Source: Frankia alni ACN14a (GTDB taxonomy: Bacteria > Actinomycetota > Actinomycetes > Frankiales > Frankiaceae). From it: a DNA stretch of 64,000 bases. Position numbers and translations under genes: made by a program. The notes below the pieces were generated by a model. The model made no database searches and was not told where the DNA came from. It worked only from the letters and a program-made list of their open reading frames with translations. The stretch is from positions 924,962 through 988,961 of the forward strand of contig NC_008278.1 of NCBI RefSeq assembly GCF_000058485.1, written 5' to 3'. Positions 1-64,000 of this stretch are shown one piece after another; the first letter of the stretch is position 1, and every line of letters begins with the position of its first letter.

Positions 1-196
1 GTTGGTGTGGCCGTCGAAACGACAGCCGACGGGCCGGGCGGTGCTGCTGTTCGGCGACCGGTGTGGCGACGCGGTGCGCTATTCGCCGCTGGGATCACTC
101 CGGCTCGACCAGCCGCCCGGCCTGGACTGGCTGAACCGTCGCCTGGCACTCGTGCGGACCCGGATCGGACCACCCTGGCCCGGCCCGTCCGTCTGA
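1..196 (+). CDS. 3' end of an unidentified upstream gene (partial)
   Basis: The reading frame is open from the window edge to a TGA at 194-196 and its third codon positions are almost all G or C, as in the genuine genes here, so I read it as the last ~64 codons of a gene starting before the window. The visible tail (LLFGDRCGDAVRYSPLGSL... ending WPGPSV) matches no family I recognise. It lies 73 bases upstream of, and on the same strand as, the CHAT-domain gene and could share its operon. The competing +1 frame extends into the CHAT start and looks like a shadow. Confidence 0.45.
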   Translation, partial: LVWPSKRQPTGRAVLLFGDRCGDAVRYSPLGSLRLDQPPGLDWLNRRLALVRTRIGPPWPGPSV

Positions 197-269
197 GCTT
201 CAACGGGCACGCCTTGCCGCCGACCGGGAAGCCGGCCGGCGCAGGTCCTGTCGACAGAAGGGATGGCCG

Positions 270-3200
270 GTGGCACTCGGACCCGAGGAGTTCTTCGCGT
301 CGGACCCGGACCAGTTGCGGTCGATGATGGCGGCCATGGAGGGGCTGCGGCGGACCCTGCCGACGCTCACGGCGCATCTCCCGCCGCATGACCCGACCCG
401 TCGGCGGTTCGCGGTGCTGACGGCGTCCGCCACCCTGTCCGACGCGATGGTGCAGGGCCGGTGGTCGGAGGAGGAGGACGAGCTCCTCGCCGAGTTGGAG
501 CGGTTGGCGCCCGAGGGCCTGCGGACGGACTCCGGTGAGGACGACACCGTCACGCTGCGCTTTCTGATCGCGATGACACGGGCGTATCGCTGCCAGGTCC
601 TCACCGCCCGCCCCGGGCAGCAGCCCACGGTCGCGGAGATCGAACGGGCCGTCGAGGAGCTGGAGGCTGCGTTCGCCGAGATTTCCGCCGGTCCGTTGCC
701 GGCCACGGCCGCCAGTCTCGTCGCCGTCGTGCCGGTGGGGCACTGGCTCGTCGCGATGCTGCTGCTGGAGCTTGTTCGCCGGGGGCCTGTCGGCGCCGGC
801 AGCCGGGAGCCGCAGGACCGGGCGGCGGCCGAGCATCTGCTGGACCGGGCGCGCCAGCACTGGTCGACGGGTTCGGTGGCGGGGCTGCCGTTGAGTCAGG
901 ACAACAAGGACATGATCGACCTGCTGTCGCGGCGGTTGTCGAGCGCCACCGTCGATTCCATTCCCGTCGATCCGGTCCGAGCGGCGCAGCGCGGTTCCAC
1001 CCCCGTCCCGGACCCATCATCGGCCGCGCCCCCCGGCTCGGACCCGCCGGCTGCGCCGTCGCCCTCCGGCGAGCAGGCGTCGCCCGCGGACCCGGCTGCC
1101 TCCGCCGAGGCGTCGAGGCTGGCCGCGCTGGAGGAGGGCGTCCGCCGGCTGCGTGAGATGTACGCCGAGGCGGGCGAGGCCGACCGCGGTCGGGCCGCGC
1201 TGTCGCTGGGGTTGGCGATCGCGGACTTCGTCGATCACCTGCCCGCCGGTGACACGCGGCTGCCCGAGCTCGCCCGCGAGGGTGTCGGGCGGCTCACCGA
1301 GGCCGAGGCGGACGAGCACTCCGCGGAACTGGCGTCCGCCCGGGCCCGGGCACTGTCGCGACTCGGCCATCGGCTGCGCGTTGCTCCGCCCACTGCGACG
1401 GTCCAGCCATCGGCCGATCGGCTGCCCGGCGCACCCTTCGACTTCGGGCCTGGCGTGGATGTGAACTGGCCCGCCTGGCGCGAGGCCGAGCAGTGGACGC
1501 GCAGCGGGTTCGACGTCCTGCGTTTTCTGTCCGCGATCGCTCCCGGCGAGTACGAACCGGTGGTGCAGGCCGCCGAGCGGCTGGCGAAGGTCTCCGATGC
1601 GTCCGGTCTGGGCAGTGAGGCGACGCGACAGGCCGGTACGGCCTACCTGAACGAGGTCCTCGCTCATGCGGACACGGTCGGGCTGGACGACGGGCAGTCC
1701 GTTCTCATCCGGGCGTTCCTGCTGATGTTCCGGATCGTGCGGGCCACGGAGGTCGACGGCGGCGGCCAGCCGGTGGACTGGCCCAGCGCCGCCGAGCTCG
1801 ACACCGCCATCGCCGATCTGGAGGGTGTGGACCATCAGTCGCTGATGGCGGTGCCCGCGCCGATGGCCGGGATGACGAACGTGCTGCTCGCCGGGCTCAT
1901 CGTCAGCCGGGTGCAGATCGACATCCGGGACGGTGTCGATGGTCGTCCGGTGTCCTGGTACGACGACACGATCCGGCGACTCGAGCAGGTGCGCGGCCAT
2001 CTTGCCTCCCCGCCGCCGATGTTCGGCGGGATGGCCCAGACCCTGCGGGACGCCTGTGACCGCGCAACGGCGGATCTCCGTCTGGCACGCGACGTCGTCG
2101 CCCGCCTGCGATCCGCCCCACCTCGACCCCCCGCGCCCTCGCCCGCTCCGGCCCCGTCGCCGCCGCCCGCGCCGGCCCCGCCCCCCGCTCCGGCCGCGTC
2201 GGCGCCGTCCGCCCCGTCGCCTCCACTGGGTCCGGCGCCATCGTCGATCTCGCTCGAGGATTCGCCGTCCCTCGTCGAGTCGCCGTCGCCCGCTGGGTCG
2301 CCCTCGCCGGCCGACCCGATTCGGCCGGGCCGGGGTGGCGACGCCGTCGCCGCGGCGCTGCTGGACGAGGTCGGGGGCAGCCACCCACGGGCCGAGGAAC
2401 TCGCGCGGCGGGCGTCCGCGAGCCGGCGGCCCGAGGACATCACCGCCGCGATCGAGATGCTGCGGGTCGTCCGCCGCGGCCTCGCCGCCGGCGATCCGAC
2501 GCACGCTCTGGTGCTGGCCGAGGTCGCCCGCATGCTGGGTCTGCGGGCGCGGGTGACGGACTCGCCGCAGGTGCTGTCGGAGGCCATCGACGCCGGCGTG
2601 GAGGCGGTCCGGGCCGTGCGCGGCAGCGCGTCCGCGTCCGCGGTCGGGCATCTGGTGGCCCTGCTCGTCACCGCCATCGGCAGCCGGCAGACCATCGGGC
2701 CCGTCGACCGGGCGCAGGCCGCCCTGCTCGAAGCGCAGCAGGCGCTCGACCCGGCCGACTCCCGGGGCGCGGTCATCCTCGCCGTCGCGATCGGCGCGGC
2801 GCGCAGCCTCCAGACCTGGCAGCGCGGGCCCGCTGCCGCCCGGACCGCGGCGGCCGCACCCCTCCCGTCACCCTGCGTCGACGTCGAGCGGATGCTGCCG
2901 GACGGGGACCTGGCTGTCGCGTGGTACGGGCCGGCCCGTCAGGTGTACGTGTGGGCGCTGGCCGAGTCAGTCGGCCATCGGGACCGGGCCGCCGTGGATG
3001 TGGCGCTGCGGGTGTCCGCCCGGCTGGAGAAGCTCCTCGCCGCCGATCCGGCGGCCGTCGGGCAGGTGGACCGCGATTCCGACGCGTTCGCCGGTCTGGC
3101 CAGTCTCCTCGGCGCGGGCACGTCCGACGAGCTCGCGGGGCTGGGGCTGGCGCGCGAGATGCTGACGATGCTGCGGCAGGGCGGGCCGTTCGCGGCCATG

Positions 3201-5510
3201 CTCGACCAGGCCGTCGAGCAACGGTCCGCCGGACGGACGCCGTCACCGATGCCGGCGGCAACCCCGGCCGCGGCGCCGCTGTCGGGGAACGACAGCGAGC
3301 TCTTCGCCCGGCGCGGGTTGGCACTCGCCAGGCGGGTCCTGGGGCCGCGCCAGCCCGGCGGCCGCCTGGCGGGGACCTCCGGAGCGGGTGACCGGCCCCA
3401 GCCCGATCTGCTACGGGCCGCAGCGACGGACCTGCACGCCGCGTTGGGCACCGGCCTCGCCGACGCCGAGCTGCGGATCGAGTCGAACGCGACCCTCGGC
3501 TGCTGCCTCGCCGAGCTCTACTGGCAGGCGGAAGCCGACTCCTCGGCGGCGGTGTCCCGGTGCGACGCGACCGCGAGCGCCGTCGAGGTCGCCGATGCTG
3601 TCGCCGCCGATGCTGTCGCCGCCGCTGTCGACGACGCCGCTGTCGACGACGCCGCTGTCGACGACGCCGCTGTCGACGCCGCCGACGCCGACGACCGGGT
3701 CCTGGTGCGGACGCTGGTGGACGCCGTCGAGCACATCGGCCGGGCGCTGGCGGTCAGCGCGCACGCCGAGCCGACGCTGCGCCGAGCGGATCTCCTCGAG
3801 ACGTTGGCCCGCTGCTACCGGGAGCTCTACGAGCGGGAGGTGCGCCCGGAGGGCTGGCTGGACGCGCAGCGCACCGCGTCGGCGGCGCTGCGGGAGCTGT
3901 CCCGGCTGGTGATGGTCGTCGCCGACCCGGCGCAGAGTGCGGCCGCGGCGAGCCGGGCGAACGACATCGTGGCCCGCGCCGTCGGCTGGAGCCTCGCCGA
4001 CGACCGGCCCGATGCCGCTGTGCGCATCGCCGAGGCGGGCCGCGCCCTCGTGCTGTCCAGCACCGCGCTCGCCGGTGACCTGGAGCATCTCCTGCGGACC
4101 GCCGGACGCGATGATCTCGCCGACGCCTGGCGCAGCGGTGGCACCGAGGGACGGCTGGCAGCCCTCGACGGTCTGTGGGAGCTCGAGCACCGAATCGGCC
4201 CGCTGTCCACGCCGTCGGCGAACGAGATCCAGGTGGCGCTGGCGAGAACATCGCTGGACGCCGTCATCTACCTCATCCCGCCGGCCGCGGCTGACACCCC
4301 GGCGGAGGATGCCGCCGGCGCCGGCGCCGGCGCCGAACCTGGCGCTGGTGGTGGTGGCGCGGCTGGGGCCGGCGGTGTCCGGGCGCGGGCGATCGTGCTG
4401 CGGCCGCTGTTCGGCGAGGCGACGGTGCTGGAGCTGGCCGGCGTCGACGTCGGCCCCGACACCCCGCTGGACCGCTACCTTCGCGCGTTCCGTGCCGCGG
4501 TGGACCTCGCGCAGGCGAGCGGGCGCCGCGAGTTCTTCCTGACCTCGCCCGGCGGACCAGCCTGGGCCGACGCGCTGGAGGACCTCGGCCGTTGGGCGTA
4601 CGACACCATCGTCGGGCCGCTCGTCGAGCACACCCGAACCTGGCGTCTCGGCCGGGAGCCGCGCGTCGGGCTGGTGCCCGTCGGCACGCTGGCCGCCGTC
4701 CCGTTCGCCGCGGCGTGGAAGCCCGACCCGGACGTCGCCGGCGGACGGCGCTACGCCGTGCACGACCTGGTGCTCAGCTACGAGGCATCCGCCCGGCTGC
4801 TGGCCCAGACCGCGCGCCGGCCCAGGCAGGAACTGGGCCGCCGGGTGGTGTTCGTCACCGATCCGACCGGCGAGTTCCCGTTCGCGCGGCGGCTGGCCAG
4901 GCAGCTCCGACAGCGGCAGTACCCGGGCGCCGAGATGTACGGGCTCAAGCGCGATCCGAGCGGTCTGGCCGACACCGCGGCCGTGCTCGGCGCGCTGCCC
5001 GGGGACGAGCAGCCCGGTGCGTCACTGCTGCACCTGTCCATCCACGGCAGCGCGTCCGCCGCTGGTGCCGAAGGCCGCCCGCCGGAGCCGGCGCTGCTGA
5101 CGGCCGACGGCTGGCTGCCGCTGACCAGGATCCTCGCCCAGGCCCGCAGCCGTCCCCCGGACGCGCCCGGCGGCCTGATCATCACGGACGCCTGCCTGAC
5201 CGACACCACCAGCCTGCACTTCGACGAGTCGCTGACCGTCGCCACCGCGCTGCTCGCCGCCGGCGCCACCGGCGTCGTCGCCACCCGGTGGCCGGTCGAC
5301 CACGCGCCCGCCGCGATCCTGACCTACCGTCTGCACTTCCACCTGCATCGAGGTCACCCCGTCGCGCAGGCGCTCCGGCTCGCCCAACTGGACCTGATCG
5401 CCCCCGCCGACGCCGTCCGCCAGGGGCTGGAACCCCATCTGGCGGCGCTGCCGGACAGCCTGCTCGCCCACCCCGCCAGGTGGGCCTGCTACGTCCACCA
5501 CGGAGTCTGA
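270..5510 (+). CDS. Giant CHAT-domain (caspase-like) protease protein, 1746 aa
   Basis: The C-terminal ~370 residues form a CHAT domain, a caspase-fold cysteine peptidase. The presumed dyad is His1592 in LHLSIHG and Cys1642 in IITDACLTDTT, followed by the usual GATGVVATRWPV strand. The preceding ~1300 residues are Ala/Leu/Arg-rich helical repeats resembling TPR-type arrays, interrupted by Pro/Ser-rich linkers near residues 245-275 and 615-690. CHAT proteins of this architecture occur in actinobacterial conflict or signalling systems, where proteolysis is triggered through the repeat region; the trigger here is unknown. Start is GTG with AAGGGA about 9 bases upstream. A 15-base minisatellite lies inside the gene and a 43-codon ORF follows 42 bases downstream. 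Confidence 0.9.
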   Translation: MALGPEEFFASDPDQLRSMMAAMEGLRRTLPTLTAHLPPHDPTRRRFAVLTASATLSDAMVQGRWSEEEDELLAELERLAPEGLRTDSGEDDTVTLRFLIAMTRAYRCQVLTARPGQQPTVAEIERAVEELEAAFAEISAGPLPATAASLVAVVPVGHWLVAMLLLELVRRGPVGAGSREPQDRAAAEHLLDRARQHWSTGSVAGLPLSQDNKDMIDLLSRRLSSATVDSIPVDPVRAAQRGSTPVPDPSSAAPPGSDPPAAPSPSGEQASPADPAASAEASRLAALEEGVRRLREMYAEAGEADRGRAALSLGLAIADFVDHLPAGDTRLPELAREGVGRLTEAEADEHSAELASARARALSRLGHRLRVAPPTATVQPSADRLPGAPFDFGPGVDVNWPAWREAEQWTRSGFDVLRFLSAIAPGEYEPVVQAAERLAKVSDASGLGSEATRQAGTAYLNEVLAHADTVGLDDGQSVLIRAFLLMFRIVRATEVDGGGQPVDWPSAAELDTAIADLEGVDHQSLMAVPAPMAGMTNVLLAGLIVSRVQIDIRDGVDGRPVSWYDDTIRRLEQVRGHLASPPPMFGGMAQTLRDACDRATADLRLARDVVARLRSAPPRPPAPSPAPAPSPPPAPAPPPAPAASAPSAPSPPLGPAPSSISLEDSPSLVESPSPAGSPSPADPIRPGRGGDAVAAALLDEVGGSHPRAEELARRASASRRPEDITAAIEMLRVVRRGLAAGDPTHALVLAEVARMLGLRARVTDSPQVLSEAIDAGVEAVRAVRGSASASAVGHLVALLVTAIGSRQTIGPVDRAQAALLEAQQALDPADSRGAVILAVAIGAARSLQTWQRGPAAARTAAAAPLPSPCVDVERMLPDGDLAVAWYGPARQVYVWALAESVGHRDRAAVDVALRVSARLEKLLAADPAAVGQVDRDSDAFAGLASLLGAGTSDELAGLGLAREMLTMLRQGGPFAAMLDQAVEQRSAGRTPSPMPAATPAAAPLSGNDSELFARRGLALARRVLGPRQPGGRLAGTSGAGDRPQPDLLRAAATDLHAALGTGLADAELRIESNATLGCCLAELYWQAEADSSAAVSRCDATASAVEVADAVAADAVAAAVDDAAVDDAAVDDAAVDAADADDRVLVRTLVDAVEHIGRALAVSAHAEPTLRRADLLETLARCYRELYEREVRPEGWLDAQRTASAALRELSRLVMVVADPAQSAAAASRANDIVARAVGWSLADDRPDAAVRIAEAGRALVLSSTALAGDLEHLLRTAGRDDLADAWRSGGTEGRLAALDGLWELEHRIGPLSTPSANEIQVALARTSLDAVIYLIPPAAADTPAEDAAGAGAGAEPGAGGGGAAGAGGVRARAIVLRPLFGEATVLELAGVDVGPDTPLDRYLRAFRAAVDLAQASGRREFFLTSPGGPAWADALEDLGRWAYDTIVGPLVEHTRTWRLGREPRVGLVPVGTLAAVPFAAAWKPDPDVAGGRRYAVHDLVLSYEASARLLAQTARRPRQELGRRVVFVTDPTGEFPFARRLARQLRQRQYPGAEMYGLKRDPSGLADTAAVLGALPGDEQPGASLLHLSIHGSASAAGAEGRPPEPALLTADGWLPLTRILAQARSRPPDAPGGLIITDACLTDTTSLHFDESLTVATALLAAGATGVVATRWPVDHAPAAILTYRLHFHLHRGHPVAQALRLAQLDLIAPADAVRQGLEPHLAALPDSLLAHPARWACYVHHGV
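3594..3680 (+). repeat. In-frame 15-bp minisatellite inside the CHAT gene
   Basis: Three perfect copies of GCTGTCGACGACGCC (3624-3668), a truncated fourth copy, and related GATGCTGTCGCCGCC units just before. The unit length keeps the frame and encodes AVDDA repeats in an acidic linker between helical-repeat segments. Copy number probably varies between strains. Confidence 0.85.
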
Positions 5511-5552
5511 GGGGAGCCAGACGGCTCGACCGGCGAGGAGGGTGACGGCGTC

Positions 5553-5684
5553 GTGGCCGTCAGTGCGATCGCCGGCGAGTCGCTGCACCTCGACAACGTC
5601 GCTGACCTTGATCAGATCGACGACATGCTCCGTCGGACTCTGCCTACGCCGTGTGCTGCGGCGTCGGTCGACTATGCAGCGTGA
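5553..5684 (+). CDS. Small 43-residue ORF following the CHAT gene
   Basis: GTG start with AGGAGGG 10 bases upstream, TGA stop at 5682-5684, starting 42 bases after the CHAT stop. The product (VAVSAIAGESLHLDNVADLD... ending VDYAA) is acidic, without a signal peptide or membrane segment. About three quarters of third positions are G/C, which supports coding but is weaker than in neighbouring genes. I recognise no family. The position suggests a partner, regulator or substrate of the CHAT protease; this is inference from context only. Confidence 0.5.
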   Translation: MAVSAIAGESLHLDNVADLDQIDDMLRRTLPTPCAAASVDYAA

Positions 5685-5900
5685 TGCCCTCGGGCGGGTG
5701 CCCGAGCGTCACCCGGCCCACGCCCGGCATCAGCCCGGCCCACGCCCGACCGTCGCCCGTTCGCCCCGGGTTCACTCGATGTCGGCAGGTCGGATGATGG
5801 AGGTGGCAGATGGAACCGCACACCTGACACGGGCGGTGACGGTAGGTGCGGGTCCCGGCCCGTCCCTGCCGTCGCGGCCACCCGGGCCAGATCCGCGACA

Positions 5901-5937
5901 GCTGCCCGGCGGCGAACGTAGCTCACCGCCGGGCAGC
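5901..5937 (-). terminator. Strong hairpin terminator for the lectin gene
   Basis: Perfect 12-bp inverted repeat GCTGCCCGGCGG / CCGCCGGGCAGC with a 13-base loop, ending 44 bases beyond the lectin stop codon. It also lies downstream of the plus-strand CHAT pair and could stop both transcripts. The rest of 5685-5980 shows a direct repeat of CCCGGCCCACGCCCG near 5715-5750 and no convincing gene. Confidence 0.75.
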
Positions 5938-5981
5938 CCGAGCCTTCCGTCAATCAGGGCAGTACTCGCCCGGGGGCGGGC

Positions 5982-6476
5982 TCAGGCCCATTTCTGGTAG
6001 CTGCCGTCGTTGCAGTCGAGCGTGTACACCTGTCGGGAAGCGTTGGAATCGAGGCAGAAACCCGTCGCCAGATTGCGGAACGAGTACGTCCCATAGTCGT
6101 TGCGGGTGACCTGCCACTTCTGGTAGCTGCCCACGTTGCAGGCCAGAGTGTACACGCGCCTCGCGGCATCGCTGTCGAGGCAACGGCCGGTGGCCGCATC
6201 TCGGAAGGTGACCGCCGTAGCGAACTCGGTGGTGCCGACCGTCCATTCCTGGAAGTCCCCACCGTTGCAGCCCAGCGTGTAGACCTCGCCCACATCGTTG
6301 CTGTCGAGACAGAAGCTGGTAGCCAGATTCTTGAACGTAAGGCCGGACGCCGCCTGCGCGGTTCCCGCCAGACCGACACCCAGGAGCACTGCCGCCGCCA
6401 CGAAGACCGCCATGACCGGCCGCATGGCCTTCAGTGCCGCGAGCTCGCGGCAACGCCGACGAGAATTTATGCGCAT
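5982..6476 (-). CDS. Secreted ricin-type beta-trefoil lectin
   Basis: About 164 residues: a basic N-terminus (MRINSRRRCREL), a hydrophobic segment around MAVFVAAAVLLGVGLAG, a likely cleavage after AQAA, then exactly three repeats of the form FCLDSN...VYTLxCNxGxxQxW. The three QxW signatures (QEW, QKW, QKW) define one ricin B-type trefoil, a carbohydrate-binding fold. The protein stops one residue after the last QKW, so it is a minimal lectin without a catalytic domain. The start at 6476 was chosen because GGGGGA lies 11 bases upstream; the ATG at 6485 sits only 2 bases from that site. It is followed by a strong terminator and appears monocistronic. Confidence 0.88.
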   Translation of the reverse strand: MRINSRRRCRELAALKAMRPVMAVFVAAAVLLGVGLAGTAQAASGLTFKNLATSFCLDSNDVGEVYTLGCNGGDFQEWTVGTTEFATAVTFRDAATGRCLDSDAARRVYTLACNVGSYQKWQVTRNDYGTYSFRNLATGFCLDSNASRQVYTLDCNDGSYQKWA

Positions 6477-6784
6477 GATTGTCATTGTCCCCCGTATCGC
6501 GCTGACAAGTCGGAAATTATGGTTGCAGGTCACAGCTGGAGCGTCAACGCGTCCTGGATACGTATCGCTGTCCAAAAACGTGACAGATAATGCGGACGAC
6601 TGGCTGACCGACCACGCGCAGACCTCCGGCACGGTGTGGATGGCCTGGGAATGGCGGCCCTCGGCGCGGACGAGAGCCCGTAGGGTGGAGTGATCGAGGA
6701 GACGGCCCGGTCAAGCACCGTCGCCGGGGTGGGATCGAAGCGGGTGTGCCGTTGTCCGGCGGCGTCCGAGTAGGAGTGACAGCG

Positions 6785-7399
6785 TCAGGCCGGTTTCGAC
6801 GCGATGCCCTCGTAGGCGAAGCCGAGTTGGGCTGTGCCGCGCATCGGAAAGGTGCTGGCCGACTCCAGCGCCAGTCCGGCCTTCTCGACCAGGTCGTCGA
6901 TCCGGCGGTTGAGGCGGCAGCCTCCGGCGATCCTGCTCCAGGCGGGTGTGATCCGGTCCTGCCAGCGGGCGACGGTGGGCCGGGGTGAGCGGCCGTGCTC
7001 GGTGAAGTGCAGTGTGCCGCCGGGCCGCAGTACGCGATGGATTTCGCGCAGTGCCCGTTCGGTGTCGGGGATGGTGCACAGTGTCCAGGTGGTCAGGACG
7101 TGGTCGACCGACGCGTCGGGAAGCTGCAGCGCCTGACCGTCGTCGCCGATGAACTCGACCGTGACGGGTGCGGCGGCGATGCGGGAGGCGGCGAGCGTGC
7201 GCCCCACGGAGGCGGGCTCGACCGCGAGCAGGCGGGTGACTCCCGCCGGAAGGTACGCGAGATTGCGTCCCGACCCGAAGCCGATCTCCAGGACCTCACC
7301 GGACAGGCCGGCCGTGACACGCGCCCTGGCCTTCTCCATCGGCCGGCCGAGGACGAGATCGACGATGCGGGGCAGCACCTGGTCGTCATAGAAGCCCAT
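6785..7399 (-). CDS. Class I SAM-dependent methyltransferase (Methyltransf_11 type)
   Basis: About 204 residues. Motif I is VLEIGFGSGRNL, the following acidic position is in LLAVEPAS, motif II-like GDDGQALQLPDASVDHV, and the C-terminal part carries REIHRVLRPGGTLHFTEHG, the layout of small UbiE/Methyltransf_11 enzymes. The substrate cannot be told from sequence; relatives include lipid, quinone and antibiotic methyltransferases. The ATG at 7399 has AAGGAG 5 bases upstream; the adjacent GTG at 7402 is too close. No operon partner is evident. Confidence 0.85.
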   Translation of the reverse strand: MGFYDDQVLPRIVDLVLGRPMEKARARVTAGLSGEVLEIGFGSGRNLAYLPAGVTRLLAVEPASVGRTLAASRIAAAPVTVEFIGDDGQALQLPDASVDHVLTTWTLCTIPDTERALREIHRVLRPGGTLHFTEHGRSPRPTVARWQDRITPAWSRIAGGCRLNRRIDDLVEKAGLALESASTFPMRGTAQLGFAYEGIASKPA

Positions 7400-7658
7400 C
7401 ACGACTCCTTATCGGGGCCTGGCCTGGGCGGCACCTGCGAAAGTCAGAGCCACCCTCGGCGCTGTCGGTGGAACCACGGGCCATCGGGGTTGCCTCGATG
7501 ATGGCCGAGACAGGCCGGACGGCTGCAGGATAGTCGCGACATCGACGGCCTGATCCCAGATCTGGAGCCGCTCGGGCCGAGGAGGGCAGCCACGCCGACC
7601 GCTGCGCGACAGCTCTCTTACGGCCCCCGGCCGGTGCCTGCGGAGGTGGATCGCTCGT
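7400..7658. other. Intergenic region between divergent genes
   Basis: This 259-base stretch separates the minus-strand methyltransferase from the plus-strand unknown gene. It must hold both promoters, but I see no clear dyad or coding frame in it. Confidence 0.4.
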
Positions 7659-8042
7659 ATGCGTCCCCCTTATCCTGCGGAGGTGGCTGTCACTCGCGTC
7701 CTGATCGTCGGTTTTGACCCCAACGCACTGCCGGGTGTCGACGCCGAGGCGATTGCGCGCGGTCTCGCGCACGGCCTTGAGCGCGTCCAGGCGGCTGGCT
7801 GTCTGGTCGAGCAACTCCTCGTCCCACTCGACGAGTCGGCCGTGGACCGGATCAAGCGAGCGGTTGTCGGCCAAGCATGGGATGTCATTGTCATCGGCGG
7901 CGGTATTCGCAAGCCCGAGCCGCTGCTGGAGTTTTTCGAGACCGTGGTCAACCTCATTCACAGCGGCGCGCCGGCCGCCAGGATCGCCTTCAACTCCGAC
8001 GGTGGATCAAGCCTCGAAGCCGTCCAACGGGTCCTGTCCTGA
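7659..8042 (+). CDS. Conserved hypothetical protein, single alpha/beta domain
   Basis: 127 residues with alternating hydrophobic strands and helices: TRVLIVGFDPNAL, CLVEQLLVPLD, WDVIVIGGGIR, AARIAFNSDGG. The pattern resembles a small Rossmann-like or flavodoxin-like fold, but I recognise no catalytic signature. The ATG has GGAGGTG about 10 bases upstream; an in-frame GTG at 7683 is possible and would remove eight residues. It stands alone between minus-strand genes. Confidence 0.7.
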   Translation: MRPPYPAEVAVTRVLIVGFDPNALPGVDAEAIARGLAHGLERVQAAGCLVEQLLVPLDESAVDRIKRAVVGQAWDVIVIGGGIRKPEPLLEFFETVVNLIHSGAPAARIAFNSDGGSSLEAVQRVLS

Positions 8043-8143
8043 CAAAATCCGCGGCCATCACCTGGTCCAGGTGTGCTGACCGAGGAATTTCGGTAGAATC
8101 ATGCGCACGCACCTGCAGGACGGAGTGGACGGTGCCATGGCGG

Positions 8144-8854
8144 TCACGATGCAAAGGCGGTTGCCGTGATGTCGCTCGCGAGGTGAACCGACTCGTGGCC
8201 GTAGACGTCGGGTCGGTCCAACCGCAGGACAAGGCAGAACCTGCGGTCGGCGCCGTAGGCTCGGCGCAGCTCCTCGAACCGGCACCGCAAATAGTGTGCG
8301 GCGGCAAGGTTGGTGACCCCCGTCTGGCCGGCAATCAGAAATAGCGGCCGAGCGCCTGGGGAAGGGAAGACCCTGGCCATTATCACGAATTCCCGCAGTC
8401 CGGGCTCTCGAACAAACTCGGAACCGCCGGCGACTATCGCGATCGAGTCGGGCTGATCTCGGCGGTACGGTGTGAAACCTGCGCCGGGGAGGTAGGTCGC
8501 GATATGCCCTGCTGTTCGGTTGTTGGCAAAGGGGCCACCGATGCAGAACTCAACCCGACCGCCGGTGCCCTCCCGAAACTGGTCGGACTGGAAAATCTGG
8601 AACCCCGTGCCTCCGTCGTTGGCGATACTCGCCACCTCGACTAACGCTCTGACATCGGAGCGCTGCACGCCGAACGGGTTGTTCATCTGCTGCCCGATGA
8701 CGACGGCACACTCCCCGGCGCCGGAGAGGCCGAAGAACGCTCCGTACCGACCTTTTCGTCGAAGAAACTCGACTCGCCGCCAGCTCCAGACCAGACTCCC
8801 GGTTACGACGCTGGTCGGAACGCCGATCGCGACATTGACCACTATCGATGACAT
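8144..8854 (-). CDS. Uncharacterised membrane-anchored protein
   Basis: 236 residues. An N-terminal hydrophobic stretch (SSIVVNVAIGVPTSVVTGSLVW) followed by basic WRRVEFLRRKGR looks like an uncleaved signal anchor. The body has ECAVVIGQ, VEFCIGGPFANNRTAGHI, DSIAIVAGG and LIAGQTGVTNLAAAHYL, motifs I have seen in a family scattered through streptomycetes and relatives, annotated only as hypothetical. GGGAG lies 4 bases before the ATG. Base composition is visibly lower in GC than the neighbouring genes, so transfer is possible. I do not assign a function. Confidence 0.7.
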   Translation of the reverse strand: MSSIVVNVAIGVPTSVVTGSLVWSWRRVEFLRRKGRYGAFFGLSGAGECAVVIGQQMNNPFGVQRSDVRALVEVASIANDGGTGFQIFQSDQFREGTGGRVEFCIGGPFANNRTAGHIATYLPGAGFTPYRRDQPDSIAIVAGGSEFVREPGLREFVIMARVFPSPGARPLFLIAGQTGVTNLAAAHYLRCRFEELRRAYGADRRFCLVLRLDRPDVYGHESVHLASDITATAFAS

Positions 8855-8923
8855 GTGACTCCCGAGAGGAGACGGCGCGGTCGCAGAGCCGCGGCGGTCG
8901 GGTGCCGTGCGATCATCGACCGC

Positions 8924-9586
8924 CTACTGCGGATTTTCGCTTTCCTCTGGTGTCTCATCTCGCCGCGTCACGGCGAGACCCAGGCGACGGCGCACCACCC
9001 GGCGACCGAGGTCCAGCACCGAGGGATCGTCGTACATCACGAAGCTCGTGTCGGCCGCCAGGAGCGTGCCGTTGAGCTCCAGGGCGAGCGCTGCCGGATC
9101 CTCGTCGGGCGGCAGTTGTCGGAGTTGGACCGCTGTTCGCACAACGTCGCGGATGAGCTGGACGAAGCCGGAGTGGAACTCGGCGACCTTCTCCTGCACC
9201 GGTCCGCGGTGCGTCCCCATCTCCAGCGCGGCGCCCGCGAAGAAGCACCCGCCGGGGAAGACCCGCCGTTCGAGATGATCGAAGAAGCCGTCGCAGAACG
9301 CGAGGAGCTGTGGCACGCCGGGGTCGGCCGTCAGCGCGGGCTCGATGACCTCCGACCGGAAGATGACGCCAGCCGCCTCGACGGTCGCGAGCTGCAGGTC
9401 CTGCTTGGAGTCGAAGTGGGCGTAGACACCGCCCTTGCTCATGCCCAGGTCCTTCGCGAGGTTGCCGATGCTCAGGCCCTCGAGGCCGTCGACGGTCGAC
9501 AGTCGCACCGCCGCGTCGAGGATCGCGGCGCGGGTGCGATCCCCGTCCGCTCGTCGCTGGCGCGTGCGCGTCGCCCTCTCCGCCAT
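8924..9586 (-). CDS. TetR/AcrR-family transcriptional repressor
   Basis: About 220 residues with an N-terminal helix-turn-helix (RAAILDAAVRLSTVDGLEGL, LAKDLGMSKGGVYAHFDSKQDL), the TetR signature. The C-terminal half is the ligand-binding/dimer domain with FPGGCFFAGAALEMG, as in the TetR_C subfamily that often governs small stress or redox genes. The ATG at 9586 is preferred (AGGA 8 bases upstream); an ATG at 9595 is alternative. It diverges from the DsrE-like gene, with two palindromes between them, so it probably represses itself and that gene. Confidence 0.92.
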   Translation of the reverse strand: MAERATRTRQRRADGDRTRAAILDAAVRLSTVDGLEGLSIGNLAKDLGMSKGGVYAHFDSKQDLQLATVEAAGVIFRSEVIEPALTADPGVPQLLAFCDGFFDHLERRVFPGGCFFAGAALEMGTHRGPVQEKVAEFHSGFVQLIRDVVRTAVQLRQLPPDEDPAALALELNGTLLAADTSFVMYDDPSVLDLGRRVVRRRLGLAVTRRDETPEESENPQ

Positions 9587-9611
9587 GACCCACATCCTAG
9601 TTGACGCGAGA

Positions 9612-9654
9612 AACGATCGTTCGTACTATCGCTCTATAAAAACGAACGTTCGTT
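9612..9654. promoter_or_regulatory. Paired palindromic TetR operators
   Basis: AACGATCGTT (9612-9621) is a perfect 10-bp palindrome and AACGAACGTTCGTT (9641-9654) a perfect 14-bp palindrome. Their centres are 31 bp apart, about three helical turns, in the AT-rich gap between the divergent TetR and DsrE-like genes. Both share the AACG...CGTT core, so one TetR dimer type could bind both. TATAAA between them may be part of a promoter. Confidence 0.8.
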
Positions 9655-9680
9655 CTTATACTGCGGAGGAGGGTTCGCCG

Positions 9681-10046
9681 ATGGCGAGCAAGGCGGTCAT
9701 CAGCCTGACCACGGGTCTCGAGGACCTCGAGAAGGTCACCGTCGCGTTTCTCGTGGCGGTCGGCGCCGCGGAGACCGGCAGGGAGACGCTCATGTTCCTG
9801 ACCCAGGAGGCGGTCCGGCTGGCACTGCCCGGGGAGGCGAAGGGCGAGGGTTGTGCCGGCTGCCCGCCGCTGGAGTCGCTCGTCGAGCGATACAGGATCG
9901 CCGGTGGCCGCTACTTCGTGTGCCCGATCTGCGTCGATGCCCGCAACATCGACGCCAGCCTGCTGATCGAGGGCGCGGAGCTGAACGGCACCGTCCCGAT
10001 GTGGAACTGGATCGGCGACGACGGCGCGACGACCTTCAGCTACTGA
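9681..10046 (+). CDS. DsrE-family small protein, TetR-controlled
   Basis: 121 residues with the DsrE/DsrF/YrkE-like alpha/beta pattern: LTTGLEDLEKVTVAFLVAVGAAETGRETLMFLTQEAVRLALPG. Two Cys pairs, CAGC (mid-protein) and CPIC, could carry sulfur or a redox disulfide; members of this family often act in sulfur relay or thiol chemistry. GGAGGAGGG lies 8 bases before the ATG. Its promoter coincides with the paired palindromes, so induction is expected when the divergent TetR protein releases DNA. Confidence 0.85.
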   Translation: MASKAVISLTTGLEDLEKVTVAFLVAVGAAETGRETLMFLTQEAVRLALPGEAKGEGCAGCPPLESLVERYRIAGGRYFVCPICVDARNIDASLLIEGAELNGTVPMWNWIGDDGATTFSY

Positions 10047-10086
10047 ACCGGCGTTCTCTGCCCGTCGGCATGCGGGCTGGCCCGCG

Positions 10087-10203
10087 TCAGTGCCCGAGGA
10101 CGCGGCGCAGGATCTGGTCGGCGCGTTGCCAGGCGTCCTCGCCCGGCACGACGGGGCAGACCACGACCCGGCCGGTGTTGGCCGTCCTGTCGACCCAGGC
10201 GCG
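10087..10203 (-). pseudogene. C-terminal gene remnant
   Basis: On the minus strand this stretch reads as a plausible protein tail (AWVDRTANTGRVVVCPVVPG, then DAWQRADQILRRVLGH and TGA), with a stop just upstream and no start codon or ribosome site. I take it for the leftover end of a deleted gene. The parent family is not identifiable from 38 residues. Confidence 0.35.
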
Positions 10204-10359
10204 TCAACGGCCGCCGCTACCGCGACGCGGTCGTCCCGATGCACGAGGTCGGGGTGATGCTTGAGTTCCGTGCCTGGTCCGCCCGTCGGACGGCCCGCCC
10301 CGGCCGGAGTGAACGGTGGTCCACGACTTTCGCGATTCTTCCGACTGAAAGGACCCTCG

Positions 10360-10740
10360 GTGGAGATTGTTCGCGCTGCATCGGTGCCGGACCTGGGGCC
10401 GCAGCATCAGGGACTGTCCTCGCTGTGGCTACGCGGTCCGGGGCAGGACGACTCACTCGACGTCGCCATCGTCGGATTCGAGCCGGGATCCGCCACGCCC
10501 CCGCACGTGCACCACGGTGGTCAGACGCTTGTCATCCTCTCGGGCCAGGGCTTCGTGGAGGTCGATGGAGTGCGGACCGAGGTGTCGACCGGGGACATCG
10601 TCGTCAGCCCGCCCGGAGAGTCGCACGTGCACGGCGCAGCGGACGACACTGCCATGGTGCACGTCTCGGTCACGACGGGCCGTAACGAGCTTCTCCGGGG
10701 CCTCGGCCCTGCTGCCGCCGGGGATACGGCAGTCGAGTAA
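10360..10740 (+). CDS. Cupin-domain protein
   Basis: 126 residues forming one cupin barrel. Cupin motif 1 is HVHHGGQTLVILSGQGFVEVDG with the metal-binding His cluster, and motif 2 is GDIVVSPPGESHVHG. Such small cupins bind Mn, Fe or Zn and act as dioxygenases, isomerases or sensors; the reaction is unknown. GTG at 10360 was chosen because GAAAGGA ends 7 bases upstream; the upstream frame-open extension lacks a ribosome site. The gene converges with the phosphotransferase gene. Confidence 0.88.
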   Translation: MEIVRAASVPDLGPQHQGLSSLWLRGPGQDDSLDVAIVGFEPGSATPPHVHHGGQTLVILSGQGFVEVDGVRTEVSTGDIVVSPPGESHVHGAADDTAMVHVSVTTGRNELLRGLGPAAAGDTAVE

Positions 10741-10771
10741 AGCGGCGGGCAGGTCGCCGCGGTGCGCACCC

Positions 10772-12139
10772 TCAGCCCAGCCAGCGTCCGAAGGGCTGCA
10801 TCGTGTGGTGGGCGGCCATGGCGGAGCCGGCGGGGCCCATCAAAGCCTTGTAGCGCTGCCAGCGGCGGTTGAACAGGACGACGAGTTCCGCGTCGTGGCG
10901 ACCCTCGTCGGCGAGGACGAAGTTCTCCAGCGCCGTCTCGCATTCGTCCCAGCTCTTCGGCGCGCGGCCGACGAGCCGGGCGAGGTCCTCCCGATCGGCC
11001 TCGGTGACGGCCGCGCCGATCTGGTCGGCGCGTTCGAGGTGGCGGGCCAGGCGGAAGGCGATGCGGATCTGGTAGGTGACGTACGGGTCCTCGACCGAGA
11101 TCGACCGCAGCGAGCGGGACAGGTGCTGGTGCGGGATGGAGACGGGGGAGGAGACCGGCTCGGGGATCTCCACGGGTTCGAGGTCGATGCCCAGGTACTC
11201 CGCCATGGTCTCGACGGCGTGCAGGTTCGTCTCGCTGACCCACTGGGCGTAGGTCATGTAGTCGGTGTCCAGGGTCGGGCGGGCCAGCGGGCCGTGGAAG
11301 GAGAGCTGGTTGGTGAGGGTGAAGAACAGGTGGTGCCACTGGATGGCGGCGAGGTCGACGGGCCGGCCGGTCAGCTCGGCGTACCGGTCGTACAGCACGG
11401 GGAACTCGCCGTAGGGGATGACGGTGTCGCGCATCCGCCAGGCGGCGAGGTCCATCATCGGGTCGCCGATGTGGCCGATCTCGACGTCGACAAGGGCGAC
11501 GAGGTGGCCGTCGGCGTGGTGGAACTGGCCGGAGTCCCAGACGATGGGCGCCTCGCGGTCGGAGGCGGGCAGCGGGTGGCGGCGCAGCCAGCCGAGGACG
11601 AACTCCATCAGCGGGTCGGGGCGCGTCTTGCTCGATCGGTAGTGCTGCTCGAACCGGCGTACTCCGATCATCGCGGAGTCGCTCGGCGACGTCCCGGAGA
11701 TGACCCCGGCGGCCTTGAACGGCTCGACCGGGAGCTGGTGCATCCTCGCCAGTGCCTGCAGGTACTCGTCGACCACCACGTGGCGTTCGTCGTCGGTGGT
11801 GCCGGCGAAGTCGGGCCGGCCGGGGACGGCGGCCATCGCGTACGCCCTCGGTTCGTCGCACCAGCCGTGCACGCGCGGGACCGGGACACCGTGCTCGTCG
11901 AGCAGCCGCTGGAACAGCATCTCGTGTTCGAGCGGGAAGATCAGGGACGTGTCGGACCGTTCGCCCCGCACGACGACGCGTTCGGTGACGCCGCCGCGGT
12001 CGATGTCGACGAACCACATGGGCCGCCATCTCGGCTGCCGTTCCCACGACACGACCTGGCCGCCGAGCAGGGACTCCAGCCAGGCTATGACGCGACCGTC
12101 GTCCTTTAACTCCGTGTCACGGGCATCCGATGCAGCCAT
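10772..12139 (-). CDS. Phosphotransferase-family (APH/choline kinase fold) protein
   Basis: About 455 residues with the aminoglycoside phosphotransferase-like kinase fold: ERVVVRGERSD and EHEMLFQRLLDEHGVPVPRVHGW in the N-lobe, LARMHQLP in the linker, and VALVDVEIGHIGDPMMDLAAW as the metal-binding segment. The catalytic-loop position, normally HGDxxxxN, reads SGQFHHAD here, so the usual catalytic Asp is Gln. A long C-terminal helical extension follows. The substrate is unknown; relatives act on acyl-CoA-like or small alcohol substrates. ATG at 12139 has GGAGG 6 bases upstream; the ATG two codons earlier is too close to it. Confidence 0.8.
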   Translation of the reverse strand: MAASDARDTELKDDGRVIAWLESLLGGQVVSWERQPRWRPMWFVDIDRGGVTERVVVRGERSDTSLIFPLEHEMLFQRLLDEHGVPVPRVHGWCDEPRAYAMAAVPGRPDFAGTTDDERHVVVDEYLQALARMHQLPVEPFKAAGVISGTSPSDSAMIGVRRFEQHYRSSKTRPDPLMEFVLGWLRRHPLPASDREAPIVWDSGQFHHADGHLVALVDVEIGHIGDPMMDLAAWRMRDTVIPYGEFPVLYDRYAELTGRPVDLAAIQWHHLFFTLTNQLSFHGPLARPTLDTDYMTYAQWVSETNLHAVETMAEYLGIDLEPVEIPEPVSSPVSIPHQHLSRSLRSISVEDPYVTYQIRIAFRLARHLERADQIGAAVTEADREDLARLVGRAPKSWDECETALENFVLADEGRHDAELVVLFNRRWQRYKALMGPAGSAMAAHHTMQPFGRWLG

Positions 12140-12598
12140 GATCATCCTCCGGTGTCCAGCAGTCCTCGGCGCGGCTCCCCTCACCCTCGCACGGACAGTC
12201 GCGCCGGTCTCCTGACATGCGCGGCCGGCACGCGCCGGCGGCTCGTCGACGACAGTAGCCCGCGGGGCCCCGGACGGGCCCTGGGAGCGGACCATCGACG
12301 CGGCCCTTCCCGTCCCGCTCGCATCTCACCTCGGTCCCCGGGAACGGACCGCCGTGGGCCCGCGCGCGAAGGCAGGCAATGTCGCCATGGAACCCCGGAG
12401 CCTGGGACGGTCCAAGCCCGAGGCCCCATGGCTCGGCATCAGGCTCCCCGCGCGGCCGGTGAGGCCATCGCTGACTGACGGTAAACCCGACAGGCCAGAG
12501 ACCGGGACCCGTCACGTCTCCACCCGTCGCCGGAATATCCTACGACTCCCTCCGGGCTCACCGACCCATTACCTGTGCCGGAGGGGCGATCTGCCTAC
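12140..12598. other. 459-base intergenic region
   Basis: This gap separates the divergent phosphotransferase and NTPase genes. I see no supported ORF or RNA gene. GC content falls noticeably near its right end, marking the transition to the lower-GC NTPase gene. Confidence 0.4.
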
Positions 12599-14686
12599 GT
12601 GGCCGACACCGGGGGGTGGGAAGTGGGATCAGGATCGACACGGACCTTCGACGAGTTCTGTGAAAGTTTCGAGATTTCGTCTTTCAGGGGAAACGACACC
12701 GCTGCCTTTGGGATACCAGGTCGAGCCGCAGTGGATTTTTTTGTGCCACCCGTACTGGTGGAGAAGGAGAACGAAGAATACCCGCCGGTGACGCTGGTGT
12801 CCGCCCGAGGAGCGGCGGGTAAGAGTATGGCGGCGGTGGAAATAGCGGCTCGGCTCGATGCCCCGCTTTGGCGTCTGGAACTCGACAAGGCGGTGAGCGC
12901 GACTTCCCTGGAATACGCGCTCGGCCAGTACCTTGGTAGCCACGATGTGAGGAGTCGTCTCGATAAGGACCGGCATCAGTTCATTGTCGTCGACTCCCTG
13001 GATGAGGCGCGTGCTCGGGTTTCGGGTGTGTCCTGGACCGAGTTCATTGAGTCTCTCGGACTACTCGCCGAACACGGTCTTCGATATGTGCTTTTCGGGC
13101 GTGAGCGCACATTAGAGGACGTCTGGGTTGGGCTGTGCGATCTCAATCTCCGGGTGGCCTGGTGGGAGATCTCCCATTTCGCGGCACCTCAGTGTGCCGA
13201 GTACATCGATGGCGTGGTGCAGAAGCGCGATCCGGAAGCGACCTGTTCTTCGTTCGAGTATCGGGCTGCACGTGACGCGCTGGTGGCATCACTGCGGAGC
13301 GCGGCAGAGGGCCCCCACGCCGGGGCATTTGTCGGGTACCCGCCCGTTCTCGACGCGGTTGCAGCCATGCTGATCAAACGTCCAAATCTGTTGAGTATAC
13401 GTCAGCAGTTCGAGCCCGACGGTCTTCCGGCGGAAGGCCGGATCGAGCTGCTGCAGCGCATCCTCGGTGGACTACTGGAAAGAGATCAGACCAAGATCAG
13501 TTCGATGGCCGTGGAAATCGGGGTCGACCCGAAGCTCACCTACCGGCCGCACGAGCAAACCCGCTGGCTCTGTCACTTCTTGGAGGGAGCTGACCCGCCG
13601 GACCTCGCCTACATCGCCAGTGCCACGGCCCGGCAGGATTATGTCAAGCGTATCTCAACGTTCGCCTCTGAGCATCCGTTCCGGACCGAGAACAAATGGG
13701 CAAGCCCGGTATTCGAATCCTATGTGGCATCAGTCGAATTCGATAACTCGGTGTTCTCGCCGGCACGCCTTGTGGAGATCGGTGACACCTCGGGGTTGCT
13801 GCTCGACTTCGTCGGCGGGCAAAGCGATCTGCTGATAACCGAGACTCAGTTTGCGGCGCTACACGCCTCAATCATCGCCTCCGAGTCAATCAGATCGATG
13901 ACGAACACCAGTATCAAGCAGGAGTTGGACGGCACGTTCGATGGAATGTTCGCAATTGATCGGGGTGGTGAACCGGCACGTGTGACCAATTTCAAGCTGA
14001 TACCCGACTCGGCTGATGTCCTGGAGATCCTCGGCCCGCTCGCCGAACTTTCGGTGCGCAGTCAGGGCGCTGTTGTGATCAAAGGGAAGCCTCAGGGAAC
14101 CGTGCTCGGCCCCGACCTGTTCATCCACGCCGGAGCCGTGCGATTCGAGGGGCCTGCGCTGGAATTTGCCCGACGGTCCGAGGTCGACTCGGCTGGTGGG
14201 GAGTCGGAGCCGTCGGTGGTGATCGAGGCGCGCGACTCGCTGCAGCTTCCGCCAAGCTCGACCCAGTTGCCGGCAACCAGCGAACTTGAATTCCGAGTGT
14301 CATCGGAGATGAAGTTGCACTATCCTTGGTTCGAATATCGGGTAGAACTGGTGGACGAAGAGGCTCCCGACAAGAAGGTGGTTCGCTTCCTGAACAAGTT
14401 GATGAACCTCACCCGGGCTCATGGACACTCCGGTGAACGAGGCACCTATATCAAGAAGTTCGAGGGGCGGCAGCCGTTCCCGCCCGCCGAATTCAGCGCA
14501 GCCCTCGCCGCGCTCGTCGCGGCCGACGTCGTGCGGATCGAGGGCGAACTCATCTTTCTCCGGAACGAATGGGAACGATATCGGTACAGCGGCAAGGCGT
14601 TGCAAGGACAACGGCAGTTGTCGGACGTAATCTCCGCCTGGGGGCCAGTGATCTACGCGATCGAGCAGAGTGTCTGGGGGCGGTAG
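12599..14686 (+). CDS. Lower-GC NACHT/STAND-like P-loop NTPase, putative defence gene
   Basis: About 695 residues. Walker A is SARGAAGKS and Walker B is FIVVDSLDEAR, the Asp-x-x-Asp-Glu layout typical of NACHT/STAND switch ATPases. FGRER after a strand may be sensor 1. The centre is mixed helix; residues ~470-560 are strand-rich with glycines (VVIKGKPQGTVLG, LFIHAGAVRFEG), and the last ~90 residues look like a winged helix (FLNKLMNLTRAHG...). No nuclease, TIR or protease effector is recognisable. Base composition is far lower in GC than all neighbours (one line I counted, 13861-13920, is 50%), indicating recent acquisition. The start is uncertain: GTG at 12599 has GGAGG upstream; 12575 and 12623 are alternatives. 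Confidence 0.75.
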   Translation: MADTGGWEVGSGSTRTFDEFCESFEISSFRGNDTAAFGIPGRAAVDFFVPPVLVEKENEEYPPVTLVSARGAAGKSMAAVEIAARLDAPLWRLELDKAVSATSLEYALGQYLGSHDVRSRLDKDRHQFIVVDSLDEARARVSGVSWTEFIESLGLLAEHGLRYVLFGRERTLEDVWVGLCDLNLRVAWWEISHFAAPQCAEYIDGVVQKRDPEATCSSFEYRAARDALVASLRSAAEGPHAGAFVGYPPVLDAVAAMLIKRPNLLSIRQQFEPDGLPAEGRIELLQRILGGLLERDQTKISSMAVEIGVDPKLTYRPHEQTRWLCHFLEGADPPDLAYIASATARQDYVKRISTFASEHPFRTENKWASPVFESYVASVEFDNSVFSPARLVEIGDTSGLLLDFVGGQSDLLITETQFAALHASIIASESIRSMTNTSIKQELDGTFDGMFAIDRGGEPARVTNFKLIPDSADVLEILGPLAELSVRSQGAVVIKGKPQGTVLGPDLFIHAGAVRFEGPALEFARRSEVDSAGGESEPSVVIEARDSLQLPPSSTQLPATSELEFRVSSEMKLHYPWFEYRVELVDEEAPDKKVVRFLNKLMNLTRAHGHSGERGTYIKKFEGRQPFPPAEFSAALAALVAADVVRIEGELIFLRNEWERYRYSGKALQGQRQLSDVISAWGPVIYAIEQSVWGR

Positions 14687-14753
14687 CGAGGCCGCTCCGG
14701 GAGGTGCCGGCAGGCCGCCGGGGCCTCTCCGGCTCGGCGACCTGTCAGATCGG

Positions 14754-14786
14754 GCCCGGCCGACGATGCGGCTGCGGCGGCCGGGC
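14754..14786. terminator. Bidirectional terminator between convergent genes
   Basis: Perfect 9-bp inverted repeat GCCCGGCCG / CGGCCGGGC with a 15-base loop, between the NTPase stop and the end of the luciferase-like gene. Confidence 0.55.
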
Positions 14787-14795
14787 TGTGGGTGG

Positions 14796-15707
14796 TCAGC
14801 CGACGTGGGTGGGCGGTAGGCCGCGGGCGGCCACCTCGGCGCGGACGGCCGGGATGATCTCGCGGGCCACGAGTTCCTGTTGGGCGACGGTCGGGATGGC
14901 CAGCAGCAGCGCGGTGAAGCCGACCGCCAGGATCTCCAGGAGCTGGTCGATCACCTCCTGGACACCGCCGGCCACCGCGCCGGCGCCCGGCTGCGGCGGC
15001 GCCCCGACGCGCACGATCACGTTGCAGGCGCAGGTGATTGCGGCGGGATCGCGGCCCGCGTCACGGGCGGCCGCCAGCACGGACTCGCGCATCCGGCGGG
15101 CGCCCTCGAGGCCGATGCGGCCCACCGACGGCAACCAGCCGTCGGCGAGCTCACCGGTCAGCGCGAGCGCCCGTGGCCCGTACGACCCGAGCCAGATCGG
15201 GATCGGATGGTCGGGGCGAGGCTCGATGCGGGCGCCGTCGACGGAGAACTCGCGGCCGCGCACGGTGGTTGACTCGTTCGACCAGAGCCCGCGGATGATC
15301 GTGATGGCCTCGCGCTGACCGGTGATCTTCTGCCCGGGGGTCCGGTCGGGCAGGCCGAAGGCGCGGAACTCCTCGTCGTATCCGCCCCCGCCCAGGCCGA
15401 GGACGAACCGGCCGCCGGAGACCCGGTCCAGCGTCTCGGCCGTCTTCGCGACCACCGCCGGCGGCCGGTAGGGCAGCGCCAGGACGTTCGTGGCCAGCTC
15501 GATGCGGCGGGTCTGGCCGGCCAGCCAGCTCAGGGCGGACAGCGGCTCGACGGTCCGGCTGTGACCGTGCAGGTGGTCGCTCAGGCTGAAAAGGTCGTAG
15601 CCGAGTTCGTCGGCGCTCTGGGCAAGATCCAGGGTTTGCGACGCGGACAGCCCGCTCACCGCACCGCCGGCGCCGAACACCAGCCGGGACCCGTCCAGGC
15701 GGCTCAC
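14796..15707 (-). CDS. Luciferase-like (LLM), probably F420-dependent, oxidoreductase
   Basis: 303 residues with the bacterial luciferase-like TIM barrel: SADELGYDLFSLSDHLHG, RIELATNVLALPYRPP, VVAKTAETLDRVSGGRFVLGLGGGGY, and PIPIWLGSYGPRALALTGELADGWLPS. In actinobacteria most such proteins use F420H2 rather than FMNH2, but cofactor choice is inference. The substrate is unknown. GTG start at 15707. It diverges from the MarR gene, whose operator-like dyad lies between them, so it is a likely MarR target. Confidence 0.88.
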   Translation of the reverse strand: MSRLDGSRLVFGAGGAVSGLSASQTLDLAQSADELGYDLFSLSDHLHGHSRTVEPLSALSWLAGQTRRIELATNVLALPYRPPAVVAKTAETLDRVSGGRFVLGLGGGGYDEEFRAFGLPDRTPGQKITGQREAITIIRGLWSNESTTVRGREFSVDGARIEPRPDHPIPIWLGSYGPRALALTGELADGWLPSVGRIGLEGARRMRESVLAAARDAGRDPAAITCACNVIVRVGAPPQPGAGAVAGGVQEVIDQLLEILAVGFTALLLAIPTVAQQELVAREIIPAVRAEVAARGLPPTHVG

Positions 15708-15908
15708 CGCGCACCGCCCCCGGCGGGGGTCGGGGTGATCGCTGTGGTTGGTGGGGTCAACGTCAGTCCTTCGACGGATGTGTTCGGCCCGCAGGTGCAG
15801 CAGAGGCGGCGGCGCTCCAGCGGCTCAGCGCGCGGGTGCGCTCGCCGGGCCCGGTGTGGCTGGCAGTGAGGCCGCCTCGGCGGCGTCGGAGACCTCTTAG
15901 TTTGGATC

Positions 15909-15921
15909 ACATATAGTATGT
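15909..15921. promoter_or_regulatory. Operator-like dyad ACATA-N3-TATGT
   Basis: AT-rich inverted repeat with 5-bp arms and a 3-base spacer, flanked by GATCAC and ATCAC, in the gap between the luciferase-like gene and marR. Size and placement fit a MarR dimer site; no other dyad stands out in 15708-15997. Confidence 0.55.
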
Positions 15922-15997
15922 ATCACGAATCAATAAGGTCGGCAATGCCAACTGCCGGCGGTACAGTGTTCGCACGGCGACGCGAGGGAGATCCGCG

Positions 15998-16444
15998 GTG
16001 GGCGCGACGTTCACGACACCGGTGGCCCTGGTGCGGCTGTCCTACCTGGTGAACTCGATCTACGCCGACGTCTGCGCCGGTCACGGCCTGTCCGTGCCGC
16101 AGGCCCAACTGATGTGTGTCCTCAGGGACCAGTCCCGCGGCATGGGTGAGATCAGCGTGATGCTCCGACTGGACAAGTCCAGCGTCACCGGCCTGGTCGA
16201 GCGGGTGGAGCGCCGCGGCTACCTGGGTCGCGCCATGTCGGCGACCGACCGGCGCGCCGTCACCGTCTCCCTCACCCCGGAGGGCAAGCGGCTCACCGAC
16301 GCCTTCTACGACGAGGTCAGCCAGCGGCTGACCGACCTCGTCGCCCACGTCCCGGCCGCCGATCGGGATCATCTGGCCCGCATCGCCACCGAGATCGTTG
16401 TCGACGAGGGCGTTCCCGACGTGTTCGGTGCCCTCGCGTCCTGA
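15998..16444 (+). CDS. MarR-family transcriptional regulator
   Basis: 148 residues. The winged helix is evident: LSVPQAQLMCVLRDQSRGMGEISVMLRLDKSSVTGLVERVERRGYLGRAMSATDRRAVTVSLTPEGKRL, where DRRAVTVSLT is the wing. MarR proteins release DNA on binding small phenolic or oxidative ligands; the ligand here is unknown. GTG start with GGGAG 7 bases upstream. It probably controls itself and the divergent luciferase-like oxidoreductase. Confidence 0.92.
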   Translation: MGATFTTPVALVRLSYLVNSIYADVCAGHGLSVPQAQLMCVLRDQSRGMGEISVMLRLDKSSVTGLVERVERRGYLGRAMSATDRRAVTVSLTPEGKRLTDAFYDEVSQRLTDLVAHVPAADRDHLARIATEIVVDEGVPDVFGALAS

Positions 16445-16518
16445 GCGGAGCAGGTCCGACCCGCGCGGGTCGTCTCCGCGTGCCGTGAGCCTGCCACCGG
16501 CTCGCGGGGCGATGACGA

Positions 16519-17328
16519 TCAGAAGCGGCAGCGCAGAGGGGTGGCGAAGGTCGGGGGCGGGGCGGCGAGGGCGGCGCGGATCGAGCGTTCGAGCACCGAG
16601 TCATCGGCGTCGTCCTCGCGGTCGAGGCGCAGGGGAGCGCGCAGCCCCGCCTCGGTGTTGCTGATGAACCTGGGTGGTCCGGTTCGTTTGAACCCGCGGG
16701 TGTGGAACAGGAAGGGGTGGGCGAGGATCACGTCCCCGGCCGCTCCGGTCAACTCGGTGAAACTACCGATGGGCTCGGCGAGGACGGCCTCGAACAGCTC
16801 CAGGTGGGTCAGGCCGCCGGGATGCTCGGCGAGCACCCGCGCGGTGCGCAGGTGGGAGCCCTCCGCCACCAGCGTCGCGCCGCCGCCCGGCTCGACGTCC
16901 GAGAACAGGCCGATGACCAGCAGACCCTGCCGGGACGCGTCGAGCGTGTGCCGGAACCAGTTGCCGTCGACGTGCCAGCCGGTGGTCGGCACTTCACGCG
17001 GGTCGCCGGCGCCGTGACTGAAGTTCACCGGCCAGAACCCCCAGCCGCGCTCGCCGCGCCACCGGCCGGGTCCGACGAGGTCCGAGATCGCGTGGGCGAG
17101 CGGGTCGGTGAAGCAGGCGAGCACCTCCGGCACCGCCAGCCGCTCCTCGATGTCGTAGCCCGGCGGCCAGGTGCTCGGGTCGTCCTCGCGGATGCCGGCC
17201 TTCTGCGTCATCCGCCGCCAGACCGCCCGACGGGCCGCGGCCGCCTGCGCGGCGGTGAACGCCGCCCGCAGCACGCAGAAGCCGCGTTCGACGAACGCGT
17301 CGCGATCCGCCGCCGTCAGCACCGCCAT
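16519..17328 (-). CDS. Phytanoyl-CoA dioxygenase-type Fe(II)/2-oxoglutarate enzyme
   Basis: 269 residues. The double-stranded beta-helix iron ligands are visible: His119 and Asp121 in GWHVDGNW, and the distal His209 in HPFLFHTRGF with Arg220 (PPRFISN) for 2-oxoglutarate. DVEPGGGATLVAEGSHL is the PhyH hallmark strand. It should hydroxylate an unactivated C-H bond using O2 and 2-oxoglutarate. It is the last gene of the ATP-grasp/Lys-Asp-repeat operon, 32 bases after the previous stop, with GGAGGGGGAG 7 bases before its ATG, so it probably acts on the modified repeat protein or a product of it (inference from context). The upstream in-frame extension lacks support. Confidence 0.85.
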   Translation of the reverse strand: MAVLTAADRDAFVERGFCVLRAAFTAAQAAAARRAVWRRMTQKAGIREDDPSTWPPGYDIEERLAVPEVLACFTDPLAHAISDLVGPGRWRGERGWGFWPVNFSHGAGDPREVPTTGWHVDGNWFRHTLDASRQGLLVIGLFSDVEPGGGATLVAEGSHLRTARVLAEHPGGLTHLELFEAVLAEPIGSFTELTGAAGDVILAHPFLFHTRGFKRTGPPRFISNTEAGLRAPLRLDREDDADDSVLERSIRAALAAPPPTFATPLRCRF

Positions 17329-17360
17329 CCGACTGCTCCCCCTCCCCGGTCCGGGCAGCT

Positions 17361-18158
17361 TCACCAGTAGAGCAGCCAGGAGTCGCCGCTCCAGATGCCG
17401 TGCCCCTGGAGGGTCAGCCGCTCGTCTCCCGGGCGCACCGATGCCGACGGGGCGATCTGGTGCAGCAGCAGCCCGGAGTGCACGACGAGCTCACCGGGGC
17501 TGTACGGCACGTACTGGAGCGGGTGGAAGCGCCGCAGGTCGCCGACACTGTCGATCAGATCCCGCCGCATCGCCTCCAGGAACGTGGCGTGGCTGACCGG
17601 CCAGGTGTTGAGGCCGCCGCCGGCCGCGGGCACCCGCAGCGGCAGGGTGAACGAGAACACCCGACTCGCGTCGACCTCATCGGGCCAGTCGAAGAGCCGG
17701 TACTGGAGGTCGAAGTGCACGGAGGCGCGTGGGCGGGTGAACACGGCCTCGGTGAACCACACGTGAAACCCGGGCAACGCGAACCACTCGGTGAACCGGA
17801 CCGGGGCATTGAGGACGTCGACGAGCGCGGCGGCGAGCCGGTTGTAGAGCCAGCCGAACCGATCCCACAGCAGCGGCCGGTGCCGCGCGGCGCGATCGTG
17901 GTAGTCGCCCGACTGAGAGTTCGGCGTGAGGTCGAGATAACTGGGCGTGCCGAGGGTGTGGAAGCCGGCGCCTCGCTCGATCCAGCTCGGCCGCTCCCGG
18001 TGCACCGCGTCACGGACGTTCTCGGCCTCCCGCGCCGACAACAGCCGCACGGTCGAGACGTCCGGCCGAGCCGCGGACCTGGCCGCGGTCGTCCTCGCGG
18101 TCGTGGTCGTCCCTGCGGTCATGGTCGTCCCCGCGGCCGTGGTTGCGATCGTGGTCAT
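17361..18158 (-). CDS. Putative Fe(II)/2-oxoglutarate-type dioxygenase
   Basis: 265 residues. After a Thr/Ala-rich leader (residues 1-30), the protein has RASVHFDLQYRLFDW with a His148-x-Asp150 iron pair, a beta strand pair VFSFTLPLRVP and LNTWPVSH, and a distal His (GELVVHSGLLLHQIAP, His227 or His233) followed by Arg247. This spacing fits a 2-oxoglutarate oxygenase barrel, although it is not the PhyH family and I know no close characterised relative. Its ATG overlaps the TGA of the ATP-grasp gene (ATGA), and GAGGAGG lies 5 bases upstream, so the two are translationally coupled. Likely a tailoring hydroxylase of the same pathway. Confidence 0.72.
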   Translation of the reverse strand: MTTIATTAAGTTMTAGTTTTARTTAARSAARPDVSTVRLLSAREAENVRDAVHRERPSWIERGAGFHTLGTPSYLDLTPNSQSGDYHDRAARHRPLLWDRFGWLYNRLAAALVDVLNAPVRFTEWFALPGFHVWFTEAVFTRPRASVHFDLQYRLFDWPDEVDASRVFSFTLPLRVPAAGGGLNTWPVSHATFLEAMRRDLIDSVGDLRRFHPLQYVPYSPGELVVHSGLLLHQIAPSASVRPGDERLTLQGHGIWSGDSWLLYW

Positions 18159-19276
18159 CCCATCCTCCTCGCAGCGGGTCCGGGGGTTGTCGTGACAGGT
18201 GCGGCGTGGTCGACGGTCGGCTGGTCGGCGGTCGGCTGATCGACGGTGGGCCGGTCGACGGCGGGTCCGAAGGCGGCTGGGCGGCGGGTGAGCAGGTCGA
18301 CCAAGGAGGCGGTGACGACGCCGCCGGCCCGGCGGTCGTACCAGTCGTAGCCGGGCATCGGGTTCGCCTCCAGCACCCAGTACCGGTCCCCGTCGACGCG
18401 CAGGTCCCAGCCGGCGAGCAGCAGGCCGGACTCGGCGGTCGCGGCGACGAGCAGCCTCACCAGGTCTCCGGGCAGGTCGACGTCGCTGAACTCGAGGTCG
18501 GCGGCATCGAGTTCGCGGTAGTCGACCGCCGCGGCGCCCTGTCCGTCCCCGTCGGATCGGCGTCGAACGATCTGCTGGGCGTGGACGGCGCCACCGCAGA
18601 CGTGGACGCGGACGTCCACTCCCGCGACGTACCGCTGGAGGTGCACCGGGCCCCGCCCGGTGCTGAAGCCGGCGGCCACGGTGAACTCCCCCGGGGCGAC
18701 GCGTCGGGTCCGGGCGCGCACCCCCGACAGCGGCTTGACGATCGTCGGTCCGGCCGCGGCGAACGCCCACAGCCGCTCGCCGTCGGAGCTGGTCAGACTC
18801 TCCGGTACCGCGAAGCCCGCCCGCGCGAGTCGAGCCTCGTGCAGCGGCTTCGCGCCGTTGTCCGCCCAGGCGCTCGGCCGGTTGGCGACGGGCCCCGGCA
18901 CGTGGTCGAGCCACGCCGCCAGAGCGCCGACGAGCGCGCGCCACCGGGCCGCCAGCCGTGGGGCGGCTTCCAGACTGGACAGGTCGGCGAGCCGGACGAA
19001 GTACCCGCCCGCCGGGTCCAGGTCGAGCGCCTGCCGGCCGGTGACGAGCCGACTGGCGCCGTCGTCCGGAATCGCCAGCCGCCAGTCGCCGGTGCGCACG
19101 ACGTCGGCGAGGTCGATCGCGACGACGCCGGCCCCGCGCCGGCCCGCCCCGTCGACGAAGTGTCGCCAGGTGCCATCCGAGCCCAGCCCGATCGCGTAGA
19201 TCGGTGCGGCGACATGGTCGGGCGGGCCGTCGCCTGCGTCGCGCGGCGGCGCGGCCTGGCTGCCGGGACTCCCCAC
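18155..19276 (-). CDS. ATP-grasp ligase (RimK/MvdD-like)
   Basis: 373 residues with the diagnostic ATP-grasp features: GPTIVKPLSG with Lys181 for ATP, LQRYVAGVDVRVHVCGG with Asp221/Arg223, GWDLRVDGDRYWVLEANPMPGYDW with Asp291, Glu303 and Asn305 as Mg ligands. Enzymes of this branch form amide or ester bonds from a carboxyl-phosphate and include the graspetide (microviridin-type) macrocyclases that join Lys or Thr side chains to Asp/Glu. A poorly conserved tail with DQPTADQPTVDH repeats follows residue 335. GTG start with GGAGG 6 bases upstream, 1 base after the preceding stop. A Lys-Asp/Glu-repeat protein gene two genes upstream is the obvious substrate candidate. Confidence 0.85.
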   Translation of the reverse strand: MGSPGSQAAPPRDAGDGPPDHVAAPIYAIGLGSDGTWRHFVDGAGRRGAGVVAIDLADVVRTGDWRLAIPDDGASRLVTGRQALDLDPAGGYFVRLADLSSLEAAPRLAARWRALVGALAAWLDHVPGPVANRPSAWADNGAKPLHEARLARAGFAVPESLTSSDGERLWAFAAAGPTIVKPLSGVRARTRRVAPGEFTVAAGFSTGRGPVHLQRYVAGVDVRVHVCGGAVHAQQIVRRRSDGDGQGAAAVDYRELDAADLEFSDVDLPGDLVRLLVAATAESGLLLAGWDLRVDGDRYWVLEANPMPGYDWYDRRAGGVVTASLVDLLTRRPAAFGPAVDRPTVDQPTADQPTVDHAAPVTTTPGPAARRMG

Positions 19277-19277
19277 C

Positions 19278-20186
19278 TCAGGCCTCCGATCCGGGGAACA
19301 GGACCGTGAGTAGATGCGGACCGAGACCGAGCCAGGTCATGCGAACAATGTCGAGCCCCGGGAACGGATCGACGTCGACGAGGTGGGCGCTGCCCCCGTC
19401 GTCGCCGACCCGCCAGATCAGCGCGGCGAGGGTGAGCCCGAGCCGTTCGACCACCGCCAGGCTGCGGCCGGGCAGGTCGAGGTCGTCGATCTCGGCGGTC
19501 GTGCATCGCCAGGCGGACCCGGCGAGGACCACCACCACCTCGAAGACCGGGTCGGCCGCCGACCACCGCGCCCGGAACGGACCGCCGGCCGCGGGCGGCT
19601 GCGGCCAGCGCGCCGTCTCCCGGGTGACGGCGTCCTGCACCCACCACGCCTCGTCGGTCTGGCGGGCGGGGTCGGGGTAGGTCGAGGAGAAGACCTCGAT
19701 CGAACTCACCGGTTGCCCGGCCGCCATGTCGGTGAGGGCCGCCGAGCCGGAGACGGCGCTGCCGAACGCGACAACGGACGGCCGGTTCACGACGGGCAGG
19801 TCGGTGAGGGCGGCCGCCGCCCACAGCAGGGCGACGCACTCCTGGTACTGGAACTGCGCGTCGGGGCGCGCACCGGCGCCGACGACGGGGGGCGGGGGAA
19901 CCCGCAACAACATCGGCACCCGGGGCGTCACGAGGGCGGACCTGCCCGACACCGCGACGGTGAACAGTTGTGCCGCGTGGAAGGGGTCGAGGACGACGGC
20001 ACGCCGGCCGACCTCGTCCAGGTACTCGGCTACGAAGGAGGCGACCGCGTCATCGGGCTCGGCGACGATCAGCAGGTCGTCCTCGTCCAGCGCGGACGTG
20101 AGACCGGGCGTTGGCGTTGGCGTTGGCGTGATCCGGGCTGTCGGCGCGAGGGAGGCGGGGGCTGCGGCGTCGGTCTCGGCGGTCAT
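19278..20186 (-). CDS. Degenerate ATP-grasp-like partner protein
   Basis: 302 residues. Residues ~35-75 (DDLLIVAEPDDAVASFVAEYLDEVGRRAVVLDP) look like a pre-ATP-grasp Rossmann-like domain, and SLAVVERLGLTLAALIWRVGDDG followed by AHLVDVDPFPGLD parallels the C-terminal ATP-grasp motif. The metal-binding E-x-N of that motif is D-x-D, and I see no equivalent of the nucleotide-binding IVKP strand, so it is probably catalytically inactive. The gene lies between the repeat-protein gene (12 bases) and the ligase (1 base). No good ribosome site precedes the ATG, which suggests re-initiation from the upstream gene. A scaffold or leader-binding role is inferred from context. Confidence 0.65.
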   Translation of the reverse strand: MTAETDAAAPASLAPTARITPTPTPTPGLTSALDEDDLLIVAEPDDAVASFVAEYLDEVGRRAVVLDPFHAAQLFTVAVSGRSALVTPRVPMLLRVPPPPVVGAGARPDAQFQYQECVALLWAAAALTDLPVVNRPSVVAFGSAVSGSAALTDMAAGQPVSSIEVFSSTYPDPARQTDEAWWVQDAVTRETARWPQPPAAGGPFRARWSAADPVFEVVVVLAGSAWRCTTAEIDDLDLPGRSLAVVERLGLTLAALIWRVGDDGGSAHLVDVDPFPGLDIVRMTWLGLGPHLLTVLFPGSEA

Positions 20187-20198
20187 CGTGGCGTTCGT

Positions 20199-20861
20199 TC
20201 AGATCACCACGCCGGCCAGCCGCAGGTAGCGGTTGATCCGGGAGGCGCGGAGCGTGGCGGCGACGTCGTCGGCGACGTCGTCGGGGTCGTGGCCGGGGTC
20301 GTGGCCGGTGCGGCCCGTCGCCGACGCCCGTGCCCACTCGGAATCATCGAGGTGACCGTCCTGCGGGTTGCCGTCCTTCGCATATCGGTCAGGCGGGTGC
20401 TCGACGCTGGGCGAGCCAACGGGTGAGCGGCCGGACGTGTCGTTCGGGAAGCGCGTGGTGGGCGCGCCGACGCCCGGATCCGCCCGATCCCACCGATCTT
20501 TCCCGTCTTTGGTATCTTTTGTGTCTTTTCCGTAATCCTTGGTGTCCTTGAATTCCTTCCCGTCCTTGCGGTCCTTGCCGTCCTTGCCGTCCTTGACATC
20601 CTTCCATTCCTTGCTGTCCTTCCCCTCCTTGCCGTCCTTGCTGTCCTTCCCGTCCTTGCCGTCCTTGAAGTCCTTGAACTTGCCGGACGGGCTCCTGGCG
20701 AAGGTGCCGGGCAGCCCGGCGGTCAGCAGTTCGGAGGAGGTCTCCTCCGGCGACTCGGTCGTGTCCTTCTGCAGTCGTGACCACAGCACGGCCATCACGT
20801 TGTGGCGGTCGTCAGCCGTCAGGAACGGCATCACGCGGGCTTCGTCCATGGACCAGGGCAT
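20199..20861 (-). CDS. Lys-Asp/Glu repeat protein, candidate modified-peptide precursor
   Basis: 220 residues in three parts. Residues 1-60 are an ordinary, leader-like sequence (MPFLTADDRHNVMAVLWSRLQ...). Residues 63-123 are 20 consecutive Lys-Asp/Glu-X units (17 Asp, 3 Glu; one unit carries an extra Gly). Residues 124-220 are hydrophilic, ending LRLAGVVI. No signal peptide or Cys. AAGGAGG lies 10 bases upstream of ATG 20861, the strongest site of the operon, consistent with a protein needed in excess over its enzymes. The regular pairing of a side-chain amine and carboxylate suits ATP-grasp-catalysed amide cross-linking as in microviridins, but this repeat is unlike graspetide cores I know. 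A disordered polyampholyte is the alternative. Confidence 0.75.
   Translation of the reverse strand: MPWSMDEARVMPFLTADDRHNVMAVLWSRLQKDTTESPEETSSELLTAGLPGTFARSPSGKFKDFKDGKDGKDSKDGKEGKDSKEWKDVKDGKDGKDRKDGKEFKDTKDYGKDTKDTKDGKDRWDRADPGVGAPTTRFPNDTSGRSPVGSPSVEHPPDRYAKDGNPQDGHLDDSEWARASATGRTGHDPGHDPDDVADDVAATLRASRINRYLRLAGVVI
20493..20675 (-). repeat. 9-bp tandem repeat encoding Lys-Asp-X units
   Basis: About twenty 9-base units of the form AAG-GAC-NNN on the minus strand (GTCCTTNNN on the plus strand). The Lys and Asp/Glu codons are nearly invariant while the third codon varies (Gly, Ser, Thr, Phe, Val, Trp, Arg, Tyr), and one unit has an added codon. Period and frame are kept throughout. Confidence 0.92.
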
Positions 20862-20952
20862 CGCCGGTCAACCTCCTTGGCGTTGCTGCTCTGTCAGCAG
20901 GTGCTGCTGCGTGGTGAGCTGGTGCTGCGTCGTGGGATGGTGCCGGCGGTGC

Positions 20953-21114
20953 GTCGCCGGGCGGGTGGAACAGGAGATGGTCGAAGACCCAGAGGAAGTC
21001 GAAGCCCGCGGACTCCGCCTGCTGCGCAGGATCTCGTACGTCGAGGTGGGATGGTTGTTTCCAGGGATATTCGGAGACTGGAAGCACCACGCCGACCTGC
21101 AACGTGGCGCCCAT
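20953..21114 (-). pseudogene. N-terminal fragment of a luciferase-like oxidoreductase
   Basis: From ATG 21114 the frame reads like the start of an LLM oxidoreductase: LQVGVVLPVSEYPW, AQQAESAGFDFLWVFDHLLF, PPGD. After about 54 residues the similarity stops and the frame runs into Ala/Pro-rich sequence overlapping the start of the repeat-protein gene. The rest of the barrel is absent, so this is a truncated remnant directly upstream of the operon. Confidence 0.6.
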
Positions 21115-21506
21115 TGAAGCTCGACCGAACGTGACGGCGGCCTCCACGGTCTCCATCGTAGCCAGCGGCGGTTACGTTTTTCGAGCGTTGACGAACGTTT
21201 CCCCAGGCGCCGGCGGCCGGGTCGAGGCCCTGGCCGGGAAAGCGGGAAACTGCGGGACGGCGTTCGCCGGTTCCGGCGGTCGCCGATTCACGGGACGCCA
21301 CCCGGACGTGTACGAATCCCGGCGCGGGCCACCGTCACACCCGGTGGGAATCCGACGGCTTCGTCGCCGCCGCTGTCGATTGCCCGAGGCGCCGGCCGGA
21401 TCGAGGGGCGGGGCTCCGGGAACCGGGGACGAACCTCTCCTATCCTCTCATCAGGCACCTGGGCTGTTGTCGCCGATCGGGGCGGACGAGCGTAGTGGAG
21501 GCAGCG
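21115..21506. other. Intergenic region, about 390 bases
   Basis: It lies between the pseudogene start and the DUF574 gene. AT-richer patches near 21160-21200 (TTACGTTTTTCGAGCG) could hold promoters. I see no supported gene. Confidence 0.35.
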
Positions 21507-22385
21507 GTGAACGCGGAGATCGGCACGGATCCGCAACCGTCCGAGGGCTCGGGCGACACGCCATGGTGGCAGTCCGTGGCCGACGACCCGAAGCCGGTGG
21601 AGCTGCGAGTGGACCTGCCGCATCCGGCCCGGATGTACGACTACTACCTCGGCGGGAAGGACAACTTTCCCGCCGACCGGGAGGCCGCCGAGCAGGCTCG
21701 GGCCGTCGCACCGAACGCGAGCGTCGCCGCCCGCGCCAACCGGGCGTTCATGGCCCGGGCGGTGCGCCACCTGGCCGGCGAGGCCGGCATCGACCAGTTC
21801 CTCGACATCGGCACGGGGATCCCGACGAGCCCGAACCTGCACGAGATAGCGCAGGAGGCCGTCGAGGGCGCCCGGGTCGTCTACGTCGACAACGACCCGA
21901 TCGTGCTCACCCACGCCCGCGCGCTGCTCACCGGCACCCCGGCGGGACGGACCGCCTACCTCGACGCCGATGTGCGGGACGTCAGGCGAATCCTGACCGC
22001 CCCGGAGGTCACGGACACCCTCGACCTGTCCCGGCCGGTGGCGCTGTCGTTGCTCGCGGTGGGCCACTTCCTGCCCGACTCCGACGACCCGGGCGCCATC
22101 GTCCGCCGGCTCGTCGACGCCCTGCCGGCGGGCAGCTACCTCGTCCTGTCCCATCTCACGCCCGACCACGACCCGTCGATCGAGGCCGGCGCCAAGGCCT
22201 ACCGCGCGCGTGGCATCCCGCTGCGGCCCCGGACCCGGGCCGAGATCGAGGCGCTGTTCGGCGGCCTGGAACTACTCGACCCGGGGCTGGTCTGCGTGCA
22301 CCGCTGGCGGCCCGACGCCACCGTGCCGACCGACCTGACCGACGCGCAGGTCAGCGCCTACGGGGCCATCGGCCGCAAGGGCTGA
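21507..22385 (+). CDS. DUF574 / SAV2177-family SAM-dependent methyltransferase
   Basis: About 292 residues. Family marks: HPARMYDYYLGGKDNFPADREAAEQ, then ARANRAFMARAVRHLA, motif I FLDIGTGIPTSPNLHEIAQ, VVYVDNDPIVLTHARALL and the LLAVGHFLPDSDDPGAIVRRLVDALPAGSYLVLSH strand-helix. The family is greatly expanded in actinomycetes and has SAM-binding structures, but its substrates are not known. GTG at 21507 is preferred because GGAGG lies 5 bases upstream; GTG 21495 overlaps that site. Confidence 0.9.
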   Translation: MNAEIGTDPQPSEGSGDTPWWQSVADDPKPVELRVDLPHPARMYDYYLGGKDNFPADREAAEQARAVAPNASVAARANRAFMARAVRHLAGEAGIDQFLDIGTGIPTSPNLHEIAQEAVEGARVVYVDNDPIVLTHARALLTGTPAGRTAYLDADVRDVRRILTAPEVTDTLDLSRPVALSLLAVGHFLPDSDDPGAIVRRLVDALPAGSYLVLSHLTPDHDPSIEAGAKAYRARGIPLRPRTRAEIEALFGGLELLDPGLVCVHRWRPDATVPTDLTDAQVSAYGAIGRKG

Positions 22386-22433
22386 CGCCCGCCCGCTCGG
22401 CGCTTGGCCGGCCCCGGTCCGGCGCGGCGGGCG
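22386..22433. terminator. Probable bidirectional terminator
   Basis: CGCCCGCC (22386-22393) pairs with GGCGGGCG (22426-22433), with GC-rich sequence between them, in the 52-base gap between the convergent DUF574 and GH3 genes. Confidence 0.4.
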
Positions 22434-22437
22434 GGGG

Positions 22438-24324
22438 TCAGCAGGGGCGCAGTGCGGTCAGGCCGGAGCCGCGGGGGAGGGGACGGCCCGAGGGGGCGGT
22501 CGCGGCGACCGGGAGGCGGCCGCGCGGCGGGGCTGCGCCGGTGAGCACGTCGGCCAGGGCCGCGAGGGAGGCCGGGTCGGCGGAGTAGGTGGCCAGCCAC
22601 GCGGCGGCGGCGGTCGGCGGGTGGTAGGGCGTGGCCGTGGAGACGACGACCGTGCCGGGGCCGGTGCGGGCGGGCGGCCCGGCGCCTCCCGCGAGGACGA
22701 TCGTCACCGGGGCGGTTTCAGCGGCGCCGCCGGGGCCCGCGGCGGCGGATCCGCCGGGGGGCGGCGCGGTGGTGCCCGGCGCCGGGGCGACGACTCCCCG
22801 GGCGGCGAGGGCCGCGCGCAGGCGGGCGGCCGCGGTGGACGAGCCGGCGACCGTGACCGGGGCGCCCGCGCGCAGGGGGAGGATCCCGCAGTCCTGCGTC
22901 AGGAGAGTGACGGACCGGGACGCGACCCGGGCGGCCACGGCGGGTCCGTCACCGGCCGGCGCCGGGGAGGCATGCGCGAGGCGCCACTTCAGGCGCAGCA
23001 CGCGCCGCGCCGATTCGTCGATGCGGCCGGCCGGGATCCGGCCGCTGCGCAGCGCGGCGAGCAGGCCGTCGCGGGCCTCGACGAGCCGCGGCGGCATCAG
23101 CAGCAGGTCGTCGCCGGCGAGCACGGCCCGCACGGCGGCCTCGCCGGGCGAGTACCGCCTGGTGATGGCTGCCATGTTCAGCGCGTCGGTGACGACCACG
23201 CCGTCGAAGCCGAGCTCCCGGCGCAGCAGCGAGGTCACCACCGACGGGGACAGCGACGCCGGTGACCCGCCGTCCAACGCGGTGGCGAGCAGATGCCCGA
23301 CCATCACCATCGGCGCCCCGGCGGCGACGGCGGCGCGAAACGGTGCCAGGTCGACGGCGTCGAGGCGCTCGCGGGAGGACGCGACCACCGGCAGGTCGAG
23401 GTGGCTGTCGACCGACGTCGAGCCGTGCCCGGGGAAGTGCTTCGGGGCGGCGGCCACCCCCGCCGAGGCGAATCCGCTCACGGCCGCGGCGGTGAGGCGG
23501 GCGACCGCGGCCGGGTCGTCGCCGAACGACCGCTCGCCGATCACCGGGTTGGCCGGGTTGGTGTTGACGTCCGCGTCGGGGGCGAAGTCGACGTTGATGC
23601 CGAGCGCACGCAGGTCCGTGCCGGTCACCCGGGCGGCGTCACGGGCGTCCTCGACGCGGCCGCTCGCGCCCTGCGCCATCGCGTCGGGCAGCAGGGTCAC
23701 CCCGTCGCGGATCCGCATCACCGGCCCCTGCTCCTGGTCGGCGGCGACGAGCAGGGGAATGGCCGCGGCGCCCTGTAACCCGGCGGTGAGGCCGAGGACC
23801 TGGCCGGGGGCGATGACGTTGTCGGGTAACGCACCCGGCCCGGCGCCTGCGGCGTCGAACAGGACGACGCCGCCGAGGCCGAGCTCGCGCACGGCGGCGG
23901 CGGCCGTGTCCGTGCCCGCGACCGTCCGGTTGCCGGCCAGTGCGGCCGGCGTGCGGTCATCCGGCGTCGTCCCGAACACGTAGCCCATGAGTAACTGGCC
24001 GATCCGCTGCTCGGGCGTCATCCGCGCGAGCGTCGAGTCCACCCACGCCGTCTCCGCGTCGTCGGTCGCCGACCCCGGAGTGGGGTCCGCCGTCGCGGCG
24101 GTCCCCGGGGACGCGGTGGGGTGCGCCGCGTCGACGGCCGCGGCGAGCGCGTCCGGGGCCGGGGGCGTGGCGCCGCGGGTGCCGTCCCCGCCGGTCCGCT
24201 CCGGATCACGCCCGAAGCAGCCCGCGACCAGCAGGAGGCAGGCCAGCAGCACGACGACGGCCCGCGGCGGCCGGCGCCGCCGTCTGGTCACCACCGACCC
24301 GGTCACCACCGATCTGGTCACCAC
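22438..24324 (-). CDS. Lipoprotein glycoside hydrolase family 3 (NagZ-like)
   Basis: About 628 residues. The N-terminus is basic, then VVVLLACLLLVAGC, a lipobox with Cys36, so the protein is anchored outside the membrane. The GH3 barrel carries GVNVDFAPDADVNTNP-like sequence, KHFPGHGSTSVDSHLDLPVV (the His/Asp pair typical of beta-N-acetylhexosaminidases) and GFDGVVVTDALNM with the nucleophile Asp. A second C-terminal domain follows. NagZ enzymes release GlcNAc from peptidoglycan fragments; a secreted form would act in wall recycling. Its first codons lie in a repeat of GGTCACCACCGATCT (about 24285-24330, plus strand), which makes the exact GTG start uncertain. Confidence 0.87.
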   Translation of the reverse strand: MVTRSVVTGSVVTRRRRRPPRAVVVLLACLLLVAGCFGRDPERTGGDGTRGATPPAPDALAAAVDAAHPTASPGTAATADPTPGSATDDAETAWVDSTLARMTPEQRIGQLLMGYVFGTTPDDRTPAALAGNRTVAGTDTAAAAVRELGLGGVVLFDAAGAGPGALPDNVIAPGQVLGLTAGLQGAAAIPLLVAADQEQGPVMRIRDGVTLLPDAMAQGASGRVEDARDAARVTGTDLRALGINVDFAPDADVNTNPANPVIGERSFGDDPAAVARLTAAAVSGFASAGVAAAPKHFPGHGSTSVDSHLDLPVVASSRERLDAVDLAPFRAAVAAGAPMVMVGHLLATALDGGSPASLSPSVVTSLLRRELGFDGVVVTDALNMAAITRRYSPGEAAVRAVLAGDDLLLMPPRLVEARDGLLAALRSGRIPAGRIDESARRVLRLKWRLAHASPAPAGDGPAVAARVASRSVTLLTQDCGILPLRAGAPVTVAGSSTAAARLRAALAARGVVAPAPGTTAPPPGGSAAAGPGGAAETAPVTIVLAGGAGPPARTGPGTVVVSTATPYHPPTAAAAWLATYSADPASLAALADVLTGAAPPRGRLPVAATAPSGRPLPRGSGLTALRPC

Positions 24325-24488
24325 CGATCGGGCCCCGCGTCCGGAGTACCGGAACTCATCGTGTCGATGAGTGATCGACCGCCTTCCTGATCATCCGAGT
24401 GAACGAGGACGGCCGTGAGTCCGCCCTGCACGGGCCGACTTGACTGGATGACTTCAGGTGCCTGGTGGACTTCAGGTGCTGGGTGACG

Positions 24489-25247
24489 TCAGGTGCTGGG
24501 GCGCAGGCCGCCGTCGACCTCGATGACGGTGCCGTTGACGAACGACGAACCCGGCGTGGCGAGGTCGCGGACCACGGTGGCTATCTCGGCGGGCTCCCCG
24601 CCGCGGCCCACCGAGATGCCCGCGACGATCCGCTCGTGCCACTCGGTCGGGATCGCCCCGGAGTACAGCTCGGTGTCCGGCACGTAACCGGGGGCGACGG
24701 CGTTGACCGTCACCCCGTCGGGGCCGTAGTCGTTGGCGAGGCCGACGACGATCCGGTTGAGCGCGGCCTTGGTGGCGGCGTAACCCGGGTCGCCGCCGGC
24801 ACTGCGCGCCGACCTGGAGCTGATCATGATGATGCGCCCGCCCGGCCGCCGGATCGCGGGGCCGAGCGCCTGGGTGACCAGCAGGGCGCTGACGACGTTC
24901 TGCAGGTAGAGCGTCGTGTGCCTGGTCGCCAGGTCGCGCAGCGAGGTCACCGGCGCGGGGTGGGTGCCGCCCGCGTTGTTGACCAGCGCATCGAGGGTGC
25001 CGAACTCGCCGGTCACGAACTCGGCGAGGCGTTCGACCTGGTCGGGGTCGGTGACGTCGGCGGCGAAGGACAGCACCGGCGGGCCGCCGACCTCGGCGTT
25101 GATGTCCTTGGCCGCGGACTCCAACCGATCGGGGCGGCGCCCGACGATGACCACCCGGTCGCCGCGTTCGGCCAGCGCCCGCGCGATCGCCCGGCCGATC
25201 CCCGTCCCGCCGCCGGTCACCACGGCCGTCCCTGCCTGCTCGCTCAT
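24489..25247 (-). CDS. Short-chain dehydrogenase/reductase
   Basis: 252 residues, classical SDR length. NADP-binding TGGGTGIG and VGRRPDRL, NNAGG, the catalytic Ser in IIMISSRSARSAGG, and Tyr/Lys in PGYAATKAAL are all present, with EVDGGLRPST at the end. It is a 3-oxoacyl-ACP-reductase-like (FabG/DUF family) oxidoreductase of unknown substrate. ATG 25247 has GAGGAGG 7 bases upstream; the longer frame has no support. The enoyl-CoA hydratase gene lies upstream on the same strand, 193 bases away, which hints at fatty-acid or steroid-type catabolism. Confidence 0.9.
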   Translation of the reverse strand: MSEQAGTAVVTGGGTGIGRAIARALAERGDRVVIVGRRPDRLESAAKDINAEVGGPPVLSFAADVTDPDQVERLAEFVTGEFGTLDALVNNAGGTHPAPVTSLRDLATRHTTLYLQNVVSALLVTQALGPAIRRPGGRIIMISSRSARSAGGDPGYAATKAALNRIVVGLANDYGPDGVTVNAVAPGYVPDTELYSGAIPTEWHERIVAGISVGRGGEPAEIATVVRDLATPGSSFVNGTVIEVDGGLRPST

Positions 25248-25440
25248 CGCAACGCCTCCTCGCGCCGGTTGATGTCGCAATGCATCGGCTTGTACCCAGA
25301 CGTCCCCAGTCTCGTCGATGCCCCGACCCCTGGCGCCCATCACCCCCCGCCGACCGCCGCAGCAGCGGTGTGGGCGTACTCCGCGCCGCTTGCACCGTCT
25401 TCTCGGCGCGCCCGGCCACCGCCAGGCCTGCGCGCGCCGG

Positions 25441-26286
25441 TCAGGCCGAGGCCGGCTGGTCCGTGCCGCCGGGGACGCGCTCGCGGAACTGCGGGGCGCG
25501 CTTCTCCCGGCGGGCGGCGACGCCTTCGTCGAAGTCGAACGCGCGCAGGCCGGCGCGCATCACCGGCACGGTCGCCGCATAGTGCGCGGCGAGTGGCGAG
25601 ACGGCGGCGTCGTCGATCATGCTGCGGATCATCGCCAGCGAGTCCGGCGAGCAGTTCAGGGCCAGGTCGCGGGCATATTCCCAGGCTGCCGGCAGCACCT
25701 CGGCGGCAGGCAGGACCCGCTGGGCGAGACCCAGCTCGCCCGCCTCGGCGCCGAGGAAGACCCGGCCGGACAGCAGCAGGTCCGCGGCGGCGCCGGCACC
25801 GATCAACCGGGGCAGCAGCCAGGCCGACGCGTACTCCGAGTACAGACCCAGCCGGGAGAACGGCAGCGACAGCTTCGCGTCGACGGCGACGAACCGAACG
25901 TCGGCGGCCAGGCTGACCGCGAACGCCAGCCCGGCCGCCGGACCGTTGATCGCCGCGATCACCGGCAGGCGCAGCGAGCGGATCATCGCGGGGCCGTTCT
26001 CCGGCGAGACGATCAGCGAGTCCCGACCCTCGACCGGGGTGTTCGCCAGCATGGCGAGGTCCGCACCGGCGGAGAACGCCCGCCCCGCTCCGGTGATGAC
26101 CACGGCCCGAACCCGAGGGTCGGCGTCGGCCCGCCGCAGCAGCGCGAACAGCCGGTCACCCATCGCCACGGTCAGCGCGTTCAGCTTGTCCGGACGGTCG
26201 AAAGTGATCGTCGCGACCTGGTCGGCCACGTCGTACCGGACCGGAGCATCGTCATGCTCCGCGGTCGTCCGGGTGTCCACCGGCAT
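25441..26286 (-). CDS. Enoyl-CoA hydratase/isomerase family protein
   Basis: 281 residues with crotonase motifs: ATITFDRPDKLNALTVAM, VVITGAGRAFSAGADLAML (first oxyanion-hole strand) and PVIAAINGPAAGLAFAVSLAADVRFVA (second). The second catalytic region reads PFSRLGLYSEYASAWLLPRLIG; the typical hydratase Glu pair is not obvious, so isomerase or another crotonase reaction is possible. ATG 26286 has a weak AGGTGG site. Cytosolic acyl-CoA metabolism is expected. Confidence 0.87.
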   Translation of the reverse strand: MPVDTRTTAEHDDAPVRYDVADQVATITFDRPDKLNALTVAMGDRLFALLRRADADPRVRAVVITGAGRAFSAGADLAMLANTPVEGRDSLIVSPENGPAMIRSLRLPVIAAINGPAAGLAFAVSLAADVRFVAVDAKLSLPFSRLGLYSEYASAWLLPRLIGAGAAADLLLSGRVFLGAEAGELGLAQRVLPAAEVLPAAWEYARDLALNCSPDSLAMIRSMIDDAAVSPLAAHYAATVPVMRAGLRAFDFDEGVAARREKRAPQFRERVPGGTDQPASA

Positions 26287-26671
26287 CGTCCACCTGCCTC
26301 TGTCGCTCCGGTCACATCTGGCTGCCGTCCCTTCATACCGCCCGCGATGTTCGCGTGCGCGCCGTCGCCGGGTCCGCGGGTCCGGCCGGCGACCTGGGAC
26401 ACGACGAGCCGGGTGCGGTCGGCCGACTGCGCGGGGTCGAGCCGGGGTGCCCGTGAAGCGGTCCCGGTCGCCGTCCGGTGTGAGATGTAGCGCCCGCGGC
26501 GCCCGAACGGGGACGGATGAACGACCGCTGACCGCCATCCGGCCACCGGCATGACACCCTGTGGGGAACCGGCCGTCGACGGGCCGGGCACACGCCGGGG
26601 GCCGGCGTCACGAGGCGACGGACGGACCGTCGCCGGCGGGCGCGACGGGACCACGGCGGGATCGAGGAGGC

Positions 26672-28267
26672 GTGGCGACCTATCTGCTCGGCCTGGGAGC
26701 CGCAGTGTGCTTCGGGGTGGCCGCCGTCATCCAGCAGCGGGTGGCCTTCCGCGCGCCCCCCGGTGACGTCCTGCGCCTGCGACTGCTGCTGTGGCTGGTG
26801 CGCCGGCCGCTGTGGGACTTCGGCGTCGCCATCGGCGCCCTGGGCAGCCTGCTGGCCGGGGCCGCGCTGACCCACGGCGCCGTCGCGCTCGTCGAACCGC
26901 TGCAGATCTGTCAGCTCCTGTTCGCCCTGCCGCTCGCCGCGTTGCTCGCGCGCCGCGTGGTGCCGCGGCGGGACTGGACGGCCGCCGCCGCGACTGCCAT
27001 CGGGCTCGCCCTGTTCGTGTACGCCGGCAACCCGGACGCGGGCGATTCCGAGGCCGCGACCTCCGGCGGTTGGGTGCTGACCGGAGTCCTCGTCGGGCTG
27101 ATCGTGTTCGGCGCGGTCTGGGGGACGCGGGGGCTCGCGGCCGTGCGGCGGGCGCCGTTGCTGGCCGGCGCCGCGGGCCTGCTGTCCGCGCTGCAGGCCG
27201 CGCTCGTCAGCGCCGCCGGCCACCTGGCGACCGCCGACGGCGTCGACGCCCTGGCCCGGTCCTGGTTGCCCTGGGCGGTCGCTTCCGTCGCAGTGATCAG
27301 CGCGTTGCTCGCGCAGAGCGCCTACGAGATGGCCCCGCTGCCCGCGTCGCTGCCGGCGTCGGTCAGCGTCGAGCCGCTTGCCGGCGTCGCCATCGGCGTG
27401 GGGCTGCTCGGCGGTGGACTGCGGTTGACCCCGCTCGCGCTCGCCGGCGAGCTGCTCGGTCTGATCGTGATGACGGTCGGCGTCCGGGCGCTGGCACGCT
27501 CGCCGCTGATCACCGGCCAACTCTCGCGGCTGGCGGCGCGGCAGGCGCAGGGCCGGCTGTCCCGGCTGGAGGAGCAGGTGCACCACGATCTGGAGCGGCT
27601 GCGCCACGACCTGCGGCGCAGCCGACAGGCCGGGTCGAGCGGCCCGGCGGTGCGGCGCCTGCGCCGACGCCTGCAACGCGACCTGGACCGCATCGGCGAG
27701 GAGCTCGCGAGCCTCGCCGACGAACGGGACCGCTTCGAGGAACAGCTCCGGCCGCGGCGGCCGGCGCGGGCGGTCGCCGCGGTCCAGGCCGTGCGCCCCG
27801 ATTCCCACCGGCGGCGCCCGATGCCGCGCGCCGCCGGTGCTCCCGGTGCCGCCGGTCCGGCCGGCGCCGGTGTGGTCTGGGCCGGCGCCGCCGCCGCCCG
27901 GACAGACCTCGCCGCCCGGACAGACCTCGCCGCCCGGACAGACTTCGACGCCCGGTCAGACCTCGACGGCCGGGTCGTGAGCGCCGGTGCCCACGTGCCG
28001 ATGCCGGGTGGGCTTCCGGCCGATTCGACCGTGCCGGCGTCCGCGCCGGTATCGGTGCCGGCGCCGGTGCCGCGAGACGTGCTCGGCGGCGACGCGGTGC
28101 CCGCCGCGGGACTGATCGCGGCGCGGCGCGAGCTCGACGCGAGAGCTGAGGAACTGCGCCGCCAGGCCGACCGGTTGCGCCGCGCCACCCGCCGGATCCT
28201 CGCCGCCGACGCCGGTGGCCGGAGCCCCGACCGGCCGCGTCGTCGTCTGCAGGGAGCGCGCCGCTAG
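26672..28267 (+). CDS. DMT-superfamily-like membrane protein with coiled-coil tail
   Basis: About 531 residues. The first ~290 hold about ten hydrophobic helices in the EamA/DMT layout (YLLGLGAAVCFGVAAVIQQR at the start, VEPLAGVAIGVGLLGGG near helix 9), as in actinobacterial DMT proteins of unknown substrate. A charged tail follows, with heptad-like Leu/Arg runs (residues ~300-390 and the last 45) and a repeat-containing linker. GTG 26672 is the most likely start; AGGAGG is only 1 base away, so the exact start is doubtful. Its TAG overlaps the TAG of the convergent reductase gene in CTAG. Confidence 0.8.
   Translation: MATYLLGLGAAVCFGVAAVIQQRVAFRAPPGDVLRLRLLLWLVRRPLWDFGVAIGALGSLLAGAALTHGAVALVEPLQICQLLFALPLAALLARRVVPRRDWTAAAATAIGLALFVYAGNPDAGDSEAATSGGWVLTGVLVGLIVFGAVWGTRGLAAVRRAPLLAGAAGLLSALQAALVSAAGHLATADGVDALARSWLPWAVASVAVISALLAQSAYEMAPLPASLPASVSVEPLAGVAIGVGLLGGGLRLTPLALAGELLGLIVMTVGVRALARSPLITGQLSRLAARQAQGRLSRLEEQVHHDLERLRHDLRRSRQAGSSGPAVRRLRRRLQRDLDRIGEELASLADERDRFEEQLRPRRPARAVAAVQAVRPDSHRRRPMPRAAGAPGAAGPAGAGVVWAGAAAARTDLAARTDLAARTDFDARSDLDGRVVSAGAHVPMPGGLPADSTVPASAPVSVPAPVPRDVLGGDAVPAAGLIAARRELDARAEELRRQADRLRRATRRILAADAGGRSPDRPRRRLQGARR
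27896..27968 (+). repeat. 21-bp in-frame tandem repeat in the DMT-like gene
   Basis: Between three and four copies of a 21-base unit beginning GCCCGGACAGACCTCGCC, encoding ARTDLA repeats in the cytoplasmic linker. Confidence 0.8.
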
Positions 28268-28896
28268 CGGGCGCCGGTGACGCGGTGGTGCAGGTGCACG
28301 ACGCCGCCGGCGAACCTGTGCTGCCCGAGCAGCTCCAGCCGCACCCGGACGCCCTCCGGCAGCGCGCGCACCCCTGCGCCGACCACGACCGGTGTGAGGA
28401 ACAGGTGACACTCGTCGACCAGGCCGGCCCGGATGGCGTGGCCGGCGAGGGTGGGCCCGCCGATGGAGACGTCGCCCTCGGCCGACGCGACCAGCCGGCG
28501 GATGGCGTCCGGGTCGAATCTCCGCTCGATCCGGGTGCGCGACGTGGAGGGGCCGTCGAGGGTCGTCGAGTACACCACCTTGTCGGCCGCCTGCCAGATC
28601 CGCGCGTAGTCCAGCATGACCGGACGCCTGTCGCCACCGGTGGGCCTCCGATCGCCGTCGGCGGGCCGGGCGTCGGTGGGCCGGGCGTCGGTGGGCCGGG
28701 CGTCGGTGGGCATCGTCTCCCAGGCCGCCATCACCTCGTACAGGCGGCGCCCGTACAGGTAGGTGCCGATCGTCCGCTCCAGGTCGTTGACGAAGGCGTG
28801 CACCTCCTCGTCGGGTACCGCCCAGTCGAAGCGGCCCTCGGCGTCGACCACGTAGCCGTCGAGCGACGTGATCGCCGAGTAGATCAACCTGCCCAT
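28264..28896 (-). CDS. RibD C-terminal/DHFR-like reductase
   Basis: About 210 residues of the dihydrofolate-reductase fold: GRLIYSAITSLDGYVVDAEGRFDWAVPDEEVHAFVNDLER, TYLYGRRLYEVM, then KVVYSTTLDGP, DVSIGGPTLAGHAIRAGLVDECHLFLTPVVVGAG. Such YyaP/YwjB-type proteins are NADPH reductases of unknown substrate. An insertion of about 30 residues made of PTDAR and DRRPTGG repeats interrupts the usual loop before VMLDYARIW. The start overlaps the stop of the upstream phosphodiesterase gene (ATGATG), with GGGAG upstream of both ATGs; I chose the second by spacing. Confidence 0.86.
   Translation of the reverse strand: MGRLIYSAITSLDGYVVDAEGRFDWAVPDEEVHAFVNDLERTIGTYLYGRRLYEVMAAWETMPTDARPTDARPTDARPADGDRRPTGGDRRPVMLDYARIWQAADKVVYSTTLDGPSTSRTRIERRFDPDAIRRLVASAEGDVSIGGPTLAGHAIRAGLVDECHLFLTPVVVGAGVRALPEGVRVRLELLGQHRFAGGVVHLHHRVTGAR
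28664..28712 (-). repeat. 15-bp in-frame tandem repeat
   Basis: Three copies of a GGGCCGGGCGTCGGT unit (plus strand) encoding PTDAR on the minus strand, forming the insertion in the reductase. Confidence 0.8.
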
Positions 28897-29477
28897 CATG
28901 CGCTCCCTCGGTTCACCCGACCGGTCGGCAGCGGGTGCAGGACGACGTCGTCGAGGCGACCTCGGACGACCATCGCGGTCATATAGGTGGGCGCGGGCTG
29001 GCGGCGACGGTCGGTGGGGGAGCCGGGATTGAGCAGGCGCAGTGGGCTCGCCACCGTCGACGGCGTCCGTGCCCCCGGGCCGCCCGCACCCGCCGGCCCG
29101 GGGGAGCGCTCGACCGTCGAGTCCCACGGCACGTGCGAATGACCGAAGACCAGCACGTCGGCGTCGGGGTAGGCGGCGGCCATCCGACGTTCCCGTCCCC
29201 GGGCCGGGCCGGTCTCGTGGACGACCACGAAGCGCAGCCCCCCGAGCGTGGCCCGGGCGATCTCCGGCAGGACCGCGCGGACGTCCGGGCCGTCGTTGTT
29301 GCCGTAGCAGCCGATCAGCCGCCCCGCCCGCGCCGCGAGCTCGTCGACGGCGTCCCGGCTGATCCAGTCGCCGGCGTGCAGCACGACGTCCGCCTCCTCG
29401 ACCGCCGTCCAGATCTCGGCGGGCAGCGCGCGTGCCCGCGTCGGAAGATGCGTGTCGGACAGCATGACCAGCCGCAT
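28896..29477 (-). CDS. YfcE/MJ0936-type metallophosphoesterase
   Basis: 193 residues. Calcineurin-like metal motifs in order: MLSDTHLP (D-x-H), LHAGDWIS (GD), GNNDGPD (GNxD), VVVHE (GH equivalent) and VFGHSHVPWD (GHxH). The family hydrolyses phosphodiesters such as cyclic nucleotides or small phosphate esters with Mn/Ni. Its TGA overlaps the ATG of the downstream reductase gene, so the pair is co-translated. The ATG at 29477 fits the domain start; the upstream frame lacks a ribosome site. Confidence 0.88.
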   Translation of the reverse strand: MRLVMLSDTHLPTRARALPAEIWTAVEEADVVLHAGDWISRDAVDELAARAGRLIGCYGNNDGPDVRAVLPEIARATLGGLRFVVVHETGPARGRERRMAAAYPDADVLVFGHSHVPWDSTVERSPGPAGAGGPGARTPSTVASPLRLLNPGSPTDRRRQPAPTYMTAMVVRGRLDDVVLHPLPTGRVNRGSA

Positions 29478-29556
29478 CCGGCCAGTATCCGATGCAGCGT
29501 CGGAGCCGGCCGGGTGACCCCGTCGCCGGGCGGCCGGTTGGAGACCGGGTGACGGG

Positions 29557-30945
29557 ATGAGGCGTGCGGCCGTGACCGGCGGGAACAGCCCGTCGCGGCG
29601 TCGGAACCTGAGCCGCGCTCGGGTCGCTACCATGATCGCGCTGTTCGTTCTGGCTCTGGTGTTCGCGAGCTGGGCACCGCGGGTGCCACAGATCAAGACC
29701 GACCTGCGCCTCGGCGACGGACGGCTCGGGTTGGCCCTGCTCGGCGCGCCGGTCGGTGCCGTCCTGACACTGTGGCTCGTCGGCATCGCGGTGGCCCGCT
29801 TCGGCAGCGTCCGGGTGGTGCGCGCGGCCCTGCCCAGCTACTGCGCCGTCGGATCGTTGTTTCCGCTGGTGGGCGGTCAGTGGTCGCTGTTCGCGCTGCT
29901 TTTTCTGTGGGGCGCCACCAGCAGCGGCCTCGACATCGCCGCGAATGCCCAGGCCATCGGGATCGAGCGCGGGTACGGTCGGCCGATCATGGCCACGGCG
30001 CACGCGGCGTGGACGGCCGGCGCGCTCAGTGGAGCCGGGATCGGCACCGCCGCCGCGGCGCTGGCGGTGCCCGTCGGCGCCCAGTTCGCCACGCTCGGCG
30101 CGGCCGGCCTGGCCGTCGCCCTACCGGCCACCTGGTGGATGCTGCCGGACCTGGCGGGGCCGGTCGCCGAACCGTCCGGCGAGCGGTCGGGGGCGCGGCC
30201 CGCTGCCGACCAGTCGGTGCCGGCGCGGGTGGCGGCAGGGGCGGCGGCGGCAGGGGCGGCCGCGGCGACCGAGCGGTCGCGCGTACGGCGCGGCCGCCGG
30301 TGGTCGGGGCGGTTCGCCGCGCTGTGCGCAGTCTCGTTCGGAAGCTTCCTGTGCGAGGGGGTGGCCGCGGACTGGAGCGCCGTCTACCTTGCCGAGGTGA
30401 CGGGCGCGGCCGCCGGGGTCGCCGGGGCGGGCTTCGTGGCGTTCACGGTGTGCATGTTCGCCGTCCGCCTGGTCGGCGATCGCGCGATGGCGCGCTACGG
30501 GCCACCGCGGACGGTGCGAGCCTTCACCGCGGTCGCGGGCGTGGGGTTCACGGGCGCGCTCGCGGTCGGCGCCCTGCCGTTCGGCTCCGCCGCCGGGGTG
30601 ATCGGGTTCGGCGCCCTGGGCATCGGCACCGCCTGCGTGGCGCCGGCGGTGTTCTCCACCGCCGGCCGGCTCGGCGAGTCGGCGGGAACCTCGATCGCCG
30701 TGGTCAGCACGGTGGGCTACGCCGGCTGGCTGACCGGACCGCCCGTCGTGGGCGGGCTCGCCGAACTCGTCGGCCTCCACCGTGCCCTGACGGTCGTGCT
30801 CCTCCTGCTCGCGACGATCATCGTCTTCGCGCCCGCGCTGCGCGCCCCCCGTGCCGACTCCGCAACGGACGGGCGAGTCTCCGCCCCGCCGGCGACCGAC
30901 ATCGCCCCGCCGGCGACCGACATCGGCGGGCCGGCGACCCCGTGA
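29557..30945 (+). CDS. Major facilitator superfamily transporter
   Basis: 462 residues, about twelve hydrophobic helices split by a long basic/Ala-rich loop near residue 210-250 (TERSRVRRGRR). FASWAPRVPQIKTDLRLGDGRLGLALLG near the N-terminus and ADWSAVYLAEVTGAAAG after the loop resemble the YbjJ/FucP-like MFS group common in actinomycetes. The substrate is not predictable. The C-terminus has PPATDI repeats. The gene is convergent with the BTAD/LysM gene, with 12 bases between their stops. Confidence 0.88.
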   Translation: MRRAAVTGGNSPSRRRNLSRARVATMIALFVLALVFASWAPRVPQIKTDLRLGDGRLGLALLGAPVGAVLTLWLVGIAVARFGSVRVVRAALPSYCAVGSLFPLVGGQWSLFALLFLWGATSSGLDIAANAQAIGIERGYGRPIMATAHAAWTAGALSGAGIGTAAAALAVPVGAQFATLGAAGLAVALPATWWMLPDLAGPVAEPSGERSGARPAADQSVPARVAAGAAAAGAAAATERSRVRRGRRWSGRFAALCAVSFGSFLCEGVAADWSAVYLAEVTGAAAGVAGAGFVAFTVCMFAVRLVGDRAMARYGPPRTVRAFTAVAGVGFTGALAVGALPFGSAAGVIGFGALGIGTACVAPAVFSTAGRLGESAGTSIAVVSTVGYAGWLTGPPVVGGLAELVGLHRALTVVLLLLATIIVFAPALRAPRADSATDGRVSAPPATDIAPPATDIGGPATP

Positions 30946-30957
30946 GCCGCCCGCGCC

Positions 30958-33900
30958 TTACTTCCGCGCACGCCTGAACCCGGGCAGCAACGTCTGGACC
31001 AGAGCGTCCGTCTCGGCCTCGGCCCGGCCTCCCCGGCGGCCTCCACCGGCACCGATGGTCCGATACATCTCCGTGGTCACCGCCTCCAGAGTGCGGCGAT
31101 CGCCTCGGGCCGACACGGTGCGCAGCAGGTCGCGCCACAGCGCCTCGGACGCGGGCACCGCCCGCAGGCCGGTGCGGCAGGCGGCCATGGCCGTCATCGT
31201 GTCTCCGAAGCCCAGGGTGAGCTCGGCGAGGCGGTGGGCCACGTCGACGACGCCGGCCCGGGTGCTGCGCGCGATGGGGCCGGTGGTCGCCCACCGGTAC
31301 CGGCCGGTGGGCAGGTTCGTCCACAGCGGCCCGCTGACCATCCGCAGAGCCGTCGTCAGGTCCGCCTCGGTGTCGCCTCCGGGCATGCCCGCCCGATGGG
31401 TGTAGGCGACGAACAGCTCCCAGTCGCAGCGCACGTCCGAACTCAGTCGCCACCGGCCCTGCGGATCGACGGACAGCCGGGGCCGTCCCTCGACGTCGGC
31501 TCCCAGCCAGCGGCGGGCCTCTCCCAGCGCCGCGTCCACGGCATCGTCGTCGGCCTCGGCGTCGGCGGGCCAGATCTCCTCGGCGAGCAGCCGGCGGTGC
31601 GCGCCCTCACGGTGCAGCGCGAGGTACACGGCAATTTCGGTGAGCAGATCGAGGTCGTCCGTCGGTTGCCGTCCGGGCCCCTCGACGGTGGGCACCCCCA
31701 GGACGCGGACCTGTGCCTCCCCCGTGGCCATCGGCTCGTCGGGGCGCGACTCGCGCACGGGTCGTAGTCCGGTGGCCGATGGCGGTTCTGGCGCTGCGGT
31801 CGCCGGCCCTGCGGTCGCCGGCCCTGCGGTCGCCGGCCCTGCGGTCGCCGGCCCTGCTGACGCCGGCCCCGCCGACGGCGGCCCCACTGACGGTGGGGCT
31901 GTCCCCGGCGACGGCGGGACCGGACCGGCTTGCCACGTGCGGCCGCGCGGAGTGGTCGTTTCCCCGTCGGAATAGCTGACCGGCGGCTGCGGGCGCGCGA
32001 TCTGCCCGGACGGCGGCCCGGAGTGTTCCGGCGGTGCCGAGGATGGCTCCCGGGGCGGCGCGGCGGTGGGATACCGCCCGCTCGGCCTCTCGTTGGGCGG
32101 TGGAATCGGCGGGCGCGGTGGGGGCGCCGCAGGCGGCGAGGGAGTTGGGCGTGGCGGGGTTGGTACCCGCTCGGGGGGTATCGAGGACCGGGTGGACCCG
32201 AGCGGAGTCCCGGGCATCGCGGTGGCCGGGGCTGGCGCCGCGGGCTGCGGCACGGAGGCGGGCAACGCAGTGGCAGTCGGCGCTGTTCCGGGCGGCGGAC
32301 TCGCACCCGGGACTGTCGCGGCCGGTGGTGGTGGTGGTGGTGGTGGTGGTGGAGACGGCGTCGCGGCGCCAGCGGTTTGGGCTCCCCGGGCCGCCGGAGC
32401 CTGGGGCTGGGCTTGGGCCGCACGGTTGGCCCGCATCCGCGGGGTCTCGAAGTAGAGCACCGGGGGCACCCGGGGAATGTCGGTGGGCCGGATCAGCGGA
32501 CTGCTCGGATGGGACAGCAGCATGGCGTCGGTGTCGTGCGGGCCGGCGTCCCCGGGTGCTGCCAGGAACGGCGTGGGCGCCGGGGCGGATGGCGTTACCC
32601 TTCCGGGCGCGGGCTCAGCGTCGGAGGCTGCGGAGTGTGGCGACGCCGCCCGTTCGGGCGACGCCGGACCACCGGGAGAGATGAGGGGAACAGGCGGCGG
32701 CCCGAGCGGCGCCCGGCGACCGTTCGCCGGGGGCCGGGTGAGATCCTCGTCCGCCGACGCCGGAGCGGAAGCCTGCGAGCCGGTCGCGGGTGGGATCGCC
32801 GCGAGTGGCGGCGTCCACGGCAGGACGCCGGGAACCGAGTCGGCTCGAGCCGGCGGTCGCGTGATCTCGTCGTCCGGAGTGGGTTGCGCCGGCGCGGGCA
32901 CCGCCTCGCCCGGGTCTGCCTGCGCCGCCCCGACGGCGCGGGCAGGATCGGTCATCGCCGGTGGTGGCAGGGGTGGCGGCGCCGGCGGGGCCGCGATGGA
33001 CGAGGCGGGCGCAGGCGTGGCCTGCGGCGGCGGTTCGTCCTCGGCAGGTCCGGCGGGAGCCGGAACGGTCGCCGCGTCGGCCGCGCGGAACAGGGCCGCG
33101 ATCGCCCGGCATTCGGGCCCGGAGATGGACTGCGCCCACACCTCGACACCCAGCACGCCCAGCGACATCCGGCGGTCCGGTCCGACCGTGAACCGCCACC
33201 GGGCGGCCGGGGAGTCGCCCACCGTGAGGACGCCCACCGCATGCCGGCGTCCCTGCGCCATTCTCGCCAGCCGAGCGATGTCGGCCTCGGCCGGCGGCTC
33301 CGCGAGGACGAGCAGGTCCGGGGCCAGGGCCCCCGGATTGCCGGCGATCCGCTGGCCCGCTTCGAGGGGAAAGTCGTCACCGTAGGCTCCGACGTCGAGG
33401 ACCGCGTCCTCGTCGTCGGGACCGGACAGTTCGTCGAGGGCCTCCGCGACGCTGACCGCGGTCCACAGCCGTTCCGGGGCGATCGTCAGCAGCTCGTCGA
33501 GGTCGTCGTCGGCGGGAAAACCGATCAGGCAGACCCGCAGGTCATCCGACCAGACGTTGGTGGCCAGCTCGAGCGCGACGGCGATCACCACCTGCATCGC
33601 GATGACGCGGTCGCCGAGGAGGCTGATCACACCGGGTGCGCCCTCGAGGTCGACGAGAATGCGCGACCCGGCGTCGTCATGGCCGAAGCTGACCAGTGCC
33701 GGGAACGGCGCGGGCACCCCAAGGACCGGCTGGGCGAAGGAGCCGTCCCCCGACACCGCCAGAAGTTCCGGAGTGCGCTCGATCCACCAGGATCCGGGAA
33801 CCTCACCGACCGCCCAGGGTGGCGGTGGCGGCTCCTCCTGCGCCGGCGCCATGTGCAGGATCAGCGCATCCTCGGTGAGGATGGCCGCGTAGACCGCGGG

Positions 33901-35880
33901 AAGCAGACGCGCCTGCTCCGTGAGCGCGGCGGACAGTACCCGCAGTGACCGGTCGATGAAGCGGGCGGCCTCGGTGTCCGAGGCGAGCAGCAGCGCCCGT
34001 TCCGTGGCGTCCTGGGGTGGCTGGGCCGGACCGCTTCGGCGCCCGGACAGCGCCACCATCACCCCGGCCGCGAGCAGGCCGGCGGCCGCGACGCCCAGGA
34101 AGTCCTGTGGCGGTGCGAGGGAGGCGGCCAGCATCGGACCCGCCGCCTGTTCCGGTGCGTCCGGCCCCGAGGGCAGGCGCGATGACGCGAACGGGTTGTC
34201 CGGTGCGTAGCGATCACCTGCTGTTTGCCGGTCATCGGCTGTGTCCCGGTCGTGGGCTGTGTACCGGTCGTCGGCCGCGCCGGGCCAGGCCTCGAAGGCG
34301 GCGTCGTCGTCGGCGTCTGCGGCGTCGCCGAAGCTGTCGTGATCGAAAAGCTCGGCCAGTTCGCCGTCGCCGGCGGGGTCAGCCGCAACCTGCGGCCACT
34401 CGGCGGTGCCTTCGGGCATCCGCAGGACGCGCAACCCGTCGCCCTGGGCGTCGGCGGGCAGTAGCAGGACCCACCCGGCGTGGATGAGGGACGGCTTGGA
34501 CAACGTCCGGCCGTCCGGTTGGGTGCGGCCCTCGTTCAGATCGAAGATCTCGCGGTACCGCAGCCCATCACCGAGAAAGCGCTCGGCGATGCCCCAGAGG
34601 GTGTCGTGATGACGTCCGTCCGCCGGGCGCACCTCGTACAGCTTCACCATGCGCTCGCCGAGGACCAGGCGGCTGTGCTGGTCCGCGGCCGGGCTGATCA
34701 GCTCCGGGCGGTCGCCAGGCCATGGTGGCGGCAGCTCGTCCTGACCGGCGACAGGCTGCTGCGCCGGGAGAACCGGCCCTGCGAACTCCGCCGTCCGCAC
34801 CCCGGCCAGGCGACCGACACGGTCAGCGCCAGCGACACCGTCCGAACGACCCACGCCGTCCGGGCCGACGCCGTCCGGGCCGGTGCCGTCCGGGCCGGTG
34901 CCGTCCAGACCGTCGGGATCGGCCACGTCGCCATACCGGTCGCCGGGATAGGGAGCGTGTTCGTATCCGCCGTCGCCCGGGAGCTCGTCAGGAGGCGAGA
35001 CGCCAGCACGCGGCGAGGCTCCATCGAGGGCCCAGGTGGGGCGCGCGGCAGGTGAGACGGGCAGGGTGGCCCAACTGCGGGAGGCCTGGGCCGTTGAACC
35101 AACGCCGTCGGGCGTGTCCGGATGGTCGGGCGAATCCGGGTGGTCGGGGGCCCCAGGTCCGTCCAGGCCGTTCGTGGTGCCGTCCCGCAGGCCGGTCCCG
35201 TCCGCGACCCGGGGCGGCGCCAGTTCCGGGCGCGGACCCGGTGCGGGCATCCCTCGCAGCACCCCGCCTGGTCCGGGGCGCTGCCCACGTGCCGTCTCCT
35301 GCCCGTAGGTCGCCGGAACCACGAGGGCTGTGGTGCCCGAGAGCAGCAACGCGGTGACGACGAGGCGGCGGGCGAGCATCTGGGGGGCACCGCCGAACGG
35401 AATGCGCGGAGCCAGACCGCTGCCGCGAACCTCCGCGCGCCACTCCGCGACGAGACAGGCGATGAAGTGCGCCCACGCCGCCCAGAAAAGCAGGGAAAGG
35501 ATGGCCCGGACGACCCCGCCTGCCCCGCTGCCGCTCCGGATCGGCGGACCGAGCACCAGCGCGAGGACCACGGGGATGCCGAGGACCGCCACCGTGATCG
35601 CCGCGAGCGCGCCCGCCGCCTGCAGCCGCTCGCGCGCGCGATCCTCGGGCGGGACCATAGGCACCGCCTGCCGGGTCGGCACCGCCTGCCGGGTCGGCAC
35701 CGCCTCGCCGCCGGTGGCGCGCCGGCCGGCCGCACCCCTCGCGGCCGGGCCACGCCGCCGCTTCGCATCCGGCTGCGGCGTGCCTGGCCGCACGGCGGAT
35801 TCCGGCACGGACGGTGGGGTGCCCGTGGGGTCGGGCGGATGCGAGGGCGACGGTGCCGAGGGCAACGGTGTGGTCGACAT
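30958..35880 (-). CDS. Giant membrane protein with LysM-like and BTAD domains
   Basis: About 1640 residues. Order: Pro-rich cytosolic N-terminus; three hydrophobic helices (~80-190); a Pro/Asp/Gly-rich linker; a LysM-like segment (~400-475: YEVRPADGRHHDTLWGIAERFLGDGLRYREIFDLNEG); a fourth helix (~590-610, FLGVAAAGLLAAGVMVALSG); a ~300-residue alpha/beta region; a 400-residue Pro-rich linker including a polyproline run; and a C-terminal BTAD-like domain (VRVLGVPTVEG..., WRLSSDVRCDWELF, LFGDT-like helices). BTAD is the activation domain of SARP/AfsR-type regulators. ATG 35880 has GGGGA upstream. Its position beside EccC/WXG100 genes suggests a role in that secretion locus; function unknown. Confidence 0.8.
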   Translation of the reverse strand: MSTTPLPSAPSPSHPPDPTGTPPSVPESAVRPGTPQPDAKRRRGPAARGAAGRRATGGEAVPTRQAVPTRQAVPMVPPEDRARERLQAAGALAAITVAVLGIPVVLALVLGPPIRSGSGAGGVVRAILSLLFWAAWAHFIACLVAEWRAEVRGSGLAPRIPFGGAPQMLARRLVVTALLLSGTTALVVPATYGQETARGQRPGPGGVLRGMPAPGPRPELAPPRVADGTGLRDGTTNGLDGPGAPDHPDSPDHPDTPDGVGSTAQASRSWATLPVSPAARPTWALDGASPRAGVSPPDELPGDGGYEHAPYPGDRYGDVADPDGLDGTGPDGTGPDGVGPDGVGRSDGVAGADRVGRLAGVRTAEFAGPVLPAQQPVAGQDELPPPWPGDRPELISPAADQHSRLVLGERMVKLYEVRPADGRHHDTLWGIAERFLGDGLRYREIFDLNEGRTQPDGRTLSKPSLIHAGWVLLLPADAQGDGLRVLRMPEGTAEWPQVAADPAGDGELAELFDHDSFGDAADADDDAAFEAWPGAADDRYTAHDRDTADDRQTAGDRYAPDNPFASSRLPSGPDAPEQAAGPMLAASLAPPQDFLGVAAAGLLAAGVMVALSGRRSGPAQPPQDATERALLLASDTEAARFIDRSLRVLSAALTEQARLLPAVYAAILTEDALILHMAPAQEEPPPPPWAVGEVPGSWWIERTPELLAVSGDGSFAQPVLGVPAPFPALVSFGHDDAGSRILVDLEGAPGVISLLGDRVIAMQVVIAVALELATNVWSDDLRVCLIGFPADDDLDELLTIAPERLWTAVSVAEALDELSGPDDEDAVLDVGAYGDDFPLEAGQRIAGNPGALAPDLLVLAEPPAEADIARLARMAQGRRHAVGVLTVGDSPAARWRFTVGPDRRMSLGVLGVEVWAQSISGPECRAIAALFRAADAATVPAPAGPAEDEPPPQATPAPASSIAAPPAPPPLPPPAMTDPARAVGAAQADPGEAVPAPAQPTPDDEITRPPARADSVPGVLPWTPPLAAIPPATGSQASAPASADEDLTRPPANGRRAPLGPPPVPLISPGGPASPERAASPHSAASDAEPAPGRVTPSAPAPTPFLAAPGDAGPHDTDAMLLSHPSSPLIRPTDIPRVPPVLYFETPRMRANRAAQAQPQAPAARGAQTAGAATPSPPPPPPPPPPAATVPGASPPPGTAPTATALPASVPQPAAPAPATAMPGTPLGSTRSSIPPERVPTPPRPTPSPPAAPPPRPPIPPPNERPSGRYPTAAPPREPSSAPPEHSGPPSGQIARPQPPVSYSDGETTTPRGRTWQAGPVPPSPGTAPPSVGPPSAGPASAGPATAGPATAGPATAGPATAAPEPPSATGLRPVRESRPDEPMATGEAQVRVLGVPTVEGPGRQPTDDLDLLTEIAVYLALHREGAHRRLLAEEIWPADAEADDDAVDAALGEARRWLGADVEGRPRLSVDPQGRWRLSSDVRCDWELFVAYTHRAGMPGGDTEADLTTALRMVSGPLWTNLPTGRYRWATTGPIARSTRAGVVDVAHRLAELTLGFGDTMTAMAACRTGLRAVPASEALWRDLLRTVSARGDRRTLEAVTTEMYRTIGAGGGRRGGRAEAETDALVQTLLPGFRRARK
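31793..31858 (-). repeat. 15-bp in-frame tandem repeat
   Basis: Four copies of a unit reading TGCGGTCGCCGGCCC on the plus strand, encoding AGPAT repeats in the Pro-rich linker of the BTAD protein. A GGT triplet run at about 32328-32351 encodes polyproline in the same linker. Confidence 0.8.
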
Positions 35881-36407
35881 GGTTCGTCCCCGATCAGGCG
35901 CAGGGTCGGGCGCACGTGCGTGCCGGGCGAGGGGCGTCGTCGGTCCGCTGGGCACGTCGCGTGGCGCTCATGCTAGGTCGACTGCCGCGGCGATCCGGGG
36001 CGAAGTGAGAGTTCTCTGGCCTTCTTGTGACGATTAACCAGATCGAGATCCTGGGTGCCCTGATCGTCCAACGTGCAGGCTCTCCGGAGCGGCGGAGAGG
36101 AAACAGGGAGCGGCCGGAACGGCTGCCGGGCGGCGTCCGGGGCTCCCTACGCAGGCGGCGCGCAGTGGGCATCCGGCCTCCTCACGCTGCTGCGCCGAGA
36201 CGGCGACAGCGGGACGAACCCGGTGTAACCGTACCAGTGCGATCGCAGAGCGGGAACGTAGGGATGACAGATACGGGATCTTTCACGCACGATGAGCATT
36301 CGGTACCCGATCAAACGCTAAATGTCCGGTTTGAACCTTGCGCTGAGTAATCTCCGCATCCTGAAGCTGCGGTACTGATCGGCGCGTGTCGAGCACAGGG
36401 ATGTGGC
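35881..36407. other. 527-base intergenic region
   Basis: It separates the divergent BTAD protein gene and the first small gene of the secretion locus. GC content drops near 36240-36350. Open frames crossing it have poor codon bias, and I support no gene here; promoters for both neighbours are expected. Confidence 0.4.
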
Positions 36408-37067
36408 TTGAGTGGATACGCGGCGGCGAGCCGGCGAGCTCCGGATCGTTTCGCCATCACGGTGCCCGAGAGCTGGTTCACGTTGGATCTGAGGTCCGGC
36501 CTGACCATGCGTTCGATCGATCCTCTCGTTCACGCCCGTATCCGCGGCACGCCGATGCTGGCCGACCGCCGGGCGGTCATGGCCGCCGTGCTGCGCGACG
36601 CGGCACGGCGCGCGACGGCGAGCGGCGCGGTCTACTGCGGCGTGATGGCGGAGGCCATCGACGGTGCAGGCCTGTCAGCCACGGTGTCGGTCAGCTCTTT
36701 CCGCCATGACGCGGGGCCGGGGGAGTCGGTCCCCACGGTGGGTGAGCTCGTGGTGGGACTGCAGGAGGAGTCCCTGCCGTCCCTGTCGGGTGCCTGGCGC
36801 AAGGTGCAGATCGTGGATCTTCCTGCCGTCGGCCTTGCCGCCCGCATGCTCGGTGCGTCGGCCTCCGGCGGTGGGTTGGACATCGAGCCGAGCCTGGTTG
36901 CGAGCATGCGCACGTTGATCCCCGTGCCGGGTGCGCCGCGCGTGGCCCAGGTCGAGTGCCGCAGTCCGAATATCGCGGTGACCGACGCGCTGCACCGTCT
37001 GTTCGACGCCGTGACCGCGACGTTCCGCTTCGTTCCCGACGGTCCCGACTTTCGCGCACCCGTCTGA
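36408..37067 (+). CDS. Hypothetical protein of the type VII-like locus
   Basis: 219 residues. The N-terminal segment FAITVPESWFTLDL is a pattern seen in small actinobacterial proteins of unknown function often found near ESX-like genes. No membrane segment or catalytic signature is visible; the C-terminus has a strand-rich end (ALHRLFDAVTATFRFVPDGPDF). The TTG start at 36408 is tentative. It lies 216 bases before the next plus-strand gene, with the iron box between them. Confidence 0.68.
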   Translation: MSGYAAASRRAPDRFAITVPESWFTLDLRSGLTMRSIDPLVHARIRGTPMLADRRAVMAAVLRDAARRATASGAVYCGVMAEAIDGAGLSATVSVSSFRHDAGPGESVPTVGELVVGLQEESLPSLSGAWRKVQIVDLPAVGLAARMLGASASGGGLDIEPSLVASMRTLIPVPGAPRVAQVECRSPNIAVTDALHRLFDAVTATFRFVPDGPDFRAPV

Positions 37068-37216
37068 CCGCACGTCGCCGGCACAGGTCGGCGGCGCAGG
37101 TCGACAGGGGTGTGGCCAGATTCCGGTGCCTTCGCGGCTGCTGTCCGCGGTGCTGGAGCACCAGTCCGGGAGAGATCGGTCCAGCAGGTGCAAAGCATGA
37201 CCGCCAGCTTGTGGCG

Positions 37217-37233
37217 CATCATCACCTCCTCCA
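37217..37233 (-). promoter_or_regulatory. Very strong ribosome site plus double ATG on the minus strand
   Basis: GGAGGAGGTG precedes two adjacent ATGs (37222 and 37219) on the minus strand, directly next to the iron box. The frame (MMRHKLAVMLCTCWTDLS...) runs antisense into the 36408-37067 gene. Its first ~50 codons lie in otherwise non-coding DNA. It may be a short iron-regulated peptide or the start of a decayed gene; I cannot decide. Confidence 0.4.
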
Positions 37234-37252
37234 TTAAGTTAGGCGAACTTAA
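37234..37252. promoter_or_regulatory. Iron box (IdeR/DtxR operator)
   Basis: TTAAGTTAGGCGAACTTAA matches the 19-bp IdeR consensus TTAGGTTAGGCTAACCTAA at 16 positions and is a near-perfect dyad. It lies 31 bases upstream of the plus-strand gene at 37284 and just upstream of the minus-strand ribosome site. An IdeR-type regulator with intact metal ligands is encoded at 54729-55418. Confidence 0.82.
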
Positions 37253-37283
37253 GTAAGGCTCGTGGTTCGACGTGGAGGCATGG

Positions 37284-37907
37284 ATGACGGACCGGCGGCG
37301 ACGCGTCGACAGTGCACCGATCATGGCGGCCCGGTCCCTGATCCAGGGCGCCCCGTACGGAAGCCTCGCGCTGTGGGGTGGCGCGGTCGCGCATGGCCTG
37401 CGTTTCGCGACGGCGCCTGTGGATGTGCCGTTGGACGCGCCCACCGGCCCGGTCGCGGTGCCCCGGCCGCAGTCCGGCGTCTCTCCTGCTCACCCGGTCA
37501 GTGGCCGGGTGTCACCGGCGGAGGAGCCGTACATCGAGTCGGCGCCGGGCGGCCCGGCGATTTCCCGAGTGCTCCTGCTCGCCCCGACGCCCTTTGCTGC
37601 GGGCCTCGGCGGGGGCGACCTCGCGACCCGGCTGAACCTGTGCGGGTCGGCAACCGAAGGCGGGCGCTGGGTCTCGGTCGCATTCGGGGGATGGGTCTCC
37701 CCGCTGCCGGCGCAGGCGTGGCCGGTCGCCGCCGTCGGCTTCTCCCTGCGACATCCGACCGCCGATCTGCTCGATCTCGGCGCCGGCTGGTCGCTGCTGC
37801 AGATGGAGGTTGCCGAGGCCGTGGTGCGGACCGCTCGCGCCTGTGTCCTGCTCGCCACCGCTGCTGCCGTCGGTCTGCTGGCGGAAGCGTCCGGGACTTG
37901 TCCGTGA
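37284..37907 (+). CDS. Hypothetical protein, probable iron-regulated member of the type VII-like locus
   Basis: 207 residues. A mid-protein domain has RVLLLAPTPFAAGLGGGDLATRLNLCGSATEG and HPTADLLDLGAGWSLLQMEVAEAVVRTARACVLLATAAAVGLLAEA; the last stretch is hydrophobic and could be a C-terminal anchor. I do not recognise the family. ATG 37284 is preferred over GTG 37272 because GGAGG lies 5 bases upstream. An iron box sits 31 bases upstream where a promoter would be, so expression is probably iron-repressed. It converges with the WXG100/EccC operon. Confidence 0.7.
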   Translation: MTDRRRRVDSAPIMAARSLIQGAPYGSLALWGGAVAHGLRFATAPVDVPLDAPTGPVAVPRPQSGVSPAHPVSGRVSPAEEPYIESAPGGPAISRVLLLAPTPFAAGLGGGDLATRLNLCGSATEGGRWVSVAFGGWVSPLPAQAWPVAAVGFSLRHPTADLLDLGAGWSLLQMEVAEAVVRTARACVLLATAAAVGLLAEASGTCP

Positions 37908-37934
37908 ACCGGCGGGCTCCCCGAACTGGCGGGT

Positions 37935-37985
37935 CCCGGGGTCCCTGTGGCGGCGGGGTCCCTGTGGCGGCGGGGTCCCTGTGTC
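37935..37985 (+). repeat. 17-bp tandem repeat
   Basis: Three near-perfect copies of a GGGGTCCCTGTGGCGGC unit in the gap between the convergent 37284 gene and the WXG100 gene. Confidence 0.75.
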
Positions 37986-38018
37986 GACGAGGTCGCTGAG
38001 CCGATGGGCCCGGTTCGG

Positions 38019-38306
38019 TCATCCGGCGCTCTGGATCTCGCTCTGGATCTCGGCAAGGCGGGTGCGCAGCTGGTCGAGCCGGGCGTGCAGCTCGGTGAGC
38101 GTGCGCTCGTAGCCGGGCCAGACGGTGGTCCGGAACTCGGTCGCGCCGCGGCCGTCCCAGCTCTCCGGATCGGTGAGGGTTCTCGCGGTGGACCGCAGCT
38201 CGTCGAAGTGGGTGAGCAGCGGTCCGTTCACAATCGAGGCAAGGTCCGAGATCGCGGCCACGGCCTGCGGGGTGCTGCGAACGGTGACGTCGGACGACAG
38301 GGTCAC
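38019..38306 (-). CDS. WXG100-family protein (ESAT-6-like), second copy
   Basis: 95 residues, all helical, with the turn motif WDG in PESWDGRGATEF between two long helices, and an RTTVWPGYERTLTELHARLDQLRTRLAEIQSEIQSAG second helix. WXG100 proteins form helical-hairpin dimers exported by type VII systems. GTG 38306 is chosen for GGAGG 5 bases upstream. It follows the first WXG100 gene by 62 bases and probably pairs with it. Confidence 0.85.
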   Translation of the reverse strand: MTLSSDVTVRSTPQAVAAISDLASIVNGPLLTHFDELRSTARTLTDPESWDGRGATEFRTTVWPGYERTLTELHARLDQLRTRLAEIQSEIQSAG

Positions 38307-38368
38307 GGTGTCCTCCACGGGGATTCTGGTCGATGGACGAACGGCGCCGGGGGGTCGGGGAACGATGA

Positions 38369-38638
38369 TCAGCTTCCCGCCGCGGCGGTCCGCCTGTTGA
38401 TCTCGGTGATGCCGCGGGCCAGCTCGGTGAGGTTGGCGTGCAGGTCCGTGAGCGCCTGCTGCACCTCCGGCCAGATCTGCGCGCGGAAGACCTGGGCCTT
38501 CGGGCCCTCCCAGTTGCGCGGGTCCGCAAGGGTGTTGCCGTGGTCGATGAGGTTCACCGCCGTCGTCTGCAGGCCGGGTAGTTGCTGACTCATCCGTGCG
38601 GCGGCCTGCAGGGCCGCCGGCGTCGTGACAGTTCTCAT
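38369..38638 (-). CDS. WXG100-family protein (ESAT-6-like), first copy
   Basis: 89 residues with WEG in DPRNWEGPKAQVF flanked by two amphipathic helices, the WXG100 signature. The end (ARGITEINRRTAAAGS) lacks an obvious YxxxD/E export signal, which may be supplied by the partner. ATG 38638 overlaps the TGA of the EccC gene (ATGA), so synthesis is coupled to the ATPase. A likely type VII substrate or co-substrate. Confidence 0.88.
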   Translation of the reverse strand: MRTVTTPAALQAAARMSQQLPGLQTTAVNLIDHGNTLADPRNWEGPKAQVFRAQIWPEVQQALTDLHANLTELARGITEINRRTAAAGS

Positions 38639-41600
38639 CCGATTCCCTTCGCACTGTGTCGCGGATGGGGCAGTTGTCGAGAGCGGTGCTGGAGGTGGGG
38701 CTGATGCCGGGAGCGGGGCCGGTCGCCAGGTTGAAGGTCGACGGGAACGGTGGCCGGTGGGCAGGCGACCTGCACGGGGAGTAGGAGTCCACGCCGGATG
38801 AGAACTCCCCGACCCGGCGGTACGGGGCCGGGGCTCGTCCGAGGGAGCCGGACACCGAGGAGCTCCCCGTCGACCGGTCGTCTCGGGGCGAGGAGCAGTC
38901 CGTGCCCCTCACGACGGACGTCGACGACGAAGCCGCGGTACTGCAGCACCAGCTCCTCCGTCGACCCGGCGATGACGAGCGCGCCCCCGGCGTCGCGTGC
39001 CTGCTGCCAGAAGCTCGCAAGCTCGGCGGCCGCCTGCTCGCCGATCAGCTCGGCGTCGTCGACGAGGACGACCGGCGGCCGCCTGCCCGGCGGGACGGCC
39101 CAGGGCGCGGCCACGCCGGCGCCGAGGTGGGCAGTTCCGGGAGGTGGGATCGGCCGCCCCGGGCCACCCTCGTCGCCGGCCCCGCCCCCGGCCAGGTGGC
39201 GCAGAACGGAATCCACCACGGCCAGAACACCCGGTTGGCCCGCCAACGCACGTAGCGCCGAGGGGCGCGGTGTCACCGCGACGACGTCGACACCACCGGC
39301 CAGCAGTGACAGTGCGAGGGTGAGCAGCGTCGAGCTGCGTCCCGATCGCGGCGGCCCGCCCACGACGAAGCCGGGCTCCTCGTCGAGCGCGAGGTCGACG
39401 ACGTCCAGTTCGTCCCCGCCGAGTCCGAGAGCGGCCCGCAGCCGGGGCCCGGGTGGGCGGTGGGGAGCGGTGGCGGATCGACGAGCCTGGGCGGTCGCCA
39501 TCCGAGCGCTGGTGACGCACTCCGGGAGCGCTTCGACGCGGAAGGGGCGGTTGCCGTCCCGTGCCGGTCCGCTCGTGTGGACGTCGGCCCGCACTCGCGC
39601 ACCCAGGGCCCGAAACGCCGCCACCTGCGCCCGGCCGGTCGCTTCCAGAGTGAGCACGGCGACCTGAACCTCGACCGGAGCCGTGAAGCGGCCTCCGACC
39701 GCGACACCCCGCCCGGGAGACAGCCGCTCGGGCATGTCTGCGGCGCGGATGCCAGCCAGTGCGTAGTCGCCGGGATCGGCCATCCGCAGGATCAGCCGCT
39801 CATCGATGAGGGAGGCCAGCCGGCCGGTGAGCCCGCGCCGGTCCGTGGACAGGATCACCCGCAGCCCGGCAGCCGGGCCCTCCCGCAGCAGCCGGAGAAG
39901 GCACTCGACGAGTTCGCCGCCGTCGGCATCCTCGGACGCGGCGAGCAGAGCCTCGAAGCCGTCGACGAGAAGCACGAGGTAGGGCGGCCGGACGACGGCA
40001 CCATCCGGGGCCGGGGCGACGCTGCGCCGTGCCTCCTGCAGATCCGCGACCCCGTTCGCGGCGAGTCGCCGGCGGCGCTGCTCGACGGCGACGGTCAGCC
40101 GGGCGAGCAGTCGTCCCACCCGATCGGGATCATCCCGCCCGACGAGCGCGCCGGTGTGCGGCAGGCTGGTCATGGCCGCCAGCGCTCCACCGCCGTAGTC
40201 CAGCCCGTAAAGGTGGACGTCGAGCGGGGACAGTGCGCCGGCGATCGCGCCCGCCACCGTCCGCAGGACCGTGGACCGTCCGGACCGCGGCGCGCCGACG
40301 ACCATCAGGTGGCCGCCGTCCTCCAGGTCCAACGCGAAGGGCTGTTGCGCCTGGCGGTCACAGCGGTCGGACAGGCCGATGGCGACCGGGGTGAGCACCG
40401 TGCCGGGAAGCTCTGGCCTGCCCTGGCGGGACTCGGGGCGGCGCCGCCCTGGCGTATCCGCCGGGTGCGGGTAGAGCTCGTCGGAGCCGACGACGGCCGG
40501 CAGTGCGCCGAGCGCGATGCGCTCCGGCATGGGTGGAAGCCAGGGACTCGGCTGGGCGGGGATCCCCATGGCCGCGGCGGCCTCGCGGACCGCCCCGACC
40601 AGGACGGTCAGCTCGGTGTCGCCGGGTGCGGTATCCCGCGACGTCGCCGCGGGATACGGCCGGGCCGGTTCCGACTCCGGCACGTCCGGCCCGGGCCACG
40701 CCAGCAGGCTCACCCGCGGCGCGGCCCCGTCGGGGTCGTCGCCCTCCGTGCGGACCGGGCTGCCCACCCAGGCGGTCTGCACGGTCGTGACCCGCTCGGG
40801 CCCGGTGCGCACCACCGCCCGGCCGGGGGTGGCGGCATCGATCGCGGCGGCGTCCGGACACCCGACGACGTCCTCGCTTTCGGCCACGTCCGTGACCCGC
40901 AGCGCGACGCGCAGGTTCGTGTTCGCCCGGATCTCGGGGGAGACGACGCCGCTCGGACGCTGGGTGGCCAGGAGCAGGTGGATGCCGAGGGAGCGCCCGC
41001 GCTGGGCAAGACTGACCAGGCCGGTCACGAAGTCGGGTAGCTCGCGGGCGAGGGTGGCGAACTCGTCGACGACGAGAACCAGTCGGGGCGGGACCGCCAG
41101 CTCGCTCGGACCTGCACCCGACGCCGCCCGACGCAGAGCGTCGAGATCTTTGGCGCCGAACCGCGCGAGGAGCGCCTCGCGGCGGTGCAGCTCGGCGGAC
41201 AGCGAGATCAGAGCCCGGCGCACGAGGTGCGGATCGAGATCCGTGACGAGCCCCACGGTGTGCGGCAGGGCGGCGCATTCGGCGAAGGCGGCGCCCCCCT
41301 TGTAGTCGACGAGCACGAACACCAGCTCGTCCGGCCGGTAGGCCACGGCATGCGCAGCGATGATCGTCTGCAGCAGCTCCGACTTGCCCGATCCGGTCGT
41401 GCCCGCGATCAGCCCGTGTGGGCCGTCCCGGGAAAGATCGAGCGCGAACGTGCTGCCGCCGGCGACTCCCACCGGGACGGGACGGCTTCCCGGTGGGGTC
41501 TGCGAGCCCGAAGCGAGCGACCATGCCCGCCGGATCGCCGCTGCGGCCTGCCGGCTCTCGCCGCTGATGTCCGACAGCCGCACGGCCACGGGGAGAGCGG

Positions 41601-48596: not shown

Positions 48597-50999
48597 TCAC
48601 AGCCGTTGGCCGGCGGAGTCCACCGAGCCGGCGGAGCCCACGGAGCCGGCGGAGCTGGCGCGTTCGGCCGGCGGCGCCGGCTGGTCGGGGAGATCCTCCA
48701 CCCCCAGCGCGGCGAGGACCGCGCGGGCGATCTCGCGGCGGCGGGTGTCGTCCGCCACCGGCCGGCCGTCGGCCTCCTGGACGTAGAAGGCGTCGACGAC
48801 GTCGAGCCCGAGGGTGGCGACGATGGCGGTGGCGACGTCGAGCCGCAGCTCGGACAGCGCCCGCACGATCCGGAACAGCACGCCGGCCCGGTCCGGGGCG
48901 CGCACCTCGAGGACGGTCGTCGAGCCCAGTCCGTCGTCGAAGATGACCTGCGGCGGCCCGGGGGTGGTCCACTGCTTCGCGCCGGAGTAGTCGCGTTCCC
49001 GGGCCGCGAGCCGCTCGGCGATGTCGAGGGTGCCGGCGAGGGCGGCCCGCAGGTCCGCGAGCAGCTTCGCCTCCTCCGGCACCCGGCCGTGCGGGGCGGC
49101 GACCGCGGCCTGCAGCAGTGCGCGCCCGTCGGCGCTGCGGGCGGACGCCCGCCGGATGTCGAGCCGGTTGAGTGCGAGGACACCGGCGGTGACGGCCAGC
49201 AGCCCGACCTGGTCGGCACTGACCACGACGATCTCGAACATCCCCTCGTCGGGCAGCGGATTGACCTGGACGGTGTGCTCCGCCGCGAGGGCGAGCAGGC
49301 TGCGCTGACGATCGTCCAGCCGCGGCGGGCAGGGCACCCGCTCGCCACCGAGCAGCGCCCGGGACCGTTCGACGAGGTCGTTGATCAGGCGTGCCTTCCA
49401 GGCGTTCCACGCGGTTGGGCCGGTGGCCCGGGAGTCGGCCTCGGTCAGGCGGTGCAGCAGGGTGAGGATCCGGTCGCTGCCGGCCGCGGTGGCGACGGCC
49501 TCGATGGTCGCGAGATCGTCGATGTCGCGTCGGGTGGCCGTCTCGCCGAGCAGCAGGTGGTGGCGGACCATCGCGACGAGCACGTCGACGTCCTCGGGGG
49601 GCAGGCCGAGCCGGGGGCCGACGAGCCGGATCTGGTCGATGCCGGCGTCGGTGTGGTCGCCGGGGAAGCCCTTGCCGATGTCGTGCAGCAACGCGCCGAG
49701 CAGCAGCAGGTCGGGGCGGTCCACGTCGCGGGTGAACGCGGCGGCGCGGGCGGCGGTCTCCATCAGGTGCCGGTCGACGGTGAAGCGGTGGTAGGGGTTG
49801 CGCTGCGGGCGGCTGCGCACGGCGGCCCACTCGGGCAGCAGCCGGACCAGCAGGCCGACCTGGTCGAGGGATTCGAGCACGCCGACGGCCGCGTCGCCGG
49901 TGGCGAGCAGCGCGACCAGCGCGTCGCGCGCGGCGGGCGGCCACGGCTGCGGCATCGCCGGCGCCTCGGCGGCGAGCCGGTCGACGGCGTAGCGGCCCAG
50001 CGGCAGCCCGGTGCGGGCGGCGGCCGCGGCGACGCGAAGCACGAGGACGGGGTCCTTCGCCGGTTCGACGTCCAGGGCGAGCTGGATCTCGCCGCCCTGG
50101 TCGATCACCCCCTCGTCGAGGGGGCGGCGGACGGGCCGCCGGCCGCGCCAGCGGGAGGTGTTGCGCAGCCCGGCGGCGGTGCGGTACCAGGTCGCGTCCC
50201 AGGCCCAGGAGATCGTCCGGCCGGCGTCGGCGACCGCGTGGGCCAGCGCCATCGAGTCGGGGTAGCCGAGCGCGGCGGCGACCGCCGTGCCGTCCTGCAA
50301 CAGCAGCCGGTCCTGCGGGCGGCCGGCGGCCAGGCGGCGGATCTCGCCGCGGGCGTCGAGCAGTACCTCGGCGGCGGCGAGCACCCGGTCGGAGGGGACC
50401 TCCGCGACCCAGGCCGCGGCGAGGGCGTGCAGGGCGTGCACGTCGCGCAGGCCGCCGCGGGACTCCTTGAGGTCCGGTTCGAGCAGGAAGGCGACCTCGC
50501 CGAGGCGGGCGGCGCGCTCGGCGACGGCGGCGGCGAGGTCGGGCAGCCGCTTCGGGGCGCGGGTGCGCCAGCGGGAACGGGCGCGGCGGGCGAGATCGGC
50601 GGTCAGCGCCGCGTCGCCCGCGACGTGGCGGGCGTCGAGCAGGCCGAGCGCGGCCTTCAGGTCGTCGTCCGCCACCGTGATCGCCTCGTCGACGGTGCGC
50701 ACGCTGTGGTCGAGGCCGACGCCCGCATCCCACAGCGGGTACCAGACGGCGTCGGCGACGGCGGCGATGTCCCGGTGGGTGTCGTCGTGGAGCAGGACCA
50801 GGTCGAGGTCACTGCCGAACGCCGGCTCCGCCCGGCCGTAGCCGCCGACGGCGACGAGGGCGACCCCGGGGCCGGGCTCGCCCAGCAGGTCGGTCAGGGC
50901 CGCGTCGGCCAGGTCGGTGAGAGTGCGGCGCAGCGCCGGCCCGGTGGCCGTGGGCAGCGGCTCGGCGCGTCCCCTGAGGATCTCCAGACGGTCCTTCAT
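48597..50999 (-). CDS. glnD: [Protein-PII] uridylyltransferase GlnD
   Basis: 800 residues with GlnD domains in order: nucleotidyltransferase (VALVAVGGYGRAEPAFGSDLDLVLLHDD), HD phosphohydrolase (FTVDRHLMETAARAA, LLLLGALLHDIGKGFPGDHTD), and two C-terminal ACT domains (FEIVVVSADQVGLLAVTAGVLA; LEVRAPDRAGVLFRIVRAL). It uridylylates PII when glutamine is low and reverses this when it is high. It follows glnK downstream of amtB on the same strand, the usual actinobacterial order. AGGAGG lies 8 bases before the ATG. Confidence 0.96.
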   Translation of the reverse strand: MKDRLEILRGRAEPLPTATGPALRRTLTDLADAALTDLLGEPGPGVALVAVGGYGRAEPAFGSDLDLVLLHDDTHRDIAAVADAVWYPLWDAGVGLDHSVRTVDEAITVADDDLKAALGLLDARHVAGDAALTADLARRARSRWRTRAPKRLPDLAAAVAERAARLGEVAFLLEPDLKESRGGLRDVHALHALAAAWVAEVPSDRVLAAAEVLLDARGEIRRLAAGRPQDRLLLQDGTAVAAALGYPDSMALAHAVADAGRTISWAWDATWYRTAAGLRNTSRWRGRRPVRRPLDEGVIDQGGEIQLALDVEPAKDPVLVLRVAAAAARTGLPLGRYAVDRLAAEAPAMPQPWPPAARDALVALLATGDAAVGVLESLDQVGLLVRLLPEWAAVRSRPQRNPYHRFTVDRHLMETAARAAAFTRDVDRPDLLLLGALLHDIGKGFPGDHTDAGIDQIRLVGPRLGLPPEDVDVLVAMVRHHLLLGETATRRDIDDLATIEAVATAAGSDRILTLLHRLTEADSRATGPTAWNAWKARLINDLVERSRALLGGERVPCPPRLDDRQRSLLALAAEHTVQVNPLPDEGMFEIVVVSADQVGLLAVTAGVLALNRLDIRRASARSADGRALLQAAVAAPHGRVPEEAKLLADLRAALAGTLDIAERLAARERDYSGAKQWTTPGPPQVIFDDGLGSTTVLEVRAPDRAGVLFRIVRALSELRLDVATAIVATLGLDVVDAFYVQEADGRPVADDTRRREIARAVLAALGVEDLPDQPAPPAERASSAGSVGSAGSVDSAGQRL

Positions 51000-51303
51000 G
51001 GCTCTGTGCCTCCTGCGGCGCCGGCCGCTCCAACGGACCCGGCCCGCGCGGGCCGGGCCGACACATGGCGCGGCACCGCGTCGATGATCGCGCGGTGCCG
51101 CCTCATGTGGTCGGGCGAGGAAGGAGACGCCCGGGCTGGGGCCCGGAGCGTCCGCGACCTCTGGTGCTTCCTGCGTGGTGCGGTTGCCGGGTGGTGCTGT
51201 GGTGCTGTGGTGCCGGGTGGTGCTGTGGTGCCGGGTGGTGTGCCGGTGGCCAGGGGTGGTACGCGGAGAGCATGGCGTGGCGCCCTGGAGCCGCCACGTG
51301 GTG
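51000..51303. other. glnK-glnD intergenic region with palindrome and GGTG repeats
   Basis: CCCGGCCCGCGCGGGCCGGG at 51038-51057 is a perfect 20-bp palindrome 38 bases upstream of glnD. The stretch 51175-51250 is made of repeated GTGCTGTGGTGCCGGGTG-like units. The palindrome could be an attenuator between glnK and glnD or an operator. I see no ORF. Confidence 0.55.
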
Positions 51304-52928
<1,625 letters not shown>

Positions 52929-53055
52929 GTCTCTCCTGTCATCCCCCCGCGCGGTGCGCGGACTGCGCTCACCCGGTCCCCGGCCACGCTGCGCTCGTCC
53001 CGGATCCTCGGGTCCGAAGAGTCGATAAGATCTGTTCCCGACCTGTGTCTTAGCT

Positions 53056-53071
53056 GTTTCTGGCGTGTGAA
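53056..53071 (-). promoter_or_regulatory. GlnR-like box upstream of amtB
   Basis: On the minus strand the sequence reads TTCAC-N6-GAAAC, matching the actinobacterial GlnR half-site pattern gTnAc-N6-GaAAc at nine of ten defined or tolerated positions, about 130 bases upstream of amtB. GlnR activates amtB-glnK-glnD under nitrogen limitation in related organisms. A second half-site was not convincingly found. Confidence 0.55.
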
Positions 53072-53075
53072 ATCG

Positions 53076-53104
53076 CTAAATTGGGCGGCCTGTGGCCCGT
53101 TTAG
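53076..53104. promoter_or_regulatory. Dyad CTAAA-N2-GGGC...GCCC-N-TTTAG
   Basis: Interrupted 29-bp inverted repeat next to the GlnR-like box, between the divergent amtB and NlpC/P60 genes. It could be an operator or a stem in the leader of either. Confidence 0.4.
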
Positions 53105-53159
53105 GTCGCCTAGCGGTGGGCGTGCGGAGACTCTCCGCCCGGATCGGCGTGCTTCCGTG

Positions 53160-53179
53160 ACTGTATAACTGCGTACAGT
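53160..53179. promoter_or_regulatory. Palindrome ACTGTA-N8-TACAGT
   Basis: Perfect 6-bp inverted arms, 14 bases upstream of the NlpC/P60 start. It resembles a repressor site, and the surrounding TGTATAACT may overlap the promoter -10 region. Confidence 0.5.
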
Positions 53180-53193
53180 TACCGTCCGGCGGT

Positions 53194-54615
53194 GTGAGCA
53201 GTGTCCCTACGGAGGGCTGGCATAGCGTCGGCGAACCGGACCCCGAGACCCGCCACCGCAGCGCCGCCGGCCGGCGTGTCCCCATCGACCCGATTGGCGC
53301 CGCTGATCCCGGCGGATGCGCCGAGCCCGTCCTGCCCATCTCCCGACAACGACCGGGCCTGTCGCGCGCGCGCCCTGGCCGCCCGAAAGTCGCAGCGGAC
53401 AAAGGAGCGCGCGACAACGTCGCGGGCCCGAAAGTCGCAGGCCTCTTTGTCCTCGGCCTGGTCGGCATTCTGTTCGCCGGTCCTGTGACGATCGGCGGCC
53501 CGGCGGGCTCCGCCTGGGCGGTTCCTGCGACGTCGGCCGCTCGCCCGACGTCGCAGAGTCTCGCCGACGTTCAGGCCGACATAGGACGTACACGCTCAAA
53601 GCTAGACGAATCGGCCCAGCAGGCGGCCAGCGCCACCGAGGCCTTCAACGCCGGACGGATCCGGCTCGCCGAGGCGGAACGGGCCGCCCGGGACGCCGCC
53701 GACCGGGTCGACCGGGCCGACCGGGCGGTGCGTGAGGCCGCGGATCGACACCGGGGCCTCGCCGTGTCGGCGGACCGGGCGGGGGGCTTCGCCCAGGTGT
53801 CCCTGCTGCTCACCGGCGATCCTCGCCGCGCTCTGGACCGGGCGGGCGCCGTCGAGGCCCTGGCTCGCCGGCAGCGGGTCGCGGACATCGGTCTGCGGCT
53901 GGCGCGCCGAGATCTCACCGAGGCCCGCCGCGGTGCCGACGCTGCCCTCGCCGACAAGAAGAAGATCATCGAGGATCTCGCCCGGCGCAAGCGGACCATC
54001 GAGGCCGCGGCGGACGAGCAGCAGGGGCTGTTGCAGCGGCTGGAGTCGCGCTACGCCGAGCTGGAGCGGCAGGCCAAGGCTCGGCAGGCGGCCGCCGCGC
54101 GGGCCCGGAAGGCGGCTGAGGCCGCCGCGGCGGCGCGGGTGGCCCGCGAGGCAGCGGCGGAGCGGGTCCGCTATCAACAGGAGACCGGGGTGGCCGCGGC
54201 GGCGGGCCGGGCCTTCGCCGCGGCGCCGGTCACCGCTGCGGCGGCCGCGCCGATGGGTGGCGGTGGTGGTGCGGTGGCCGCGGTGCGGGAGGCCTACGCC
54301 CAGCTCGGGAAGCCCTATGTGTGGGGGGCCGAGGGGCCGGCGACCTTCGACTGCTCCGGGCTGACCCAGTGGGTCTGGGGAAAGGCGGGCGTCGCTCTCA
54401 GTCACTACACCGGATCGCAGTGGGACGAGGGGCGTCGGGTGAGCCGCGCCGCGCTGGTTCCGGGAGACCTCGTGTTCTTCCACCCGGATGTCGACCACGT
54501 CGGGATCTACGTGGGGAACGGGAAGATGATCCATGCTCCCCGCACCGGAGAGGTGGTTCGAGAGGAGAACGTCTGGTGGTCGAGCTTCCAGGGAGGCATT
54601 CGGCCGGGAGCCTGA
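53194..54615 (+). CDS. Secreted NlpC/P60 peptidoglycan hydrolase (RipA-like)
   Basis: 473 residues. Following a long basic N-terminus, a hydrophobic segment (VAGLFVLGLVGILFAGPVTIG, ~80-100) ends in AWA as a signal or anchor. Residues ~115-320 are coiled coil (SLADVQADIGRTRSKLDESAQQAA..., KKIIEDLARRKRTIEAAADEQQ). The C-terminal ~115 residues are the NlpC/P60 domain with catalytic Cys in TFDCSGLTQWVW, His in DVDHVGIYVGNG and a third polar residue in MIHAPR. It should cut D-Glu-mDAP peptide bonds in septal peptidoglycan. GTG 53194 is the annotated start; a later start near the hydrophobic segment is possible. Confidence 0.9.
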   Translation: MSSVPTEGWHSVGEPDPETRHRSAAGRRVPIDPIGAADPGGCAEPVLPISRQRPGLSRARPGRPKVAADKGARDNVAGPKVAGLFVLGLVGILFAGPVTIGGPAGSAWAVPATSAARPTSQSLADVQADIGRTRSKLDESAQQAASATEAFNAGRIRLAEAERAARDAADRVDRADRAVREAADRHRGLAVSADRAGGFAQVSLLLTGDPRRALDRAGAVEALARRQRVADIGLRLARRDLTEARRGADAALADKKKIIEDLARRKRTIEAAADEQQGLLQRLESRYAELERQAKARQAAAARARKAAEAAAAARVAREAAAERVRYQQETGVAAAAGRAFAAAPVTAAAAAPMGGGGGAVAAVREAYAQLGKPYVWGAEGPATFDCSGLTQWVWGKAGVALSHYTGSQWDEGRRVSRAALVPGDLVFFHPDVDHVGIYVGNGKMIHAPRTGEVVREENVWWSSFQGGIRPGA

Positions 54616-54616
54616 C

Positions 54617-54645
54617 GCCGGCCACCCGGGGAACGGGTGGCCGGC
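54617..54645 (+). terminator. Strong hairpin terminator
   Basis: Perfect 12-bp stem GCCGGCCACCCG / CGGGTGGCCGGC with a 5-base loop, starting 2 bases after the NlpC/P60 stop; the IdeR gene converges, so it may serve both. Confidence 0.88.
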
Positions 54646-54728
54646 AGGCCCGACGTCGGCAGGCCCGACGTCGGGGGTGCGGCGTCGGCAAGGTGCGGCG
54701 CCGAAGGGGGGCTGGGGGTGCGGCGAGG

Positions 54729-55418
54729 TCAGCGGTCCACGTAGACGAGGGCCGCCGTGCTGCGACTGATCTCCGCGTCGCTCTGGCCGTTTGGAGAGAC
54801 GACGTGGATCAGGTCGCCGCGCGAGCCCGGCATGATCTGAGCGCCGGGCACGATCGCCGCATCCTGCAGGCGGCGCATGGCGACCTCATCGGTCTGCAGC
54901 CGTTCGGAGATCCAGCTCACCGTCACCGGCCTGCTGCCGTCCGCGGCTGCCCGATCGGCCGAGGCCAGCAGGCTCACCGGCGCGGACGCGGGCCGCGGCG
55001 CATCGCCTCGCTGGGCGGGCGGGATCTCGTTACCGAACGGACAGCGCTTCGGATCACCGAGCAGCACGGTGAGCCGGGCCTCGACCTCGTCGGAGATCAC
55101 ATGCTCCCAGCGGCACGCCTCGTTGTGCACCAGGGCCCAGTCGAGCCCGATGACCTTGGTGAGCAGCAGCTCGGCCAGCCGGTGCTTGCGCATGACGGCG
55201 GTGGCCCGCAGCAGACCCTTCTCGGTGAACTGGACGGTCCGGTCGTCAGCGAGGGAGACCAGCCCCTCGTTGGCCATCCGAGCGGTCGACTCGCTGGCGG
55301 CAGGCGCGCTCACGTGCAACCGCTCCACCAGACGCGCGCGTAGCGGGGGGATGCCCTCTTCCCTCAGTTCGTACAGGGTGCGGAGGTACATCTCGGTACT
55401 GTCGATCAGTCCAGTCAC
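54729..55418 (-). CDS. ideR: Iron-dependent repressor IdeR (DtxR family)
   Basis: 229 residues. The helix-turn-helix is LVERLHVSAPAASESTARMANEGLVSL. The metal ligands of mycobacterial IdeR are conserved at the same numbering: primary site Met10, Cys102, Glu105, His106; ancillary site His79, Glu83, His98. The C-terminal SH3-like domain (VPGAQIMPGSRGDLIHVVSPNG) is present. With Fe(II), IdeR binds 19-bp iron boxes to repress iron uptake; one such box is at 37234-37252. GTG 55418 has AAGGAG 4 bases upstream. The N-terminal extension in frame is not supported. Confidence 0.93.
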   Translation of the reverse strand: MTGLIDSTEMYLRTLYELREEGIPPLRARLVERLHVSAPAASESTARMANEGLVSLADDRTVQFTEKGLLRATAVMRKHRLAELLLTKVIGLDWALVHNEACRWEHVISDEVEARLTVLLGDPKRCPFGNEIPPAQRGDAPRPASAPVSLLASADRAAADGSRPVTVSWISERLQTDEVAMRRLQDAAIVPGAQIMPGSRGDLIHVVSPNGQSDAEISRSTAALVYVDR

Positions 55419-55607
55419 CGGTCTCCTTCGTCCCGTCCAGAGTACGCCCCGTCCCCAGGGTGCAAGGGCCATGCGTCCCGTGTATGCCGTGTCCCCCGGA
55501 CAGTTTCCCCGTGGGTCCGGACCCGCCCGCACGCCGGTCAGGCGCCCGCCCGGTCGGCCGCCGCCGAACGGGGGCTCACCCGCCCGGGACGCCGGCGGTG
55601 TCCGCAC

Positions 55608-55613
55608 TAGAAT
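55608..55613 (+). promoter_or_regulatory. -10 element TAGAAT for a leaderless transcript
   Basis: TAGAAT lies 7 bases upstream of the ATG at 55621, so transcription would begin at or next to the start codon. No ribosome site is present in the intervening AATCAACACC sequence. Confidence 0.65.
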
Positions 55614-55620
55614 CAACACC

Positions 55621-55845
55621 ATGAGCACGACTCAGATCGCACCTGAGACGTCGGACACCCGCACGGACGAGGGCGACGACCACTCCCACTACGCCCGCCG
55701 GGAGGAGATCGTCCGCGCGTCCATCGAAGGCGGTCGGGTCACCGCGCTCTGCGGCTACAAGTTCGAACCCGTCCGGGACCCCTCGCGGTTCCCGATATGC
55801 CCGAAGTGCAAGGAGCTCGTCGAGATGGCCCAGCAGTTCGGTTGA
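55621..55845 (+). CDS. DUF3039-family small protein
   Basis: 74 residues: an acidic disordered start, then HSHYARREEIVRASIEGGRVTALCGYKFEPVRDPSRFPICPKCKELVEMAQQ. The C-x-x-C (CPKC) with the earlier Cys in ALCGYKF forms a small zinc-ribbon-like site seen across actinobacterial DUF3039 proteins; the function is unknown. It seems to be translated from a leaderless mRNA. Confidence 0.9.
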   Translation: MSTTQIAPETSDTRTDEGDDHSHYARREEIVRASIEGGRVTALCGYKFEPVRDPSRFPICPKCKELVEMAQQFG

Positions 55846-55998
55846 CCGGGCGGGCCGCGCGAACCCGGACGAAGCGGAAGAATCGGGACGGACTTCCGAT
55901 CTCGCGCGGCATATCGCGGTCGTGACGCGTCAGCCTGCCGTCGGCATCCCCGCCGGCGGCCGTAAGATCGCCCATGGCGTCGATTCGATGCCCCGTCC

Positions 55999-56071
55999 GC
56001 CCCAGTAGCTCAGTGGATAGAGCGACCGCCTCCTAAGCGGTAGGCCGTAGGTCCGATTCCTACCTGGGGCA
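55999..56071 (+). tRNA. tRNA-Arg (anticodon CCT)
   Basis: 73 nt with acceptor GCCCCAG / CTGGGGC, D-arm GCTCAGTGGATAGAGC, anticodon stem-loop ACCGC-CTCCTAA-GCGGT (anticodon CCT, reads AGG), and T-loop GTAGGTCCGATTCCTAC. CCA is not encoded. Confidence 0.96.
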
Positions 56072-56420
56072 CGTTCCCGCACCGCGCAGAGAGTCTCCCG
56101 GTCGGGCCGCCTCTGTGGGAGGCGGTGTGACGCGTCGGCGCTCACCGCCCTGTCCTGCCGGCGGCGCGGGGGGCGAGGCACCCGGGCCGGGCCGCCGGAA
56201 CGTGCTTGCACAGGTGGCGCGTCCGACGCCGCTCGGGTCAGGATCTCGGTATCGGTGAGAAAATCGGCCAACCGCCGGAAGTACGCATAATCCGCTCCCG
56301 CGAGCGGTGGCGCTTCGCCGCGGCGGTGGCGGGCCCAGCGATGGCGCGGCGTCTCCGCGTCGCCGGACCGGACCGGTCCACCGGCTCCGTCCCGGGTGGG
56401 ACGATCATGGAGAGTGGCTC
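56072..56420. other. 349-base intergenic region
   Basis: It lies between tRNA-Arg and the malic-enzyme-like gene and contains the tRNA terminator. I see no other gene; minus-strand ORFs here show no family features. Confidence 0.4.
56107..56125 (+). terminator. Terminator of tRNA-Arg
   Basis: CCGCCTC / GAGGCGG 7-bp stem with a TGTGG loop, 36 bases after the tRNA. Confidence 0.6.
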
Positions 56421-57671
56421 GTGACAGGGCGGGTACCAGGCCAGGGCGACGCCGGCGGGTCCGGGCCGGCCGCCGCGGCCAATCCGGCATACAGCGTCAC
56501 GATCCGGGTGCCGCGCGGAGTCCGGGCGGACATCGACGCCGTCATCGCCGCAGGTCCCGGCGCGATCACCTGTTATGCGGACGAGCCGGACCCGGCCGGC
56601 CGCCGGATCACGCTCGACGCCGACAGCGGCCCGACGTTGACGTGGCTGCTGAGCGCCCTGCGCAACCGTCTCGGCGCCGACCTGCTCCAGACCGAGGACC
56701 CGGTCTTCGTCGTCGCGTCGACGGGCAAACTCACCCAGGCCCTGTGCGCGTCGGTGACCACGGGGCACGATCTCGCGCTCCTCGACGCGGACGCGGATCG
56801 TCGGGTGATCCGCCATCTGGCCACCCACCCGACCCACACCGACCTTTTCACCGGGCGACCCCGCCGGGTGGCGCTGCTCTCCGACGCCAGCGCCGTGCTG
56901 GACTTCGAGCCGCTCGCCGCCGAGGCGGCCCTGCCCGCGGTGGAGTCCCAGGCGGTCCACCTGCACCGGGCCACCGGTCTGGACGTCATCCCGATGCCCA
57001 TCGCGGCGCGGGATGCCGCGGAGCTCGGCCGGGCGATCGGCATGCTGGCACCCGGATTCGCCGCCACGGTGCTGGTCCACACGCACGTCAGCCACATCGA
57101 CGCTGTCCGCGCCGCGCAGCTGCCGAGCGCCACGCCGCTGCTCGACACCGTCAACGACGGCCTCGCCGTAGCCGCCACCGCCGCCGTCCTGACCCACCTG
57201 CGCGGCCGGGGAGTGCGGCCGCAGTCGGCCCGGGTCGCCGTCGTGGATCCCGCCCGCGGTGGCGACCTCGCCGGCCTGCTCCTCGCCGCGGGGATCCGGG
57301 ACCTCACCCTCTACGATCCGCTCGCCTTCGGGATCCAGCCGCTGCATCGGCTCGCGGCCCACCTCGACCTGCTCGTCGACCTCATCGGCCTGGCCTCGCC
57401 GCCGGAGCAGGTACCGGTCCTGCGGACCCGGCCCGAGACACCCCCGCCGCTGGCCTCGGCCACCTCGGGTCCGCGTCCGCTGCACGCCCTGCCCGGCCTG
57501 TTGCGCGCCGCGGTGCGCACCCACCGACCGATCAGCGCGGCGGCGCGACTGGCCGCCGTCCAGGCCCTGGTCGACCTGACCCCGCCCGGCGGGCTGCTGC
57601 CGCCCGTCGACCATCCGCGCCTGACCCCGGCCGTCGCCGACGCGGCCGCCCGGGCACTGGCCGCGGACTGA
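56421..57671 (+). CDS. Malic-enzyme-like pseudoenzyme
   Basis: 416 residues. The order follows NAD-malic enzymes: an N-terminal ACT-like segment (YSVTIRVPRGVRADIDAVIA), a region equivalent to the VAVVSDGSAVLG strand (RRVALLSDASAVLDFEPL), AALPAVESQAVHLHRATGLDVIPMPI (equivalent of the VMEGKA helix), a TVNDGLAVAATAAVLTHLRG helix before the NAD domain, and a RVAVVDPARGGDLAGLLLAAGIRDLTLYDP Rossmann strand. The catalytic Tyr, the Lys (EGKA reads ESQA), the metal acidic pair and the Gly-rich NAD loop are lost. It is probably not a malic enzyme; a regulatory or binding role is possible. GTG 56421 has GGAGAG 6 bases upstream. Confidence 0.65.
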   Translation: MTGRVPGQGDAGGSGPAAAANPAYSVTIRVPRGVRADIDAVIAAGPGAITCYADEPDPAGRRITLDADSGPTLTWLLSALRNRLGADLLQTEDPVFVVASTGKLTQALCASVTTGHDLALLDADADRRVIRHLATHPTHTDLFTGRPRRVALLSDASAVLDFEPLAAEAALPAVESQAVHLHRATGLDVIPMPIAARDAAELGRAIGMLAPGFAATVLVHTHVSHIDAVRAAQLPSATPLLDTVNDGLAVAATAAVLTHLRGRGVRPQSARVAVVDPARGGDLAGLLLAAGIRDLTLYDPLAFGIQPLHRLAAHLDLLVDLIGLASPPEQVPVLRTRPETPPPLASATSGPRPLHALPGLLRAAVRTHRPISAAARLAAVQALVDLTPPGGLLPPVDHPRLTPAVADAAARALAAD

Positions 57672-57718
57672 CGACGGCGGTGGTACGTGACGGATCGGCC
57701 GGATCGGCCGTGGCCGGA

Positions 57719-58162
57719 TCAGCCGGACGAGGAGGGCACCAGGCTGAGCAGTGCCTGGGCGGCGAGCTCGTAGCCCAGCGGGCCGAGGCCGACGATCACT
57801 CCGCGGGCCAATGCCGACAGAATCGACTCGTGCCGGAAGGACTCCCGCGCCCAGACATTCGACAAATGGACCTCGATCCATGGATTCGGGTAGTTCGCGA
57901 GCGCGTCCCGCAGGCTCCAGCCGTACATCATGAGCGCCCCGGGGTTGACGATTGCGCCGACCGAGTCGTAGTTATCCTGAATCGCGTGGATCAGCTCGCC
58001 CTCGGATTCCCGTTGGACGGAGACCAGTTTCCAGCCGCGCTCGGCGATCCGGGCGGTGACGGCGGTTTCAATGTCGGCCAGAGTGGCCGTGCCGTACACC
58101 TCCGGCTGCCGCCGACCGAGTATGCCCAGGTTCGGACCGTTCACCAGAAGAAGCGTGCTCAC
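57719..58162 (-). CDS. aroQ: Type II 3-dehydroquinate dehydratase (AroQ / RifJ-like)
   Basis: 147 residues, dodecameric type II length. LLLVNGPNLGILGRRQPEVYG contains the catalytic Tyr and Arg, ESEGELIHAIQDNYDSVGAIVNPGALMMYGWSLRDAL the central strand, and EVHLSNVWARESFRHES the catalytic His with substrate-binding residues. It dehydrates (amino)dehydroquinate. Being next to AHBA synthase it is probably the RifJ equivalent making amino-dehydroshikimate, though it could also serve primary shikimate metabolism. GTG start at 58162. Confidence 0.92.
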   Translation of the reverse strand: MSTLLLVNGPNLGILGRRQPEVYGTATLADIETAVTARIAERGWKLVSVQRESEGELIHAIQDNYDSVGAIVNPGALMMYGWSLRDALANYPNPWIEVHLSNVWARESFRHESILSALARGVIVGLGPLGYELAAQALLSLVPSSSG

Positions 58163-58498
58163 CAGACCTCATCACTCGCGCCGGCACCGGTGCCGACCGG
58201 CCGGGTCGGTCGGCGTCCCGTGGACGATATCGCAGCTATGGCGCGGTCAGCGACGGGCCATATCGACCCGTAGACGACACGACCGAGCGCGTTGGTAGTG
58301 TCTCCGTGGCGTGTCGATTGCTCTCTCGTTGGTGAAGCGGTAGTCCCGTCCGGGGGACGACAGGCGAGTCCGAGGCGTTGAGGTACCGTCCGTCGCGCAC
58401 CTCTCGCGTAAATCCTTCGGTCAGCTCACGGTAATGAACCGTAGACGGCCTGGATCCTTGCGCGAACCTTATCGTCACGTAAGAAAAGGGTGGGGACC
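58163..58498. other. 336-base divergent promoter region of the AHBA cluster
   Basis: It lies between aroQ and the AHBA synthase gene and should hold both promoters. GC content is lower near the right end (GTAAGAAAAGGG). I see no convincing operator dyad or ORF. Confidence 0.45.
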
Positions 58499-59665
58499 AT
58501 GAGCGGTGTAGTGCGACGCGCACCGGAGTTGCCGGCCTGGCCGCAGTACTCCGACGAGGAACGCGCCGGACTGATCCGAGCCTTGGAGCAGGGTCAGTGG
58601 TGGCGCATGGGCGGCAGCGAGGTCGACAGCTTCGAGCGGGAATTCGCCGACTATCACGGCGCCGACTATGCGCTCGCCGTCACCAATGGCACCCACGCCC
58701 TCGAGCTCGCCCTCCAGGTTCTGGGCGTCGGCCCGGGCACCGAGGTCATCGTTCCGGCGTTCACGTTCATCTCCTCATCCCAGGCCGCGCAGCGCCTCGG
58801 CGCGGTCGCCGTGCCGGTCGACGTCGACCTGGACACGTACTGCATCGATCCGGCGGCGGCGGCGGCCGCGGTCACCCCCCGCACCAAGGCGATCATGCCG
58901 GTGCACATGGCCGGTCAGGTCTCCGACATGGACGCCCTGGCGAAGCTGTCCGCCGACACCGGCGTCCCGCTCATCCAGGACGCCGCCCACGCGCACGGTG
59001 CCCAGTGGCAGGGACGCAAGGTCGGCGAGCTCGGCTCGGTGGCGGCGTTCAGCTTCCAGAACGGCAAGCTGATGACCGCGGGCGAGGGCGGCGCCGTCAC
59101 CTTCCCGGACTCGGAGCTGCACGAGATCGCCTTCCTGCGGCACAGCTGCGGACGACCGCGCACCGACCGCCGGTACTTCCACCAGACCTCCGGGTCGAAC
59201 TTCCGGCTCAACGAGTTCTCCGCCTCGGTCCTGCGCGCCCAGCTCGGCCGCCTGGCCGGCCAGATCGACACCCGCGAGCAGCGGTGGCCGGTGCTCGCCG
59301 AGGCCCTGTCGGCCATTCCCGGCGTCGTGCCGCAGAGCCGCGACGAACGCTGCGACCGCAACCCGCACTACATGGCGATGTTCCGCCTTCCGGGATTCAG
59401 CGAACAGCGGCGCAACGCCGTCGTGGACGCGCTCGTCGAGCGGGGCCTGCCCGCCTTCGCCGCCTTCCGGGCGATCTACCGTTCCAACGGGTTCTGGGAG
59501 ACCGGCGCTCCGGCGGAGTCCGTCGACGACATCGCACGGCGGTGCCCCAACACCGAAGCGCTGAGCGCGGACGGCGTCTGGCTGCACCATCGCACCCTGC
59601 TGGGCAGCGAGGAGCAGATGCACGAGGTCGCGGCAGTCGTGGCCGACACCCTGGCGGCGCAGTGA
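58499..59665 (+). CDS. rifK: 3-amino-5-hydroxybenzoate (AHBA) synthase
   Basis: 388 residues, the exact length usual for RifK-type enzymes. Highly characteristic: WPQYSDEERAGLIRALEQGQWWRMGG, YALAVTNGTHALELALQVLG, VPAFTFISSSQAAQRLGAVAVPVD, QDAAHAHGA and SFQNGKLMTAGEGGAVTF with the PLP Lys near position 190. The enzyme aromatises aminodehydroshikimate to AHBA, the mC7N starter of ansamycins and mitomycins. ATG 58499 was preferred to GTG 58490 on length and spacing from GGGTGGGG. It overlaps the next gene by 4 bases. Confidence 0.96.
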   Translation: MSGVVRRAPELPAWPQYSDEERAGLIRALEQGQWWRMGGSEVDSFEREFADYHGADYALAVTNGTHALELALQVLGVGPGTEVIVPAFTFISSSQAAQRLGAVAVPVDVDLDTYCIDPAAAAAAVTPRTKAIMPVHMAGQVSDMDALAKLSADTGVPLIQDAAHAHGAQWQGRKVGELGSVAAFSFQNGKLMTAGEGGAVTFPDSELHEIAFLRHSCGRPRTDRRYFHQTSGSNFRLNEFSASVLRAQLGRLAGQIDTREQRWPVLAEALSAIPGVVPQSRDERCDRNPHYMAMFRLPGFSEQRRNAVVDALVERGLPAFAAFRAIYRSNGFWETGAPAESVDDIARRCPNTEALSADGVWLHHRTLLGSEEQMHEVAAVVADTLAAQ

Positions 59666-60792
59666 CGGCGCCGTTGCCGGTGCGGGTCGCCGTCGTCGGG
59701 CTGGGCTGGGCCGGCCGGTCCATCTGGCTGCCCCGGCTGCGCGAGCACCCCCGGTTCGCGGTGGCCGCGGCGGTCGATCCCGATCCCGCCGCCCGCGCCG
59801 CGGTGGCCGCCGAGCACCCGGACCTGGCGCTGCTCGCCGACGTCGCCGAGCTCGGCTCGGCCCGGTTCGACCTCGCCGTCGTGGCGGTGCCCAACCATCG
59901 GCACGCCGACATCGCCGAGCGGCTGCTGACCGCCGGCATCCCGGTCTTCCTGGAGAAGCCGGTCTGCCTGAGCTCGGCGGAGGCGGACCGGCTCGCCGCC
60001 GCCGAACGGGCCGGCGACGTTACCCTGCTGGCCGGCAGTGCCGCGCGGTACCGCGCCGACGTCAGCCGGCTCTACGAGGTCGCCGCGGGGCTCGGCGCGA
60101 TCCGCCACGTCGACCTCGCGTGGATCCGCGCCCGCGGCATCCCCGACGCGGGTGGCTGGTTCACCCGCCGGGAGCAGTCCGGCGGTGGCGCGCTGGTCGA
60201 CCTCGGCTGGCATCTGCTGGACACCCTCACCCCCCTGCTCGGCAGCGTCGAGTTCCGCCAGGTGGTCGGGACGACGTCCGACGACTTCGTCAGCGACGGC
60301 GCGTGGGCGGCATCCTGGCGGCACGGTGAGCAGGTCGCTTCCGCCGGTCCGGCCGGTCCGGCCGGTCCGGCCGCCGGCGGGGACGTCGAGGACACGGCGC
60401 GCGGATTCCTGGTGACCGAGAACGGGACCTCGGTGTCGTTGCGGGCGAGCTGGGCCTCGCACGAGGCCCGCGACCTCACCGCGATCAACGTCGAGGGGGC
60501 CGCCGGAACCGCCTCGCTGCGCTGCACCTTCGGCTTCGGGCCGAACCGGCAGGATCGGTCGGTCCTGTCCCTGACCCGCAGCGGGCAGACGACCGCGGTG
60601 GCGCTGCCCGACGAGCCGATCGGGACCGAGTACCGCCGCCAGCTCGACGAGCTGCCGGCCATGCTGACCGATCCGGCCTCCCGAGGGCGGGCGATCGCCG
60701 AGGTCCGGCCGACGATCGCGGCCATCGAGCGCCTCTACGACTCGGCGCGCTCGCACCGCCCGACGCCGCAGCTCGTCCGCGCGGGCTCATGA
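59662..60792 (+). CDS. rifL: RifL-like Gfo/Idh/MocA oxidoreductase
   Basis: About 376 residues. N-terminal NAD(P) Rossmann domain VRVAVVGLGWAGRSIWLPRL, VVAVPNHRHADIAERLLTAGIPVFLEKPVCLSSAEA with the conserved EKP Lys; then SGGGALVDLGWHLLDTLTPLLG. RifL acts with RifK in the aminoshikimate pathway, proposed to make kanosamine precursor from UDP-glucose by C3 oxidation before RifK transamination. A 9-base repeat (GGTCCGGCC) adds AGPAGPAGPA near residue 227. GTGA overlap with rifK shows translational coupling. Confidence 0.93.
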   Translation: MTAPLPVRVAVVGLGWAGRSIWLPRLREHPRFAVAAAVDPDPAARAAVAAEHPDLALLADVAELGSARFDLAVVAVPNHRHADIAERLLTAGIPVFLEKPVCLSSAEADRLAAAERAGDVTLLAGSAARYRADVSRLYEVAAGLGAIRHVDLAWIRARGIPDAGGWFTRREQSGGGALVDLGWHLLDTLTPLLGSVEFRQVVGTTSDDFVSDGAWAASWRHGEQVASAGPAGPAGPAAGGDVEDTARGFLVTENGTSVSLRASWASHEARDLTAINVEGAAGTASLRCTFGFGPNRQDRSVLSLTRSGQTTAVALPDEPIGTEYRRQLDELPAMLTDPASRGRAIAEVRPTIAAIERLYDSARSHRPTPQLVRAGS

Positions 60793-60870
60793 TGTCCCGC
60801 AGATAAGGCACCGTTGTTCTCGTCGTCGAGCCCGGGGGGGCATGTGGGAACGGAACCGGGGGGCCGGCCG

Positions 60871-61599
60871 ATGGCCGGCGGCGCGCACCGGCAGACAGTG
60901 ATCTTCGATCTGGACGGCGTGCTCGTCGACAGCTTCGGCGTGATGCGGCAGGCGTTCACGATCGCCTACGCGGAGGTGGTCGGTCCCGGCGAGCCGCCCT
61001 TCGAGGAGTACAACCGCCACCTCGGCCGCTACTTCCCGGACATCATGCGGATCATGGATCTGCCGCTGGCGATGGAGGAGCCGTTCGTGCGGGAGAGCTA
61101 TCGGCTCGCCCGCGAGGTGGTTCTCTTCGACGGCGTGGAGGAGCTGCTGCGCCGGCTGCGCGCCCGCGGCCACGGGCTCGCGGTCGCCACCGGCAAGTCC
61201 GGCCCGCGGGCCCGCCACCTGCTCGGCGAGCTCGGCGTGCTGTCGTTGTTCGACCACGTCATCGGCTCCGACGAGATCCCGCGGCCGAAGCCCGCCCCGG
61301 ACATCGTGCTGCGCGCGCTCGACCTGCTGGGAGCGGCGCCGGGGGAGGCGATGATGCTCGGTGACGCGGTCGCGGACATCGACAGCGCCCGCGCCGCCGG
61401 CGTGATGGCGGTCGCCGCGCTGTGGGGCGAGACGGACGGCGTCGAGCTGCGCGCGGCCCGCCCGGACGCCGTGCTGCACCGTCCCGCGGAGCTGTTGGCA
61501 CTGCTCGGCGACGCCGCCGTCGATGGGGATCCGCCGGCCGGGCCGCCGTCGCTGGCGGCCGCGGCCGGCGGGGCCGGGAGTCTGCTCGCGCGCGACTGA
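60871..61599 (+). CDS. rifM: RifM-like HAD phosphatase
   Basis: 242 residues. HAD motifs: VIFDLDGVLVDS (nucleophile Asp), ATGKSG, and RPKPAPDIVL / GDAVADIDSARAAG. In AHBA clusters RifM is a phosphoglycolate-phosphatase-like enzyme thought to dephosphorylate a sugar intermediate. ATG 60871 is preferred with GGGGGG 7 bases upstream; GTG 60844 is an alternative. It follows rifL by 78 bases on the same strand. Confidence 0.92.
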   Translation: MAGGAHRQTVIFDLDGVLVDSFGVMRQAFTIAYAEVVGPGEPPFEEYNRHLGRYFPDIMRIMDLPLAMEEPFVRESYRLAREVVLFDGVEELLRRLRARGHGLAVATGKSGPRARHLLGELGVLSLFDHVIGSDEIPRPKPAPDIVLRALDLLGAAPGEAMMLGDAVADIDSARAAGVMAVAALWGETDGVELRAARPDAVLHRPAELLALLGDAAVDGDPPAGPPSLAAAAGGAGSLLARD

Positions 61600-61621
61600 C
61601 CCACGAGCCGGCGGGGCCGGG

Positions 61622-62713
61622 TCAGGACCCCTGGCGTGCCAGCAGGATCGCGCCCGCCAGGGACGACAGGCCGCCGAGCGTCGCCGCCCGCACCGGCGCG
61701 GGCGGATGACCCGGGCGGCCGAGCTCGCGGGCGCGTTCGTCGACGGCCTGGGCGAATCCGGGCAGCCCGTCGGCGAACCCGCCCCCGACCACCGCCATCG
61801 CCGGATGCAGCAGCTCGGTCAGCCCGACCACGGCGACGGCGGCCGCCTGCGCGCTTTCCCCCACCGCCCGCGCCGCCCAGCCGGTCCCCGCGAGCCAGGC
61901 CGCGCGTAGCTCGGCGAAGGTCACCTCCGCACGGGACGCCGACCCGCCGTCCCCGCCGTCCTCGGCGTCCTCGGCGTCCTCGGCGACACTGTCGACATCG
62001 CCGTCGCGGTACCGCGCTGCCCGGTGCAGGGTGGCGGGGCCACTGGCCGTGGCCTGCACGCAGCCCCGCCGACCGCAGGTGCACCGCGGGCCTCCCGCGG
62101 AGATCACCAGATGGCCGATCTCGGCCGAGCCGTGGCCGGGTCGCGGGCAGGGCCGACCGTCCAGCACGATCCCGCCGCCGACGCCCGTGCCGAGGCCGAG
62201 GTACACCAGGTCGGGGCAGCCGACCGCGTGCGCCTCCGCGAGCGCGGCGAGGTCGCCGTCGTCGGCGCAGGCGACGGTCGCCCCCGGCACGAGGTCACGC
62301 AGCGCCTCGGCCAGTGCCAGTCCCGTCCAGCTCGGCCGGCCCGGCCAGGTCGTCACCCGGCCGGCGGCGTCCAGGGTCGCGGGCATCGCGACCCCGACCG
62401 CGGTCACCGGCCCGGCCCACTTCGTCCGCAGTGCGGCGACGTGCGCGGCGAGATCGTCGAGATCCCGCGTGGCGCTCGCCGACGGCTCCCAGCGGAACGT
62501 CGCCTCGACCGGCGTGACGGTGCCGTCGGGAGCGTCCACGCGGCCTGGCCCGCCGACCTGGGTCAGGCCGCCGGTGGTGGTGGGCGTGGTGGTGGATGTC
62601 GCGGCGTGGGCGGGCGCGGTGACGTGAGCCGGTTCGAGGCGCAGCGCGACCTTGGTCCCGCCGATGTCGATGCCCAGAACGCCGGGCGTCACCGGCGGGG
62701 CGAGGGTGTGCAT
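61622..62713 (-). CDS. rifN: ROK-family sugar kinase (RifN-like kanosamine kinase)
   Basis: 363 residues. GVLGIDIGGTKVALRL is the ATP phosphate loop, YLGLGTGVGGGIVLDGRPCPRPGHGSAEIGHLV the ROK signature, and PRCTCGRRGC the zinc-binding CxCGxxGC. A Thr-rich insertion (STTTPTTTGG) follows the first strand and an acidic AEDAEDAED insertion lies mid-protein. In AHBA clusters RifN phosphorylates kanosamine. It is convergent with rifM, 22 bases apart, and is followed upstream by the rifI-like gene. Confidence 0.92.
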   Translation of the reverse strand: MHTLAPPVTPGVLGIDIGGTKVALRLEPAHVTAPAHAATSTTTPTTTGGLTQVGGPGRVDAPDGTVTPVEATFRWEPSASATRDLDDLAAHVAALRTKWAGPVTAVGVAMPATLDAAGRVTTWPGRPSWTGLALAEALRDLVPGATVACADDGDLAALAEAHAVGCPDLVYLGLGTGVGGGIVLDGRPCPRPGHGSAEIGHLVISAGGPRCTCGRRGCVQATASGPATLHRAARYRDGDVDSVAEDAEDAEDGGDGGSASRAEVTFAELRAAWLAGTGWAARAVGESAQAAAVAVVGLTELLHPAMAVVGGGFADGLPGFAQAVDERARELGRPGHPPAPVRAATLGGLSSLAGAILLARQGS

Positions 62714-62743
62714 GTGCAGTGCATGTGCAGCCTCCGGGGCTCG

Positions 62744-63574
62744 TCAGGGGCGGTCCGCCGGGCCGAGTTGGAAGAACGACCGGTACAGGTCCACCTGATG
62801 GGCAAGCATGTGGATGCCCGGATGGGTCGCCAGCCCGAGCGCGCCGGCCGCGTCGAGCAGCCGGGTCCGCGGGGGCTTCATGATGATGTCGGCGACGACG
62901 CATCCCGCTGGCAGCGCAGCGGGCGGGAAGGGCAGCGGGTCTTCGGGACGCAGGCCGAGCGGGGTCGCGTTCACCGCCAGGTCCGCGTCGCCCAGCGCCG
63001 GCTCGGCCACGGCCACCGCGGCGGCCCGGCCCGGCCAGTGTTCGTCCAGTCTGGCGAGCAGGGCTGCGCACTTCGCCCGGTCCGGGTCGTGGACCGACAA
63101 CGGCCCGCAGCCGGCGTCGAGCAGCGCGACCGCGATGGCGCTGCCGGCTCCGCCGGCCCCCATGAGCGCGACCCGCCGGCCGCGCACGGGATGGCCGGCG
63201 GCGGTCAGCCCGCGGACGAACCCGGCCCCGTCGAAGTTGTCGGCCCGCCAGCCGCCGCCGGGAATCGGGCGCAACACGTTGGCGCTGCCGCTGATCCGCG
63301 CGGCGGCGCTGTGCTCGGTGGCCAGGGCGCAGGCGGCGACCTTGTGCGGGATCGTGACGAGAACGCCGTCGAGGTTCCCGGTGGCCGCGAGCCCGCGCAG
63401 GACGGTGGCGAAGCTCGCCGGTCGGGCGTGCACCGGGACGAGGACGGCATCGATCGCGAGCCGGGCGAACAGCGGATTGAGCAGCGACGGCGCCTGCACC
63501 TGGGCGACCGGGTCACCGATGACGGCATACAGCCGGGTGGTGCCGCTCACCGGCAGCCCCGCCGGGGCCGTCAC
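62744..63574 (-). CDS. rifI: RifI-like amino(quinate/shikimate) dehydrogenase
   Basis: 276 residues of the shikimate dehydrogenase family. Catalytic Lys/Asp pair: VTIPHKVAACA and NFDGAGFVRG; NADP loop MGAGGAGSAIAVALLDAG. The substrate N-loop reads GDPVAQVQAPSLLNPLF instead of the shikimate HSxSP, which fits quinate- or aminoquinate-type members such as RifI. RifI is thought to recycle aminoquinate/aminodehydroquinate in AHBA assembly. GTG start overlaps the rifG stop (GTGA). Confidence 0.9.
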   Translation of the reverse strand: MTAPAGLPVSGTTRLYAVIGDPVAQVQAPSLLNPLFARLAIDAVLVPVHARPASFATVLRGLAATGNLDGVLVTIPHKVAACALATEHSAAARISGSANVLRPIPGGGWRADNFDGAGFVRGLTAAGHPVRGRRVALMGAGGAGSAIAVALLDAGCGPLSVHDPDRAKCAALLARLDEHWPGRAAAVAVAEPALGDADLAVNATPLGLRPEDPLPFPPAALPAGCVVADIIMKPPRTRLLDAAGALGLATHPGIHMLAHQVDLYRSFFQLGPADRP

Positions 63575-64000
63575 GCCGGGTCCTCGCGGGGCATCGCGGC
63601 GAGCGCCGCCAGCACCACGTCCTCGTCGACATCGGGCACGAGTTCCGGGCCGTGCGCGCCGTCGAGGACGAAGGTCAGCCCAGTACTCGTCGACTTCTTG
63701 TCCAGCCGCATCACCGCGACGAGCTCGGCGGGCTCCACCCCGGCGGGCAGCGCGGCGGGCAGCCCGTAGCCCTGCACGACGTCGAGGTGTTCGCGGATCC
63801 GCTCGGGCCCGATCCGGCCGAGTGCCCCGGCGAGCCGGCCGGCGAACACGGTGCCGACGGCGACGGCCTCGCCGTGGCGCAGTGCGTAATCGGTGGTGCG
63901 TTCCAGGGCGTGACCGAGGGTGTGCCCGTAGTTGAGGATGTGGCGCAGGTGGGAGTCCCGCTCGTCGCGGGCGACGACCCCGGCCTTGAGCGCCACGCTG
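63571..64000 (-). CDS. rifG: Aminodehydroquinate synthase (RifG-like), C-terminal part
   Basis: The visible 143 residues are the C-terminal domain of a dehydroquinate-synthase-like protein: HILNYGHTLGHALERTTDYALRHGEAVAVGTVFAGRLAG with the metal His residues, then LVAVMRLDKKSTSTGLTFVLDGAHGPELV. The start lies beyond the window edge. In AHBA clusters RifG cyclises aminoDAHP to aminodehydroquinate. It overlaps rifI by 4 bases, so the two are coupled. Confidence 0.9.
   Translation of the reverse strand, partial: SVALKAGVVARDERDSHLRHILNYGHTLGHALERTTDYALRHGEAVAVGTVFAGRLAGALGRIGPERIREHLDVVQGYGLPAALPAGVEPAELVAVMRLDKKSTSTGLTFVLDGAHGPELVPDVDEDVVLAALAAMPREDPA

Follow-up and report, generated by a model that had tools for sequence, protein, structure and literature searches.

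Comparison with described graspetide systems

The closest solved ligases to two genes of the locus described here (genes 2 and 3) are those of plesiocin (PsnA/PsnB) and the microviridins (MdnA/MdnB/MdnC). These systems form mainly Thr/Ser-Glu/Asp ester rings on other core patterns, and to our knowledge they contain no oxygenases; in microviridin biosynthesis two ATP-grasps stand side by side and both are active, whereas one of the two copies is degenerate here. Prunipeptin is a small bicyclic product, and we know of no pseudo-ligase or oxygenase in its system.

A 2026 survey defines 43 RODEO graspetide groups and describes plesiocin as having repeated cores, like gene 1 (PMC13097080). Corallotide (group 15, CorA-CorD), described there from Corallococcus alone, carries KxxxD isopeptides, after which the linked Lys is 5-hydroxylated by an Fe/2OG enzyme that also activates the ligase (PMC13097080). 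The present locus would resemble it in a large precursor with repeated Lys-acid motifs, a TIGR04187 ATP-grasp, a Lys-hydroxylating Fe/2OG oxygenase and dependence on a partner, but the corallotide precursor has five separate KxxxD motifs as against a period-3 array, and its cluster, by description, consists of precursor, ligase, oxygenase and the beta-lactamase-like CorD, without a second ATP-grasp, an LLM enzyme or a PhyH enzyme (PMC13097080). CorC belongs to PF13640, for which genes 4 and 5 gave no match; neither this corallotide marker nor PF00144 (beta-lactamase-like protein) was found among genes 1-5 (Pfam, E up to 1). The remark in an earlier reading of this DNA, made from the letters alone (the sequence-only reading), that no such graspetide had been described is thus partly overtaken by corallotide as reported, while core, pseudo-ligase and enzyme set still differ.

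The Branch 8 loci of a 2022 phylogenomic survey pair an ATP-grasp with a truncated ATP-grasp called inactive; in that account no precursor could be predicted and most loci have peptidases (PMC8939145), whereas the present locus has a candidate precursor, and the model of gene 2 spans most of the fold. The main text of PMC13097080 mentions neither Frankia nor Streptosporangium, and searches of an open-licence library turned up no description of the present operon.

Operon organization

The window, a stretch of 64,000 nucleotides of Frankia alni ACN14a (NC_008278.1), a bacterium of soil and plant roots, contains five open reading frames on the minus strand between 16519 and 20861, with the coordinates and the close spacing given in the sequence-only reading. 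The features are as follows.

20812..21156, minus strand: remnant of an LLM oxidoreductase gene, about the first 60 codons recognisable (ORF, Pfam, locus comparison)
20199..20861, minus strand: gene 1, putative precursor protein, 220 aa, with leader, K-[D/E]-x array, variable linker and conserved C-terminal tail (ORF, precursor alignment, array against shuffles)
20682..20861, minus strand: leader of gene 1, residues 1-60, with a conserved [DE]xRVxPFLxxxxRR-like motif (precursor alignment)
20496..20675, minus strand: residues 63-122 of gene 1, the core array of 20 K-[D/E]-x units (residue-offset count)
20202..20270, minus strand: conserved C-terminal tail of gene 1, LRASRxNRYLRxxGVVI in Frankiaceae (precursor alignment)
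19278..20186, minus strand: gene 2, predicted degenerate graspetide-ligase homologue (pseudo-ATP-grasp), 302 aa, no lysine (fold search, Lys count, ligase profile matching two gene-2 relatives)
18155..19276, minus strand: gene 3, ATP-grasp ligase, 373 aa, with K143, K181, D221-x-R223 and E303-x-N305 intact (profile search, alignment)
17361..18158, minus strand: gene 4, predicted Fe(II)/2-oxoglutarate-type oxygenase of WelO5-like fold, H148-x-D150...H233 and R247 (alignment, profile, fold search)
16519..17328, minus strand: gene 5, predicted PhyH-type Fe(II)/2-oxoglutarate oxygenase, H131-x-D133...H221 and R232 (Pfam, alignment, profile)

Genes 1 and 2 are 12 bases apart and genes 2 and 3 one base, genes 3 and 4 overlap by 4 bases, and a gap of 32 bases separates genes 4 and 5, provided that gene 5 begins at the ATG at 17328; this start matches the chosen starts in 6/7 other rows of alignment A11, and the alternative, a GTG at 17364, would give a longer gene 5 overlapping gene 4. 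At E up to 1, Pfam gave a single family for genes 1-5, PhyH on gene 5. Pfam and NCBIfam searches of these genes revealed nothing recognisable as a protease, transporter or immunity gene, and PADLOC gave zero matches for them at E up to 0.01.

In relatives, an intact LLM-type oxidoreductase gene directly upstream of gene 1 opens the operon; in the F. alni window this gene has decayed. The remnant was not part of the gene list of the sequence-only reading.

Putative precursor protein

Gene 1 encodes 22 K[DE] pairs, of which 20 form a single tandem array with one inserted residue; the longest unbroken run is 16 units, whereas 2000 shuffles of the same protein never gave more than three, so the earlier estimate of about 20 tandem Lys-Asp/Glu-X units holds. 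Invariant residues flank the array in 10/10 precursor rows, in the leader (V10, P12, F13, R19) as well as in the tail (L204, R208, L213, I220), and the latter is possibly a follower or a second recognition site. Relative to locus L012, dN/dS of the window was 0.117 in the core, 0.33 in the leader and 0.84 in the tail, and the array Lys positions showed 0/82 changes against 13 synonymous changes in five pairwise comparisons; the low core value and the absence of Lys changes are partly built in, since the alignment anchors on Lys.

Gene 1 matched no Pfam family at E up to 1, including the graspetide precursor families PF12559, PF14404 and PF14406-PF14409 named in PMC8939145. Its best NCBIfam match was the streptococcal collagen-like protein SclB (7.9e-6; 25 bits against a cut-off of 325), and the G-K-D reading of the repeat resembles collagen triplets. 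It is nevertheless very improbable that gene 1 encodes a structural protein, charged or collagen-like, that stays unmodified while the ligase and the oxygenases act on another substrate: Gly occupies the third position in 9/22 K[DE] units of the window but in 2/17 units in L013 and 1/24 in L022, and the repeat gene adjoins or overlaps the neighbouring genes and remains with the ligase in the rearranged locus L066. A collagen-like identity was rejected because the third position is not Gly in relatives.

ATP-grasp ligase and its degenerate partner

All catalytic residues of gene 3 noted in the sequence-only reading are invariant in 12/12 aligned rows, namely K143 and K181, which we take to be the ATP-site lysines, D221-x-R223, presumably the DxR motif, and E303-x-N305, presumably the metal-binding E-x-N; they align with KP, YK, DVR and ELN of 7drm. 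The ligase profile A9 matched PsnB (7drm) at 2.4e-26, the prunipeptin ligase PruB of Streptomyces coelicolor (PDB 9bou; positions 1-294 of the 299 of the profile) second-best at 1.3e-17, MdnC (5ig9) at 2.7e-12, MdnB (5ig8) at 1e-10 and CdnC at 9.2e-10 (PsnB, PruB, MdnC and MdnB being named as in the gene-2 fold-search rows), and gene 3 matched TIGR04187 at 4.2e-20, with 72 bits, far under the 350-bit cut-off. Judged from these profiles, gene 3 is a graspetide-synthetase-type ligase. The locus thus pairs a homologue of characterised graspetide synthetases with an adjoining putative precursor, whose leader precedes a core containing many Lys/Ser/Thr donors and Asp/Glu acceptors.

RimK-type chains also match profile A9 (best 1.3e-7) and the precursor C-terminus is conserved, as might be expected if the ligase attached free amino acids to side chains or to this C-terminus in the manner of RimK, without cross-linking. 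We consider this extremely improbable: the graspetide ligases match the profile much better than RimK, and amino acid addition would leave a periodic Lys-acid array that switches to Ser/Thr-Glu in a sister clade (below) unexplained.

Gene 2 matched nothing in Pfam at E up to 1 and nothing reaching the cut-off in NCBIfam, and a PDB search with its own profile, up to E 1, retrieved no ATP-grasp chain. Its placement rests on the fold search and on ligase-profile matches to the gene-2 relatives of L025 and L069 (6e-4); a direct comparison of the gene 2 and gene 3 family profiles was weak (probability 43%, 62 columns). In the fold search the first 31 Foldseek PDB rows, chains of 8 entries, were all graspetide ligases, with E 6.6e-9 for PsnB (Z 11.6 over 233 residues, rmsd 5.0); the model is of moderate quality (pLDDT 62), TM-scores are about 0.4 to 0.5, and Z reaches 10.2 for RimK and biotin-carboxylase-type ATP-grasps. 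The predicted fold and a lysine count of zero agree with the earlier description of gene 2 as a degenerate ATP-grasp-like protein. It is called inactive here because lysines are missing; a C-terminal D/E-x-D is present and may yet bind metal.

Predicted oxygenases

The H-x-D...H sites previously noted in genes 4 and 5 were borne out by the alignments: H148-x-D150...H233 and R247 of gene 4 are invariant in 11/11 rows, and H131-x-D133...H221 and R232 of gene 5 in 8/8. This conservation suggests that both are Fe(II)/2OG oxygenases with a facial triad and a 2OG-binding Arg. Gene 4 matched nothing reaching the cut-off in Pfam or NCBIfam and was placed by fold comparison (WelO5, E 2.7e-10). WelO5-type halogenases and the leucine hydroxylase 5nch, which we take to be GriE, are fold or profile relatives of genes 4 and 5; sequence similarity to them is weak. 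The Asp ligand of HxD is kept in hydroxylases and absent from WelO5, and gene 4, unlike WelO5, keeps it. There is no close relationship between genes 4 and 5 (hhalign E 0.31).

Distribution

Scanning 84,980 species genomes with a two-peptide pattern gave eight loci in Frankiaceae, Streptosporangiaceae, Streptomyces and Paractinoplanes, three of them on the same contigs as L012, L014 and L015. Precursor, partner, ligase and gene 4 occur together in 8/8, the Lys-acid-rich precursor adjoining the ligase each time, with leader, array and tail conserved. The sequence-only reading had named a repeat gene not conserved next to the ligase as grounds for refutation, and the comparison went in favour of its proposal. 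The final table lists 18 loci. It leaves out L042, which duplicates L026, as well as L058 (G014), L068 (G785) and L070 (G922), which had weak gene-2 profile matches and no ligase-profile match in the stretch fetched. The ligase tree was rooted with the ATP-grasps of L017, L018, L056 and L057, which are without a gene-2 match.

In a sister clade the period-3 array recurs, but its units are mostly Ser/Thr-Glu; there 32/33 donors have an acid at +4, as does the final donor in 2/3 arrays. A gene 4 homologue is present in 14/14 Lys-core loci and 0/3 Ser/Thr-core loci, an association that rests on one event, because a single change separates the two core types on the ligase tree. Each Ser/Thr array contains one Lys unit, yet no oxygenase was found. 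In L067, which has four K[DE] pairs, no gene-4 homologue was found in the 16 kb fetched.

Predicted pathway and product

From sequence comparison, the five genes, together with the LLM enzyme where it is intact, probably constitute a graspetide-type RiPP pathway in which a Lys-acid array is stapled, most likely Lys(i)-acid(i+4), and then hydroxylated. The earlier proposal that the ligase cross-links the repeat protein and that the dioxygenases act on it gains support from the ligase type, the conserved neighbourhood and the corallotide precedent. In the pathway that we infer, gene 1 would be the precursor, its tandem array of donors and acceptors lying between a leader that carries the VxPFL motif and a conserved tail; gene 3 would phosphorylate the Asp/Glu side chains of the array for attack by Lys side chains, and the resulting isopeptide (lactam) links would most likely join Lys(i) to the acid at i+4. 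Successive links would overlap in a ladder of up to 19 rings in F. alni. Gene 2 may act without catalysis as a partner, either holding the precursor or activating gene 3; gene 4 (plus gene 5 where present) would hydroxylate the linked Lys or neighbouring residues, and an intact LLM enzyme would add another redox step.

The product is most likely a long rod, hydroxylated and stapled through its side chains, and related, if unusually, to the microviridin-type peptides; with the linkage, register and hydroxylation sites that we infer, its likeliest form is a ladder in which up to 19 lactam rings overlap and are partly hydroxylated. If so, a small set of enzymes, with a pseudo-ligase as partner and with hydroxylation of Lys, would make rod-like peptides with some twenty consecutive side-chain staples. 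Stapled helices or ladder polymers could then be programmed, their length set by repeat number, and there would be a clear case for asking why a ligase keeps a degenerate homologue alongside. The Lys-Asp and Ser/Thr-Glu clades would be a natural experiment on the choice between lactam and ester.

Array spacing and link register

Offsets were counted for 191 lysines in 10 strict Lys arrays (12 to 27 lysines each), and five irregular cores were counted apart. In the strict arrays an acid stands at +1 of 191/191 Lys, at +4 of 189 (the exceptions being a single unit each in the window and L012), at -2 of 179 and at +3 of none. The KxxxD motif, repeated in corallotide, is contained in each KDxKD of the array. 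In 10/10 arrays the final Lys is followed by Asp at +4, and position +3 is not Lys; in gene 1 this Asp is residue 125. Lys(i)-Asp(i+4) links are favoured for this reason. The LLM gene that opens the operon of relatives, the Ser/Thr-Glu sister clade and this constant Asp are new here.

The variable array length, and the aggregation described for the corallotide core (PMC13097080), would suit intermolecular links giving a cross-linked protein network or fibre, a structural material. This is quite improbable, in that such links would hardly account for the +4 spacing where the array ends and characterised graspetide ligases are described as forming macrocycles within the precursor (PMC13097080).

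The same pathway might instead work in another register, joining Lys to the adjacent Asp (i, i+1) or to the Asp two before it and giving a string of small separate rings. Besides its constancy in the strict arrays, the +1 acid is the strongest offset in 5/5 irregular cores (29/30 in L066, 14/22 in L025), and the -2 acid is enriched in L066, L069 and L054 but depleted in L025 (2/22). The residue at +3 of the final array Lys is Ser or Thr in 6/10 arrays; such residues may be donors, so that the array would end in one more ester-type unit without a +4 acid of its own, which weakens the ladder and strengthens the other register. That register is still unlikely: the Asp at +4 of the final Lys (10/10 Lys arrays; an acid in 2/3 Ser/Thr arrays) would be useless if links ran i,i+1 in those arrays with Trp, Ile, Met or Gly at +3, and corallotide, as described, joins Lys to the Asp at +4 (PMC13097080). 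The fullest reading, which is somewhat less likely than not, is a genetically encoded ladder peptide whose period-3 array of 10 to 27 units would be stapled throughout by overlapping i,i+4 links, by an active ATP-grasp with an obligate dead copy of itself, one array serving two chemistries in evolution, Lys-Asp (lactam, hydroxylated) and mainly Ser/Thr-Glu (ester, no oxygenase). The +1 acid, more constant than that at +4, could be the link itself or an additional requirement.

Operon organization and proposed chemistry

The five open reading frames of the operon (minus strand) were reproduced in the window, bases 924962-988961 on a single contig of 7,497,934 bases, with both the positions and the intergenic spacing that a sequence-only reading had assigned to them. 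Gene 1 encodes the precursor, which is 220 residues long and contains 22 K[DE] pairs; a single array holds 20 of these, and the longest unbroken run is 16 units, against a maximum of 3 when the same protein was shuffled (n=2000). Of genes 1-5, none was recognised as coding for a transporter, a protease or a resistance protein. The locus is real and conserved, and the pathway is most likely of the graspetide type.

Corallotide, a Lys-Asp graspetide, provides a precedent: an ATP-grasp ligase links Lys to Asp within KxxxD motifs, after which a 2OG enzyme hydroxylates the Lys at its delta-carbon, besides activating the ligase, and Lys in the linked form is trypsin-resistant (PMC13097080). The same KxxxD spacing is present inside each KDxKD of the array described here. 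On the basis of these links and this spacing, we propose that gene 3, with gene 2 as its partner, would make overlapping Lys(i)-Asp(i+4) lactams, up to 19 of them in the window protein, and that hydroxylation by gene 4, perhaps by gene 5 also, would follow. By its core, its pseudo-ligase partner and its enzyme set, the pathway is judged to be a new graspetide variant, though it may yet belong to one of the 43 groups of PMC13097080.

Distribution and conservation

A pattern scan of 84,980 species genomes with two conserved ligase peptides yielded eight confirmed loci, with Frankia and Parafrankia as the nearest named relatives; divergent relatives would be missed, because exact peptides were required. 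The loci belong to:

Frankia sp. AiPs1, F. nepalensis and Parafrankia sp. EUN1f (same contigs as the homologous loci L012, L014 and L015)
Microtetraspora sp., Streptosporangium subroseum, Streptomyces musisoli, S. actinomycinicus and Paractinoplanes ferrugineus

In all eight, the ligase has as neighbours a precursor rich in Lys and acids, the gene-2 partner and gene 4. When 58 genomes were searched at the protein level, close homologues of the ligase, 68-91% identical, turned up in four others from the same genus or family. Nine aligned precursors are 31-88% identical to that of the window; leader residues V10, P12, F13 and R19 are common to 10/10 precursor rows, and the follower-like C-terminal tail LRASRxxRxLRxxGxVI is full or nearly so in nine of the ten, with traces only in L025.

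The gene-2 profile matched in 5/35, 9/393, 4/297, 6/250 and 3/300 genomes of five partly overlapping samples, including three weak matches with no ligase match within the fetched stretch. Gene-2 and ligase homologues occur together in 18 distinct loci: the window, L012-L016, L022-L026, L041, L054, L055, L065-L067 and L069. Lys-acid cores are found in 14 of these: ten are strict arrays of period 3, of which two carry one inserted residue, and the other four (L025, L054, L066, L069) are less regular. The gene set of L022 looks translationally coupled, since, with the likeliest starts taken, the gene for an LLM-class oxidoreductase shares 1 base with gene 1, and each of the pairs 2/3, 3/4 and 4/5 shares 4 bases. 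L066 retains the set in a rearranged order: gene 5, gene 4, precursor, partner, ligase. An IS110-type transposase gene lies between genes 4 and 5 of L013 on the opposite strand (L013:7263-8462), and both genes are still open. A TIR and TPR gene with a weak NB-ARC match adjoins the operon in L014 (L014:7347-10982), convergent with gene 5; a gene resembling it by eye lies beside the L013 operon (L013:2530-6201), likewise convergent with gene 5.

Proposed linkage register

The ten strict Lys arrays comprise 191 lysines, for which an acid is found at +1 in 191, at +4 in 189, at -2 in 179 and at +3 in none. An acid is missing from +4 in the window and in L012 for the unit just before an inserted Gly, where it stands at +5 instead, and, among the Ser/Thr arrays treated below, for the last unit of L041. 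The last array Lys has Asp at +4 in 10/10 strict arrays, with tails of only 7-16% acids, and two of the three Ser/Thr arrays end alike, with Glu at +4 of the last donor and Met or Gly at +3. These array ends fit an array that would stop once its last donor has an i+4 acceptor. At +3 of the last array Lys, Trp or Ile is found in 4/10 arrays and Ser or Thr in 6/10; the latter could be one further donor. The window array, ending in KDRWD, and that of L013, ending in KDGID, are among those lacking Ser or Thr at this position. The acid at +1 remains a rival, as an alternative link or an extra requirement, because +1 is the strongest offset in all five irregular cores; an acid at +4 is enriched (z >=2) in four of these five.

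Ligase and proposed partner protein

The gene 3 profile gave PsnB, PruB, microviridin ligases and CdnC as best matches. Gene 3 of the window has two lysines only, K143 and K181, both invariant and aligned with ATP-site lysines of PsnB. The AlphaFold2 model of gene 2 (pLDDT 62) had graspetide ligases in the first 31 rows of a Foldseek search, at TM-scores of only about 0.4 to 0.5; PsnB reached Z 11.6, versus 10.2 for RimK and biotin-carboxylase-type ATP-grasps. Lysines are absent in 7/12 rows of the gene 2 family and number at most two in the remaining rows. From this graspetide-ligase-like model and the near absence of lysines, we read gene 2 as a probable pseudo-ligase; metal binding by a D/E-x-D motif near its end is still conceivable.

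Oxygenases and the upstream LLM gene

The gene 4 model (pLDDT 85) matches the WelO5 fold (2.7e-10), and its HxD...H motif and an Arg are invariant in the alignment. Gene 5 matches the PhyH family, and its closest solved profile relative is the leucine hydroxylase 5nch (0.0016).

An intact gene for an LLM-class oxidoreductase directly precedes gene 1 in eight loci (L013-L015, L022-L024, L026, L065); it overlaps the start of gene 1 in seven and ends about 25 bases short of it in L065. The L013 protein scores 178 bits, above the TIGR03619 cut-off of 166.9 (F420-dependent LLM enzymes). In the window and AiPs1, the gene is recognisable in its N-terminal part only. Despite this remnant, genes 1-5 give dN/dS values of 0.24-0.55 between the two, from which the LLM step seems to be dispensable in both. 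A second, separate LLM-class gene is located at window 14796-15707, beyond a MarR regulator gene (15998-16444), and L012 has an LLM-profile match downstream as well.

Lysine and serine/threonine cores

The most surprising feature is the predicted use of one array type for two chemistries, Lys-acid and Ser/Thr-Glu. Three loci contain 10-12 tandem units, mainly [Ser/Thr]-Glu-x with one Lys unit each, and similar leaders; the core of L067 is short and holds four K[DE] pairs. The small open reading frames are:

L016:10461-10703, L041:3487-3768 and L055:7370-7681, Ser/Thr-Glu precursors; adjoining genes for a gene-2-like pseudo-ligase and for an ATP-grasp
L067:8563-8871, precursor-like, GKESS[DE] motifs; adjoining genes for a gene-2-like protein and for a divergent ATP-grasp

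The Ser/Thr-Glu loci may represent a sister system with ester-type donors, and L067 is perhaps an intermediate type. Gene 4 is present in 14/14 Lys loci, gene 5 in 10/14 and an intact LLM gene in 8/14; each is absent from the Ser/Thr loci (0/3) and L067 (0/1). No oxygenase was found in L016, L041 and L055, the latter two being limited by contig ends, or within 16 kb at L067. The association of Lys donors with oxygenases rests on one event, because the 14 Lys rows and the three Ser/Thr rows lie one change apart on the ligase tree; L067, and the lone Lys unit in each Ser/Thr array, argue against any strict rule. In two divergent loci, the gene immediately upstream of the precursor encodes a pentapeptide-repeat protein, possibly an immunity or partner protein (L025:7292-7693, L067:8868-9164).
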